The position numbers were made by a program, and so were the translations under genes. Below are positions 1 through 48,064 of a stretch of DNA of 48,064 nt, piece by piece (the first letter of the stretch is position 1; the number at the start of each line of letters is the position of its first letter). A model generated the notes under the pieces. It was given only the letters and a program-made list of their open reading frames with translations. It searched no databases and was not told where the DNA came from. The stretch lies in NCBI GenBank assembly GCA_021813125.1, contig JAKALT010000007.1, positions 1 through 48,064 of the forward strand. Reading direction: 5' to 3'. Origin of the DNA: a bacterium (GTDB lineage: Bacteria > Patescibacteriota > Microgenomatia > Curtissbacterales > GWA2-41-24).

Positions 1-90
1 CACCTCAAAGAATCTGAGTTTCGCTGGAATACAAGAAATGATAATATGTACAGGAAGTTACTTAAAAACTTTAGAGAGAAACCACTCTAA
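1..90 (+). CDS. IS1595-family (ISXO2-like) transposase, C-terminal fragment
   Basis: The window opens inside a reading frame of 29 codons ending in TAA at 88-90. It begins HLKESEFRWNTRNDN and continues into a basic tail. This resembles the C-terminal end of ISXO2/IS1595 DDE transposases, where an H-L-x-E-x-E-[FW]-R-[FW]-N-x-R segment follows the catalytic core. The catalytic residues lie upstream of the window, so I cannot say whether the element is intact. The identification rests on this short motif only. It is the only transposase trace in the window and would place an insertion sequence immediately left of the tsaD block. Confidence 0.6.
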   Translation, partial: HLKESEFRWNTRNDNMYRKLLKNFREKPL

Positions 91-106
91 AGTTGTCTAG
101 ACCCCT
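91..106 (+). repeat. Possible right terminal inverted repeat of the IS1595-like element
   Basis: Right after the transposase stop lies AGTTGTCTAGACCCC, G/C-rich at its outer edge compared with the AT-rich DNA that follows. IS1595-type elements end within tens of bases of the transposase stop, so this is where the right end is expected. The matching left repeat and target duplication are outside the window, so the call is tentative. Confidence 0.35.
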
Positions 107-360
107 ACAAAATATTGTGAAACAAGTCGCTAATGATTAAACGTCGACTTAATTATTATTTATTATAATTTCAAAAAATGATAATACTTGGCAAAAAACC
201 ATTAAGTTTTTTGAAATTGTGTTACTTTAAAGCTAATCTCTCCCGTTAGGGGAATTTGTGGGAATAATCATTTTTCTATAAGTTAAGAAAAACACACCTC
301 TAATCCATATACCAAGCTTTAAAAATAATAGTTGAAAAAGTCAGTGAAAATTTGAAAAAA
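107..360. other. AT-rich intergenic region with a 12-bp inverted repeat
   Basis: No reading frame of coding character is seen between the transposase tail and the tsaD stop. The region contains a perfect 12-bp inverted repeat, AATTTCAAAAAA at 167-178 and TTTTTTGAAATT at 207-218, with a 28-nt spacer. It could form an A/T stem, but no G/C clamp marks it as an intrinsic terminator. It lies downstream of both the transposase and tsaD, so a loose terminator role for either is possible. I see nothing else. Confidence 0.5.
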
Positions 361-1368
361 CTAGGTAAAATGAAGACTGCTGTCCGCCTGAACTGTCAAA
401 GGGTCGTCAGGTTTGCCAACAAAATATGCTGCTGATGCAATCATCGCGCCATTGTCTACGCTAAACTCAATCTTTGGAAAATGCACTCTAACTTGCAAGT
501 CTACGCAAAGCTCACCCAACTTATTGCGCAGTTTCAAATTAGCCGCGACACCACCGCCTATAGCCAGAGATCGCGGTTTGTATATGCCTAAAGCCCTTTT
601 GACTCTTGCTGCTATCGATTCGACGACAGCTTCTTCAAAATAAAAAGCTACTTTTGCAATATCTTTATCCGAAAGTCGAAGCTTATTAACTTCCACGTAT
701 CTGACAACTGCTGTTTTTATGCCTGAAAACGAAAATTCTAAGTTTTCCTTTCCGGACATAGTTATTGGGAAAGGATTTTGCTCGCGATTATTCTTATAGT
801 TTCTTGCCGCTTTTTCTATATGTGGGCCCCCAGGGTAGGGAAGTCCTAAAAATCTTGCCACCTTATCAAAAGCTTCGCCGACTGCATCATCTAATGTAGA
901 GCCGATTAGTTTAAAGTCCCCATGCTTTTGCATATAAACTAGGTCAGTATGCCCCCCCGAAACAACAAGTCCCACAAGAGGGAATTCCGGCGCATTTTTC
1001 GTTTCAAGCCAGTTTGCATAGATATGAGCAGTTAAGTGGTTAACGGGAATCAAAGGTTTCTGCCACGCTAAAGATAAAGTTTTTGCGGTTTCTACTCCAA
1101 CTAGAAGCGAACCGATAAGCCCTGGTCCGTAAGAAACAGCAATAGCGTCAATTTTATCTTCAGGTACTTTCCTTGATACAGAATCAAGGGTAGGGATAAT
1201 AACTTTTAGTTGTTCGCGGGCAGCAATTTCCGGAACAATACCGCCGTATTTGACAAACTTCGAGATAGATGTCGCCAACTCGTTTGCAAGAACCTTTGTG
1301 CCATTTTTGACAACTGCTATCCCAGTCTCATCACAAGTGGATTCGATACCTAATATATTAATATTCAT
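361..1368 (-). CDS. tsaD: tRNA N6-adenosine threonylcarbamoyltransferase TsaD
   Basis: TsaD transfers the threonylcarbamoyl group from threonylcarbamoyl-AMP to A37 of ANN-decoding tRNAs (t6A) in the cytoplasm, together with TsaB and TsaE. The 335 residues match the usual family length. Visible signatures are the N-terminal ASKHA segment GIESTCDETG (7-16), the metal-binding HLTAH (H111, H115), VVSGGHTDL, the GEAFDKVARFLGLPYPGG segment, and the C-terminal IGGGVAAN and DNGAMIA motifs. It is the last of three minus-strand genes, 61 nt after the DUF192 gene. A weak extended -10 (TGCTATGAG) at 1378-1386 could give it its own short-leader transcript. tsaB and tsaE are not in the window. Confidence 0.97.
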   Translation of the reverse strand: MNINILGIESTCDETGIAVVKNGTKVLANELATSISKFVKYGGIVPEIAAREQLKVIIPTLDSVSRKVPEDKIDAIAVSYGPGLIGSLLVGVETAKTLSLAWQKPLIPVNHLTAHIYANWLETKNAPEFPLVGLVVSGGHTDLVYMQKHGDFKLIGSTLDDAVGEAFDKVARFLGLPYPGGPHIEKAARNYKNNREQNPFPITMSGKENLEFSFSGIKTAVVRYVEVNKLRLSDKDIAKVAFYFEEAVVESIAARVKRALGIYKPRSLAIGGGVAANLKLRNKLGELCVDLQVRVHFPKIEFSVDNGAMIASAAYFVGKPDDPLTVQADSSLHFT

Positions 1369-1429
1369 TTAAATTCACTCATAGCATGTCGAACGGTGTA
1401 TTCAAATCCAAAAATAATCATGTAGAAAT

Positions 1430-1978
1430 TTAAAGTTCAAAACTGGCAATATCGCCCGTGGCAACATTATTTAAGTCTGAGAGTCCTGCATTTACTTCTA
1501 GTACATATTTGGCAGGGGAGGCAGGTTTATATTGCTTTAGCTGCAGGTCATTCTTACCGGGTTCTGCAGGCACATTTTTGGCAATTTCCACCACTTTTTT
1601 GTTTTCGTCAATCCAAATAATATCTATTGCAAACTTCATGTCTTTCATCCAAAAAATATAGCTGTCACTTTTATCGAAAACGAAAAGCATACCTTGGTCA
1701 AGGGGGAGGGAGTCATATATTGAAAGGCCTTTTTGCCTATCTTTCGTATTCGCAGCAATTTTGGCGTTAACGTTTAGTTTTCCGATAGTAACTGTCGTTG
1801 AATCGCGGCTTACAGGTGTTGAAGATGTCGAAGCAGAAGCAGTGCCTTGACCAAATCCCGTACCGCTGCCGCGTAAAAGACCGGCTGTTCCAAAGAAATT
1901 ACCAAAAAGAAGCAAAAATATTATAAGGATAAACAGACCGCCGATTATTGAAAGATCCTTCTTCATAGTATTAGCCAA
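1430..1978 (-). CDS. DUF192 family membrane-anchored protein
   Basis: This is a 182-residue protein with one N-terminal membrane segment (about 9-30), a Ser/Thr/Gly-rich linker (about 35-60) and a C-terminal DUF192 domain (about 62-180). The domain is recognisable from KDRQKGLSIYDSLP, QGMLFVF and FWMKDM followed by DIIWID, the conserved core of the family. DUF192 proteins are small, usually extracytoplasmic and of unknown biochemical role. The gene lies 34 nt after the VanW-like gene and is probably co-transcribed with it, which fits an envelope location. I cannot assign a substrate or partner. Confidence 0.88.
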   Translation of the reverse strand: MANTMKKDLSIIGGLFILIIFLLLFGNFFGTAGLLRGSGTGFGQGTASASTSSTPVSRDSTTVTIGKLNVNAKIAANTKDRQKGLSIYDSLPLDQGMLFVFDKSDSYIFWMKDMKFAIDIIWIDENKKVVEIAKNVPAEPGKNDLQLKQYKPASPAKYVLEVNAGLSDLNNVATGDIASFEL

Positions 1979-2012
1979 ATTATATATCAGCCGGAAAGAT
2001 TTAAGAAGAATT

Positions 2013-3887
2013 CTAACTGGTCCCGACTAAAAAAACGGCCTGCCAGGGTTTAAAATTCGAATAAAATGCTTTATCTATCACAATCTGGCCGCCTTTATAA
2101 ACTTTTTGGGTAAAAACGCTTTTGGCCCCCCAGGCTGCAAAATCAACTTGTTTTACTGTTCCTTTTGGCAAAGTAGGGTCGTCCTGATATAGAGGCGGCG
2201 GTGGAGCTGTTTGGCTGGTGACAACAGGGTCACTTACCTCAACCCGCCTTCCGTCGGAAGTACCGTAAATATCAACTTCAAGTTTGGTATTGGCAGGGTC
2301 CATAACAGCCTGAACTAATATATGGTGGTCTGTATCATTTTTAAACTTCAAATCCACGGAAGGAGACCATATTGTGGCATCAAGCCCGGCACCAAATCCG
2401 TGTTGTTCGTAATATCCTACTCTGTAAGCGTGGGCTGTCCGCTCTAATATTGGGAAGCCTGCATTTAAAGCCGCCCTAAAAACTGTAGTCGAGACTTGGC
2501 AAATACCTCCACCGTCGTCCAGAACTGTCCTGCCGGAAGAGATAACATACGCCTGTTTAAATCCTTGCGCTGCAGAAACGGGTCCAACGAGCTTATCAAA
2601 AGAAAATACTTCTCCCGGTGGTACTAAAGTGCCGCTTACAAGGCTTGCCCCGAGACCAATATTAAATATTCTGTTGGGTATCGATCCGGCATAATAGGAA
2701 ACACCCCGGCCAATAAGCTCTTTTATTCCCAAAGTATTTACCTCGGGGTTGGCAATTTCCGCCTTAGTAACCCTTACCGGCAAGTCGATTTTAATATTTT
2801 TAACATCTTCCACGTTGTCAATAGAAACCTTAGAAAGCATTAACTGCTTTGTTTTTGCAACATCAAGCACCTGGCCATCTTGGGCGGGTTGGAATTGGCT
2901 TATTTTTCCATTTTCAAACTTAAGTGTTGCATTAACTGTTGGTTTGTTTACTGCCAAAGCAATGTCGCCAACAAATTCGTCTACTTTTTTCTGATTTAAA
3001 GACAAGTCAAGCTCGGGGGGAATAACTGACTTTGATCTAAACGTGCGGATATTTACAGGGTCACCCAAATTTATAGAAACAAAATTTTCGCCCTCATACC
3101 CAACAGGTTGAAATTGCAATATCGAAAGCAAATTATTTCCGGTTAAAGTCCATTTGTCGTAGCCAAAAACCAAACTGATGTTTCGGTCGTTTAAGTCCTT
3201 AACTTTTTCCAGCGCTTTTTTTGCCTGTTCTCTGGTTACAAGCGGCTGGATATCTATAACTTCAGTATCAATCGGAAAATATGAAAGGTTGGCAATATCT
3301 GCTTTTAAATTTCTAACGACCAAGGATTCGTCAACAGCTTTTCCTGGAGTTTCATTAACTATAATAGGCGTAGATCCGGAAACATCAATTGTTGCATCCA
3401 CAGCAGGCTTTTGAATAGCTGAAAGTTTCAAATCTAAAGTTTTAGAAAATAAATAATAGTCAACGGAATATGCAGGCGCGACATTGGCAGATTTAAAAGG
3501 TAAAATTACCCTTTGAGTGAACATCTCAAATGGCTTGCCATGTCTGCCATAAGCCATAAGTTCGGCAACTGTCTTTTCCTTATCAAAAGATATTCCTAAA
3601 TCGGAAGTAGTCATACTTAAGCTTTTCTCTCCGACATTAATAACCAAAGGTGTATTTTCAAAATTGTCTATGCTATTGCCAACAAAAATCTGCGTCTGCT
3701 GCTGATCCATTCCCATCATGCTTTTACCTGCGAAATAAACTCCTGGAACAATTTTATTTGCGTAATATTGGTTATAAATTACAAAAAAGGTAAAAATAAC
3801 AAAAATGGCAGTTAACAAGCTGAACTTGTATTTCCTAAGAAAGCGGAATCTTAAAGCGCTTACTACCTCTTGTTTTGGTTTGGGCAT
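2013..3887 (-). CDS. VanW-family protein with peptidoglycan-binding-like repeats
   Basis: The 624-residue protein has a short basic N-terminus, one membrane segment (about 20-42) and a long extracytoplasmic part. Residues of about 60-380 resemble the YoaR/PG_binding_4 region usually found before VanW domains. The VanW core follows (about 390-540), with VPPGEVFSF, GGGICQVSTTVF near residue 460 and RTAHAYRVGYYE. The C-terminus has a G5-like segment ending FYSNFKPWQAVFLVG, typical of these proteins. VanW was named from vancomycin-resistance clusters, but its reaction is unknown; a role at the cell wall is likely. It is the first gene of a minus-strand group with the DUF192 gene and shares a palindromic promoter region with the divergent gene at 3992. 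Confidence 0.93.
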   Translation of the reverse strand: MPKPKQEVVSALRFRFLRKYKFSLLTAIFVIFTFFVIYNQYYANKIVPGVYFAGKSMMGMDQQQTQIFVGNSIDNFENTPLVINVGEKSLSMTTSDLGISFDKEKTVAELMAYGRHGKPFEMFTQRVILPFKSANVAPAYSVDYYLFSKTLDLKLSAIQKPAVDATIDVSGSTPIIVNETPGKAVDESLVVRNLKADIANLSYFPIDTEVIDIQPLVTREQAKKALEKVKDLNDRNISLVFGYDKWTLTGNNLLSILQFQPVGYEGENFVSINLGDPVNIRTFRSKSVIPPELDLSLNQKKVDEFVGDIALAVNKPTVNATLKFENGKISQFQPAQDGQVLDVAKTKQLMLSKVSIDNVEDVKNIKIDLPVRVTKAEIANPEVNTLGIKELIGRGVSYYAGSIPNRIFNIGLGASLVSGTLVPPGEVFSFDKLVGPVSAAQGFKQAYVISSGRTVLDDGGGICQVSTTVFRAALNAGFPILERTAHAYRVGYYEQHGFGAGLDATIWSPSVDLKFKNDTDHHILVQAVMDPANTKLEVDIYGTSDGRRVEVSDPVVTSQTAPPPPLYQDDPTLPKGTVKQVDFAAWGAKSVFTQKVYKGGQIVIDKAFYSNFKPWQAVFLVGTS

Positions 3888-3932
3888 AAATTGAAGAAAG
3901 TTAAAATATTGTGAGCCTTATACCTCTGAGCT

Positions 3933-3944
3933 TATGATATCATA
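3933..3944. promoter_or_regulatory. Palindromic divergent promoter core
   Basis: TATGATATCATA is a perfect 12-bp palindrome containing TATGAT, a good -10 hexamer, on each strand. It lies between the VanW-like gene (-) and the solute-binding protein gene (+), 46-48 nt from each start. It could serve as overlapping -10 elements for a bidirectional promoter, or as a regulator site. The -35 regions are not obvious on either side. Confidence 0.4.
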
Positions 3945-3991
3945 GAAATAGGCTAATCCAAATTCAAAATATTTTTTAAAGTACAGAAAAA

Positions 3992-5275
3992 ATGGTTAGA
4001 TTTTTTTCTAAAATTGCAGCAGTATTCATTTTAAGTTTAGCTCTCTCCGCTTGCTCGGTTTTACCTTTAAAAAAAGGTAGCAGCCCCGTAACCTTAAAGC
4101 TTTGGGGTTTGTGGGAATCTGCAACAACTATGAACCAAGTTATAAACGATTACAAAAAGCTTCATCCGAATGTCAATATTGTTTATGAGAAAAAAAGCGT
4201 TCAACAATACCGTGAGTCTCTTCAAGCTCAAATCCAGTCCGCAAAAGGGCCCGATATATTTATGTTCCACAACACTTGGACACCGATGCTCAAAAATGAA
4301 CTTACTGCCGTTCCCTCAAACGTAGTTTCTTCTTCGGATTTTAAATCAAATTATTTCCCGACTGTTGCCTCAGACCTTCGCAATTCCAGCGGCAGTTACG
4401 TGGGAGTGCCTGCCGGTATCGATGGCTTAGGTTTATACTGGAATCAGGATATTTTTAACGCCGCAGGCATCGTGGCTCCACCCACAACCTGGCAGGAACT
4501 GGCCCAAGTTGCTGCAAAACTTACAGTTAGGGATACATCCGGCAACATCAGGACTGCCGGTGCTGCAATAGGAACCGCGTCCAATGTTGATCAATTTTCC
4601 GATATTTTAGGCATGATGATTATGCAAAACGGGGGAGACCTTAAAAAACCAACTAGCCAGCTGACTGCAGACGCCTTGGATTATTACACCCATTTTGCCA
4701 AAGGGCAAAACCGCGTTTGGGACGAAACTCTTCCGTCCTCAACAATTGCTTTTGCAGGCGGCAATTTGGCAATGTACTTAGGTCCAAGTTGGCGGGCTGC
4801 CGAAATAAAGCAGGCAAATCCGCTTCTGAATTTCAAAGTCGCACCGGTTCCGCAGCTTGAAGGCGGCAAACTGGCTTGGGCCAGTTATTGGGCGTATGGG
4901 GTTTCCGCTAAAAGCCCAAGCCAACAATCAGCCTGGGATTTCGTTAAATACCTTCAAGACGACCAAACGCTTATAAAAATATACAGCGAAGACGCTAAAA
5001 CTCCGGGCATGCTCTTTGGACCACCATACCCTAAAATTGCTCTCGCTCAAAAGCTGAGCCAGGATCCAATTGTCGGAGCATTTGTCACCGATGCCCCCTA
5101 TATGCGCTCTTTTCCGATGGCGGCAAGAACTTATGATAATGGCTTAAATGATCAGATAATTAAGGCTTATGAAGATGCAGTTAATAAAGTCCTGGCCGGG
5201 TCATCCCCATCCTCAGCCCTCGCAACAGCAGCAACAAATGTTCAAAATGTCTTGAACCGCTTCGGAGCCCAATAA
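3992..5275 (+). CDS. Extracellular solute-binding lipoprotein (family 1, sugar-type)
   Basis: The 427-residue protein carries a lipoprotein signal: basic start, hydrophobic core and lipobox LSAC with Cys21. The mature part has the classic sugar-ABC binding-protein pattern: VTLKLWGLWES at the start, PDIFMFHNTW, VPAGIDGLGLYWNQDIF near residue 150, and PTTWQEL. The length is normal for family-1 binding proteins. It would capture a carbohydrate or similar solute outside the membrane and hand it to an ABC permease. No permease or ATPase gene is adjacent; the next genes are a nucleotidyltransferase-fold protein and pyrG. It is therefore an orphan component here, perhaps working with a distant permease or simply as a surface binding protein. 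Confidence 0.92.
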   Translation: MVRFFSKIAAVFILSLALSACSVLPLKKGSSPVTLKLWGLWESATTMNQVINDYKKLHPNVNIVYEKKSVQQYRESLQAQIQSAKGPDIFMFHNTWTPMLKNELTAVPSNVVSSSDFKSNYFPTVASDLRNSSGSYVGVPAGIDGLGLYWNQDIFNAAGIVAPPTTWQELAQVAAKLTVRDTSGNIRTAGAAIGTASNVDQFSDILGMMIMQNGGDLKKPTSQLTADALDYYTHFAKGQNRVWDETLPSSTIAFAGGNLAMYLGPSWRAAEIKQANPLLNFKVAPVPQLEGGKLAWASYWAYGVSAKSPSQQSAWDFVKYLQDDQTLIKIYSEDAKTPGMLFGPPYPKIALAQKLSQDPIVGAFVTDAPYMRSFPMAARTYDNGLNDQIIKAYEDAVNKVLAGSSPSSALATAATNVQNVLNRFGAQ

Positions 5276-5309
5276 ATTTTAAAGCTTGCCATAAATTGCT
5301 AGTCACTGT

Positions 5310-5315
5310 TATATT
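5310..5315 (+). promoter_or_regulatory. -10 element of a leaderless transcript
   Basis: TATATT ends at 5315, exactly 7 nt before the GTG start at 5322, so the expected first transcribed base is the first base of the start codon. No Shine-Dalgarno sequence could fit in such a transcript. This supports GTG 5322 as the start of the downstream gene. Confidence 0.55.
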
Positions 5316-5321
5316 TGCCGC

Positions 5322-6203
5322 GTGAATATTTCTGATTCTATAATTGCCGTACTTGCTTACCACGGGATCTTCAGTTACCCATTGAAAGCAGATGAAATCC
5401 ATAAGTATCAAACAAAAAAAGCAACCTTTCTCCAAACAGAAAAAACGATTAAAAATCTTCTTGAAAAAAAAACAATATCAAAAAAAGACGAATTTTATTT
5501 TCTGGGTAAAAATCAAAAACTAGTCACTTTACGCAAAAGTCGCCAGAGGATTTCGGAAAAAAAGTTTAAACGTGCAAATTTTTATGCGAATATCCTCAGA
5601 TCAATCCCGACAATCAAACTTGTAGCAATCTCCGGAGCTTTGGCAATGCAAAACAGTTCAGCCTCAGATGATATAGATTTTTTCATAATTTGCCAAAAAA
5701 ACTGTCTTTGGACAACAAGATTCATGGCCAATTTAGCCCTCCTCCCCTTTAAACGGGAACCTAAGAGTCGAACGCAAAAAGATAAAGCTTGCTTAAATCT
5801 TTTTTTGGACGAGCAGGCCCTTACTGTAAAAGAGCAAAATCTTTACACAGCGCATGAAATTTGTCAGCTGAATGTACTATGGGATAGAAACAACACTTAT
5901 CAGAAGTTTTTAAAGGCAAATTCATGGACTAAAAAGTACTTACCAAATTGGGTATCAAAAATAAAAACGAAGAGATCAAAAAGTAGGGGATCGACCAGCG
6001 GGTATCTACTACCCGGACTCTGGCCGCTAGTCGAAAGTTTTCTTAAATTCATTCAACTGAACTATATGAAATCAAAAATTACTTCCGAAAAAATAGGTGA
6101 TCACCAACTTTTTTTCCATCCTGAGGACACCCAAAAACAAATTTTAAAAAAATATAGCAGTTTTACTAGAAATCTTGACAAAAATCGTCTATTTTTGAGA
6201 TAA
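5322..6203 (+). CDS. Nucleotidyltransferase-fold protein of unknown substrate
   Basis: The 293-residue protein starts at GTG. A winged-helix-like N-terminus (about 1-75, HGIFSYPLKADEI) is followed by a Pol-beta-type nucleotidyltransferase signature near residues 105-125: SGALAMQNSSASDDIDFFI, a G-S/A loop followed by a D-x-D pair. NLYTAHEICQL and KFLKANSWTKKYLPNW follow, a conserved pattern I associate with CPR proteins annotated as nucleotidyltransferase. The substrate is unknown; similar folds act on tRNA, antibiotics or proteins. It appears to be transcribed from its own leaderless promoter and is followed by a terminator at 6213. I am confident of the fold motif, not of the activity. Confidence 0.7.
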   Translation: MNISDSIIAVLAYHGIFSYPLKADEIHKYQTKKATFLQTEKTIKNLLEKKTISKKDEFYFLGKNQKLVTLRKSRQRISEKKFKRANFYANILRSIPTIKLVAISGALAMQNSSASDDIDFFIICQKNCLWTTRFMANLALLPFKREPKSRTQKDKACLNLFLDEQALTVKEQNLYTAHEICQLNVLWDRNNTYQKFLKANSWTKKYLPNWVSKIKTKRSKSRGSTSGYLLPGLWPLVESFLKFIQLNYMKSKITSEKIGDHQLFFHPEDTQKQILKKYSSFTRNLDKNRLFLR

Positions 6204-6212
6204 TTCTAGCGG

Positions 6213-6235
6213 GCACCCCAAGTGGGTGCATTTTT
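6213..6235 (+). terminator. Intrinsic terminator between the nucleotidyltransferase-like gene and pyrG
   Basis: A 6-bp G/C stem, GCACCC (6213-6218) with GGGTGC (6224-6229), has a 5-nt loop and is followed by ATTTTT. It begins 10 nt after the upstream stop codon. The GTG at 6222 lies inside this hairpin, which argues against that codon as the pyrG start. Confidence 0.7.
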
Positions 6236-6239
6236 AGTT

Positions 6240-7862
6240 TTGAACACAAAATTCATCTTCGTTTCAGGCGGCGTCATTTCCGGAATCGGAAAAGGGATAG
6301 CCACCTCTTCAATTGCCCTAATTCTAAAATCCCGCGGTTTTTCAGTAACTGCCATGAAGGCTGACCCCTACTTAAACATCGACGCTGGCACCTTAAATCC
6401 AATAGAACATGGCGAGGTCTTTGTTTTAGATGACGGCATGGAATGTGACCAGGATCTTGGTAATTACGAACGTTTCCTAGAGCAAAACCTTAACTCTACC
6501 AATTACATGACCACAGGCCAGGTTTTCAAATCCATTATAGATAGGGAAAGGTCACTTGGTTACGAAGGCAAAACGGTCGAATTTTTTCAAGATCCGCCAA
6601 GAGAAATAATAAGCCGCATTGTAAAATGCGCCAAAACCAATAAGGCCGAAATTGTCGTTTTTGAAGTTGGCGGCACAGTAGGGGAATACCAGAATTTGCT
6701 GTTTTTGGAAGCAAACCGTCTTTTAAAGCTGGAACACCCTCGCGATGTTTTGCATGTCCATGTAACTTATCTTCCCGTTCCGTCATCGGTAGGAGAAATG
6801 AAATCTAAGCCCGCGCAAATGTCCATCCAACAGCTTGCTTCATCCGGAATCGTTGCAGATTTTGTGCTTGCCCGGTCTCAATTCGCCGTCGACGAAAAAA
6901 GGCGCGAAAAAATTGCCATCGCCTGTGGTCTGCAAAAAGAGGATATTCTTTCCGCCCCGGATGTTGAAAACATCTATCAGGTGCCTCTAAACTTCGAAAA
7001 TCAGGGCCTTTCCGAAAAAATCCTCAAAAAATTAAACACAAAGCCCAGAAAATCCAACCTCGCGGAATGGAAAGTAATGGTCAATTCGGCCCTAACAGCC
7101 AAAAAACATGCCAAAATCGCCATGGTCGGCAAATATTTTTCAACCGGCGACTACACACTCTCCGACGCCTACCTTTCGGTCATCGAATCAATAAAGCATG
7201 CTGCGGCATGTTTTGACATCAAACCTAAAATGACTTGGATAGATTCCGCTCAAGTAGAAAAGGAAGGAATAGATATGTTAAAAGGCTTCGATGCCATTAT
7301 AGTTCCCGGGGGTTACGGTACCAGGGCGGTTGAAGGTATTGTCCAATCAATAAAATATGCCCGCGAAAATAAAGTGCCGTATTTTGGCCTCTGCTACGGT
7401 ATGCAGCAGGCAGCTGTTGAATTTGCCAGAAACGTATTAGGCTACAAGGATGCCAATACAACCGAAATCGATCCCAAAACCAAACATCCGATAATCCACG
7501 TTATGGCTTCACAAAAAGATCTAGTCAAATACCATAAACTTGGCGGTACTCAAAGACTTGGATCTTGGGAATGGAAAGCCAAAAAAGGCACAATTTTTGA
7601 AAAAGCCTACAAATCTACAACCGGCTCCGACCGGCATCGTCACCGCTACGAATTCAATAATACTTATAAGGAAGAGTTCGAAAAGCACGGTATGGTAATT
7701 TCTGCAACCACCAAAGACGGCTATTTAGTCGAGGCGCTTGAGCTCAAAGATCACCCCTTTTTCATTGGAACCCAGTTTCACCCGGAGTTAAAATCCCGCC
7801 CACTTCATCCTCATCCTTTATATATGGCTTTCATGGAAGCCATTGCCAAGACAAAAAACTAA
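6240..7862 (+). CDS. pyrG: CTP synthase
   Basis: PyrG converts UTP to CTP using ATP and glutamine. The N-terminal amidoligase domain has KFIFVSGGVISGIGKGI, with the P-loop-like GIGKG, then MKADPYLNID, GTLNPIEHGEVFVLDDG and the FEVGGTVGE stretch. The C-terminal class I glutaminase domain has the nucleophile motif GLCYGMQ (usually GLCLGMQ), and GTQFHPELKSRP carries the catalytic His and Glu. I take TTG 6240 as the start (540 residues). It gives the family-typical beginning MNTKFIFVSGG, and the upstream in-frame GTG at 6222 lies inside a terminator hairpin. The gene is complete. Confidence 0.96.
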   Translation: MNTKFIFVSGGVISGIGKGIATSSIALILKSRGFSVTAMKADPYLNIDAGTLNPIEHGEVFVLDDGMECDQDLGNYERFLEQNLNSTNYMTTGQVFKSIIDRERSLGYEGKTVEFFQDPPREIISRIVKCAKTNKAEIVVFEVGGTVGEYQNLLFLEANRLLKLEHPRDVLHVHVTYLPVPSSVGEMKSKPAQMSIQQLASSGIVADFVLARSQFAVDEKRREKIAIACGLQKEDILSAPDVENIYQVPLNFENQGLSEKILKKLNTKPRKSNLAEWKVMVNSALTAKKHAKIAMVGKYFSTGDYTLSDAYLSVIESIKHAAACFDIKPKMTWIDSAQVEKEGIDMLKGFDAIIVPGGYGTRAVEGIVQSIKYARENKVPYFGLCYGMQQAAVEFARNVLGYKDANTTEIDPKTKHPIIHVMASQKDLVKYHKLGGTQRLGSWEWKAKKGTIFEKAYKSTTGSDRHRHRYEFNNTYKEEFEKHGMVISATTKDGYLVEALELKDHPFFIGTQFHPELKSRPLHPHPLYMAFMEAIAKTKN

Positions 7863-7867
7863 ATTTC

Positions 7868-7876
7868 TGCTATCAT
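7868..7876 (+). promoter_or_regulatory. Extended -10 promoter of the FabH-like gene
   Basis: TGCTATCAT is an extended -10 (TGn plus TATCAT) immediately after pyrG. The predicted transcript start near 7883 leaves only about 10 nt before ATG 7893. The short leader contains TAGGT but no convincing Shine-Dalgarno at normal spacing. Confidence 0.5.
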
Positions 7877-7892
7877 TTGCGCGTTTGTAGGT

Positions 7893-9113
7893 ATGACTCA
7901 CGAAATTGCATCACATGCGCCCACACCAGATAGGCTGTTTGACCTGGAAGAGGCTTTAAAAAAGACCGAAATCACCCATTTTGGCCCGGCAACTTTGGCA
8001 AGCGTCGCCTGCGGCACAAGAGTTACAAACGACGATTTGCTTTATGAATTCAAAGTATGCACCAATGCCAGCCCTGAAGAAGCCGAAGCCGCCGATGAAC
8101 TACTCAAAGCAACCGGCATAACCGTCAGGTATGCCTCTTGGGAAATCACCCTTACTCACGATGAAATCCTCCAAAGGACGACCAAAATCGGAGCCCATCT
8201 AATAAAGTCTCTCATGAAAGAAAAAGGTTGGGAGTCGGTAGATGCGGTTCTCGACACCTCTGCTTCACTACCCGAAAACATAGGTAAAAAGGTAATTGAA
8301 GAGGCAGGTCTTAATACTGAAACTACTGCTTCAAAACCGTATCGGGTAGCATGCGCGGGCGCAATTGCGGCAATAGTCGATACTCTGGCTGATCCCGAAA
8401 TGAAAGACAAGCGGGTAATTGTATTGGCTCTTGAGCCTTTGAGCCAGCATGTAAAACCATCTCAATGCGGTTCGAAAGACACGATACCCCTGCCTGCGAT
8501 TTTTGGAGACGACTTTGCCACTATTGGCTTCAACACAGACGATTTTGAAGTTGTTGGACCCAGGACACATATAATCGATGACGGTGCACATATTCGTTTT
8601 GACGCCGATTATTCGCTTCTACCAACAGACGAGACATCAATTCCGAAGCACTACACCTTCGGGGAAAGGGGAAGGGAAATTAGTTCAATCACCCCAAACA
8701 GAGTTCTCCTTGCTATCCAAAAACCGGAAAACGGAATGCCTTCGTCTATGTACGGCAGGGGAGTCTACAATTTTTTTGTGCCTGAGACAATAAGAGTCCT
8801 GGAAGATGTTGTTGAAAGGGCAAAGCGGCAGGGAATCAATGTTAGGCAAGCTGTCATGCACCAGCCTAGTTTGAAAGTAAACCAAGGCCTAAAGAGGCGC
8901 GCAACTGAAAAACACCCAAACCTCGCAGGTCTCGACATACCCGATTTTCTCCTTGGTCAAATTAAAAGATCTAACAGCAGCTCCGCAACATCGCTTGTAG
9001 TTTGGCAGCATTTGGCAAAAGAAGGAAAACTTGACCCAAACCAACCTCTTTTAGTTTGCGCCCCAGGCATTGGCTCCGCAATCTCGGCAGGCGTTATCGT
9101 CCCCGCTAAATAA
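7893..9113 (+). CDS. FabH-like ketosynthase (thiolase superfamily), substrate unknown
   Basis: The 406-residue protein has a recognisable beta-ketoacyl-ACP synthase III or HMG-CoA-synthase-like catalytic set: Cys154 in RVACAGAIAA, His323 in VMHQPSLKVN (compare H-Q-A-N in FabH) and Asn361 in RSNSSSATS. The C-terminus ends with a G-I-G-S-A-I-S-A-G loop as in KAS III. FabH condenses acetyl-CoA with malonyl-ACP. This protein is about 80 residues longer than typical FabH, with an extended N-terminus and an insertion around 190-290. No other fatty-acid gene is present, and CPR bacteria usually lack fatty-acid synthesis, so the substrate is uncertain. It could be an HMG-CoA-type or specialised acyl condensing enzyme. 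All three catalytic residues are intact. Confidence 0.75.
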   Translation: MTHEIASHAPTPDRLFDLEEALKKTEITHFGPATLASVACGTRVTNDDLLYEFKVCTNASPEEAEAADELLKATGITVRYASWEITLTHDEILQRTTKIGAHLIKSLMKEKGWESVDAVLDTSASLPENIGKKVIEEAGLNTETTASKPYRVACAGAIAAIVDTLADPEMKDKRVIVLALEPLSQHVKPSQCGSKDTIPLPAIFGDDFATIGFNTDDFEVVGPRTHIIDDGAHIRFDADYSLLPTDETSIPKHYTFGERGREISSITPNRVLLAIQKPENGMPSSMYGRGVYNFFVPETIRVLEDVVERAKRQGINVRQAVMHQPSLKVNQGLKRRATEKHPNLAGLDIPDFLLGQIKRSNSSSATSLVVWQHLAKEGKLDPNQPLLVCAPGIGSAISAGVIVPAK

Positions 9114-9125
9114 TCGACAAACCCC

Positions 9126-9153
9126 TTGACAAACAAAAAAACCTTGCTAAAAT
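9126..9153 (+). promoter_or_regulatory. Strong groESL promoter
   Basis: Consensus -35 TTGACA (9126-9131), a 16-bp spacer and an extended -10 TGCTAAAAT (hexamer 9148-9153). It is one of the best sigma-70-type promoters in the window and precedes groES by about 100 nt. A vegetative promoter combined with an overlapping repressor site is the usual arrangement for HrcA-controlled chaperonins. Confidence 0.75.
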
Positions 9154-9154
9154 A

Positions 9155-9184
9155 TTAGCAGTCACGGACACTAAGTGCTCGTGA
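9155..9184 (+). promoter_or_regulatory. CIRCE-like operator and overlapping palindrome at the groES transcription start
   Basis: TTAGCAGTC at 9155-9163 and AAGTGCTCG at 9173-9181 are spaced by exactly 9 nt, as in CIRCE (TTAGCACTC-N9-GAGTGCTAA). The left half matches 8 of 9 positions and the right half 6 of 9. Overlapping it, TCACGGACACT (9162-9172) and AGTGCTCGTGA (9174-9184) form a near-perfect palindrome followed by TTTTT. The site directly follows the -10, where HrcA would block initiation; it might also act as an RNA hairpin. No hrcA is in the window, so the CIRCE reading is inference. Confidence 0.5.
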
Positions 9185-9197
9185 TTTTTGCCCAAAA

Positions 9198-9253
9198 AGG
9201 ATTGAGGATTGAGAACTGAGTAGTTAACTCAGAACTAACAACTCAGAACTAAC
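9198..9253 (+). repeat. Heptad tandem array, eight 7-nt units, before groES
   Basis: Exactly 56 nt parse into eight consecutive 7-nt units. The first two are identical (AGGATTG), and the last four are an exact 14-nt duplication of AACTCAGAACTAAC. The middle units, such as AGAACTG, grade between the two types. The array ends 2 nt before the groES ATG, so it occupies the groES ribosome-binding region and leaves no canonical Shine-Dalgarno close to the start. Confidence 0.8.
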
Positions 9254-9255
9254 CA

Positions 9256-9540
9256 ATGATAAAACCATTAGCCGGATACGTCTTAATAGAACCTGCCCCA
9301 AAAGAAACTAAAACAGCCAGTGGAATTGTCCTTCCGGAATCAGCCGAAGAAAAACCGCAGGAAGGAAAAGTTATCGCTTGCGGTGATGATTTAGTCGAAG
9401 AAGGAAAAACCGTCAAATGTCCTGTAAAAGTAGGGGAAAAGGTCATTTACAAAAAATGGGGCGGAAACGAACTTAAAGTCGAAGGAAAGGAGCTTTTGCT
9501 CATCAAATTTGAGGATTTGATGGCAATAGTAGGGAAATAA
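9256..9540 (+). CDS. groES: Co-chaperonin GroES
   Basis: The 94-residue protein is the normal size of Hsp10. It starts MIKPLAGYVLIEPAPKETKT, has the mobile-loop region SGIVLPESA (about 22-30), then GKVIACGDD, VGEKVIYKKWGGNELKVEGKE split around the barrel, and ends LIKFEDLMAIVGK. It caps the GroEL ring during ATP-driven folding in the cytoplasm. It is the first gene of the groES - small ORF - groEL unit, under the promoter at 9126-9153 with the CIRCE-like site. Confidence 0.97.
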   Translation: MIKPLAGYVLIEPAPKETKTASGIVLPESAEEKPQEGKVIACGDDLVEEGKTVKCPVKVGEKVIYKKWGGNELKVEGKELLLIKFEDLMAIVGK

Positions 9541-9541
9541 A

Positions 9542-9727
9542 ATGAGCCTAAAGGACCGAGAATCGTCAGACAAAAATTCAATTCAGATGATACAAAAGCT
9601 TGATTCATCTGTTGTAGTCAGATTCTATGAAGGAGAACCCCCCATTCTTATAGAAGAAAGTCAATCACAAGCCGTCCAAACGCCAAAAAGTCCATTTGAG
9701 GAAAAACACCAGAAAATCCATTTTTGA
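9542..9727 (+). CDS. Small hypothetical protein between groES and groEL
   Basis: A 61-residue frame starts at ATG one base after the groES stop and ends 21 nt before groEL. The start is charged and polar (MSLKDRESSDKNS), followed by an amphipathic stretch (IQKLDSSVVVRFYEGEPPI) and a Gln/Ser/Lys-rich tail. I recognise no domain. Because groES and groEL are usually adjacent, an intercalated frame filling the gap almost exactly is suggestive, but it could be non-coding filler. No membrane segment or cysteine is present. Confidence 0.5.
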   Translation: MSLKDRESSDKNSIQMIQKLDSSVVVRFYEGEPPILIEESQSQAVQTPKSPFEEKHQKIHF

Positions 9728-9748
9728 GAAAAACCAAGGACTAAACAA

Positions 9749-11374
9749 ATGGCTAAACAACTTTTATACGCAGAAGAAGCAAGAACAAAACTAAAGGCAG
9801 GTGTCGACAAGCTCGCAGCAGCCGTTGCAACTACTCTAGGCCCAAAAGGCAGGAATGTAGCCTTAGACAAGAAGTGGGGGGCCCCAAACGTTATCCACGA
9901 CGGTGTTACCGTCGCCAAAGAAATTGAACTCGAAGACCCGTTTGAAAACATGGGCGCATCACTTGTTAAAGAAGCAGCCAGCAAAACCAACGATTCTGCA
10001 GGAGACGGAACCACAACCGCAACAGTATTAGCACAAGCCATAGTAGAAGAAGGCCTCAAAAATGTAACTGCCGGCGCCAATCCAATGATCCTAAAACATG
10101 GTGTAGAGAAGGCAACCGAGGCAGTAGTAGCGGAACTTAAGAAAATGGCTAAAAAAGTTGCCGACCGTGGTGAAATTGAAAAAATCGCCACAATTTCCGC
10201 AGCCGATGCCACAATCGGCAAAATGATAGCCGACGCCCTGGAAAAAGTCGGCGCCGATGGTGTAGTCACGGTTGAAGAATCAAAAGGCTTGGATACCTAC
10301 GTTGACACCAAAGAAGGCATGGAGTTTGACCGCGGTTTCGTATCCCCTTATTTTGTTACCGACACGGACAAAATGAAGGCAATAGTAGACGACGCTCACA
10401 TTTTAATTACCGACCAAAAAATCGCATCTTTAAACGACCTTTTGCAATTCTTGGAAAATTTCGTCAAAGTGAGCAAAAACTTAGTCATTATAGCCGACGA
10501 AGTTGAAGGTGAAGCCCTGGCAACCTTGGTCATAAACAGAATCAAAAGCACATTCAACGTTCTGGCTGTCAAAGCCCCCGGTTTTGGTGACCGCCGAAAA
10601 GAAATGCTCGAAGACATCGCAATTCTTACAGGTGGAACTGTTATCTCTGAAGACATGGGCAGGAAACTTGAATCAGTAACCATTGATGATCTAGGAAAAG
10701 CGGATCAGGTAATTTCCGACAAAGAAAATACAATTATAGTTGGCGGAAAAGGTACAAAAAACGCAATTGACGCCCGAATAAAACAAATCAGAAACGAAAT
10801 CGAAACAACCGACAGCGATTTTGACCGCGAAAAGCTTCAGGAGCGTTTGGCCAAGCTTTCCGGCGGCGTTGCCGTCATAAATGTCGGTGCGGCTACCGAA
10901 ATCGAGCTCAAAGAGAAAAAAGAAAGGGTAGACGATGCTGTTCATGCTACAAAAGCCGCTGTTGAAGAAGGTTATGTTGTAGGTGGAGGGGTTGCTCTGG
11001 TGCGCGTCAGCAAATCACTCGACAAACTTATATCCTCAACCGCCGAAAATGACGAAAGAATCGGTGTTGAAATTGTCAAAGCAGCACTCAATAAACCGCT
11101 TGCAATGCTTGCCAAAAATGCAGGGATAGACAGCGGCTGGGCGGTCAAAGAAGTTGAAAAAGCTGCCGGCAATGTCGGTTTGAATGCCCTAAACGGTAAA
11201 TTCGAAGATTTGGTTGCAGCAGGCGTTATCGACCCTGTCAAAGTTACCCGGTCTGCACTCCAAAACGCAGCCTCCGTTGCCATGATGATTTTAACTACAG
11301 AAGCTTTGGTTACAGACCTTCCGGAAAAAGAAAAAGCCCCTATGATGCCTCCGGGCGGCATGGGCGACTATTAA
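9749..11374 (+). CDS. groEL: Chaperonin GroEL (Hsp60)
   Basis: The 541-residue protein is the full length of the family. Signatures include [16 protein letters not shown] near residue 30, the ATP-binding [10 protein letters not shown] segment near 87, [19 protein letters not shown] near 280, and [15 protein letters not shown] (about 405-419), which overlaps the GroEL signature. The C-terminus is short, [10 protein letters not shown], without the long Gly-Gly-Met tail of E. coli GroEL. It forms the folding double ring with GroES. AAGGA about 13 nt upstream of the ATG is a possible weak ribosome-binding site. A terminator follows at 11439-11466. Confidence 0.98.
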
Positions 11375-11404
11375 AACCTAAATCCCACTTCAGTATCTTG
11401 ACTG

Positions 11405-11419
11405 CTCCAAATATTGGAG
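11405..11419 (+). other. Perfect hairpin after groEL
   Basis: CTCCAA and TTGGAG form a perfect 6-bp stem around ATA, 30 nt after the groEL stop. No U-tract follows, so it may be a 3-prime stabilising hairpin ahead of the real terminator at 11439-11466. Confidence 0.45.
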
Positions 11420-11438
11420 TTAACTTTGAATTGTACTA

Positions 11439-11466
11439 GCTTTTGTGCAAAGAAAAGCCTTTTTTT
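11439..11466 (+). terminator. Intrinsic terminator of the groESL unit
   Basis: GCTTTT (11439-11444) pairs with AAAAGC (11453-11458) around an 8-nt loop and is followed by CTTTTTTT. The stem is A/T-rich, but the T-run is long. It separates groEL from the small ORF at 11472. Confidence 0.6.
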
Positions 11467-11471
11467 GAATT

Positions 11472-11687
11472 ATGTCAGCAAGAGAAAGAGGAATGTATGG
11501 TGAAGTCATTCATCCAAGGGCGGCCTTGAAAGGTCACGACGGAGGAAGAGGGCCGACACCAAACCAGCGAGATCATCTTAACACTATCCACTGGAGAAGA
11601 ATATTAGATGGGTTGCCTAAACCTCGTACACAAACAAGCCCAAGGGAATCAGTATTATCTCCTGAATCAGCCCTAAACCTTTCTTGA
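11472..11687 (+). CDS. Small hypothetical protein
   Basis: A 71-residue frame rich in Arg, Pro, Gly and His, starting MSARERGMYGEVIHP with no membrane segment. It follows the groEL terminator by 5 nt, and I see no clear promoter or ribosome-binding site for it. Its stop lies 9 nt from the convergent gene's stop at 11697, the same tight convergent spacing seen elsewhere in the window, which mildly supports it being a gene. No domain is recognised; it may be spurious. Confidence 0.4.
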   Translation: MSARERGMYGEVIHPRAALKGHDGGRGPTPNQRDHLNTIHWRRILDGLPKPRTQTSPRESVLSPESALNLS

Positions 11688-11696
11688 GGGGCTGAA

Positions 11697-12389
11697 CTAC
11701 TTCAGCACGATCTTAATCATCGCATTTCCTACATTTGCCGCAAAATCACTCATATCGGTTTTTGCCTGAATCCTATATGTTTTTGGGCCGTACTGGAAGG
11801 GTATCTTGGCAGAAGTTCTAAATTCACCCGTTGACGAGGATGAAGAAATCTCACTTTCATAATAAGGGTTGTTGTCATTGACATTAATTATTCTTGCCCA
11901 AGCTTTCCCGTTACCGTTTGTTACCCAGATTGAAGCCTGAAACACCATGTAGTCAATTGGCGGATATTTATTTGTGTCGATTGAAACTTCCGCACCGCTT
12001 ATATCAGAATAAGTGCTGCTCTTTGAAGATCCGGACCCGATGGGAATAAATATTTCCTTTTGCGCTGTTTGGATTATCGTTTGTGTTTCTTTTTGAATAA
12101 CAGTTTGTACGGGTTGAGATTGACTTTGGCTCCGAGGCTGAGTTGTCTGAGGTTGAACCGTAGGGCTTTCATGAGCAGAGGCTAAAGGTGCGGGAGATGG
12201 TGTTGCAAAAATCACACCTGGCGGAGGGCTTACAGCTACATTACCTTCAGAATTAGCTTTAGAAGAAGAAAGTTCGGCCGGCGTCTTTTTAAAGATCCAC
12301 CAGTTTAAAATTGCCAAATCTAAAAGTGCCACCACCAAAATAGCTAAACCGAATTTGGAAAGGATTTTAGAAGCCAAAGATTGTTCCAT
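11697..12389 (-). CDS. Membrane-anchored protein with Pro/Ser/Gln-rich linker, unknown
   Basis: The 230-residue protein has one N-terminal membrane segment (about 11-34, including LAILVVALLDLAILNWWIF). A low-complexity extracytoplasmic linker rich in Pro, Ser, Gln and Thr follows (about 38-115). A compact C-terminal domain (about 118-230) of beta-rich character has YPPIDYMVFQASIWV and PFQYGPKTYRIQAKTDM. The architecture suggests a surface domain held off the membrane by a stalk. I recognise no family. It is divergent from the PH-domain gene. Confidence 0.75.
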   Translation of the reverse strand: MEQSLASKILSKFGLAILVVALLDLAILNWWIFKKTPAELSSSKANSEGNVAVSPPPGVIFATPSPAPLASAHESPTVQPQTTQPRSQSQSQPVQTVIQKETQTIIQTAQKEIFIPIGSGSSKSSTYSDISGAEVSIDTNKYPPIDYMVFQASIWVTNGNGKAWARIINVNDNNPYYESEISSSSSTGEFRTSAKIPFQYGPKTYRIQAKTDMSDFAANVGNAMIKIVLK

Positions 12390-12477
12390 AGGCAGTATTA
12401 ACCTTATTTTAGTCGTTGAAACGGTTATTGTCTAAGAAGCAATTTTAAAAAGTCATTATGATAAACTTAAAGTTGAA

Positions 12478-12984
12478 GTGGAACACAAAAAACCCCCTAA
12501 AGGCAAAAAGAAACAGCTCCAAAAACTTTTAGGAAGTGGGGAAGAGGTTGTTTATGTTACATCTATAGGAAGCCGCTATTTTTGGATAAACTTTATCACC
12601 ATGCTGCCTTTGGCATTTCTATTAATCGGGATGCCAAAACTTTCCCAGTTGGTCAGACAGCGCCAGTCATTCACGTATGCTCTCACAAATCGCCGTTTTA
12701 TGATAATTCGCGGTATTTTCTCAAGAAAAATTGTGACGGCACCCTTAACTGCAATTACCCACGTGACAATTGAACAGTCATTCGTCCAAAGGTTTGTCTA
12801 TAACACCGGCCATCTTGTCATCATTACAGCCGGATTCGACCAAAGGGAAATCGTTATCGAAAATATCGGCAATCCGGTCGAATTCAAAATTATGATAGAG
12901 GAACTAACCAGAAAGATCGAAGATTCTTGGGAAGGTGAAGACGACAAAAAAGAAACGTTTAAGCTGCGTTCTCTCTCAGGTTAA
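12478..12984 (+). CDS. Bacterial PH-domain (DUF304/bPH2-type) membrane protein
   Basis: The 168-residue protein begins at GTG. After a basic start (KKPPKGKKKQLQK) there is a single clear hydrophobic segment (about 30-55), then the bPH2 signature YALTNRRFMIIRGIFSRK and PLTAITHVTIEQS (about 75-115), continuing VYNTGHLVIITAG. Such proteins (YdbS/YdbT-like) sit in the membrane with a cytosolic PH-like domain of unknown ligand. The acidic/basic tail is unusual for the family. Its stop codon interlocks with that of the convergent M23 gene in the sequence TTAA at 12981-12984. Confidence 0.85.
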   Translation: MEHKKPPKGKKKQLQKLLGSGEEVVYVTSIGSRYFWINFITMLPLAFLLIGMPKLSQLVRQRQSFTYALTNRRFMIIRGIFSRKIVTAPLTAITHVTIEQSFVQRFVYNTGHLVIITAGFDQREIVIENIGNPVEFKIMIEELTRKIEDSWEGEDDKKETFKLRSLSG

Positions 12985-13742
12985 TTGTCCGGCAAAACAC
13001 TTGAAGGATTAATCATAACCCCATTATCAAAAACCTCAATATGAACGTGCGGCCCGGTTGTATGTCCGGTTAAACCGACGTTTCCAATTTTTGTCGTTTC
13101 GGAAATCACATCACCTCTACCAACATCCATTCTGCTCATATGGGCGTAAAGCGACTGTAACCCGTCGCCGTGGTCGATAATAACCGTATTTCCATGGCCG
13201 TCAGGCATAAAACCAACATATATTACTTTTCCGCCCCCCAAAGGATAAATTGGAGACCCGTATGCTGCCGCAATGTCGTCGGCTCTATGATAACCACTAA
13301 ACCCTTGCGAAATCACACCCCCGACAACCGGCATTCTAAAATTGAATGGAGACCTTTTTGCAGCTATACTGGCCTGAAGCAGTATTTCGTCAGGATTTTT
13401 CGCTTCATTATTTTTTGCAACCAATATTGCTTCTCCATTGACTTTAATATCTGCCTCTTTAGCCTTAAGATAACCGGCACCGATATTTGTCAAAAACAGC
13501 AAAATAATAAGGATTAAGGTTAGTTTTGAAAACAGCCTTATTCTTGGCCTTATAGCAATTTGATTTTGAACGCCCTTGAACCCGTGCTTTATAGCTTTGT
13601 TAGCCTCCATTTTGGCGTATTTGCGAATAAGTCGGCTGTATTTGTTTTTGAAAACGACGAACCTAAAAGAGCGTTTTGCAGCTCTTTTTGCGATTACAAC
13701 TTGTCTTTTTACAGACTTTCTAAGTTGTTTGTTTAGTTTCAT
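12981..13742 (-). CDS. M23-family metallopeptidase (LytM-type)
   Basis: The 253-residue protein has a very basic cytoplasmic N-terminus (Lys/Arg-rich, 1-70), one membrane segment (about 72-92) and an extracytoplasmic LytM domain (about 140-250). Zinc-ligand motifs are present: the H-x-x-x-D of YHRADDIAAAYG (usually HxGxD) and the HxH of TGPHVHIEVFDNG. The YVGFMPDGHGNTVIIDHGDG segment matches the fold. M23 enzymes cut peptide bridges in peptidoglycan. The long arginine/lysine-rich leader is unusual and may bind an anionic partner. A structured 5-prime leader (13752-13859) precedes the gene. Confidence 0.93.
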   Translation of the reverse strand: MKLNKQLRKSVKRQVVIAKRAAKRSFRFVVFKNKYSRLIRKYAKMEANKAIKHGFKGVQNQIAIRPRIRLFSKLTLILIILLFLTNIGAGYLKAKEADIKVNGEAILVAKNNEAKNPDEILLQASIAAKRSPFNFRMPVVGGVISQGFSGYHRADDIAAAYGSPIYPLGGGKVIYVGFMPDGHGNTVIIDHGDGLQSLYAHMSRMDVGRGDVISETTKIGNVGLTGHTTGPHVHIEVFDNGVMINPSSVLPDN

Positions 13743-13754
13743 TTATTTTTAAAC

Positions 13755-13836
13755 TCCTCAAGCTTTAAAAAGCCCACAAAAACCCCTTTCAGAAAAAAGC
13801 AGGGGATTAATATGGGTATTCAGCCCATAGTGAGGA
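13755..13836 (-). ncRNA. Candidate structured leader RNA with attenuator-like hairpin before the M23 gene
   Basis: Read on the minus strand, the roughly 100-nt leader contains several stems. ATGGG/CCCAT closes a 7-nt loop (13812-13816 with 13824-13828). CCCCT/AGGGG (13801-13805 with 13783-13787) is followed by TTTTT (13778-13782), like an intrinsic terminator. A long-range TCCTCA/TGAGGA pairing (13831-13836 with 13755-13760) would bury the GAGGAG purine tract ahead of the start codon. GGGCT occurs twice, allowing alternative pairing. This suggests cis-regulation of the wall hydrolase, but no known riboswitch consensus is evident to me. Confidence 0.4.
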
Positions 13837-13850
13837 ATTTACAAAGCAAA

Positions 13851-13859
13851 AGTATAGCA
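13851..13859 (-). promoter_or_regulatory. Extended -10 promoter for the M23 gene leader
   Basis: The minus strand reads TGCTATACT, an extended -10. It predicts a transcript start near 13844 and a leader of about 100 nt, much longer than most leaders in this window. Confidence 0.55.
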
Positions 13860-13955
13860 TAAATAGAAGCCAAAGTCAAATCACAAACAAATACTAATAA
13901 AACCTATAGTTATAAAAGGGAATGCATTAAAATCTTGCTTATTTCTAATCTAAAG

Positions 13956-13964
13956 TGTTAATTT
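13956..13964 (+). promoter_or_regulatory. Extended -10, leaderless start of the PEGA/SH3 gene
   Basis: TGTTAATTT (TGn plus TAATTT) ends at 13964. The ATG at 13972 is at the +8 position, so the transcript would begin at or one base before the start codon. Confidence 0.45.
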
Positions 13965-13971
13965 AAATCCA

Positions 13972-14799
13972 ATGCCTAAAGAGGGAATTCGCGCGAAAAA
14001 ATGCAAAAAAAATAAAATTACCGGCCTTGTTTTAATTTATTTTTTAGCCGCTTTTTTACTATCCGGTTGCAGCCTCACGGCTTTTAACAAGCCTGCCGCC
14101 CTTCAAGTGACATCTGTGCCTGGATCATCGGTATTTATGGACGGTAAGCTGTTAGGGAAAACGCCTTATTACTCGGATCAGGTTACATCGGGTGATCACA
14201 CTATCAAACTTTCAGCTTCCCAGTCTAGCTACACTACCCAAATCGCATTAAGGTCAGGAACTTTAACTGTTATAAACCGCGAGCTTGCGGACAATTTTTC
14301 CGCTCAATCTGGCGAAAATCTTTGGCTGGAACCAGGTTTATCGGGAACACTTTTAATTTCTCGCCCACAAGATACGGAAATTACAATTGACGGCAAATTT
14401 TACGGCACCGCGCCGAAACTTATTAAAAATCTCGATGATGGAGACCACCAGGTACAACTCACAAAAGCAGGTTACATAAACCGTCAATTCGCCATTAAAA
14501 CTTCTTCAAAATACAGGTTAACTGCTGATGTGACCCTGGCATCAGAAATAGGAAGGGGCCAGGTTCAGATGGCGGAACCAAGCCCCCAGGTTCAAGTCCA
14601 AAAAGTCGAGATCTTAAAAACCCCTCAGGGATTTTTAAGGGTCAGAAAAGATGCATCTTTAACCAGCGATGAAATTGGCCGCGTTTCCACTGGCGACCAG
14701 TTGGAAGTTATTCAAAAAACCGACGATTGGGTAAAAGTTCTCTTCGAGGGCAAACAAGGTTGGATCTCAAAAACTTACACTAAAGACCTTTCTCAATAA
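13972..14799 (+). CDS. Lipoprotein with two PEGA domains and a C-terminal SH3b domain
   Basis: The 275-residue protein has a basic start, a hydrophobic segment (about 17-31) and lipobox LSGC with Cys33. PEGA domain 1 (about 40-105: VTSVPGSSVFMDGKLLGKTP) and PEGA domain 2 (about 115-185: LISRPQDTEITIDGKFYGTAP) are followed by an SH3b domain (about 205-272: GFLRVRKDAS, GWISKTY). PEGA domains are found on surface proteins, and bacterial SH3b domains often bind peptidoglycan. The likely role is an outer-face scaffold linking wall and surface layer. It is expressed from an apparent leaderless promoter; two small membrane proteins follow. Confidence 0.9.
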   Translation: MPKEGIRAKKCKKNKITGLVLIYFLAAFLLSGCSLTAFNKPAALQVTSVPGSSVFMDGKLLGKTPYYSDQVTSGDHTIKLSASQSSYTTQIALRSGTLTVINRELADNFSAQSGENLWLEPGLSGTLLISRPQDTEITIDGKFYGTAPKLIKNLDDGDHQVQLTKAGYINRQFAIKTSSKYRLTADVTLASEIGRGQVQMAEPSPQVQVQKVEILKTPQGFLRVRKDASLTSDEIGRVSTGDQLEVIQKTDDWVKVLFEGKQGWISKTYTKDLSQ

Positions 14800-14819
14800 C
14801 TACTCTAAATATCTATTGG

Positions 14820-14861
14820 GCTAATCTTGATTCTTGGTACCCGATACTTGATACTTAACTT
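14820..14861 (+). repeat. Heptad tandem array, six 7-nt units, abutting a start codon
   Basis: The 42 nt before ATG 14862 parse into six 7-nt units of a common type; TTGATTC, TTGGTAC and TTGATAC are among them. The last unit ends at the base before the ATG. The spacing replaces any Shine-Dalgarno sequence. Confidence 0.7.
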
Positions 14862-15401
14862 ATGGTCGCCAAAAGTCTCACAAAACTCATAGATGAGGCA
14901 ATTTTCCCCGCCCTTACACTTGTTGTTGCCAAAATGTTAGGCCTTCTTTTGAGCGCATTTTTTCTAAATCTTCCTTTTGAAATTAAAGCTAAAGCAATTT
15001 TTGGCATTTTGCCCGCAATTAATTTTTTAAACGTTTCAAATTATATTACTGCAGAAAATTATTCAAACCTTGCAATGTTTTTGGCGGCTGCTATAGGTGC
15101 CACCTTTGTTTTAATAAGAGCTTATTTTTTCCACGAAAGCCATGTTCACCCCAATCTTCAAGCTAAACTTGCGGCCCTGAATTTGGAAAACATCATTGCC
15201 CCAAGTTACCACCTTTACCATCAGGCTTTAATTTGGTTGATTTTTGTCTGGATGACCGTCGGATTTCTGGTCGTATCCACATTTCTTAAAATTACATATC
15301 CCGCGATTTCGGTAGTGGCCTTTATTCTGGCTGCTAATCTTTCGTGGATTTTTGCAATAGACGTTGAAAAAGAAATAGAAATCACAAAAACTTATCAATG
15401 A
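14862..15401 (+). CDS. Multi-pass membrane protein, unknown
   Basis: The 179-residue protein has about four hydrophobic segments: roughly 14-36, 60-85 (SNLAMFLAAAIGATFVLI), 122-146 (LIWLIFVWMTVGFLVVSTF) and 148-168. A conserved-looking SHVHPNLQAKL loop lies between the second and third. It overlaps the next gene by 4 nt (ATGA), indicating translational coupling. I recognise no family; the pair may form a small membrane complex. Confidence 0.75.
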   Translation: MVAKSLTKLIDEAIFPALTLVVAKMLGLLLSAFFLNLPFEIKAKAIFGILPAINFLNVSNYITAENYSNLAMFLAAAIGATFVLIRAYFFHESHVHPNLQAKLAALNLENIIAPSYHLYHQALIWLIFVWMTVGFLVVSTFLKITYPAISVVAFILAANLSWIFAIDVEKEIEITKTYQ

Positions 15402-15838
15402 AGCTAAACCTGCAAATCGCAATTGCAAATTTTCTAGCCACCTTTTTACTTGTGGCACTTATCGTAAGTCCGATTTATTTTGCCAAAAATTTTTCCCAGG
15501 TTGCCGGAGTCAAAACCGAGTCAAGATATTTGCTAATTTCCCAAACCGATAAATTTCCCAATATGACATTTACCCAAAGTGGCCAAACGTATCAACTATC
15601 ATTTACTAAGCAAAGCCAAAATCAGGCATTTTTAAGCGTTTTTATAGTCAATAACCCTACTCAAAGTCCTCAAAAATACACCCTCAAAACACCTTCAGCC
15701 CAAACAGCAATTTTTTTTGGTGATGATGTTAACAACTTGCAAAGTTCCGTGGTCGTCCCGGCACAGTCATCTGTACCAATCAGTATTTTTGCCAAAACAG
15801 ATTCTTTGGCTGATCTGATCTCTTTCACCATAAACTAG
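15398..15838 (+). CDS. Membrane-anchored or secreted protein, unknown
   Basis: The 146-residue protein has a signal-anchor-like N-terminus (about 5-30: IAIANFLATFLLVALIVSP) and an extracytoplasmic beta-rich domain with TFTQSGQTYQLSFTKQ and VPAQSSVPISIFAKTDS. The spacing of strands suggests an immunoglobulin-like or BsuPI-like fold, but no family is certain. It is coupled to the upstream membrane protein by an ATGA overlap. Its stop is 8 nt from the convergent UbiA stop. Confidence 0.7.
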   Translation: MKLNLQIAIANFLATFLLVALIVSPIYFAKNFSQVAGVKTESRYLLISQTDKFPNMTFTQSGQTYQLSFTKQSQNQAFLSVFIVNNPTQSPQKYTLKTPSAQTAIFFGDDVNNLQSSVVVPAQSSVPISIFAKTDSLADLISFTIN

Positions 15839-15846
15839 CTTAAAAA

Positions 15847-16857
15847 TTACTGGATGTAATGAAGAAACCTTGTCGGAAGGATATCTGCGCCGTAAATTAC
15901 CACAAAAACTAAAACTATCCAGATTACGACAGTTGCAAGAAGCGGTGTGTCCGAAAGTAAAATTCGCTCCGGTGATTCACCTTCTTTTTTCTCATAAATT
16001 ACGTAAAGATATCTCATAACCCCATAAATTACAAAAGGAACACTTCCCATAAGCCATTTGGATGCTAAAAAGGTTCGGGGTAAATAATCACCAAAAAGAA
16101 CGAGTACCTGAGGCCCTGCAGAGGGTGGCGGCTGCAGGAAAGTAAACATGGTATAAGAAAACCAGCAGGCAGTTGCAAACATCACAGTCAAAGAATCCAA
16201 AAGTGTTTCCGGGTAATGATGAAGAATTTCTCTAGTATTCAAATCTCGGACCCCTGCTCCCAAAAGAAGAGTGCGTTCAGAACGCCTTTTACCTATTGCC
16301 AAAAATAAAGCGAGTGAGGCAACTGTCAAAATAAACCAAACCGTAACATGTGCGTCAATAAGAACAGCCCCGGCATAGACCCTAAGCAAAAATCCCGACG
16401 CAATGGCCATTACGTCTATAAGAATTAATGATCTCAAAAACAGAGAATAGGCAATCTGCAATGTTGCATAGGCCAAAATAGCCGAAAAGAAAAAAGCCCC
16501 CAACCCTTGAGACAAAAACAAAGAGGCCAGAATTAGAATGATAGCAGCAACAAATGCCGCCTGTCTGTTAATTCTTCCGGCTGCAATAGGCCTTTTGCTT
16601 TTAAAAGGATGAGCTAAATCTTTTTTAAGGTCAATGATATCGTTTATAATATAAATTCCCGATGCCATCATTGAGAATACAAAAAAGCCGTAAACTGTAA
16701 GAAAAAATTTCTCCGGATTGAAAAAAGCCCCTTCAAATACAAGCGGTGCAAAAAGCGCCAGGTTCTTTAACCACTGCCTTGGCCTTGCCGATACAAGAAC
16801 CCAAAATGGCAGCCATATTATGCCTGGCCCTTTGTTTGTAAATTGGTATTTAACCAA
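15847..16857 (-). CDS. UbiA-family prenyltransferase, DPPR-synthase-like
   Basis: The 336-residue, roughly nine-pass membrane protein begins its domain with SARPRQWLKNLALFAPLVF. It carries the first Mg/diphosphate motif NDIIDLKKD (N72, D73, D76, D80) followed by HPFKSKRPIAAGRI. This set is typical of decaprenyl-phosphate phosphoribosyltransferases (Rv3806c type) within UbiA. Those enzymes join a polyprenyl phosphate to phosphoribosyl diphosphate on the way to lipid-linked arabinose. It overlaps the end of the WecA-type gene by 40 nt and is the last gene of the five-gene operon. A substrate other than PRPP cannot be excluded. Confidence 0.85.
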   Translation of the reverse strand: MVKYQFTNKGPGIIWLPFWVLVSARPRQWLKNLALFAPLVFEGAFFNPEKFFLTVYGFFVFSMMASGIYIINDIIDLKKDLAHPFKSKRPIAAGRINRQAAFVAAIILILASLFLSQGLGAFFFSAILAYATLQIAYSLFLRSLILIDVMAIASGFLLRVYAGAVLIDAHVTVWFILTVASLALFLAIGKRRSERTLLLGAGVRDLNTREILHHYPETLLDSLTVMFATACWFSYTMFTFLQPPPSAGPQVLVLFGDYLPRTFLASKWLMGSVPFVIYGVMRYLYVIYEKKEGESPERILLSDTPLLATVVIWIVLVFVVIYGADILPTRFLHYIQ

Positions 16858-17906
16858 AGTAAGCCTCCTAAAACTATTATACCGATTACTACACCCGCAA
16901 ATACTTTCCCAGCACTAGGAAGAACGAGTGCAATGGCCCCCAAAATAGCACAGAGAATCCAATAAAACAAGGCAACTTGCCTTTGAGAAAACCCAATCTC
17001 TAAAAGTCGATGATGAAGATGACCTTTATCTCCAAGAAAAGGCGATTTACCCGAAGCGATTCTTCTTATTACGGTAAAAACACCATCTGTTAATGGAACA
17101 GCCATAACTAGCACTGCAGTTCCTACCTTTGCCCCGGAAATAATCGCCAAAACTGCAATTAAAAATCCTAAAAAATAAGAAGCTGAATCGCCAGGAAATA
17201 TTTTTGCGGGATAAAAATTAAAAATCAAAAAACCCAATGTTGCCCCGGCTCCAACCAAAGCAAGTTTAGCGACCATCATCTGGGTTGGGTCAACAAGCGA
17301 GAATCTCAAAGAAACGGCAAAGATAATAAAAAGGGCGATAAAAGCAATTCCACCCAGTTGCCCATCAACTCCTGCCGAAAAATTAACCATGTTAATAACC
17401 CAAATAATCCAAAAAACCGCAAATAGATCTGCCAAAATGAAAATTGAATGGGTGCCGGCAAAATTAATCACGAATCTTATCGTATCAAGTCGGATTATCT
17501 CTCCTAGCCCTAATCCGCCGAAGATATTTAGAGGATTTGCAATAAAGGAAATCCCGATTCCAAATCCTACTACAACAAGTGCGGCTGCAATTTGAAACCC
17601 AAATTTTGCCCACTCATCCAGGTCAAACTTATCATCCCAGATTCCACCGACGATTAGTATTATCCCTCCAAGCAAAATTCCTGCCACCTGTTTTGTTGGC
17701 CCGATCATGAAAAGCACAGTTGCCAAAAAGGATAGAAAAATTGCCAGGCCTCCTGCACGGGGAACCGTTTTTTTGTGCAAAATGGCAGGATGCGCGTGTT
17801 TTTTTGGATCATCGACCATACCGAATTTATTGGCAAAAACCATAGTCAATGGAATCAAAAGCACTGATAATCCCAAAGCGGTCAAAAACAAAACAAACAG
17901 ACTCAT
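16818..17906 (-). CDS. WecA/MraY-type polyprenyl-phosphate sugar-1-phosphate transferase
   Basis: The 362-residue polytopic protein (about 10 membrane segments) has VDDPKKHAHPAILHKKTVPR near residue 30, an Asp-rich GGIWDDKFDL turn, NMVNFSAGVDGQ (the N-x-x-D-G-x-D-G region, slightly divergent) and FPGDSASYFLGF. The cytoplasmic GDKGHLHHRLLEIGFS loop has the HxHH carbohydrate-recognition motif of the WecA branch. It would transfer a UDP-linked HexNAc-1-phosphate to a lipid carrier to start a surface glycan. The second acidic motif reads PGDSAS where the family has MGDSGS. It overlaps its upstream neighbour by 4 nt and its downstream neighbour by 40 nt. Confidence 0.9.
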   Translation of the reverse strand: MSLFVLFLTALGLSVLLIPLTMVFANKFGMVDDPKKHAHPAILHKKTVPRAGGLAIFLSFLATVLFMIGPTKQVAGILLGGIILIVGGIWDDKFDLDEWAKFGFQIAAALVVVGFGIGISFIANPLNIFGGLGLGEIIRLDTIRFVINFAGTHSIFILADLFAVFWIIWVINMVNFSAGVDGQLGGIAFIALFIIFAVSLRFSLVDPTQMMVAKLALVGAGATLGFLIFNFYPAKIFPGDSASYFLGFLIAVLAIISGAKVGTAVLVMAVPLTDGVFTVIRRIASGKSPFLGDKGHLHHRLLEIGFSQRQVALFYWILCAILGAIALVLPSAGKVFAGVVIGIIVLGGLLWLNTNLQTKGQA

Positions 17907-18334
17907 GTGATAAGTGTGATTATTTTAAACAAATCGTAAAGCATTGCTACTGCTACAACTAAAGACGCAACAACCAAAATTCGATGTAAAAACCTGTTTT
18001 CTCCAAAAATTGTGACAGCAAGAATAAAATTTATTATTGTAAAAACGGCTGTAACTGCTGGCAAAAGCCAAAGCTCCAAAGGCTTTGCAAGAACCGTTTC
18101 TCCCCACGGGTGTGAATAAAAAAGTGGCAGCTGTAGAGGCAGCCTGCGCCAAGATTCCAAAATTAAAAAAAACTGCAAAATAATAGATCCCAAACAAAAA
18201 ATGATTCCCCAAAAAAAGAATTTATCGGCTGAAAAATTCTTCTGCGCCTCCCGCCTTATTTCCAGTTTTCTAAAAGGATTTTCCCTTACTCCAACAGTAG
18301 GAATGAAGGTAGTATTCGTTTTTATATAAACCAT
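17903..18334 (-). CDS. Small multi-pass membrane protein, unknown
   Basis: The 143-residue protein has a soluble polar N-terminus (1-37) and three hydrophobic segments, roughly 40-62 (FFFWGIIFCLGSIILQFFLI), 88-112 and 118-142. A short PLQLPLFYSHPWGE loop lies between the first two. It is embedded in the glycan operon (5 nt from the GT39-like gene, 4-nt overlap with the WecA-type gene), so it may assist that pathway. No family is recognised. Confidence 0.75.
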   Translation of the reverse strand: MVYIKTNTTFIPTVGVRENPFRKLEIRREAQKNFSADKFFFWGIIFCLGSIILQFFLILESWRRLPLQLPLFYSHPWGETVLAKPLELWLLPAVTAVFTIINFILAVTIFGENRFLHRILVVASLVVAVAMLYDLFKIITLIT

Positions 18335-18339
18335 AAAGT

Positions 18340-19830
18340 CTAATTTCCACTTGTCTTAATAAACACTTCAGCCCCGTTTATTTTCGCAACCGAAGTATAC
18401 CTATTTAAAAGAAGCTTCTCAAGGCCTTCAAAGTAGCCAATTGAGCTTTGAGGTTTTATTATGTACAAAGGTGTGGCACTCTCAATTGCTTTTTCTACCT
18501 CTTCTTTTCCGTTTGGAACTCCAAATACATGAAATGATGTAACGTATCTTGTGGGGTTATGCAAATTGGAAATAGCATAAAGCCAAGGGATGTCGCCCCA
18601 TATATAAACAGGCTTATCATAAGCTTTATTAAAATATAAAAAGTCAGAAAGAGCCATAATTGTATTAACATTTTTATCAAAAAAATCGTTATAACTTCCG
18701 GCACTTTTATTACCCATAGAGTAATCCGCAAAATTGCGCCAATATCTAACTTGATTTATAGGTCCGCCGGTCAAAAAATCAGAAAATATTAATCGTGTTA
18801 AGAAAAATAAAGGCAGAAAGAAGAAAATTGCAAAGATTATTTTTGCCCTGTCAAATTTAATTTTGGGTAATGAAATAGATGCAATAAGAAGAGCGGTAGC
18901 CGGGGTAGCCTGGACTAAATAATGTCCATAAGTTCTTCCCGAAAAGTAGCTGCCTAAAAATGAAAATGCCATCCAAAGCAGAAGCAAATGCCACACCTCA
19001 ACCTTTTTATATTTGACCTTTTTGTAAAAACCATACGCAAAGGCAGCCAAAACCGGTAAATATTTCGCAATATTTATAAGTTGAGCGTATTTTGGGCTTT
19101 CATTCAAATAGATACGATAGTAGGTGTAGGCAGCAAATATAAAATCTCCAACCAGGTGTTTCGGCGCAAAGTAGGCAAGTGTGGCTATATATGGGAGCAA
19201 AAATCCCAGCGTTAGCACAAACCCTTTTTTCACAAAGTCTACAAAATTCCTGCTTGAAAGAAACAAAAATAACCCAAGTGCTCCAGCTTCTAAGGCACCG
19301 ACCTGTTTATATAATGATGCGACGGCAAACAATATACCGGCCAGGACAAGAGAAAAATAATCGAATTTCCGCTTGACAATTATCATCATAGCAACAGAAA
19401 TCGGCAGGATCATAAATACCTCTGTTAGTGCCAAATCTCCCTCGATTAACCTCAGTGACGTCAAAAACCCAAAAACCCCAGCTGCCGCAAGTGCTCTTTT
19501 TTCGCCAAGTATCTCCTGGGCAATCTCATATATTGCTGTTGCTGTCGCAACCACAAAAATTGCCGCGACCAAATGAAGCCAAAACATCGAAACACCAAAA
19601 ATTTTAAAAATTGCCTGGTATGTAAGGTAAATCATTGGTGGCTTGTTGTCCCAGGCAGTCTGGTATAAAACTCCACCCTGGTTCAAATTCCTGGCAACGG
19701 CTGCAAAAATTCCCTCATCGCCGTACCAAAATGGCTCAAAAATTGAAGGGAGTCTTAAAATAAATGTAAAAAGCAATATTATAACCAGAAAAAAATGGTG
19801 AGGCCTAAAATCGCGAATTATTTTCTTCAT
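18340..19830 (-). CDS. GT39-like (ArnT/PMT-type) membrane glycosyltransferase
   Basis: The 496-residue polytopic protein begins with a membrane helix and has the catalytic-loop signature EPFWYGDEGIFAAVARNLNQ (about 32-51) followed by WDNKPPMIYLTYQ. The D-E pair is the family's acidic catalytic motif. A roughly 120-residue extracytoplasmic C-terminal domain follows the last helix. Such enzymes move sugars from polyprenyl-phosphate donors to outer-face acceptors. It overlaps the upstream GT39-like gene by 4 nt. Donor and acceptor are unknown; a link to the UbiA/WecA products is inference from the operon. Confidence 0.85.
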   Translation of the reverse strand: MKKIIRDFRPHHFFLVIILLFTFILRLPSIFEPFWYGDEGIFAAVARNLNQGGVLYQTAWDNKPPMIYLTYQAIFKIFGVSMFWLHLVAAIFVVATATAIYEIAQEILGEKRALAAAGVFGFLTSLRLIEGDLALTEVFMILPISVAMMIIVKRKFDYFSLVLAGILFAVASLYKQVGALEAGALGLFLFLSSRNFVDFVKKGFVLTLGFLLPYIATLAYFAPKHLVGDFIFAAYTYYRIYLNESPKYAQLINIAKYLPVLAAFAYGFYKKVKYKKVEVWHLLLLWMAFSFLGSYFSGRTYGHYLVQATPATALLIASISLPKIKFDRAKIIFAIFFFLPLFFLTRLIFSDFLTGGPINQVRYWRNFADYSMGNKSAGSYNDFFDKNVNTIMALSDFLYFNKAYDKPVYIWGDIPWLYAISNLHNPTRYVTSFHVFGVPNGKEEVEKAIESATPLYIIKPQSSIGYFEGLEKLLLNRYTSVAKINGAEVFIKTSGN

Positions 19831-21170
19831 TTGCTTTCAAGTTTAAACCCATGATCCCAAATCTCCGTTGTTGGTCCTGGGCTCATCAGAAATACTTTGC
19901 CACCAATATTATCACTCAAACTCACCTTGCTGTCTAAAACGTATGTATCAAGAAGACTTTTTCCCGAAAACTGTACGAGACCTTCCGGTAAAACAACGAG
20001 CCTATTGGATAAGTTGTTTCTTTCTTTATAATAAATAACTTCCGCAAAAGAAGGTAGTACAGTCACGATAGTATCATTGTTGCTTATTTTCCTAACTATC
20101 TTTTCATTAAATTCATCCCTAAAGTCCCTTGGCTGGCTTGCAAAAGTAAAACTGTCAATAACTACGCTCAAAACAACAATTATGCCGATACAAATCTTAA
20201 AAAGTTGTCTTGACAAACTTTGGGAAGCTTGCACCATAACCATCGAAAGTGGAATTGATGCGCCGATTAAATATCTCCAGAAAAATATTGGCCTGAAAGG
20301 CAACTTGACTCCATCAAACGCAAGTCCTGGAAGAGATGCTAAGAAAAAAGGGACAACTGCCCAAAGCCAAACCATAAGATATGGCTTTTCAAACTTTCTT
20401 TTGATCAAATGTTGGAATACCCCAGCAGTGAGCAAAATCAGCGAGATGGAAAATAATACTGTCCGCCAAATAGATTGGCTTTCTCCGCCTAAAATCCGCT
20501 CAAATGCATCAAAATATGTTTGCTTAAAATTAATTGGGGGAATCCAGTAGCTTGAACCCACAGACGCAATTTGTCCCAAGAGCACTTTCAGCCACGGTAA
20601 AAACAATAATCCGACTATCGTATAAAGGCCAATCATCCGCCAGAAAATTTTGCGGTCAAAAAGCAGTAAATATAGCCCTTCGGCCCCTAAAATAAATAGC
20701 ATGTAGTAATGTGTATATACCCCCAAAGCAGTAAATAAAACGAAAGAAACTGCCCGAAATCTATTAAATTTTTTGGAAAGCTCCAAAAGGAAGAAGACAG
20801 AACCGGTAGCCGCAAAAGCAAACATTGTGTAATTTCTAGCCTCGAACGCATATTTGAAAAAAATTGGATTTACGGCAACGACTATTGAAGATAAGACACC
20901 AAATTGCTTACCTTTCACATATGAAGACAGCTTGTAGACCATAAAAATCGTCAACAAAAAGAAAACGATGGAGGGAATTCTTGTTATTACCTCTGTGGGG
21001 GGGAAGAGTTTGTATAAAAATTCTATCACCGTGTAATATCCGGGAGGGTGAAAATCGCCCGCAGTGGTTTTGAGCATCTGCTCGTAAGGAAGTCTGGAAA
21101 TCATCGAAGTCCAAGCTTCATCACCCCAAAATCCACGGGTCAAATAGTTGTGGGCAAGAATAGCAAACAT
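19827..21170 (-). CDS. GT39-like membrane glycosyltransferase
   Basis: The 447-residue polytopic protein opens with a short helix and the loop GFWGDEAWTSMISRLP (about 13-28), then HPPGYYTVIEF, the acidic/PPxYY pattern of ArnT-like enzymes. There are about ten membrane segments and a short extracytoplasmic C-terminus. It is the first gene of the five-gene operon and has a well-formed promoter 13 nt upstream. The N-terminus is shorter than in many relatives, but the catalytic loop is complete. The substrate is unknown. Confidence 0.82.
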   Translation of the reverse strand: MFAILAHNYLTRGFWGDEAWTSMISRLPYEQMLKTTAGDFHPPGYYTVIEFLYKLFPPTEVITRIPSIVFFLLTIFMVYKLSSYVKGKQFGVLSSIVVAVNPIFFKYAFEARNYTMFAFAATGSVFFLLELSKKFNRFRAVSFVLFTALGVYTHYYMLFILGAEGLYLLLFDRKIFWRMIGLYTIVGLLFLPWLKVLLGQIASVGSSYWIPPINFKQTYFDAFERILGGESQSIWRTVLFSISLILLTAGVFQHLIKRKFEKPYLMVWLWAVVPFFLASLPGLAFDGVKLPFRPIFFWRYLIGASIPLSMVMVQASQSLSRQLFKICIGIIVVLSVVIDSFTFASQPRDFRDEFNEKIVRKISNNDTIVTVLPSFAEVIYYKERNNLSNRLVVLPEGLVQFSGKSLLDTYVLDSKVSLSDNIGGKVFLMSPGPTTEIWDHGFKLESK

Positions 21171-21183
21171 CGCCTAGTCTTAA

Positions 21184-21212
21184 GTATATGCTCAAAAATT
21201 AACGCTGACAAT
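21184..21212 (-). promoter_or_regulatory. Promoter of the five-gene glycan operon
   Basis: On the minus strand, -35 TTGTCA (21207-21212), a 17-bp spacer and -10 TATACT (21184-21189) form a near-consensus promoter. The predicted start near 21177 leaves a leader of about 6 nt before ATG 21170. Confidence 0.7.
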
Positions 21213-21232
21213 TGAGGATAAGAAAAATATGT

Positions 21233-21238
21233 ATAATA
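21233..21238 (+). promoter_or_regulatory. -10 element of a leaderless transcript
   Basis: Consensus TATAAT ends exactly 7 nt before ATG 21245. It makes that codon, not the in-frame ATG at 21212, the likely start of the downstream gene. Confidence 0.65.
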
Positions 21239-21244
21239 AAATTA

Positions 21245-21946
21245 ATGCCCGTAAAAAAAAGCCACATTAAAGAAAAAGTTGGTAATTTATCTTCTGATTG
21301 GTTAACAAAAAGCACACTAGGCTTATTTTTTGGGTTTATAGAAATATCCATTGTTGGGTTGATATACAGCTTAATTCTCTCATCAAATCCTTCGCTTAAA
21401 ATTTCCGGCTATGCGGTGATTTTTGCAGGAATTCTTCAGGGTACAATTCTTGGGGAATGGCAGGTCAAGGCACTCAAACCGTCATTCCCGAAATTAAATT
21501 CTATAAACTGGATTGTTCTTACCGCTTGTGCTTCAGGGCTTATTTGGTTTTCCGTGATTGCTCTGCCTTTTTCCAGGATATTTCCAGCTGTGTCGCAGGA
21601 AGTAACAAAACAAAGTGTAGTTTACTCCCAGGCGGCCAAATCCCTTAACACAAGCCTGATTTTTACGTCGACGATAAGCTTTTTGGCAGGCCTCTTTTTA
21701 GGTTATATTGTCAGTTTTCTCCAGTGGATAGAGCTTGGAAGGCATGTCAAAACCTCATTCGGCTGGATTTTCTATAGTTCACTCGGCTGGGCATTAGGCT
21801 TTAGCTCAATCATTATTTTATTGACAAAGTTGCCTTATACAAATTTGTTTAGTCTCATTATCTCAGCACTCCTAACTTTTCTAATTAGCTCCTTTGTAAT
21901 TTCCGCAATTTCGCTTTTGGGAGTGGTATCCCTTAAAAAGAAATAA
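21245..21946 (+). CDS. Multi-pass membrane protein, unknown
   Basis: The 233-residue protein, taken from MPVKKSHIKEK, has about six hydrophobic segments, including LGLFFGFIEISIVGLIYSLI near the start and FASTISFLAGLFLGYIVSF-like stretches in the middle. I choose ATG 21245 because TATAAT at 21233-21238 lies exactly 7 nt upstream. The upstream in-frame ATG at 21212 would place the -10 inside the coding region. Its stop is 4 nt from the convergent carboxypeptidase stop. No family is recognised. Confidence 0.72.
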   Translation: MPVKKSHIKEKVGNLSSDWLTKSTLGLFFGFIEISIVGLIYSLILSSNPSLKISGYAVIFAGILQGTILGEWQVKALKPSFPKLNSINWIVLTACASGLIWFSVIALPFSRIFPAVSQEVTKQSVVYSQAAKSLNTSLIFTSTISFLAGLFLGYIVSFLQWIELGRHVKTSFGWIFYSSLGWALGFSSIIILLTKLPYTNLFSLIISALLTFLISSFVISAISLLGVVSLKKK

Positions 21947-21950
21947 GGTT

Positions 21951-23039
21951 TTAGTTTGTCTGGGAAAGCTCAGCTTTCCAGTCGTTAAACCGCTTTGCCA
22001 GATCAAGATTATTAATGGGAAAAGCACCAATATTGTATTTTTCAAAACCGTAATTTAAAAGAGTAGCAGCTGCCACGTCCCTATCCTCAATAGAACCTGC
22101 TCCCGAGACTATAGCCATAAACCTGTGCCCATCACGCTCGGCTGTCACAATAGTCGAGTACCCGGCATTTTCCGTATAGCCGATTTTCAGTCCATCCACA
22201 CCAGGGTAAGTCCCCAAAAGAGCGTTCCAATTTGGCAAATCATAAAGTTTATGGTTTTGGTTAGCATCAAGGCGCCTGTAAATCGTGGCCGCATAACCTG
22301 CAATATCTGGATAATTTACTTTGGCATCATGGGCAATTATTGCCAGATCGTAAACTGTTGAAAAATGATTTGGGTCGTCAAGCCCTGTTGCGGTTGCAAA
22401 ATGCGAGTCGCTGGCGCCTATTTTTGAAAGCTTAAAATTGACAAGATCCATAAAACCAGATAACCCAAGGCTGTACTCAGCTCCAATCGAGTCTGCTATT
22501 GCTTGGGCTGCATCATTGGCGCTTGTCATAATCGCCCCGCTAGCTGCATCATCCAATGTTAACCTCTCTCCGCTTTTCAAACCTAAAATTGTCGGAATTT
22601 GGTTGCTTGCATCATCTGATATTGAGATTAAATGGTCTCCTCTTGCCAAATCCATCGCCGCCGCAACCGTTGCAAGTTTAGAAAGGGAGGCGGGGGCAAT
22701 TTTTTGCTTTAAATTCAAAGACCAAATTACATTGCCAGAATCAAAATCTAATACCGCACCCGCTTTTATGATAGGTAACATGTTTAGGTATTCTCCCGAG
22801 CCCCAACCTATTGGATGCCAGTTAGAATTACCTTTAATATTTCCTTCTGCTGTAGTTAACGCGGATTTACTATCCAAAACAGTAGCGGAAGTGCCCTTTT
22901 GTACACTTGGACTTACCTCAAGCATCAAAGCGATAATAAATGACATAACAGCCAGAATAAAAACTCTTTTGTTAAATATCACAGCTCTTTTTAAAATACC
23001 ATTGAGTATATTTTTTACAATCGAAACGGAGGTTATCAT
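21951..23039 (-). CDS. D-alanyl-D-alanine carboxypeptidase-like serine peptidase (S11)
   Basis: The 362-residue protein has an N-terminal signal anchor (about 22-42) and a penicillin-binding S11 domain. Catalytic motifs are S118-L-S-K121 in PASLSKLATVAAAMD, S173-A-N175 in MTSANDAAQ, and K285-I-G287 in VDGLKIGYTENAGYS. The last is usually KTG; Thr-to-Ile is a conservative departure also in the active-site strand. The enzyme would trim the terminal D-Ala of peptidoglycan stem peptides outside the membrane. It overlaps the upstream GH18 gene by 4 nt, so the two are translated together. No PBP5-type C-terminal anchor is present. Confidence 0.92.
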   Translation of the reverse strand: MITSVSIVKNILNGILKRAVIFNKRVFILAVMSFIIALMLEVSPSVQKGTSATVLDSKSALTTAEGNIKGNSNWHPIGWGSGEYLNMLPIIKAGAVLDFDSGNVIWSLNLKQKIAPASLSKLATVAAAMDLARGDHLISISDDASNQIPTILGLKSGERLTLDDAASGAIMTSANDAAQAIADSIGAEYSLGLSGFMDLVNFKLSKIGASDSHFATATGLDDPNHFSTVYDLAIIAHDAKVNYPDIAGYAATIYRRLDANQNHKLYDLPNWNALLGTYPGVDGLKIGYTENAGYSTIVTAERDGHRFMAIVSGAGSIEDRDVAAATLLNYGFEKYNIGAFPINNLDLAKRFNDWKAELSQTN

Positions 23040-24247
23040 AGCTTATATGCCAGGTCATTTGGAGCAAATTTTTCCTTAAGAAGGGCCCAGAAGTTACCGT
23101 TATTTGCATCGTACCCTAAAGCCCAAATACCTACACCCGCCAATTTTTTTTCTTTGGCAAAATCATATTTAAGAGTTAGGGAATTTTTATCTTCCATATA
23201 AACAACATGCCAACCGGTATTATCCCAATAGCCTCGCCATGAAACTTTAGCATTGTTATCCCATCCTCCAACCGGAGTTATAGATAGAAGTTTATCTGAA
23301 TCAACCTTATCCGCAGTCGTTGGTGTTGCCCTCGTCCATCTCACACTATCCGACAGTGGCGAAGGACTATAAGCGTAATAATTCCAACCGTAGTAAGGAA
23401 CCCCTAAGATAATTTTTTTGGAATCTGCGACTTTGATAAAATCCTCAACAGCCGTCGAAACGTCATACCAAAAAGGACCTTGGCCGTTATTGTAACCATA
23501 AAGAGGCGCCGAAGGGCCGATAGAACCGGATGACGGAGTATAGAAGTCATAAGCCATCATAAAGATTCCGTCAGTCGATTTTGCCAGGGCAGCAATGTCG
23601 TATATTTTGTCAAAACGAACCGAAGAAGCCAGAACAGAAACTGTCACATAAGGATTATTAAGCCGCCTATGAAGCGTACTGCTGTAAAAATCTACAAAAC
23701 GACTGAACTTCTCCTTAAGTAAGTCATTGGAGGGGATATATTCAAAGTCTATGTTGACCCCGTCTAGATTGCGGCTTGCCAAAATTTCAACAGAATCATC
23801 AGCAAGCCGGCTCCAATAACTTTCATCAGATAGAAAAGATTCTATAGCTCCTGCATTCATTTGTGTTAACGTTACAACCTTTCGAACTTTGTGCTCGCCA
23901 GCTTTTTTAAAAAGCGATGCCAGTTTAGGGCCATTAAAGGCTTCCCACTCAAAAGATGTCTTGTCTATTGTGCCATCTGAATTAACAGGAAGAGAAAAAT
24001 ATGCAAAAGTTGTTAGTGCGCTCCAATCAATGCCATTCATTTTTGTTAGGGACCAAAAAGGAGCAAAACCAAAAACTTCACCTTTTATATGGACTACAGG
24101 TTGCAAATGAAGCAAACCTTGAATTTTACTGTTGTTTTTTACCAAAAAAAAACCTAAAAAAAATGATCCAGAAACAAAAATCGCGAAAATGGCAAAAACC
24201 CCAACTATAAAGATTCTCCGGAGAGGGTCTGGCAGATTTGAATCCAT
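23036..24247 (-). CDS. GH18-family glycoside hydrolase (YaaH-like), membrane-anchored
   Basis: With ATG 24247 as the start the protein has 403 residues: one membrane segment (about 11-37), a linker and a GH18 barrel. The catalytic motif is DGVNIDFEY (D162, N165, D167, E169), with the catalytic Glu present and the second Asp replaced by Asn, as in YaaH/SleL-type enzymes. Strand motifs GEVFGFAPFW, IFMMAYDFY, ILGVPYYGWNYY and GVGIWALGYD are also visible. It likely cleaves N-acetylglucosamine-containing glycans of the wall. I prefer ATG 24247 over the in-frame TTG at 24265 because TTGACA-17-TAAAGT overlaps the codons in between. It is paired with the S11 gene. Confidence 0.9.
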   Translation of the reverse strand: MDSNLPDPLRRIFIVGVFAIFAIFVSGSFFLGFFLVKNNSKIQGLLHLQPVVHIKGEVFGFAPFWSLTKMNGIDWSALTTFAYFSLPVNSDGTIDKTSFEWEAFNGPKLASLFKKAGEHKVRKVVTLTQMNAGAIESFLSDESYWSRLADDSVEILASRNLDGVNIDFEYIPSNDLLKEKFSRFVDFYSSTLHRRLNNPYVTVSVLASSVRFDKIYDIAALAKSTDGIFMMAYDFYTPSSGSIGPSAPLYGYNNGQGPFWYDVSTAVEDFIKVADSKKIILGVPYYGWNYYAYSPSPLSDSVRWTRATPTTADKVDSDKLLSITPVGGWDNNAKVSWRGYWDNTGWHVVYMEDKNSLTLKYDFAKEKKLAGVGIWALGYDANNGNFWALLKEKFAPNDLAYKL

Positions 24248-24255
24248 GAGTTGCG

Positions 24256-24284
24256 ACTTTACCAAGTGAAAACTGGCTTGTCAA
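24256..24284 (-). promoter_or_regulatory. Promoter of the GH18-S11 pair
   Basis: On the minus strand, consensus -35 TTGACA (24279-24284), a 17-bp spacer and -10 TAAAGT (24256-24261). The predicted start is within 2 nt of ATG 24247, so the mRNA is leaderless or nearly so. Confidence 0.65.
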
Positions 24285-24308
24285 ATTTTAGCTATAATAA
24301 GAAATGGA

Positions 24309-24314
24309 TATAAT
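24309..24314 (+). promoter_or_regulatory. -10 element of a leaderless transcript
   Basis: Consensus TATAAT ends exactly 7 nt before ATG 24321. A second TATAAT at 24293-24298 lies 16 nt further upstream. Confidence 0.6.
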
Positions 24315-24320
24315 TATTTC

Positions 24321-24584
24321 ATGGATATCCCAAAGGACGAACCAGAAAAAATTGCCGATATTACTGCGCAAAAAGTAATTGACATCATAGGCCGTCCTGC
24401 GCCCGTGAAACGAATTCGCAACAGCCAACTCGCATCTGCGATCTTAGGCACTGTCGGATTTACTCTTTTTACAAACGGAGCTGCGAAAATTCTTGGAGAT
24501 ATATCGCCTCTTTTGTCAGCCACTTTAGGCCTGTCTGTTATGGTAATTGCAGGTGTCTTGTTTCAAAAACTTTCAAAAAATTAA
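24321..24584 (+). CDS. Small two-pass membrane protein, unknown
   Basis: The 87-residue protein has a polar cytoplasmic N-terminus with DEPEKIADITAQKVIDIIG and a basic RPAPVKRIRNSQ stretch, then two hydrophobic segments (about 33-52 and 60-82: LSATLGLSVMVIAGVLF). ATG 24321 is set by a TATAAT exactly 7 nt upstream. Its TAA interlocks with the convergent DUF2079 stop in the sequence TTAA. No family is recognised; the defined promoter and hairpin-like membrane topology support a real gene. Confidence 0.7.
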   Translation: MDIPKDEPEKIADITAQKVIDIIGRPAPVKRIRNSQLASAILGTVGFTLFTNGAAKILGDISPLLSATLGLSVMVIAGVLFQKLSKN

Positions 24585-26029
24585 ATTTTATCCCGGCGCT
24601 CCAATAAATAAGTGTCACCAGCAGAAAATGTAACTTCATACTGGCCACTAATTACCAAGTGAACCATTTGTATCTTAGCGCCCTCTAAATTTTTGGTATA
24701 AAAATTCCAAGCATTTTGTCCGGGATGCAAATCCAACATCACATAATCAGCTTCAGATACATTTGGTAAAAGATAAACATTTCTCCTATGCGACATGTGG
24801 GGTAACAAATTATTTTGAGAGGCAACAGATACTTTGCTAGGAATCAGAGAAAGAATCATTTCGTTGTCACTTATCGATAGCTGGCTCCGCCAAAATTGTC
24901 CTTTTAGTAAATTTTTCAAGGGTGCGTGCAGAAGGACATTGGTCACAAGATGTGGTACTAAAATAAGAATCATTAATACTATTATTGTCTTTGTTGATTT
25001 CCCATATCTCTTTAAAATTTTGCCTAGCGCAAGTATTGTTGCAATCGACATTAAAACACCCATCTCTGCACTATAGTGATAGTAAATAGTCCAGCGGATT
25101 GGGTGCATTAAATCTAAAAATCTTGAAGCAAACTGAAATCCAATTATTGGCAACAGGCTGAGAGCAATGAGTGGCGTAAAGCCAAACGAAAAAAACGTCC
25201 AGAATAAAGTCTCAGTTTTCCCAAGCGGAAGAAAGAAAGATTTTACCGCAAACACCGGACTAAAAATGTATGCGGTAATTGCGCTACCCAAAGTGTCACC
25301 CGGTTGGACAAAAGAGTCATAGCTATGTTGCCCAAAAAGCGGCATTATTAACTTTATGGCTACCACCGACCAAGTAATGGAGATTGCAGATGTAATTACC
25401 CCGATTTTGAAGTTTTTCTTAGCAGCCCAAATATAAATTCCCAAAAAAGAAAGCAATAACCCGACATGTTCTCTTACAGAAAGGCAAAGTATTAAGGTCA
25501 AAAAGAAACTTTTCCAATAACCGTTATCCAAAAAATAAAAAAGCCAGGCTAGAAAAAAAGGCAAAAGAGACATTTCATGGAAGTCATATACATTGACAGC
25601 TTGAATCCCGATGAAATCTACATAAATAAACGCAGTGGTGATAGCTAGTAATCGGGGCAAGCGTTTTCTGCTAACCAGCCAAATGGGAAAAACTGCTGCC
25701 GAAAGTATTATTGCTTGAAAAATTAGAAGTACGCGTTCATTTTGTGTAAACCAGTACAGTGGAGAAATAAAAAGCATTATCGGCCTAAATCGATCCGCAA
25801 GGTCTAAATTTCCACCAACGGTTGAAAATGGCCTTTCAAACTTACTATAAAGCCACAAAGCCTGGTCATAAGTACTAAAGTCTACTCCTTGCGACTGGAA
25901 ATGGTTGTGCCGGACTACAGAGAGAAGGCTGTAAAGTATGGAAAAAATGAGAAATATTGCGACAATTATCCAAAAGTCTACGGAGACTCCTAAAAAATGA
26001 CGGGGTAATTTAAACCTTTTCGGTAACAC
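24581..26029 (-). CDS. DUF2079-family polytopic membrane protein
   Basis: The 482-residue protein has about ten membrane segments. Recognisable DUF2079 features are GVDFSTYDQALWLYS (about 48-62), DRFRPIMLFISPLYWF (about 84-99), YDFHEMSLLPFFLAWLFYF and the C-terminal VSEADYVMLDL. The family is related to GT-C glycosyltransferases, and an Asp in the first loop is shared. The reaction is unknown. It overlaps the upstream GT2 gene by 20 nt, which suggests a joint role in surface glycan assembly. Confidence 0.88.
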   Translation of the reverse strand: MLPKRFKLPRHFLGVSVDFWIIVAIFLIFSILYSLLSVVRHNHFQSQGVDFSTYDQALWLYSKFERPFSTVGGNLDLADRFRPIMLFISPLYWFTQNERVLLIFQAIILSAAVFPIWLVSRKRLPRLLAITTAFIYVDFIGIQAVNVYDFHEMSLLPFFLAWLFYFLDNGYWKSFFLTLILCLSVREHVGLLLSFLGIYIWAAKKNFKIGVITSAISITWSVVAIKLIMPLFGQHSYDSFVQPGDTLGSAITAYIFSPVFAVKSFFLPLGKTETLFWTFFSFGFTPLIALSLLPIIGFQFASRFLDLMHPIRWTIYYHYSAEMGVLMSIATILALGKILKRYGKSTKTIIVLMILILVPHLVTNVLLHAPLKNLLKGQFWRSQLSISDNEMILSLIPSKVSVASQNNLLPHMSHRRNVYLLPNVSEADYVMLDLHPGQNAWNFYTKNLEGAKIQMVHLVISGQYEVTFSAGDTYLLERRDKI

Positions 26030-27500
26030 GATACTCTAGGTATTTACCAAGCATCAATCGAGTGTGCGCATCTATACCCGGTAGTGCTGTAAAAATCAAA
26101 GTCACAACTGGCATCAGTATAAACTCAAGTGGCATTGTCAGTTTTTTAAATAAAGTTGCATGCTCAGACCGTTTTGGCCTTTGTCTCAGATCGACAATTA
26201 AAATAACAGCTAAAAAGAGCCAACACGTTGTTAGGATCCCAAAAGAAATCCTGGGCAAGTTTTGTCCCATTACAGTTTGTGCAAACACTGGATTTAAAAG
26301 CACCGGAATTGTAGCACCAAGTGTGACAGCAAACCAATTTACAGGCCACAGAAAATGGTCTTCCAATACAATAAAAACCCGAACTGTCTTTTTCCAAAAA
26401 GGCACATTTGTTGAGGTTAACCATTTTTTTATAAAATATGCATCATCAGAAACGCCCCATGCCCAGCGTTTTTCCTGCTCGTATAAATTAACCAAAGACT
26501 TAAGATAGCTTGTTGATTCGGCAGCGTCTGTAATTGCCGAAAGGAATATCGGTTCTACGTCAACGTTTCCTTCTTTAGCAAAAAAAGTCTTAAAAAATAT
26601 CCTGAAGTCTTCAGGAATGACATCCACATCCCAATAACCTACATCGTCCAAAAGCTTCATAGATGTTGAATAAATTGAGCAATTAACCAACCTGTCCGTT
26701 CTGGAATTTACAGCGGTTTGCCAAACTGAAGAAAGTGAGCTAATAACCCTAATTGGTGCTGGCACTCTCCATATATTTGCGTAAAATAAAACAACCGGTT
26801 GCCAAAACCTTAAGTACCTATGTCTACTGGTAAGAAAGTTATAAGTTAAGCATGAGAAATATTTGGGTGAAAGCTCGCCATCTGCATCTTTAGAGGTAAC
26901 AGTCATCATTCTTATATCCATCTTTCTTCGAATAATAAGCTGCTGTTTTGCTACTTTTACTGCATAAGCTTGGTTCGAAGATTTACCTTTGACTTCTCTG
27001 GCTATATCTGGATGAAAAGTCGTTATCATGTTTGCAAACGAATTCTTATATTTATTACTTAAAATCTTTGCTTTCTCATAGGCATCACTGCCCTCTCTTT
27101 CCTCAAACGCTAAAACCACCGAAATTTGCTTTTTGTCAAAATCTTGTTTTAATAACGATTCAATTCCACGAGTAATAGTTGAAAGAGGTTCTTTGTAAGT
27201 CGGGACAATTACCAAATGGTGAACTTTATTGTAGCCTTTAACTTTTTTGGCATCCGTTAGCCAGTCGTATTTTTCGCTTGCTCTCAGTTTCAAATGCGAA
27301 ACGACAGCACTTATCGCCATAGCAGCCGATTTATAGAACCAAAAAATATCAAATAAAATAATGTAATAGGCAACATAATGGGGAATCCAAAAAGAACCCC
27401 ATACCGGAAACAAAATTAAAGTCCACGAAAATGTCCCCGGTAAGATTTCCAGGAACCTGTGAATAGGTCGATCGTGTTTTTCAACAAAACTGCTAACCAT
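26010..27500 (-). CDS. Membrane-bound GT2 glycosyltransferase
   Basis: The 496-residue protein has two N-terminal membrane segments (about 20-60), a cytosolic GT-A domain and C-terminal membrane segments (about 370-470). GT2 motifs are VPTYKEPLSTITRGIESLL, SKDADGELSP (D-x-D), VIPEDFRIFF (the E-D pair) and EKRWAWGVSDD (the R-W of the Q/RxxRW motif). This is the layout of processive cellulose-synthase-like or polyisoprenyl GT2 enzymes. An AGAGG ribosome-binding site lies 6 nt before the ATG. The sugar is unknown. It overlaps the DUF2079 gene downstream and follows tatD by 32 nt. Confidence 0.87.
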   Translation of the reverse strand: MVSSFVEKHDRPIHRFLEILPGTFSWTLILFPVWGSFWIPHYVAYYIILFDIFWFYKSAAMAISAVVSHLKLRASEKYDWLTDAKKVKGYNKVHHLVIVPTYKEPLSTITRGIESLLKQDFDKKQISVVLAFEEREGSDAYEKAKILSNKYKNSFANMITTFHPDIAREVKGKSSNQAYAVKVAKQQLIIRRKMDIRMMTVTSKDADGELSPKYFSCLTYNFLTSRHRYLRFWQPVVLFYANIWRVPAPIRVISSLSSVWQTAVNSRTDRLVNCSIYSTSMKLLDDVGYWDVDVIPEDFRIFFKTFFAKEGNVDVEPIFLSAITDAAESTSYLKSLVNLYEQEKRWAWGVSDDAYFIKKWLTSTNVPFWKKTVRVFIVLEDHFLWPVNWFAVTLGATIPVLLNPVFAQTVMGQNLPRISFGILTTCWLFLAVILIVDLRQRPKRSEHATLFKKLTMPLEFILMPVVTLIFTALPGIDAHTRLMLGKYLEYRVTEKV

Positions 27501-27532
27501 AATATCCTCTAGTAATTAACGGAAGCCAAATT

Positions 27533-28351
27533 TTACCATAAATTAAACAATTTTTGCGCGCAAGAAGATGTAGCAGTGACAATATCATCAAAAGACTGGT
27601 TTCTGATTTTACTTAGGAAGCTAGCAATTATTCTAACATTCTCCGGCGCATTTTTCTTGCCCCTCAAAGATTCCGGCGAAAGAAAAGGGGAGTCTGTTTC
27701 AACCAAAACCTGTCCATTAGGAGCCTTTCGGGCAACTTCCTGTATGTCTTTGGCATTTTTAAATGTCACAATTCCCGAAAAAGAAATATAAAATCCTAAA
27801 TTCAACGCTTTATCCATTGCCTCCACATTACCGGTCCATGAATGAAATACTCCACATAATTTGGAATTTGAAGCTTGGGATTTGGAAATTAAATCAAAAA
27901 TTTCGCCCCACCCGTTCCTGCAATGGACAACTAATGGCAGATCTAAATCGGCGGCCAACCTTATTTGTTCACCAAACAACTTTCTCTGAAATTGCTTTTC
28001 TTGCTCACTGGTATCTGGTCTCTGGCCACTGGAGTCTAAAAAATAATCCAGCCCGCATTCCCCAATTCCCACAACCTTTTTGGAGGATTTTGCGACTTTT
28101 CCAAGCTCACTCATCAACTGATCACCATATTTCCCAACATCAGCCTTTCCGTCTTCCGGATGAATTCCGCATGTTGCGTAAATTTGCAAATCATCACTGG
28201 AATATTTTTCAGCAATCTCGATACATTTTTTCGAACACTCAATCGATGTTCCAATAGTCACAATTTTTGAAACGCCCGCGCCATTTGCTCGATCCAATAA
28301 TTCTTTCAAATCATCAACAAAATCCAAATGAGCATGCGAATCAACAAGCAT
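27533..28351 (-). CDS. tatD: TatD-family metal-dependent deoxyribonuclease
   Basis: The 272-residue amidohydrolase-fold protein has the metal site: H6-x-H8 (DSHAHLDF), the Glu in GIGECGLDY (about 98), HCRNGW (about 143), HSWTGN (about 170) and ETDSPFLSP (about 218). TatD proteins act as 3-prime to 5-prime exonucleases and DNA-repair or quality-control nucleases. Two surface loops are encoded by 7-nt repeat arrays: residues 107-116 (SSGQRPDTSE) and 155-164 (ISKSQASNSK), both longer than I expect for the family. It lies 1 nt after metG, a common pairing. Confidence 0.95.
   Translation of the reverse strand: MLVDSHAHLDFVDDLKELLDRANGAGVSKIVTIGTSIECSKKCIEIAEKYSSDDLQIYATCGIHPEDGKADVGKYGDQLMSELGKVAKSSKKVVGIGECGLDYFLDSSGQRPDTSEQEKQFQRKLFGEQIRLAADLDLPLVVHCRNGWGEIFDLISKSQASNSKLCGVFHSWTGNVEAMDKALNLGFYISFSGIVTFKNAKDIQEVARKAPNGQVLVETDSPFLSPESLRGKKNAPENVRIIASFLSKIRNQSFDDIVTATSSCAQKLFNLW
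27860..27887 (-). repeat. Heptad array inside tatD (residues 155-164)
   Basis: On the plus strand four consecutive 7-nt units lie here, the first and last identical (TTTGGAA) and the inner two imperfect copies. The array stays in frame and encodes a Ser/Lys/Gln/Asn-rich loop between TatD motifs. Confidence 0.65.
28006..28033 (-). repeat. Heptad array inside tatD (residues 107-116)
   Basis: Four 7-nt units sharing the core CTGG are seen on the plus strand (CACTGGT and CTCTGGC are two of them). They encode a polar loop directly after the GECGLDY motif, and the frame is kept. Confidence 0.65.
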
Positions 28352-28352
28352 T

Positions 28353-29786
28353 TTAAATTCGGGGGAATAATGGTTTTTCTACAGAAACTTTCCCCGTAAA
28401 TTGTTCAAGTATCAAAGCCGAAGTTTGAGGTAAGAATGGCCCTAAATTAAAGCCAATTTCCCGTATTTCTTGGGCAATAGGTGAAATCACTCGTTTTAAA
28501 TCAGCACTTTCCAACTCCCAGGGCTTTTCCTCATTAATTTTTTTATCAAGAACCGAAATTGCGTCCCAAAGTGAAAGAATTGCTAAATCAAACCGGTATT
28601 TTTTTAAATTATCCGAAACCGTTTTTTTAAATTTGAAATTCTTTTTCGGCGGCAGTGATAAATTTGTGTCGCTTGCCAGTCGTGCAACGCGCGCCACTAA
28701 ATTTCCAAGACCGTTTGCCAGCTCGCCGTTATAAAGGTCTTTAAATCTTTGAATCGAGAAATCACCATCTCCCCACGCCGGAATTTCCCGAAGCAAATAA
28801 AACCTTAAGGCCTCAGCTCCAAATGTTTTAACCAAATCAAACGGGTCTATGACGTTTCCCAAAGATTTGGAAATCTTTTGACCGTCGACCGTAACATATC
28901 CATGAACAAATTCTTCATCCGGCAAGGGAAGTCCGGCTGACTCAAGCATCGCAATCCAGTAAACCGCATGAAACCTTAAAATACCTTTTCCCAAAACTTG
29001 GATTTTTTTAACCTCCGAATCCTTCCAATATTCATCAAAAAGTTTTTGATCATTTGTTCCAAAACCCAAAGCCGTCAGGTAAGTTGTTAACGCGTCAAAC
29101 CATACATACATGACCTGCGAATCATCACCCGGTACTGGCACACCCCAGCCGCGCGCCCGCTCGCGCGAACGGGAAATCGAAAAATCGGCTAACCCCGATT
29201 CAATAAAACTCAGCACTTCGTTTTTTCGTGTATTGGGAATAACCAAAAGCTTATCTTTTTTGATTAAATCCTCCAAAAACTTTTGATAATTGGAAAGTTT
29301 GAAAAAATAATTTTCTTCCTCCACGTCTTCTGGTTTTGTCAGATGTTCCGGACACTTTCCGTCAACGAGCTCATCAGGAGTATAAAACTGCTCGCAGCCG
29401 ACACAATAAAGACCTTTATACTTCTTTATATAAATGTCATCCGTTTTACATAAAGACCAAAGTTTTTGGGCACCCATAAAATGGTCTCTACAGCTTGTCC
29501 TGTTAAAAACATCAAAAGTTAAATTCAATGCGTCTTTAAAGTCGAAAAACTTTTTTGAATATTTATCAACTACTTCTTGTACACTAACGCCTTCTTTTTC
29601 TGCCGTCTGGACATTTTTCAAAGAATTTTCGTCAGCGCCGTCAGAATAAAAAGTTTCAAATCCGCTTGCACGGTAAAATCTCGCCAAACAGTCTGCCTGC
29701 ACGTATTCCAGCGCGTGCCCCACATGCGGCGCCGCATTAACATAAGGAATAGCCTGTGCTATGTAAATACGCTTGTCCTTTTGCAT
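28353..29786 (-). CDS. metG: Methionyl-tRNA synthetase
   Basis: The class I synthetase has the HIGH-like HVGH (21-24) in NAAPHVGHALEYVQ, a zinc-knuckle region CVGCEQFYTPDELVDGKCPEH split by the insertion, WFDALTTYLTALGF, and the KMSKS-like KISKSLGNVIDP. It charges tRNA-Met. At 477 residues it has the core and an anticodon-binding helical domain but no appended C-terminal tRNA-binding (Trbp111) domain, the short MetRS form. It heads the metG-tatD-GT2-DUF2079 run and has its own extended -10 with the ATG at +8. Confidence 0.97.
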   Translation of the reverse strand: MQKDKRIYIAQAIPYVNAAPHVGHALEYVQADCLARFYRASGFETFYSDGADENSLKNVQTAEKEGVSVQEVVDKYSKKFFDFKDALNLTFDVFNRTSCRDHFMGAQKLWSLCKTDDIYIKKYKGLYCVGCEQFYTPDELVDGKCPEHLTKPEDVEEENYFFKLSNYQKFLEDLIKKDKLLVIPNTRKNEVLSFIESGLADFSISRSRERARGWGVPVPGDDSQVMYVWFDALTTYLTALGFGTNDQKLFDEYWKDSEVKKIQVLGKGILRFHAVYWIAMLESAGLPLPDEEFVHGYVTVDGQKISKSLGNVIDPFDLVKTFGAEALRFYLLREIPAWGDGDFSIQRFKDLYNGELANGLGNLVARVARLASDTNLSLPPKKNFKFKKTVSDNLKKYRFDLAILSLWDAISVLDKKINEEKPWELESADLKRVISPIAQEIREIGFNLGPFLPQTSALILEQFTGKVSVEKPLFPRI

Positions 29787-29793
29787 GTGTGTA

Positions 29794-29802
29794 ATTCTAG
29801 CA
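29794..29802 (-). promoter_or_regulatory. Extended -10, leaderless start of metG
   Basis: The minus strand reads TGCTAGAAT, ending at 29794. ATG 29786 begins 8 nt downstream, so the mRNA starts at or next to the start codon. Confidence 0.55.
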
Positions 29803-29805
29803 AAT

Positions 29806-29829
29806 CACCAAACAAGTACCAATATCAAA
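29806..29829 (-). repeat. Probable degenerate heptad array upstream of metG
   Basis: On the minus strand the sequence contains 7-nt steps such as TTTGATA followed by TTGGTAC, resembling the units before the gene at 14862. It abuts the metG -10. It is weaker than the other arrays. Confidence 0.35.
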
Positions 29830-29847
29830 TTTTTCTAAAACTAAAAG

Positions 29848-31254
29848 TCAGGAAATAGGGTATTTGGTTGGAGATTTAATAAATGAAACAAGACCGCCAA
29901 GATAGGAGACTTTGTATTTCTCTTTCACAATTACCTTATCGTATATATCTGGAAATGTTTTTGTAGAATCATATTTTTCCCTCAGCTTATCGTATTTTTG
30001 GCGATCATAAATCGACCAAAATTCAGATTCTGGATAGTAACACTGGGCGTAAAGAATTTTTCTGCCGCCTAACTCCAAAGTCTTTTTTTCTATTTTCCGA
30101 TTCAAATTTAATATTTTTTTAAAGTCTTTAATTAACTTTCCCCAAACACCAACATTGATGATCAAGTCAGTACTCATAAATATCGGTGACAAAAAAGCAT
30201 CCTTTATTGGCCTAAGAGGGCAAAACCAAAGTGGATAAATATTAATGTTTTTATCAAGATAATCAAGAAAAGTGAATATTTTATCGGCGGATAAACTAAT
30301 ATCTTGCGTTATTGTTTGCTGAGAAGTTTTTAGTGCTTGTAAAAAGCGAAACATTGCGCGTGTTTTAAATGCAACATTAAAAAGCATACGTGTAAATCGA
30401 TTAAATGGAAACTTAAGTCGCAAGAAAGCATATCTGGATACCCAAAATGTCCCCTGGTCATATCTAAAGAAGTAATCTCTTATCGGAATGATTTCTTCCC
30501 AGCCCGACTTTTTTTCTGCATTTTTTTTGGCATGTAAATAGAACCACTCGTCGGTTGTCTTTGAAAAAGTAGTAATTGGTAAATCCACATAGTCGGTTAA
30601 TGTGCCCTCCATTACAACGCCTAAATTTTTTGAAAAAAGTATTCCGTCGACAAAGTCACTACCTCTTTTTGTCTCCTTTTTTATAACTTCTACAACTTCC
30701 TCAAAACTATTAACTTTTATATACTTTAGCCTAACGTATTTTTTTGCCGGGATAAGTTTAAGCTTGGCAGCTGAAATTATTCCAACAGATCCATACGAGC
30801 TCGCTAAACCATAAAATAAATCTGCTTTGACTTTTGGAGACGCTTTGACGACTTTCCCGTTTCCTAAAATGACCTCATATTCTAAACAACAATTGTCAAA
30901 AAGACCCCATTTAAACGAGCTGCTTTCACCAGCCCCTCCCTGAATACCTCCACCAACGGTAATTCCGGGAAATTCCATGACAACTGGAGGAATTAATCCA
31001 TGTTTAAGGGTTTCGTTAACAAGTTTATCCATTGGAACATTTGGCTCAACGATTGCGTATCTTCCATTTTTGTTCACCTTTATCACCTGATCCAAATCGC
31101 TAATATCTACAACCCCATTTTTTTTAAATGATAGAACCCTAGTAGAATTAGATGTGCCATGATAAATTCTGACTTTTCGGGAATGGGCATAATTATCTTG
31201 CATTTCCCGGCTAAGACGTACAACCTTGCGGGCATGCTTTTTAGAAGTTTCCAT
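29848..31254 (-). CDS. FAD-binding oxidoreductase, DHCR24/DIM-like
   Basis: The protein taken from METSKKHARKV has 468 residues, with an N-terminal FAD_binding_4 domain. It strongly resembles the sterol delta-24-reductase family: GITVGGGIQGGAGESSSFK, then WGLFDNCCLEYEVILGNGK, DLFYGLASSYGSVG and IPAKKYVRLKYIKV. The C-terminal half contains the family-like FWVSRYAFLR and YPLWFCPLRPI. Eukaryotic relatives reduce a side-chain double bond; bacterial relatives are mostly uncharacterised. I choose METSK (31254) because it clears the PBP1A stop by 2 nt; the longer frame would overlap by 58 nt. It is co-transcribed with PBP1A. The substrate, perhaps a lipid, is unknown. Confidence 0.82.
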   Translation of the reverse strand: METSKKHARKVVRLSREMQDNYAHSRKVRIYHGTSNSTRVLSFKKNGVVDISDLDQVIKVNKNGRYAIVEPNVPMDKLVNETLKHGLIPPVVMEFPGITVGGGIQGGAGESSSFKWGLFDNCCLEYEVILGNGKVVKASPKVKADLFYGLASSYGSVGIISAAKLKLIPAKKYVRLKYIKVNSFEEVVEVIKKETKRGSDFVDGILFSKNLGVVMEGTLTDYVDLPITTFSKTTDEWFYLHAKKNAEKKSGWEEIIPIRDYFFRYDQGTFWVSRYAFLRLKFPFNRFTRMLFNVAFKTRAMFRFLQALKTSQQTITQDISLSADKIFTFLDYLDKNINIYPLWFCPLRPIKDAFLSPIFMSTDLIINVGVWGKLIKDFKKILNLNRKIEKKTLELGGRKILYAQCYYPESEFWSIYDRQKYDKLREKYDSTKTFPDIYDKVIVKEKYKVSYLGGLVSFIKSPTKYPIS

Positions 31255-31256
31255 AA

Positions 31257-33602
31257 TTAAGGATTTGGAGAAGGTGTCGGGGAAGGTGCCGCGGTTTGCG
31301 GGCAGGAGACGCAATAAGATTTATCCTGGTAAACGTCCTTGATTACGATCTGTTCCTGTTCTTCAGCATTAGGCGATCCTGCAGGCACAACTTGGCCTGT
31401 AGATTTATCTACCCAAACTTTGGCTTTAACAAACGTATCCTGTCTTGGTTCAGTACCGGAAATAAAATATTCAAAATGATTATTTGGACAGGAATCATTT
31501 TTTGCTCCCCCTGTTGCCCCACAGATGTTTATGCCGACAACGCCGCTTGGAACATTAAAAGATTCATTGATCTTATCCTTCAAGACAAAAGTCATTATTT
31601 GGTTCCAAATAGGTGCCGCGCCTGTAATACCCGAAGCCAAATACTGATTCATTGGCGTGTTATCGTTATTGCCGACCCAAACTGACACTAAATAACTAGG
31701 TGTATAGCCAATTGTCCAATTGTCTCTTTTGTCATCCGTTGTTCCTGTTTTGACTGCAACGGTTTTTCCGGGGACAACAAGCCCGCTTGCCGACCCAAAC
31801 TCCATAAGCCGAGCCGAATTGTCAGAAAGTATAGAAGACATTAAAAATGAAGTTTGAGAGGAAAGTACCCGGGTTCCGGCTCTTGGGGTAAATTGATCTA
31901 AAATGTGTCCTTGCGCGTCCTCAATTTTTAATATTGGATCAAGATCAACCTTTTTTCCTTGGTTTGCAAAAACACCAAAAGCAGTAGCCATATCGACCAT
32001 CTTTACCTCACCTCCACCCAAAGTCAGCGAAAGACCGTAACGTGAAGGGTCAGTAAATGTGGTAATACCCATCGCCTCGGCTTGCGTAATCATCGCCGGT
32101 ACTCCATTTAGGGCAAGCACCTTAACAGCGGGAATATTAAAGGAATTACCAAGAGCATTTCTTACTGTCACTGCTCCATGGTATTTACCATCATAATTTA
32201 CCGGCCTATAAGGCCTTGGTCCTTCGGAAAAAGTTGTAGGCACATCCATGATTATTGTTGCCGGGGTAATCAGTTTATGCTCAAGTGCTGTTGCATAGTT
32301 AACCGGTTTTATTGATGATCCTGGTTGCCTTAGGGCAGTCGTTAAATTTACTGCCCCGTCAATTGATGCGTCGAAGTAATCCTTTGATCCAACCATTGCT
32401 AATATTTCACCAGTTGAAGGCTTGGTAACAAGAGCGGCACCGTTAGTTACATGTAAATATCCAAGCTTGTCGATATTATTTTTTACTATTTCCTGCGCTT
32501 TTTCCTGCAAATCCAGATCCAGTGTTGTTGTAACTTTTAGCCCCCCCTTAGAAACAACCATGTCGCCATATTTTTGCGCTAAATATTCCCTAACAAACAT
32601 CACAAAATGTGGTGCCTTAATATTCGTTGCAGATGGTTTGAATTGGAGCTCCTCGCCTGATGCCTCATTCGCCTGAGCTTGAGTAATATAGTGCTCGTCT
32701 ACCATCCGCTTTAAAACCAAAAGCTGACGGTCTTTTGCCCTTTTTGGGTCTTGCCCGTAAGGAGAATAATAGGTGGGTGCTACAGGAAGCCCTGCCAGGA
32801 GAGCACTTTGTGCAAGATCAAGCTCCTGGACGGGTTTGCCGAAGTATTGCTCACTTGCCGCCTCAACTCCAAAAGCTGTTCCCCCATACGGTACCTGGTT
32901 TAAATACATTTCCAAAATTTTATCTTTTGAAAAAGCCATTTCAACCCTGAACGCCAAATACAATTCTTTAGCCTTCCGGGTTAAAGTTCGCTCAGGAGAA
33001 AGAAATACGCTTTTTACCAACTGCTGGGTTATAGTTGACCCGCCCTGAATATTTCCGGCAAAAACTGTTTGACCAAAAGCCCTGGCAATTCCGTAAATAT
33101 CAAAACCCTTATGTTTATAAAAATCTTTATCTTCTATAGCAATTGTCGCGTTTTTTAAATTGGCAGGTATTTCAGAAAGCGGAACTACGGTCCTATTTTG
33201 ATCCTCGTAAATGTCATACAAGAGTTTCCCGTTTCTATCCATTATTTTTGTCGTTTGCGGAACCTGTCTGTATTCCAATTGTTTTGGGCTAGGTAAGTCT
33301 TTTGTAAAATACCAGGAGGCAAATATAAAAAGAAAAATCACCACGAGCCCAACTTTAAAGCTGCGGTCTTCTCGAATAATCGGGCGTTTTATCAAATGTC
33401 GAAGGGCCTCAACTGGCGCGGTTTTAACTAAATCTAGGTTAAATCTGCGAAGAATAGAAAAAAGGCTTTTTGCACCTTGCTTGGCTACCCATATCGTAAC
33501 ATCACCAATAAAAGCAACAAGCCTTATAAACCAAGTTAGCCCCCCCAGAAAGCTTGAAGCAATTTTAAATATGGGCTTTTGGAACAATTTAGAATCAGAC
33601 AT
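31257..33602 (-). CDS. Bifunctional penicillin-binding protein 1A
   Basis: The 781-residue protein has a cytoplasmic/membrane N-terminus (anchor about 84-99) and a GT51 transglycosylase domain with TIAIEDKDFYKHKGFD (E157), GGSTITQQLVKSVFLSPERT and RKAKELYLAFRVE. The transpeptidase domain has S429-S-I-K432, the SxN in GNSFNIP, and KTGTTDDKRDNW. It polymerises and cross-links peptidoglycan on the outer face. The C-terminal tail is Pro/Ser/Thr-rich with a few Cys residues. An extra hydrophobic segment around 15-40 gives two N-terminal hydrophobic stretches, which is unusual. It leads a two-gene operon with the FAD enzyme. Confidence 0.97.
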   Translation of the reverse strand: MSDSKLFQKPIFKIASSFLGGLTWFIRLVAFIGDVTIWVAKQGAKSLFSILRRFNLDLVKTAPVEALRHLIKRPIIREDRSFKVGLVVIFLFIFASWYFTKDLPSPKQLEYRQVPQTTKIMDRNGKLLYDIYEDQNRTVVPLSEIPANLKNATIAIEDKDFYKHKGFDIYGIARAFGQTVFAGNIQGGSTITQQLVKSVFLSPERTLTRKAKELYLAFRVEMAFSKDKILEMYLNQVPYGGTAFGVEAASEQYFGKPVQELDLAQSALLAGLPVAPTYYSPYGQDPKRAKDRQLLVLKRMVDEHYITQAQANEASGEELQFKPSATNIKAPHFVMFVREYLAQKYGDMVVSKGGLKVTTTLDLDLQEKAQEIVKNNIDKLGYLHVTNGAALVTKPSTGEILAMVGSKDYFDASIDGAVNLTTALRQPGSSIKPVNYATALEHKLITPATIIMDVPTTFSEGPRPYRPVNYDGKYHGAVTVRNALGNSFNIPAVKVLALNGVPAMITQAEAMGITTFTDPSRYGLSLTLGGGEVKMVDMATAFGVFANQGKKVDLDPILKIEDAQGHILDQFTPRAGTRVLSSQTSFLMSSILSDNSARLMEFGSASGLVVPGKTVAVKTGTTDDKRDNWTIGYTPSYLVSVWVGNNDNTPMNQYLASGITGAAPIWNQIMTFVLKDKINESFNVPSGVVGINICGATGGAKNDSCPNNHFEYFISGTEPRQDTFVKAKVWVDKSTGQVVPAGSPNAEEQEQIVIKDVYQDKSYCVSCPQTAAPSPTPSPNP

Positions 33603-33642
33603 GATAAAAAATCAAAATCAGAAAAAGGCGAAAAACAAATGT

Positions 33643-33672
33643 ATTCTATCCTAAAAAAAACCTTTTTGACAG
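33643..33672 (-). promoter_or_regulatory. Promoter of the PBP1A operon
   Basis: On the minus strand, CTGTCA (33667-33672), an 18-bp spacer and TAGAAT (33643-33648). The predicted leader is about 35 nt. Confidence 0.45.
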
Positions 33673-33727
33673 AGGGTCAAAGTAGCAAAAATTAGCTCCA
33701 AGCGGTATATTATACGAAAACTAAAAT

Positions 33728-34207
33728 ATGGCAGATGATGCGGAAAAACGAGGGCCTATTGAAAAAGGCGAAAAAGGCTGGCCGATAAACCCTGTTGGTG
33801 TAGTTGCCCTTGTTATCTTTGCCATAATTATCGTGTTTTTTATAGTCAAGCCTCTTTTCCAGCAAAAGGTTGAAAATAACATTCCTCAGCAAACAAATTC
33901 CAAAGGGGGGTCGATTACCGCACCCCAGGCAGGTCAAATTATAAGATCAAATAATCTTTCTCTTCAAATTTCGATCGAGGAGCCCCAGAAAGTGAACAAA
34001 GTACAGTACTGGGCTAAAACTTATGCGGATGGAAACTGGCAAATGATAGGGGAGGTGTTATCCACCCCATATAATCTTGACTGGCAAATTCCCGATAATT
34101 TCAAAAACAAAGCAATTGCCATAACCGCCCATATTTATCAAAAGGACGGCAATATCATAAAAGATCCGGGCGGCTGGCACGAAGGCATAATAATATTGGC
34201 TCAATAA
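33728..34207 (+). CDS. Membrane-anchored protein with bacterial Ig-like domain
   Basis: The 159-residue protein has a charged N-terminus (1-20), one membrane segment (about 25-45: VGVVALVIFAIIIVFFIV) and a C-terminal beta-sandwich domain (about 58-158). The domain has GSITAPQAGQIIRSNNLSL, VQYWAKTYADGNW and IAITAHIYQKDGN, the spacing of Ig-like (Big) domains. It is probably an adhesion or structural surface protein. Its TAA overlaps the GNAT start (TAATG), indicating coupling. Confidence 0.75.
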   Translation: MADDAEKRGPIEKGEKGWPINPVGVVALVIFAIIIVFFIVKPLFQQKVENNIPQQTNSKGGSITAPQAGQIIRSNNLSLQISIEEPQKVNKVQYWAKTYADGNWQMIGEVLSTPYNLDWQIPDNFKNKAIAITAHIYQKDGNIIKDPGGWHEGIIILAQ

Positions 34208-34632
34208 TGCAAATTAGAGAGGCTAAACCAGAAGACTATCATCAAATTATGGTCCTTTACAACGATTTTGTAGAGGAAGACAGATATTCAAAACATGATT
34301 CCGATTCTTTCTATAAAGTTATAAAAAATCCTAATAATTTAATATATATTGCAGAATCAAAGGGTGTTTTAATTGGTTTTGCAACACTTTCCTTAAGAAA
34401 TGTAGTCAGATACCCTAAACCGATAGCAGAGTTGGACGAACTATATGTTAATCCAAAATATAGAGAAAAAGGCATCGGTAGAAAATTGGTAGAAAAAGTT
34501 GAACAAAAAGCAAAACAGCTGGATTGCTATGTCATTTATATCGAATCACACAATGATAGAAAAACAGCCCACAAATTTTATCAATCACAAGGCTATTCAA
34601 AATATGGATTTGCATTCAGAAAAAGAATTTAG
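34207..34632 (+). CDS. GNAT-family N-acetyltransferase
   Basis: The 141-residue protein has the full GNAT core: IREAKPEDYHQIM at the N-terminus, IGFATLSLR, ELDELYVNPKYREKGIGRKL with the acetyl-CoA loop R-x-K-G-I-G (motif A), and HKFYQSQGYSKYGFAFRK at the C-terminus. It would acetylate a small molecule or protein amine; the acceptor is unknown. It is translationally coupled to the Ig-like protein gene. Its stop is 8 nt from the convergent membrane-protein stop. Confidence 0.92.
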   Translation: MQIREAKPEDYHQIMVLYNDFVEEDRYSKHDSDSFYKVIKNPNNLIYIAESKGVLIGFATLSLRNVVRYPKPIAELDELYVNPKYREKGIGRKLVEKVEQKAKQLDCYVIYIESHNDRKTAHKFYQSQGYSKYGFAFRKRI

Positions 34633-34640
34633 CTAAACAT

Positions 34641-35012
34641 TTAATCTTTCTTTCCCAGATAGCTCCAAAGCGCAAACAAAATAAGAGCTACAATCAGAAG
34701 CGCAATGTTAAAAAAAGTAATTAACCTTAAAACTGCCAAAATCGAAATTAATCCTGCAAAAACACCCACAAAAAAAGCCATTTTGAAAGACGTATAAAAA
34801 TACCATTTCGCGCTATAGCGTTTGTACAGTCTTGTCCTTAAAAAATACAAGACAAGTCCGAGAAACCCAAATGTTGCGAGAAAAATAAAAAGAATCAGAA
34901 TTGCATAGATATAAAATGGGGCATCATCGGGGTTAACCCCGACAACAATCCATGAAATTCCAAAAAGTGCAATAACACTAACAAGAAATATCAATGGCAA
35001 AATGCGGGCCAT
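34641..35012 (-). CDS. Four-pass small membrane protein, unknown
   Basis: The 123-residue protein is almost entirely hydrophobic, with segments at about 5-25, 33-58, 73-93 and 97-117. A basic loop, RTRLYKRYSAKWYFYTSFK, lies between the second and third. This is a common annotation-free type in CPR genomes. A heptad array (35023-35057) ends about 10 nt before its start codon. No family is assigned. Confidence 0.72.
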   Translation of the reverse strand: MARILPLIFLVSVIALFGISWIVVGVNPDDAPFYIYAILILFIFLATFGFLGLVLYFLRTRLYKRYSAKWYFYTSFKMAFFVGVFAGLISILAVLRLITFFNIALLIVALILFALWSYLGKKD

Positions 35013-35022
35013 AAGTACATTG

Positions 35023-35057
35023 TAAACTCGAAATTAGAATATCGAAACTCTAAACAA
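35023..35057 (-). repeat. Heptad array upstream of a minus-strand start
   Basis: Five consecutive 7-nt units on the plus strand; TAAACTC, GAATATC and GAAACTC are three of them. On the minus strand the array sits about 10 nt before the ATG at 35012. It faces a second array (35114-35162) across an AT-rich gap. Confidence 0.65.
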
Positions 35058-35113
35058 TTTCCCAATTTAATAAATTTATATTTTTGAAATTGCTTATGAG
35101 CGTTTGCGCACCC

Positions 35114-35162
35114 TTATTTGTTTCGGGTTTAGTGCTTCGGATTTCGGATTTTGAATTATTGT
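35114..35162 (+). repeat. Heptad array upstream of rmuC
   Basis: Seven consecutive 7-nt units with TTTCGGG, CTTCGGA and TTTCGGA at its core. The array ends at the base before the rmuC -10 hexamer. It therefore occupies the -35 and upstream region of the promoter. Confidence 0.65.
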
Positions 35163-35168
35163 TATAAT
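35163..35168 (+). promoter_or_regulatory. -10 element of rmuC
   Basis: Consensus TATAAT ends 8 nt before the second in-frame ATG (35176) and 5 nt before the first (35173). Leaderless initiation at the second methionine is the better fit. Confidence 0.55.
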
Positions 35169-35172
35169 TCGC

Positions 35173-36162
35173 ATGATGGATGCCCAGACTTCATTATTGG
35201 TTGTTTCCGCTTTAGTCATTGTTGCGCTAGTTGTAATTTATTTGCAGATAAAAAAACTTACTGATTCAAAAGGCAGGGACGAAACCACAAAACTACTCAC
35301 GCAGTTAGTTTCCGATATGCGCGGTTCTATGGACAAAACCACAGACAGCATGGTCCGCCAAACTACCGCAATCAACCAGCGCCTCGATCGTGCAGCCGAA
35401 GTTATATCAACCGTCAGTAAATCCGTTGGAGAAATGACCGAACTTGGGCGTTCCATGAAAGATCTGCAGGAATTTCTGCGTTCCCCAAAAATGCGCGGAC
35501 AAATAGGGGAGGCTGTTCTAAAAGATATTTTGGGTCAAGCCCTGCCAAAGCAGCATTTTCACCTTCAATACGCTTTTAAGGGTGGTGAAATTGTGGATGC
35601 CGCATTGCAACTGGAACAGGGAATAATCCCTATCGATGCCAAATTCCCGATGGAAAATTTCCGAAAAATGCAAAAGGCCAAGGACGAAAAGGAAATCGAA
35701 CAAATCAGAAAATTATTTATTGCCGACGTCAAAAAACACATTGACGCTATTGCCACCAAATACATCCGCCCACAGGAAGGCACTTTGGATTTTGCCCTCA
35801 TGTATATTCCCTCGGAACCTGTCTATTACGAAATGATTTCTAATGCCCCGGATCTGGACGATTATGCCTACCGCAAACGCGTCCGCCCCGTATCACCTTC
35901 TACAATGTATGCATATTTACGCGCCATTATCATGTCTCTTGAAGGTAGTAAAATCGAAGCCCAGGCCGGTCAAATACTGGCAGCCCTTCGCGAAATTTCC
36001 GACGAAACCAACAAATTCGGCTCTTCTCTCTCAGTTCTCACCAAACACATCAAAAACGCTGCTGCCTCCAGTGATGACGTTAATAGCCGCTATACCCGCC
36101 TGAGCACAAAAATATCAACGGTTCAAAACCTCGAGCCGAAATCTGTTAAGAAGTTGAAATAA
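35173..36162 (+). CDS. rmuC: DNA recombination protein RmuC
   Basis: The 329-residue protein has an N-terminal membrane segment (about 5-25), a coiled-coil region (about 30-105) and the RmuC domain (about 108-300). Its motifs are RGQIGEAVLKDILGQALP, DAKFPMENF, ADVKKHIDAIATKYI, MYIPSEPVYYE and RVRPVSPSTMYAYLR. RmuC is thought to limit recombination at inverted repeats and has a restriction-nuclease-like fold. It is on the short side for the family. From the promoter spacing the true start may be the second Met, one codon later. Confidence 0.93.
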   Translation: MMDAQTSLLVVSALVIVALVVIYLQIKKLTDSKGRDETTKLLTQLVSDMRGSMDKTTDSMVRQTTAINQRLDRAAEVISTVSKSVGEMTELGRSMKDLQEFLRSPKMRGQIGEAVLKDILGQALPKQHFHLQYAFKGGEIVDAALQLEQGIIPIDAKFPMENFRKMQKAKDEKEIEQIRKLFIADVKKHIDAIATKYIRPQEGTLDFALMYIPSEPVYYEMISNAPDLDDYAYRKRVRPVSPSTMYAYLRAIIMSLEGSKIEAQAGQILAALREISDETNKFGSSLSVLTKHIKNAAASSDDVNSRYTRLSTKISTVQNLEPKSVKKLK

Positions 36163-36176
36163 ACTATAGGGTATGT

Positions 36177-36182
36177 TATAAT
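36177..36182 (+). promoter_or_regulatory. -10 element of the SET-domain gene
   Basis: Consensus TATAAT; the predicted start near 36189 leaves a leader of about 6 nt before ATG 36195. Confidence 0.5.
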
Positions 36183-36194
36183 TCTGCTTCTATT

Positions 36195-36791
36195 ATGGAA
36201 ACAGACAGCACGATTATATCTGCTGAAACCCCAAAAGGCACTCAGGTAGAGGTGAGGGAGTCTGGTGTTGCAGGAAAAGGCTGTTTTGCCACAAAGCCTA
36301 TTAAAGAGGGTGAAACAATCCATATTTTAAGAGGAGAGCTACTTACCGGTCCGGAGATTGATCAAAGGATTATTGCTGGCGAGGAAAGACCTGATGATGA
36401 ACTCCAAATCGGTGAAAACTTATTTTTTGCCCTAGACAATCCTTCGTATTTTTTTAATCATAGCTGTGAGCCAAATGGAGGGATTCGTGGAGCCAGCGAA
36501 CTCTTCGCGTTAAGAGATATCGAAGAAGGTGAAGAAATAACTTATGATTACGCAACTACAGTCGGGGTAAAGAGAGATCCTAGCTGGTTATTGGGCAACA
36601 ATGACTGGATTATGATGTGTCGATGCGGATCGGAAAAATGTCGCGGCGAAATAAAACCAGTAACTTCAATACCAGAAAAAACACTAGATAGGTATATTCA
36701 GCGCGGAGCAATACCAGCTTTCATCAGGCAACAGCTCTCACAAATAACGCCTTGGCTGTTTGAAACACAGCAAAATAGTCTGGCCTTGTAA
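36195..36791 (+). CDS. SET-domain protein (putative lysine methyltransferase)
   Basis: The 198-residue protein has the SET core: GVAGKGCFATKPIKEGE (about 25-41), YFFNHSCEPNGGI (about 89-101, the NHSCxPN SAM pocket), and EGEEITYDY (about 115-123). It ends with a post-SET-like cysteine cluster in MCRCGSEKCRGEI (C-x-C-x4-C). SET enzymes transfer methyl groups from SAM to protein lysines. The cysteine set suggests a zinc-bound post-SET loop as in eukaryotic enzymes, notable in a small bacterium. The protein substrate is unknown, and it stands alone with its own promoter. Confidence 0.9.
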   Translation: METDSTIISAETPKGTQVEVRESGVAGKGCFATKPIKEGETIHILRGELLTGPEIDQRIIAGEERPDDELQIGENLFFALDNPSYFFNHSCEPNGGIRGASELFALRDIEEGEEITYDYATTVGVKRDPSWLLGNNDWIMMCRCGSEKCRGEIKPVTSIPEKTLDRYIQRGAIPAFIRQQLSQITPWLFETQQNSLAL

Positions 36792-36848
36792 ATTTAGGGT
36801 TTTTTTAATTAAAGTAGCATAGATGTGCCTATCAATGCTCTTAGTTCG

Positions 36849-36857
36849 TGCTAAAAT
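36849..36857 (+). promoter_or_regulatory. Extended -10, leaderless start of the UvrD-nuclease gene
   Basis: TGCTAAAAT ends at 36857, exactly 7 nt before GTG 36864. The same TGCTAAAAT sequence is used by groES. Confidence 0.65.
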
Positions 36858-36863
36858 AGCCGC

Positions 36864-39800
36864 GTGAGTGATATCCTGCAAGATTTAAATCCACAGCAAA
36901 AAGAAGCAGTAACTACTACAGAAGATCCGCTTCTGATAATCGCCGGTGCGGGAACCGGCAAAACCACGGTTATTGCCAGAAGAATCGCCTACATCATCGA
37001 AAAAAAACTCGCAAGACCCGCAGAAATTTTAGCGCTAACCTTTACCGACAAAGCTGCAGGCGAAATGGAGGAACGCGTCGATCAACTAGTGCCATACGGT
37101 TTCACCGACACCTGGATTTCCACATTCCATGCCTTTGGGGATCGCATCCTCCGCGACAATGCTTTTGACCTTGGCATTTCTCCGGATTTTAAAGTCCTTT
37201 CAAAACCTCAGCAGGTTTTGTTTTTCCAGCAAAATATATTTAAGTTTAATTTGAATTATTATCGCCCTCTGTCTAATCCCACAAAATTTATATCAGCAAT
37301 ATTGTCATTCTTCTCCCGCCTCAAAGATGAAAACGTATCACCAGAAGAATTTCAAAAGTATGTCAGAAGTCAGAAGTCCCAGCCAAAGGCTGGTCGTCCT
37401 TTGGACGAAAAAGCTAATAATAGCGAAGATAAAGTTGAACTCCAAAAGGTCGAAGAACTGGCAAACGCTTATGCAACTTACGAAAGCCTAAAAACTAAAG
37501 CCGGACTTTTGGACTTCGGCGACCAGGTCACCAAAACTATTGACCTGTTTATTAAACGGCCGAAAATTTTAAAAGAATACCAAAGCCATTTTAAATATAT
37601 ATTAGTCGACGAATATCAGGACACCAATTTTGCCCAAAACGAACTTGTAAAACTTTTATCAAACTCTCACAAAAACATCTGTGTTGTCGGCGACGACGAC
37701 CAATCTATCTACAAATTTCGTGGTGCAGCAATTTCAAATATCATGCGCTTTAAGCGTGATTTCAAAAATGCCAAACAAGTAGTTCTAACCCAAAATTACC
37801 GCTCAACTCAAGCAATTTTGGACTGCGCCTACCGCTTAATTCGCCACAACGACCCCGACCGCCTTGAAGTCCAAAACAAAATCGACAAAAAATTAAAATC
37901 GCAAAAAAAAGAATATGGCCCTGTTCCCAAAGAAATTTATGCAGACACCCTGTCACAGGAAGCGGATCTTGTTGCGGCAGAGATTGAAAAACTTATGTCA
38001 AAAAGTAAATCTAAAATCAAATATTCTTTAGGCCCACAGGCGAAGTCGAGGACCGCAAGCTTTGCTTATCGTGATATTGCGATTTTGGTCCGCGCTAATT
38101 CATCAGCCGACCCATTCCTTCGCGCCCTTAACATGCGCAGTATTCCCCATAAATTTGTTGGCTCTTCAGGCCTTTACCAGCAGGAAGAAGTAGCCGTTTT
38201 AATTTCGTTTTTAACCTCAATTACCAATTTCGAAGACAGCCTCAATCTTTACAATCTCTTAGTTTCCGACATTTACCAAATACCGCCTGTCGATGCTATT
38301 AAACTTACATCTTTTGCTAGCCGCAAGAACAAATCGCTTTATTATTTATTAAAAAATTTAGAAAAAATCACTAACGATGATCTTGAATTGTCGGAAGATT
38401 CAAAATCAATTATAGAAAGGGTCATTGAAGATTTAGATGCCGCAATTGATCTCTCCAAAAAGCAAAATGCAGGGCGCGTACTTTTTGATTTCCTAAAGCG
38501 CACAAATTATCTAAAGCGTCTTGAAAAGGAAAACACAATAGAATCCCAAATTAAAATCCAAAACATTGCCAAATTTTTCGACAAAGTGCGTGAATTTACG
38601 GATGTGGCATCGACAGAAACAGTCACTCAGTTTGTCGACTATCTCGAAGCCTTACGCGGCGCAGGTGACGACCCGGCAACCGTTGAATTCGACCCGGAGA
38701 CCGATGCCGTGAATGTCATGACGGTCCACAGCGCCAAAGGCCTGGAATTTCCGGTTGTATTTTTGGTAAATCTAATCTCTGACAAATTCCCTTCTCGTTC
38801 CCGTCCGGAACCAGTCGAAGTTCCCAAAGAATTAATAAAAGAAGATTTGCCGCAAGGGGACTGGCACCGAGAGGAAGAGCGCCGCCTTTTTTATGTCGGC
38901 ACAACTCGCGCTAAAGATCTGTTGTATTTTTCCTGGGCGCGCGATACAGGAGCTTATCGCATTAAAAAAATCTCACCGTTTGTTTTGGAGGCACTCGACA
39001 AAACCAAAGCCGAAGGTGAGCTTGTTAAACTTTCCCCTTTAGAAAAAATTGCCCAGTTTGAACAAGCTGCCCCAAAAACCCATATCCAGACAGCATTTTT
39101 CGATGTTGACGTTTTAAAACTGACCCAGGGTTCAATCGACGATTACCTCACTTGCGCTTACAAATACCGCTACATTCATGTCCTGAAAATTCCTATTCTT
39201 CGCCACCATGCCATTGTTTACGGATCTGCCCTTCATGCAGCAGTTGCGCAGTTCTTGCGAGCCAAAAAACGCGGCAAGATAATATCAATTTCTCAGCTCT
39301 ATGAAATTTTTGAAAATGCCTGGGATAGCGAAGGCTTTCTAACAGTCGAACACGAAGAAAAAAGGAAAGAGCAGGGAAAACTGGCACTTTCTGCCTTTTG
39401 GAAGCGCGAATCCAAAACAAAAGACCTACCTTCTTTAATTGAATCAAAGTTCAAATTCTCACTCGAAGGCATAACGGTTGTCGGCCGCTATGACCGGGTT
39501 GACGTCAAGCCAGGATCAAAAATCGAAATCATCGACTACAAATCCTCCGAAAACATAGACCAAGATCGGGCTGAAGCTCAAGCTAAAGAATCAACCCAGC
39601 TGGCAATTTATGCGCTTTCTTACTGGCGCATGTATCAAATCCTTCCCGAAAAACTTACACTGCACTTTTTAGAGACCGGAATAGAAGGGTCCTACTCACC
39701 AACTCAAAAAGATATCGAAAAATCCGAAAAATTAATTTTAGATACAGCTCAAAAAATCAACCGAGACCTAAAATCAAATCATTTTGAAGCAAATCCCAAG

Positions 39801-39872
39801 TACTTCGGCCGTGAACCAGCTTGTGTCTACTGTGCGTATAAATCCATCTGCCCGTTTTCTTTAGCAAAGTGA
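36864..39872 (+). CDS. UvrD-family helicase fused to a PD-(D/E)XK Fe-S nuclease
   Basis: The 1002-residue protein starts at GTG. Helicase motifs in order are the Walker A GAGTGKTT (28-35), TFTDKAAGEMEERV, DEYQDTNFAQ (motif II, about 250), GDDDQSIYKFRGA, LTQNYRSTQAI, VMTVHSAKGLEFPVV and EERRLFYVGTTRA. From about residue 755 a RecB/AddB-like nuclease follows: TCAYKYRYIHVL (first cluster Cys), YGSALHAAV, GRYDRVDV, the catalytic IIDYKSSE, QLAIYALSYWR, and C987-x2-C990-x5-C996. This is the architecture of AddB-type Fe-S nucleases on a single chain. It likely processes DNA ends. Residues 167-182 and 390-401 come from repeat-like DNA. Confidence 0.94.
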   Translation: MSDILQDLNPQQKEAVTTTEDPLLIIAGAGTGKTTVIARRIAYIIEKKLARPAEILALTFTDKAAGEMEERVDQLVPYGFTDTWISTFHAFGDRILRDNAFDLGISPDFKVLSKPQQVLFFQQNIFKFNLNYYRPLSNPTKFISAILSFFSRLKDENVSPEEFQKYVRSQKSQPKAGRPLDEKANNSEDKVELQKVEELANAYATYESLKTKAGLLDFGDQVTKTIDLFIKRPKILKEYQSHFKYILVDEYQDTNFAQNELVKLLSNSHKNICVVGDDDQSIYKFRGAAISNIMRFKRDFKNAKQVVLTQNYRSTQAILDCAYRLIRHNDPDRLEVQNKIDKKLKSQKKEYGPVPKEIYADTLSQEADLVAAEIEKLMSKSKSKIKYSLGPQAKSRTASFAYRDIAILVRANSSADPFLRALNMRSIPHKFVGSSGLYQQEEVAVLISFLTSITNFEDSLNLYNLLVSDIYQIPPVDAIKLTSFASRKNKSLYYLLKNLEKITNDDLELSEDSKSIIERVIEDLDAAIDLSKKQNAGRVLFDFLKRTNYLKRLEKENTIESQIKIQNIAKFFDKVREFTDVASTETVTQFVDYLEALRGAGDDPATVEFDPETDAVNVMTVHSAKGLEFPVVFLVNLISDKFPSRSRPEPVEVPKELIKEDLPQGDWHREEERRLFYVGTTRAKDLLYFSWARDTGAYRIKKISPFVLEALDKTKAEGELVKLSPLEKIAQFEQAAPKTHIQTAFFDVDVLKLTQGSIDDYLTCAYKYRYIHVLKIPILRHHAIVYGSALHAAVAQFLRAKKRGKIISISQLYEIFENAWDSEGFLTVEHEEKRKEQGKLALSAFWKRESKTKDLPSLIESKFKFSLEGITVVGRYDRVDVKPGSKIEIIDYKSSENIDQDRAEAQAKESTQLAIYALSYWRMYQILPEKLTLHFLETGIEGSYSPTQKDIEKSEKLILDTAQKINRDLKSNHFEANPKYFGREPACVYCAYKSICPFSLAK
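37362..37408 (+). repeat. In-frame composite element: heptad repeat plus two abutting hairpins
   Basis: GTCAGAA occurs twice plus GTC (37362-37378). It is followed at once by CCAGCC-AAA-GGCTGG (37379-37393) and TCGTCC-TTT-GGACGA (37394-37408), both perfect 6-bp stems with 3-nt loops. CCAAAGG in the first and CCTTTGG in the second are complementary, so an alternative cross-pairing exists. It encodes residues 167-182 of the helicase, in a variable region before KVELQKVEEL. Confidence 0.75.
38032..38067 (+). repeat. Run of three short hairpins inside the helicase gene
   Basis: GCC-CACA-GGC (38032-38041), GTC-GAG-GAC (38045-38053) and AAGC-TTT-GCTT (38057-38067) follow one another and encode residues 390-401 just before the conserved YRDIAILVRAN. 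The stems are short, so chance is possible. Confidence 0.3.
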
Positions 39873-39910
39873 AGACCAGTAATTATCCTTAACTTAACAC
39901 TTTTAGCCTC

Positions 39911-39925
39911 CAAGGCCTGGCCTTG
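39911..39925. other. Perfect G/C palindrome between the helicase and methyltransferase genes
   Basis: CAAGGCC-T-GGCCTTG is a 15-nt palindrome 39 nt after the helicase stop. No T-run follows, so it is not a standard intrinsic terminator. It may stabilise or mark the transcript end. Confidence 0.45.
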
Positions 39926-39971
39926 AAATGATTTAAATGAGATGTAACTGTTTTTCTTTGAAAGGTTGAAA

Positions 39972-39977
39972 TAAAAT
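39972..39977 (+). promoter_or_regulatory. -10 element of a leaderless transcript
   Basis: TAAAAT ends exactly 7 nt before ATG 39984. Confidence 0.6.
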
Positions 39978-39983
39978 GTAAAG

Positions 39984-40517
39984 ATGTATTTTGTTGCGCT
40001 CTTACTTTTATTTCTGGTTGCTCTAGTTTTAATTTTTGTGATATTCGCCTTTTCTCTTTTTGCGGCCGGATTGTTTTTTGAACTGCCTTATGTTGCCACG
40101 AATGCCGATAAAGTTGAAACGATTATTAAACTCGCGCGCATCAAAAAAGGGGAAACTATTGTCGATTTAGGGTCCGGAGACGGCCGTCTTTTATATGCTG
40201 CCGCTAAAAAAGGCGCAATTGCAATTGGTTACGAACTTAATCCGCTTCTTATCATAATCACCATTCTGCGATCTAAAATCAGTGGGTTATCAAAGAATGT
40301 CAAAGTCAAAAAGCAAAGTCTCTGGGACGCAGACTTAAAAGATGCCGATGTTGTTTTTGTTTACGGTCGAAAACATACAATGAAAAGGTTTGAAGATTTT
40401 GTTTACAAGAATTGCAAAAAGGGAACGCGAATTACCGTAAACAGTGACAAAACAATTTCCTTTCCAAACAAAAAACCGCTTAAATCCGAAAACGGTATCT
40501 TTCTTTATATAGTCTGA
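39984..40517 (+). CDS. FAM173/ATPSCKMT-like membrane-anchored methyltransferase
   Basis: The 177-residue protein has an N-terminal membrane segment (about 4-30), then the pre-methyltransferase region FELPYVATNADKVETII, the SAM-binding IVDLGSGDGRLLYAAA (about 55-70), and the acidic post-motif GYELNPLL. These features match the FAM173 family, whose eukaryotic members trimethylate a lysine on ATP-synthase subunit c or the ADP/ATP carrier. A membrane-protein lysine is a plausible substrate here, but this is inference. The last 13 nt overlap the convergent gene's 3-prime end. Confidence 0.82.
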   Translation: MYFVALLLLFLVALVLIFVIFAFSLFAAGLFFELPYVATNADKVETIIKLARIKKGETIVDLGSGDGRLLYAAAKKGAIAIGYELNPLLIIITILRSKISGLSKNVKVKKQSLWDADLKDADVVFVYGRKHTMKRFEDFVYKNCKKGTRITVNSDKTISFPNKKPLKSENGIFLYIV

Positions 40518-41074
40518 TTGCTTTGGATAATTGGGGCAATCGAGCTAAAAAGCGATTTATATACAAAATAGAAAAGAAAGCTGATTGCAAACATTTGCAG
40601 GAAAACTACAGCGATCATAGTCCAAGTTGCAAAACTGCTAAGTGAATTTATCTTTTTAACCTTTTGCCTGAAATATATACCCAAAACACACCCCATAAGA
40701 GAAAGAAGAATTGTAATGTTTCGAAATAGATTCAAAACTGACTCATTAATCCCAGTCTCGGAGCTGACTCCAAGCTTTGCAAATTGAGCCGGCATTTGAA
40801 CACTGGCACCAGAACTGATTGCGGACAAAAGAATCAAAACTGAAAACGCAATTGTAATTGCCGGCAAAACATGTGCTAAAACCTGTTTTTTGCTTGCCTT
40901 ATAAAATGCCCAGGCAGTTGTAAATGGCGGGAAAACCAAGCTTAAAACAATGTATCCCCAAACGCCAACCTTAGAGTTTTGTTGATTCTGAGAAATCAAT
41001 TGATTCAGATCACCAACGGTTTGCGCTGAGGGAGGTTGGGTATCAACGTTTTGAGATACATTATCGACGTTCAT
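40505..41074 (-). CDS. Four-pass membrane protein with soluble N-terminus, unknown
   Basis: The 189-residue protein has a polar Gln/Asn-rich start (MNVDNVSQNVDTQPPSAQ, through about residue 38). Four hydrophobic segments follow, about 39-60 (YIVLSLVFPPFTTAWAFYKA), 68-90, 114-134 and 148-176. It lies 12 nt after the 765-residue gene and is probably co-transcribed. I recognise no family. It may anchor or partner the large disordered protein. Confidence 0.68.
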   Translation of the reverse strand: MNVDNVSQNVDTQPPSAQTVGDLNQLISQNQQNSKVGVWGYIVLSLVFPPFTTAWAFYKASKKQVLAHVLPAITIAFSVLILLSAISSGASVQMPAQFAKLGVSSETGINESVLNLFRNITILLSLMGCVLGIYFRQKVKKINSLSSFATWTMIAVVFLQMFAISFLFYFVYKSLFSSIAPIIQSNQTI

Positions 41075-41086
41075 AATTAATTTGAA

Positions 41087-43384
41087 TTAGCTTACCGCAG
41101 AGTTGTTAGCACTTTGATAATTGGCCACTCTATCTATATTTTGAAGAACATCCTCACCCATTGCACCTTCATTGATTGCCTCAGAAACACTTTCTCTTAT
41201 TAAACCTCTCATTTTATCTAGCATTGGCCTATCAGCAGTAAATGGCGCAACGGGCCTACACCATTCTCCGCCCCTTCTCATAACAGGTTCGGTTAAACTA
41301 TCAGTGACTGGTCTACTGCCGTTTACACCTTTTGAAGCTGCATCTAGTACATCCCAAGCCTGAGCGGTAAGGATTCTTCTTGATGGATTGTTCGGGTCGA
41401 CTGTTGTTATCTGGACACTTCTGCTGGCACGATATTTTTTAAGCTCGTCAGTCGTATAAACAATATCGTGACCATGAACAGCTAAAGATCCATCACTTCG
41501 CCACTTTTCCGGACCTCTAAATTTTGAAATAACCGGAATTTCTCTGGGGCGAACAACAGTCCTTGGCGCTTTATACCTGGAAACTAACGCTTTTGCTGTA
41601 CCCAGTGTTTCCTGAGGCATCGCCCCTGCAGCAACCTGCTGCTCCAAATATTCGATGGCTTTTTGCTGTGCTTTTATAAGTGTTTCTCTATTTAGTGTCA
41701 ATTTGTTCCAGGAGTAATTTACATCAACATTTCTTGTTGCTCCTTCGGCATTTTTCACCTTTTTTCCAAAAGGAGCCCTCATCCTGACACTGTCTCTCCC
41801 TGCATCAATTGTTGCACCTCTGAAAGCCCCAACCGGTGATAATACTCCTTGCCTTACGTAAAATTTTGTAGCAAGTCGATCCGGGTTTGTTTCTATTATT
41901 TTCCAAAGTGCTGCTGTTGGCTTTTTTACCTCGCGACCGGTTGCCTCACTTGCATCTCCATCCCTCACTCCAAGCGAAATTTCTTGAGGGGCATAATGGC
42001 TTGCTAAATACTCTTCTGATTCATCATAATCTTCAGTACCTTTGTCAAAAGGATTTTTCGGTCGTACACTTTCCCGGGAATATACTAGCGAATCGCCATC
42101 CACCGAAAGTTCTCCCGCTCCCAGCCATTTTTGCTCTCCACCAATTTTCTTCTCCTTTTCTTTTGGTTGCGATTCTGATTCATCCTCGGTGTTGGCATCG
42201 ACACTTTCATTTTTAGCCTTTTTCCCCATTTCCTTTTCTAAGTTTTTGTATAAATTTTTGACAAGGTCCATACCGGGCATATCTTTTCCTTTTTTGATTT
42301 CGCTCCCAGCAGCTTTTATAAAAGCATCTAAATCTGTTTGCGTGTTTTTAATTCCAATTGCCATTTGGACCACGACTTTAGAAGAATCAGCTCCGTACAT
42401 GCCACTCATTTTTTGGATGACGTCCATATTTTCCTGAATTTGTTCTATGGTATTGTTTTGAGCGATTTTCGAAGCGAACAAACCGACATCGCCCTCTCCG
42501 TCAACAAATAGAGCCTGATACATTTTGTCAACAGCTTCTGGATCCTCTAGATCAACGCCCATTCTTTTGAAGAGTTCAGCTTGAGGTTTACCCTTGAAAC
42601 GATCAAGAAACACTTGAGTTTTCTTTTTCCATAATTCATATTTTTGTTCATCCGTTAAATTTTTATACGGACTGTTCTCCCCATTCCAGTATTCGTCCCT
42701 TTCTCGTATTGAAGCTTCTGTTGCTTCTTTAGCGTCAGGTTTTTCACCGTTGGCAATTGCTTCAAGTTTTTTTCTGTCAATAGATTTTGTTGCCGATTCC
42801 CCTGTAAGCAGTATTGCCTGCGCCCCGGCGTTTTCAGCGCTAATTAGCTTACTTTCCGTTCCAGCTTCTACGTCAATAGCCCCCGTTTCTTTGTCCTCAG
42901 CTGATTCTGAAAGTGCTGTGTCTGTGGGGAGTTCATCTCCCGTTCTACTGACATAATTTTTTTCAACTCTGACACTGTCTGCCAATAATTCATCATTTTC
43001 CTGCTGAACGTCTGTTCCGCTGCCTGTGTTTTTTGCGGGTTCATTCACCGATGCAGAATTTACGGGGCGCGAAGAAGCTCCAGTAGGATGTGTATCTATC
43101 CTCTTATACCTCCGCCGAACGGCAGATTTAGTATCTGTCGGCGCTTCTGTTTTAGGTTCTTCGGTGCTAGGAGAATCGGCACCTGTATTTCGATGGATAC
43201 GTCCACTTTGTCGCGCTAAATTGGCCAATTTCAGCCTGGCAGAAAGATCTCGAGTGTGTTCTATCAAAGCAGCTAATCCGCCACGGCGGCCGATTTTATC
43301 TGGTTTAGGAGTAGCAGCTTTTTTTGCCTCCCGTACGATGTCTTTCGGTATTCCTAATTCTGCTCCGGCTGCCCCCTTAGGCAT
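41087..43384 (-). CDS. Large low-complexity protein with a duplicated C-terminal domain, unknown
   Basis: The 765-residue protein has no signal or membrane segment. Residues 1-235 are charged and mostly disordered, 236-395 are helical, and 396-415 form a Lys/Glu linker. Two related copies of an unrecognised domain follow. Copy A (about 418-604) has EQKW, GELSVDGDSLVYS, AALWKII and AAGAMPQETL. Copy B (about 625-757) has PEKW, GSLAVHGHDIVYT, AQAWDVL and NEGAMGEDVL in the same order. Copy A is longer in both spacers. A role as a cytoplasmic scaffold is speculative. It overlaps the preceding 103-residue gene by 8 nt, so the two are coupled. Confidence 0.8.
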   Translation of the reverse strand: MPKGAAGAELGIPKDIVREAKKAATPKPDKIGRRGGLAALIEHTRDLSARLKLANLARQSGRIHRNTGADSPSTEEPKTEAPTDTKSAVRRRYKRIDTHPTGASSRPVNSASVNEPAKNTGSGTDVQQENDELLADSVRVEKNYVSRTGDELPTDTALSESAEDKETGAIDVEAGTESKLISAENAGAQAILLTGESATKSIDRKKLEAIANGEKPDAKEATEASIRERDEYWNGENSPYKNLTDEQKYELWKKKTQVFLDRFKGKPQAELFKRMGVDLEDPEAVDKMYQALFVDGEGDVGLFASKIAQNNTIEQIQENMDVIQKMSGMYGADSSKVVVQMAIGIKNTQTDLDAFIKAAGSEIKKGKDMPGMDLVKNLYKNLEKEMGKKAKNESVDANTEDESESQPKEKEKKIGGEQKWLGAGELSVDGDSLVYSRESVRPKNPFDKGTEDYDESEEYLASHYAPQEISLGVRDGDASEATGREVKKPTAALWKIIETNPDRLATKFYVRQGVLSPVGAFRGATIDAGRDSVRMRAPFGKKVKNAEGATRNVDVNYSWNKLTLNRETLIKAQQKAIEYLEQQVAAGAMPQETLGTAKALVSRYKAPRTVVRPREIPVISKFRGPEKWRSDGSLAVHGHDIVYTTDELKKYRASRSVQITTVDPNNPSRRILTAQAWDVLDAASKGVNGSRPVTDSLTEPVMRRGGEWCRPVAPFTADRPMLDKMRGLIRESVSEAINEGAMGEDVLQNIDRVANYQSANNSAVS

Positions 43385-43688
43385 TTTTGATCATCTCCCC
43401 AACGGAAAGCCTCAGTTTTCCAATCATCTCAGTTCTATGTTTCTCATCTTGTTCGGAAAGTATTTGAAAAACCACACCCGAAAGTTCCGTTGCCTTGTCA
43501 TCAAGCTGGGGAATCACCTTTAGAAGCTGCTCATGGGTTATGTCCTCCGGAACCATCGCTAAAACAAGTTCTGCAATCTCGGCCGCCCTATCTCCGGTTA
43601 TTTCACCTTGGGAAAGTTGTTTTTGAAGATCGTCAACAATTAAAGCCTCTAATTTTTTGCGAAGGGTAACCGCGTCTTCGTTTTGCAT
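43377..43688 (-). CDS. Small acidic helical protein, unknown
   Basis: The 103-residue, almost entirely helical acidic protein starts MQNEDAVTLRKKLEAL. Its middle contains KQLSQGEITGDRAAEIAEL and VPEDITHEQLLKVIPQLDD, ending near a basic HRTEMIGKLRL segment. It has no cysteines or membrane segment. It is the first gene of the 43688-41087 pair and may be an adaptor for the 765-residue protein. I do not recognise a named family. Confidence 0.72.
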   Translation of the reverse strand: MQNEDAVTLRKKLEALIVDDLQKQLSQGEITGDRAAEIAELVLAMVPEDITHEQLLKVIPQLDDKATELSGVVFQILSEQDEKHRTEMIGKLRLSVGEMIKNA

Positions 43689-43713
43689 CCTCTAAAGCTA
43701 ATTGTAAACTATC

Positions 43714-44718
43714 CTACCTTCGTGTTGCGCGAAGGAATGTCCAGCGCAAACGGTCTGCAAAGTTCATGCTTTTGTAAAGTGCCTGACTCAAAATCAAATC
43801 ATAAGTCCCGATATACTCAACATGGGTGGGACCATACCCGGCTTTAAACCTATGGAATCCATACCAGGGGTCGCTATCTTTGGCGTCTGGCCCTAAAGCT
43901 CCCCACATATCAAATACCCTCATCCCCATTTTTTTACCTAAACGGATAGCTTCCCAGGCCACCAAATTGGAAGCCATCACTTCACGGTTTTCGTTCGAAG
44001 ATCCTCCGTACGGGTAATATAGTGTTTCCTTAAAGTTAAAAAGCATCCAGGCAACCAACGGTTTTCCCTGATATTTTGCAATTAAAACTCTTGCCATTCC
44101 GGCAGGCATCAGAGTTTTCCATACCAAACGATGGTATTGTGGCGTATGCCCAAAATATTTTTGCCGGTGTGTTGTGTCGAAATATAGCTTTAGGTAAATT
44201 TCAAAATCGGCATCTTTTATGGATTCGTAAACTTCAACGCCTTTTTTCTGCGCAACGCCTATGTTGTATCGGGTTTTAGGATGCATCGCCGAAAGCAAAT
44301 TTTGGTCGGGGCGTGTTAAGTCCAGCAAAAAATTGTAACGGGTAAATAAGGATTTTTTGGAAGGGGAATACCCTAAGGCAAGTATTTTTTGCTTTAAATC
44401 CTCCTGGGCAAAAACATTCGGCTCAATTTTTATAAACGCTACATTTTTTTCGCGCCCGATCTCGATTAAAGCTTTCGTGGATTCGGCTTCTGGCATCGGT
44501 CCCTTTGGGAGGTAACCTACAACCTGCGGAAAAATTGGCACCGGATGCAAAGTTAGCTGGTAAGCATTTACCATAGTATTACCGCTAAATTGCCCGAGTC
44601 TCACCAGGTCTAGCCCCGTGCTTTTTCGGAATTCCCCCCATTCCCAGGATTGGATAATATGGTAAACGTGGCTGTTATAAAGGGCTTTTTCCCCTTCCTC
44701 GACTTCTCTGACAATCAT
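43714..44718 (-). CDS. FemAB-family peptidoglycan bridge aminoacyltransferase
   Basis: The 334-residue double-GNAT-fold protein has the family-typical start IIQSWEWGEFRKSTGL, then VGYLPKGPMPEAES, LDLTRPDQNLLSAMHPKTR (a basic loop), YPYGGSSNENREVMASNLV, and the C-terminal FDMWGALG and FHRFKAGYGPTHVEYIG. FemAB enzymes add amino acids from aminoacyl-tRNA to lipid II, building interpeptide bridges. The amino acid is unknown. A TATATA-rich promoter lies immediately upstream of the ATG. It fits the many peptidoglycan genes in the window. Confidence 0.93.
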   Translation of the reverse strand: MIVREVEEGEKALYNSHVYHIIQSWEWGEFRKSTGLDLVRLGQFSGNTMVNAYQLTLHPVPIFPQVVGYLPKGPMPEAESTKALIEIGREKNVAFIKIEPNVFAQEDLKQKILALGYSPSKKSLFTRYNFLLDLTRPDQNLLSAMHPKTRYNIGVAQKKGVEVYESIKDADFEIYLKLYFDTTHRQKYFGHTPQYHRLVWKTLMPAGMARVLIAKYQGKPLVAWMLFNFKETLYYPYGGSSNENREVMASNLVAWEAIRLGKKMGMRVFDMWGALGPDAKDSDPWYGFHRFKAGYGPTHVEYIGTYDLILSQALYKSMNFADRLRWTFLRATRR

Positions 44719-44804
44719 TATATTTTATATAGTAATTTTGACACTGAGCATATAGAGTCTCTCAATCATTCTAACAAATCTACCTACGCCCAGCCTTAGT
44801 GAAG

Positions 44805-44813
44805 TGATATATT
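44805..44813 (+). promoter_or_regulatory. Extended -10, leaderless start
   Basis: TGATATATT ends at 44813, exactly 7 nt before ATG 44820. Confidence 0.6.
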
Positions 44814-44819
44814 TAAATT

Positions 44820-45320
44820 ATGCGCAAAGGTTTTGGAGTAATTGGTATAATTTTCTTCTTGATTGTACTTGCGGGAGCAGGCTTTCTTTTCTATAAAACA
44901 CATAATCAAGGCTTAAGCGAGAAGGAATTTCAATTTAATGGCCAACAGTATTCTATACTTCTACCCAAGAATCATTTAACAAAAACAGCAGAAAAGGGAG
45001 TTGTTTCTGCGGGCAAGGGAGATGTTTTTGCTTCAATAATCTCTTTTTTCCCAACAAGTTCTAACAAAGAAGTTTCTTGTAGCGATATAAAAGCACAAAA
45101 GGCATTTGTTGTTTATAATCAAAACTTCAAAAAAGATATTGAGGTTTGCTCAACTACTAGTACCGAGAAAGGCGTCGAAATAGTTATGCTTGATTCACCA
45201 AGTCTGAATGATGAGAAGTACAGATATACTGTTGGTATAGGGACAACAAAAAAATACTTCGAGACGGAAACCGGAAAAAGTAATCTTGAAAAAATCTTTG
45301 CGTCTTTTAAAGTAAAATAG
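44820..45320 (+). CDS. Secreted or anchored protein, unknown (PsbP/LolA-like size)
   Basis: The 166-residue protein begins MRKGFGVIGIIFFLIVLAG, a pilin-like K-G-F followed by a hydrophobic segment without the Glu5 of true pilins. The rest is an extracytoplasmic domain with GQQYSILLPKNH, SCSDIKAQKAFVVYN, VCSTTSTEKGVEIVM and LEKIFASFKVK, with Cys residues that could pair. The overall pattern of strands and a terminal helix is reminiscent of PsbP-like domains, but this is a guess. It is first in a cluster of four small exported proteins. Confidence 0.72.
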   Translation: MRKGFGVIGIIFFLIVLAGAGFLFYKTHNQGLSEKEFQFNGQQYSILLPKNHLTKTAEKGVVSAGKGDVFASIISFFPTSSNKEVSCSDIKAQKAFVVYNQNFKKDIEVCSTTSTEKGVEIVMLDSPSLNDEKYRYTVGIGTTKKYFETETGKSNLEKIFASFKVK

Positions 45321-45333
45321 TTTTAACTATAAA

Positions 45334-45462
45334 ATGTTTGCACTTCCACAGTTAAATGATGACGAGAATCCTGAAAGAGCAGGATTAAACCTGATAGCAT
45401 TTATTATATTTTTGGTAGTAATGACTATCATTTTTGGGTTTATTTACGTCAAACTTTATTAG
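45334..45462 (+). CDS. Small single-pass membrane protein (42 aa)
   Basis: ATG 45334 opens a 42-codon frame: a polar N-terminus (MFALPQLNDDENPERAG) and then one strong membrane segment (NLIAFIIFLVVMTIIFGFIYV) ending KLY. It begins 13 nt after the upstream gene and ends 1 nt before ATG 45464, so it fills the gap exactly. TTAACT at 45323-45328 ends 6 nt before its start. Composition and context support a real small membrane gene, easily missed because of its length. Confidence 0.65.
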   Translation: MFALPQLNDDENPERAGLNLIAFIIFLVVMTIIFGFIYVKLY

Positions 45463-45463
45463 A

Positions 45464-46165
45464 ATGAAAAAAAATGGTTTTGCCCCAATTTTAATAATAA
45501 TTGTAGTCGCCGCAATTGCCATTGGTTCTGTAAGCTACGCACTTTACTTTAATAAAACAAGTAAGAGCGATGTTTCTACTTCGCAATTAAGAAACCTCTC
45601 TCCACCGGAAAAAGCAAATCAAGACATACAAAAATCAGGGATTTTGCAGCAACTTTTAGACAAAATGAAAGGCTACAAAAATTATCAACTAAACATAACT
45701 ATTATTGGTGCTTCAGTCAAAGCCAAGAATTATAAAATTTTAAGATTTAGTGAAAAACAATTTCAGGAATTTAATCCAATCATTACTACTTATGTGGACA
45801 ATAACCTTGGGAAAAGCTTCACTTATTACAAGGATAAAAATGAATATGGAGAAGGTAAATCAACTGACTTAGAATTTAGTGTTGGTACACCTGAATACTA
45901 TTTTAAAAACTGGACAATTGACGTGAAGATTAAAGGTGATGATGTCATAGATGGACAAAAGGTAACTGTCTATGAAAATATCAATAACGGTGCTTCTATA
46001 ACTGCATATATTTCTACCGATACTGGTCTTCCTGTTAAAACCATTCAAAAAATTACAAATGGGGAGATAATAGCTACTTTTAAATTCTCCCGCATAAATG
46101 AAATACAAGAATCAGAAGTTACACTTCCTGCAAATGCCAAGAAAATTGTGAACCTAAACCCATGA
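45464..46165 (+). CDS. Secreted or anchored LolA/RseB-like protein, unknown
   Basis: The 233-residue protein starts MKKNGFAPILIIIVVAAIA, again a K-x-G-F-x-P hydrophobic start. The frame could extend 10 codons upstream, but that would run through the 42-aa gene. The extracytoplasmic domain (about 50-230) has MKGYKNYQLNI, the repeated beta-strand pattern FSYYKDKNEYG-like, DVKIKGDDVIDG, and the C-terminal YISTDTGLPVKTIQKI, similar to LolA/LolB-like single-sheet folds that bind lipid acyl chains. The fold call is tentative. It overlaps the next gene by 4 nt. Confidence 0.75.
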   Translation: MKKNGFAPILIIIVVAAIAIGSVSYALYFNKTSKSDVSTSQLRNLSPPEKANQDIQKSGILQQLLDKMKGYKNYQLNITIIGASVKAKNYKILRFSEKQFQEFNPIITTYVDNNLGKSFTYYKDKNEYGEGKSTDLEFSVGTPEYYFKNWTIDVKIKGDDVIDGQKVTVYENINNGASITAYISTDTGLPVKTIQKITNGEIIATFKFSRINEIQESEVTLPANAKKIVNLNP

Positions 46166-47079
46166 AAAAAGGCTTTGTACCAATAATAATTGTCCTCGCT
46201 ATTCTTGCGATTTTTTTCGCCATTTTGTTTATAAGACAAAAATTCTTCGCTCTCCCGAGAGAAGTTACCATTAGAGGTACTGTTGCAACAAATTATCTGC
46301 CTCAAAACCCCGACGATTATGCCTATTTTAAATTAACAAAGAATAACAACACCCAAACGGAAGTACTTTACCAGCAAGGGAAAAATAGTTGCGCTAACAA
46401 GGAATCGGAAAAGCTAGGGGCAACACTTAATCCGGGCGACGAGGTCGAAGTGAGGGGAATGGATTATGGTGACCAAATTCAAATTTGCTCATTTGCCAAA
46501 TACTACATTAAACTTCTCAAAAAGGGGCCGCCGCCACCGCCAACCCCAAGCCCAGAACCGTCTCCGACCGAGATCCAAAATCAAGGAAGCCACATATCAT
46601 ATCAGTTAGATTTCGTATCATCGACTGGTCAAAATAAAAAATTAATTTTGTACTACAACTTAGAAACCCAAAAAGACGAATTATATATATCTAAAAACGT
46701 TTTCGACCCTAAAACAGACACAAGAGTTACGTTTTCGGAACAGATTTTCGATTTTGGGTTGCAGAGACCAATTCAAGTATCACCAGGAAAGAAAAAATTC
46801 TTTTATGCTAGGGCAATGGCTGGAGACTCGATGTCTGTTGCGCTTTTTGATGAACAAGGTAAAGTAATCAACCGTCTTGAAGATATAGTAGAAAGCGCTA
46901 TCTACAAGAAGTATAGGGAGAAATATTTCAACTTGAGCTCCGAAGTAAAGCAATGGAACGGCTCAGACAGATTGACAGTCGATTTTGGAAGGTTCGCTTC
47001 ATCCGATCATTATTATCGTGTTGAGATAATGACAGATGGCTCAATAAAAAACATTGAGAAAGTCCTTTATAAAAACTAA
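46162..47079 (+). CDS. Secreted or anchored two-part protein, unknown
   Basis: The 305-residue protein starts MKKGFVPIIIVLAILAIF, a K-G-F-x-P pilin-like start without Glu5. A first small beta domain (about 34-120: VTIRGTVATNYLPQNP, GDEVEVRGMDYGDQ) resembles an OB-like fold with two Cys. A Pro-rich linker (KKGPPPPPTPSPEPSP, about 121-136) and a larger C-terminal domain (about 140-300) follow. It is the last of the exported cluster and coupled to the preceding gene by an ATGA overlap. No family is assigned. Confidence 0.72.
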   Translation: MKKGFVPIIIVLAILAIFFAILFIRQKFFALPREVTIRGTVATNYLPQNPDDYAYFKLTKNNNTQTEVLYQQGKNSCANKESEKLGATLNPGDEVEVRGMDYGDQIQICSFAKYYIKLLKKGPPPPPTPSPEPSPTEIQNQGSHISYQLDFVSSTGQNKKLILYYNLETQKDELYISKNVFDPKTDTRVTFSEQIFDFGLQRPIQVSPGKKKFFYARAMAGDSMSVALFDEQGKVINRLEDIVESAIYKKYREKYFNLSSEVKQWNGSDRLTVDFGRFASSDHYYRVEIMTDGSIKNIEKVLYKN

Positions 47080-48064
47080 ATTGCACTAACCAGCTCTTCC
47101 GGAATGTCTACAACAAACCTCGAAACTAAATTAGAAGAGGTTATCCCAAAATAAAGCCGCTGGGAAGCATATGTTAAATACAACTTTTGCTTGGCCCGCG
47201 TCATACCCACATACGCAAGCCGCCTTTCCTCCTCAATTTGCGAAACATCCAGCATCGATCGCGAATGCGGAAATAACCCTTCTTCCATACCGATTATAAA
47301 AACGTTCCCAAACTCCAAACCTTTAGCAGCATGTATTGTCATAAGAGTTACCGAATTTACATCAATTTGCCCTTCATGCGATTTGGAAGGAGTCACTTTA
47401 CCCTCCATCAGCGCAATATTTTCAAGAAGCGTCTGTAAATTTTCGTAGTCTTGCGCAACCGATTTAAGTTCTTTGACGTTTTCTACCCGCATCAATCCTT
47501 GTTCTGTCCCGTCGTCGATAAGCTCAATGTATCCGGTTACCTCAAGTACTTTGTCCATTACCTCGGCTGGTGTAGGCCTTTTTTTTGCCGCCTTAATTTT
47601 TTTGGCAACCTCCAAAAATTTTTTAAAACGGCCTTTGCCTAATTTTTCTATCCTTGTTAAAGAAACATCATCCAGCGGATTTTCAATAACTCTCAAATAC
47701 GCCAAAACATCTTTAACTTCTTTTCGTTCATAAAACCTTACGCCGCCGTAAATCCGGTAGGGGATATTGGCATGCAAAAGCGCCTCTTCCATTGTTCTGG
47801 ACTGGGCATTAGTCCGATATAAAATTGCAAATTCTCCAAATCCTTCTGTTGAATTTAAAATCCGATCAACTGCAAAATTCGCCTCGTCAATTTCATTTTG
47901 CGCGTTATAAATTGTAATTCCGTCACCCTTTGTGTTTTTGGTCCACAAATTTAAAACCGGATGCGCCATGTTTTTGGAAATAACTGCGTTTGCAGCCGTT
48001 AGTATATTTTGTGTGGACCTGTAATTTTGCTCCAGATTAAACACTTTAGCATCGGCAAAGATCG
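47076..48064 (-). CDS. pcrA: PcrA/UvrD helicase, C-terminal part (N-terminus outside the window)
   Basis: The frame runs off the right edge; within the window it begins IFADAKVFNLEQNYRST. Visible helicase motifs are LEQNYRSTQNIL (motif IV region), EFAILYRTNAQSRTMEEAL (motif IVa), PYRIYGGVRFYERKEVKDVL, LMTIHAAKGLEFGNVFI (motif V) and EEERRLAYVGMTRAKQKLYL (motif VI). It is an SF1A 3-prime to 5-prime DNA helicase, distinct from the nuclease-fused paralogue at 36864. The protein ends at SNLVSRFVVDIPEEL without the long PcrA C-terminal tail. Its stop interlocks with the convergent gene's stop. Confidence 0.95.
   Translation of the reverse strand, partial: IFADAKVFNLEQNYRSTQNILTAANAVISKNMAHPVLNLWTKNTKGDGITIYNAQNEIDEANFAVDRILNSTEGFGEFAILYRTNAQSRTMEEALLHANIPYRIYGGVRFYERKEVKDVLAYLRVIENPLDDVSLTRIEKLGKGRFKKFLEVAKKIKAAKKRPTPAEVMDKVLEVTGYIELIDDGTEQGLMRVENVKELKSVAQDYENLQTLLENIALMEGKVTPSKSHEGQIDVNSVTLMTIHAAKGLEFGNVFIIGMEEGLFPHSRSMLDVSQIEEERRLAYVGMTRAKQKLYLTYASQRLYFGITSSNLVSRFVVDIPEELVSAI

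Follow-up and report, generated by a model that had tools for sequence, protein, structure and literature searches.

A 30-nucleotide double hairpin within a patescibacterial helicase-nuclease gene belongs to a repeat family that behaves like a very small mobile element

The helicase-nuclease gene and its double hairpin

Our analysis concerned a stretch of 48,064 nucleotides, here called the window, in which positions 36864..39872 (+) encode a 1002-aa UvrD-like helicase with a C-terminal PD-(D/E)XK nuclease (Pfam PF00580, PF13361 and PF12705; phmmer to PcrA). A preliminary description of the sequence had placed a composite repeat inside this helicase-nuclease gene, and the repeat does lie there, in frame in the 1002-aa ORF. 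Its core is a 30-nt element at 37379..37408 (+), CCAGCCAAAGGCTGG TCGTCCTTTGGACGA, in which two perfect hairpins, each with a 6-bp stem and a 3-nt loop, abut without a spacer: CCAGCC-AAA-GGCTGG (37379..37393, +), whose pairs are kept by compensatory change across the family described below, and TCGTCC-TTT-GGACGA (37394..37408, +), for which C-G/G-C and G-C/T-A compensatory changes occur in relatives. The abutting hairpins, their positions and their AAA and TTT loops had all been read correctly from the sequence. As a whole, the element matches our covariance model R1 at 50.7 bits and accounts for the ten residues QPKAGRPLDE, along with the final base of the Ser codon that precedes and the first two bases of the Glu codon; this genome has the same peptide in its ribosomal protein uL4. 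Immediately 5' of the element lies the heptanucleotide tandem repeat GTCAGAA GTCAGAA GTC (37362..37378, +), which consists of two full units (37362-37368 and 37369-37375) and a partial third unit, GTC (37376-37378). The heptamers had been reported to join the hairpins without a gap and are indeed found directly 5', but the partial unit intervenes. Likewise, the estimate that about 16 residues were added in frame holds for the frame but not for the length, the insert proper comprising 10 codons and the stretch with the heptamers 47 nt. The 3' flank, AAAAGCT (37409..37415, +), has an A-rich start, which is the usual right target half by target-site composition.

The element is the sole abutting pair of perfect 6-bp hairpins within the window. 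Because shuffled windows contain 0.83 abutting 6-bp hairpin pairs each (loops 3-8, gaps <=3), the fold alone is weak evidence, and it is repetition that carries the case. Across the whole genome, perfect (12/12) zero-gap double hairpins with 3-nt loops occur twice against 0 expected, both in one sequence family, and a wider structural scan (loops 3-5, gaps 0-2) returned mainly tRNA arms and terminators besides the 30-nt family.

The insert is positioned in a linker of the N-terminal helicase domain, where PcrA has about 8 residues and the host helicase about 31 (phmmer). Helicase orthologues of about 70% identity differ at this site: three (L206, L208, L209) are without any insert, another (L212) carries the heptamers AAAGATC and AAAAGTC, twice each and with no hairpins, and in a fifth (L204) AAAAGTC heptamers flank both sides of a different hairpin. 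Judged from these comparisons, the insertion site is a variable linker. The QPKAGRPLDE peptide is not conserved in the helicase orthologues, in line with the earlier view that protein selection fits this regularity poorly. With flanks that are repetitive and variable and orthologues that differ in the linker, the boundaries of the window copy rest on the family, and it is the sister copies, not the helicase copy, that show a clean empty site.

A dispersed family with exact insertions

The 1.04-Mb assembly contains two further copies, both in genes, whereas a reversed-pattern control gave 0 matches. One (C8:8838) lies in the N-terminus of uL4 in the same frame as the helicase copy, and the other (C4:34580) in a glycosyltransferase in another frame, where it reads SAKGGSSSGR; the genome thus holds three copies in three unrelated genes and in two orientations relative to the gene. 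With covariance model R1, the three copies score 42-51 bits, and no other hit in the genome exceeds about 12 bits. The preliminary description had proposed looking for a second copy in the host genome and had named the lack of one, or conservation of the peptide across homologues, as findings that would speak against it; neither was observed. The proposed search of other CPR genomes for the double-hairpin core was also run, and the family proved widespread. Pattern matches occur in 8 of 15 genomes of the host's family, some of which, at 3 mismatches, may be chance, and R1 (E<=1e-5) detected the element in 63 of 287 Patescibacteria genomes; individual genomes reach 25 matches or more, of which some are counted on both strands. 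In one genome per GTDB species, a 41-bit pattern matched at least 114 stretches against an estimated 0.2 or so chance matches. Most of these belong to Patescibacteria, and the carriers also include MAGs of Omnitrophota, Ignavibacteria, Elusimicrobia, WOR-3, Stahlbacteria, Deltaproteobacteria, Bacteroidota and Dehalococcoidia. These non-Patescibacteria loci are MAG contigs, for some of which mis-binning is possible; mis-binned single contigs are an insufficient explanation, however, since multiple matches, up to 51, occur in 14 of the 15 carriers outside Patescibacteria. Six IMG/VR viral contigs (L197-L202), two of which (L198 and L201) share flanks, carry the element as well, and viral contigs are a possible route by which it passes between phyla.

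The consensus of the 30-nt unit is YCAGCCNNAGGCTGRTCCGCCTYTGGCGGA; the window copy has TCGTCC/GGACGA as stem 2. Pattern scans yielded 125 copies; in 118 of them the partly free pair of stem 2 is complementary, and each of the outer pairs of stem 1 is so in 122, figures to be read with the fact that the copy collections were gathered partly with a pattern fixing some stem bases. In 28 distinct sequences, 98.5% of stem cells form standard pairs, and double-change cells number 37, compared with 12.5 in shuffles and 0-1 in slid controls. On this evidence, both stems are maintained by compensatory changes. Two copies (L226:6402-6448 and L264:14800-14850) have extra nucleotides inside one hairpin, apparently split by a further insertion. 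In genome G107 (L263, L270, L271), three copies are nested in another palindrome, GCTAGGCT^AAAGCCTAGC, which suggests insertion into a second repeat family.

Occupied and empty sites define the inserted unit. The host glycosyltransferase reads ...WNSF SAKGGSSSGR DFSKFD..., and its counterparts in a genome of the same genus (G001, 86% identical over the aligned protein) and in G010, G009 and G008 read ...F DFSKFD..., an exact 10-residue gap. Exact 10-residue inserts relative to PDB homologues are likewise present in HisRS of a Giovannonibacterium and TsaD of a Komeilibacterium, PolA of G136 has an insert of about 9 residues, and tRNA fragments are split with nothing duplicated, as in GTAGTT|element|CAGTGG. 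Because protein presence and absence shows exactly ten residues, the unit is 30 nt without duplication. The joined target follows T[TCG]^[AG]A, with T at -2 in 68-88% and A at +2 in 78-93%. Flanking 7-bp direct repeats were seen at 14 of 122 copies against 0.92 expected; we rejected a 7-bp target duplication, given that the protein alignments show exactly ten inserted residues, and regard these repeats as pre-existing heptamers. A MITE of a DDE transposon was rejected on the absent target site duplication and the exact 30-nt insertion in HisRS, TsaD and the glycosyltransferase. The glycosyltransferase loop after WNSF (L003/L283, L109, L285) carries the element in the host species and in a Levyibacteriota genome, and in G011 it carries a different repeat-like insert; from these sequences, the loop would be an insertion hot spot. 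In one TsaD ORF (L088, position 2131), the element is accompanied by inserts reading CHPEFISGSTDKMLKQVQHD and SLRAERSNL...RSIDLPRND, apparently further in-frame palindromic repeats of larger size.

By mechanical ORF calls (>=180 aa, with >=15 aa on either side), 39 of 141 copies lie in ORFs compared with 69% of random positions, so genes are avoided overall. The avoidance differs between versions of the stem: 28 of 41 copies whose stems are free of an in-frame TGA (CCAGCC/GGCTGG, TCCGCC/GGCGGA, CCCGCC/GGCGGG) fall within ORFs, compared with 9 of 91 copies that have the TGA-bearing TCAGCC/GGCTGA stems (Fisher p=2e-11). Selection would explain why stop-bearing versions are strongly depleted in genes. 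In unrelated proteins, the element is read on both strands and in several frames, SAKGGPASGW and QPKAGPPLAE being typical in-gene peptides. Among the host genes in G136 are dnaJ, with two copies in the part for the G/F region, topA, a gene resembling thioredoxin reductase and the dihydrouridine synthase gene dus, all four with Pfam support, and polA, where one copy-bearing ORF encodes the 5' domain and one the polymerase domain. Another site of insertion, mostly antisense, is the D-loop of short 5' tRNA fragments, which themselves lie a little upstream of an intact tRNA gene; such tRNA-fragment copies (L116, L128, L134, L146, L161, L174, L181, L183, L224 and others) number 14 of 168 against 1.0 expected.

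Period-7 repeats are found in the joined 28-nt flanks of 30 of 168 copies against 2.2 expected, with other periods near zero, and in G107 the element lies within AAAAGTT arrays, also inside ORFs. The first impression of a composite of heptamers and double hairpin therefore captured an arrangement that recurs around copies, but GTCAGAA is outside the 30-nt unit. Tandem arrays in the host genome (G000) number 47 at period 7, compared with 5, 15, 1 and 1 at periods 5, 6, 8 and 9, and the heptanucleotide arrays have many different units (e.g. C24:51338, C28:711 and C8:904; also L223-L242 and L243-L249). The heptamer excess as a consequence of the element is not supported, because G019 is without the element and yet has such an excess (11 arrays in 140 kb). 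Stretches of G118 and G243 have neither element nor heptamer excess.

Probable origin and possible mobilisation of the element

The copies make up a repeat family of defined structure that inserts exactly, occurs in frame within genes and is patchily spread, behaviour like that of a mobile element, and of one among the smallest known. We believe that the window copy is very probably one member of a family of very small, dispersed, non-autonomous mobile elements. The 30-nt double hairpin would insert as an exact unit at T[TCG]^[AG]A-like sites with no target duplication and, since its length is divisible by three and some stems are stop-free, could survive in genes as a ten-residue loop or linker of the SAKGGPASGW or QPKAGPPLAE type. 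In the window, it would have entered the variable helicase linker beside heptamers of the kind that often host the family, and it presumably does nothing useful for the host protein. The element may move as a folded single strand of DNA or RNA with machinery supplied in trans, and we give a folded single-strand intermediate roughly even chances. More tentatively, it could stand as a separate kind of mobile element, the smallest for which in-frame invasion of protein-coding and tRNA sequence has been shown across several bacterial phyla; a general host process would then move the folded single strand, with no dedicated transposase, in a manner coupled to the heptanucleotide duplication of the same genomes.

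Several other explanations share part of this evidence. Mobilisation of a REP/REPIN-type repeat by a RAYT (REP-associated Y1 transposase) would be in keeping with a palindromic, dispersed unit of 30 nt with some nested copies, with the known occurrence of REPs inside genes, including replication and repair genes (PMC3733652), and with the presence of a Y1_Tnp gene in 27 of 40 carriers. However, such a gene is also present in 19 of 40 non-carriers (p=0.11) and absent from 13 of the 40 carriers, including seven with many matches (G136, G169, G230, G238, G247, G256, G281), and the element has no GTAG/CGTC tag. The window's own genome has a sole Y1_Tnp gene (C5:25753-26079, -), and this adjoins a different palindrome, CCAAGGCCTGGCCTTGG, of which the genome holds 5 copies (C5:26150, C5:26929, C20:5673, 5704 and 16227); the two probably form a separate REP/RAYT pair. 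Dependence on a RAYT was rejected, as Y1 fails to separate carriers from non-carriers and is missing from many-match carriers, and we consider the RAYT explanation unlikely. For cyanobacterial small dispersed repeats, copying by reverse transcriptase at nicks or gaps has reportedly been proposed, and double-hairpin RNA copied into DNA in this way is a real, if lesser, possibility here. Structure kept by compensatory change, embedding in heptanucleotide repeats, frequent insertion in tRNA-derived sequence and a weak association with reverse transcriptase genes (21 of 40 carriers, 9 of 40 non-carriers, p=0.01) agree with such an RNA intermediate, although the association may reflect lineage sampling and a search for PF00078 found no match in the window's own genome or in the many-match carriers G136, G169, G230 and G281.

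Without any mobile unit, palindromes could form in repeat-rich linkers through local slippage or template switching; the excess of period 7 over periods 8 and 9 in the host genome implies that a local duplication process is active, and different relatives carry different hairpins in the helicase linker. Slippage or template switching may be the source of the heptamers, but one 30-mer consensus recurs in unrelated genes of different phyla and forms clean 30-nt insertions in non-repetitive, conserved protein regions, and as an account of the element local origin is highly improbable. We think it slightly less credible still that the ten residues are a selected helicase linker or motif with DNA symmetry as a by-product: the peptide is in frame and in a linker, and Gly/Ser/Pro-rich peptides are plausible linkers, yet it is absent or different in the orthologues of about 70% identity, unrelated proteins use either strand and several frames of the DNA, TGA versions lie mostly outside ORFs, and the stems covary at the DNA level. 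In its strong form this reading is refuted; a weak form would be co-option after insertion. Next to no weight attaches to a conformational switch regulating the gene, an idea that goes back to the suggestion that the sequence alternates between two hairpins and one cross-paired form. CCAAAGG and CCTTTGG are truly complementary in this copy, but by RNA folding parameters the cross-paired form (-8.9 kcal/mol) is 7.5 kcal/mol weaker than the two hairpins (-16.4 kcal/mol), the loops are without covariation, their middle bases pairing below chance (43 observed, 66 expected, of 168), and Rfam gave no match for the element.

CPR genomes are often called streamlined, yet many carry the 30-nt element, and through it DNA polymerase I, topoisomerase I, DnaJ, HisRS, TsaD and ribosomal protein L4 have gained linkers of exactly ten codons, which offers natural experiments on the insertion tolerance of essential proteins. 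The element could further mark where groundwater-type bacteria and their viruses exchange DNA, and serve as a test case for the spread of a DNA unit too small to encode anything, and its patchy distribution with high-copy genomes makes the question of the mobiliser open to comparative genomics.

Comparison with known repeats

Fungal mitochondrial double-hairpin elements (DHEs) consist of two adjacent hairpins and are dispersed in compact genomes. The adjacent double hairpin is common to both, DHEs being mitochondrial, and the likeness is one of description; the name is used in PMC10085805 and others. With REPs and REPINs, the element shares short, palindromic, dispersed DNA and occasional intragenic copies. 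CGTC REPs have 8-9 bp stems and 4-5-nt loops (PMC3733652), whereas the 30-nt unit has 6-bp stems and 3-nt loops, is all stem and loop without an unpaired GTAG/CGTC tag, and is flanked by target sequence. IS200/IS605-derived elements insert, without target duplication, 3' of a fixed tetra- or pentanucleotide; at the 30-nt unit there is no target duplication, and the target is only loosely T[TCG]^[AG]A. The initial label of a small transposable or REP-like element was apt in substance as to transposability, but the tag, stem size, intragenic copies and Y1 distribution set the family apart from strict REPs.

Rickettsia palindromic elements (RPEs), known also from Wolbachia as WPE, are palindromic DNA of about 150 bp that lies in frame in unrelated genes and encodes a tolerated peptide (PMC10969869). 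The 30-nt element resembles them as a dispersed palindrome that is in frame in unrelated genes and absent from orthologues, with some copies elsewhere, but its two small hairpins amount to about a fifth of that length (PMC10969869). By description it is further set apart from RPEs in its hosts, Patescibacteria and other phyla, and in being translated from more than one strand and frame. As a kind, the element agrees with the RPE; as a sequence family, it does not, at 30 nt against about 150 bp.

The closest resemblance in form is to small dispersed repeats of cyanobacteria. Elhai et al. reportedly described in 2008 that SDR4-6 of Nostoc and relatives are 21-27 nt long and have conserved predicted hairpins with compensatory changes, and SDRs are said, in the same work, to be embedded in heptameric repeats, with nested insertions and a suspected RNA intermediate. 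A short hairpin unit with compensatory changes and an association with heptameric repeats were both found for the 30-nt element, which differs in length (30 nt against 21-27 nt) and in its taxa, the likeness being drawn from descriptions of SDRs; set against these, the 30-nt element is shown here to invade genes in frame, to associate with tRNA sequence and to span several phyla. Small dispersed repeats are cited as SDR in PMC3116915. In the open-access literature searched we found no description of this family, nor of palindromic or miniature elements in Patescibacteria, an absence that is not proof of novelty; the kind is already known from RPEs and SDRs, and the family is apparently undescribed there. 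By this comparison, the element looks most like a cyanobacterial SDR and would work like an RPE.
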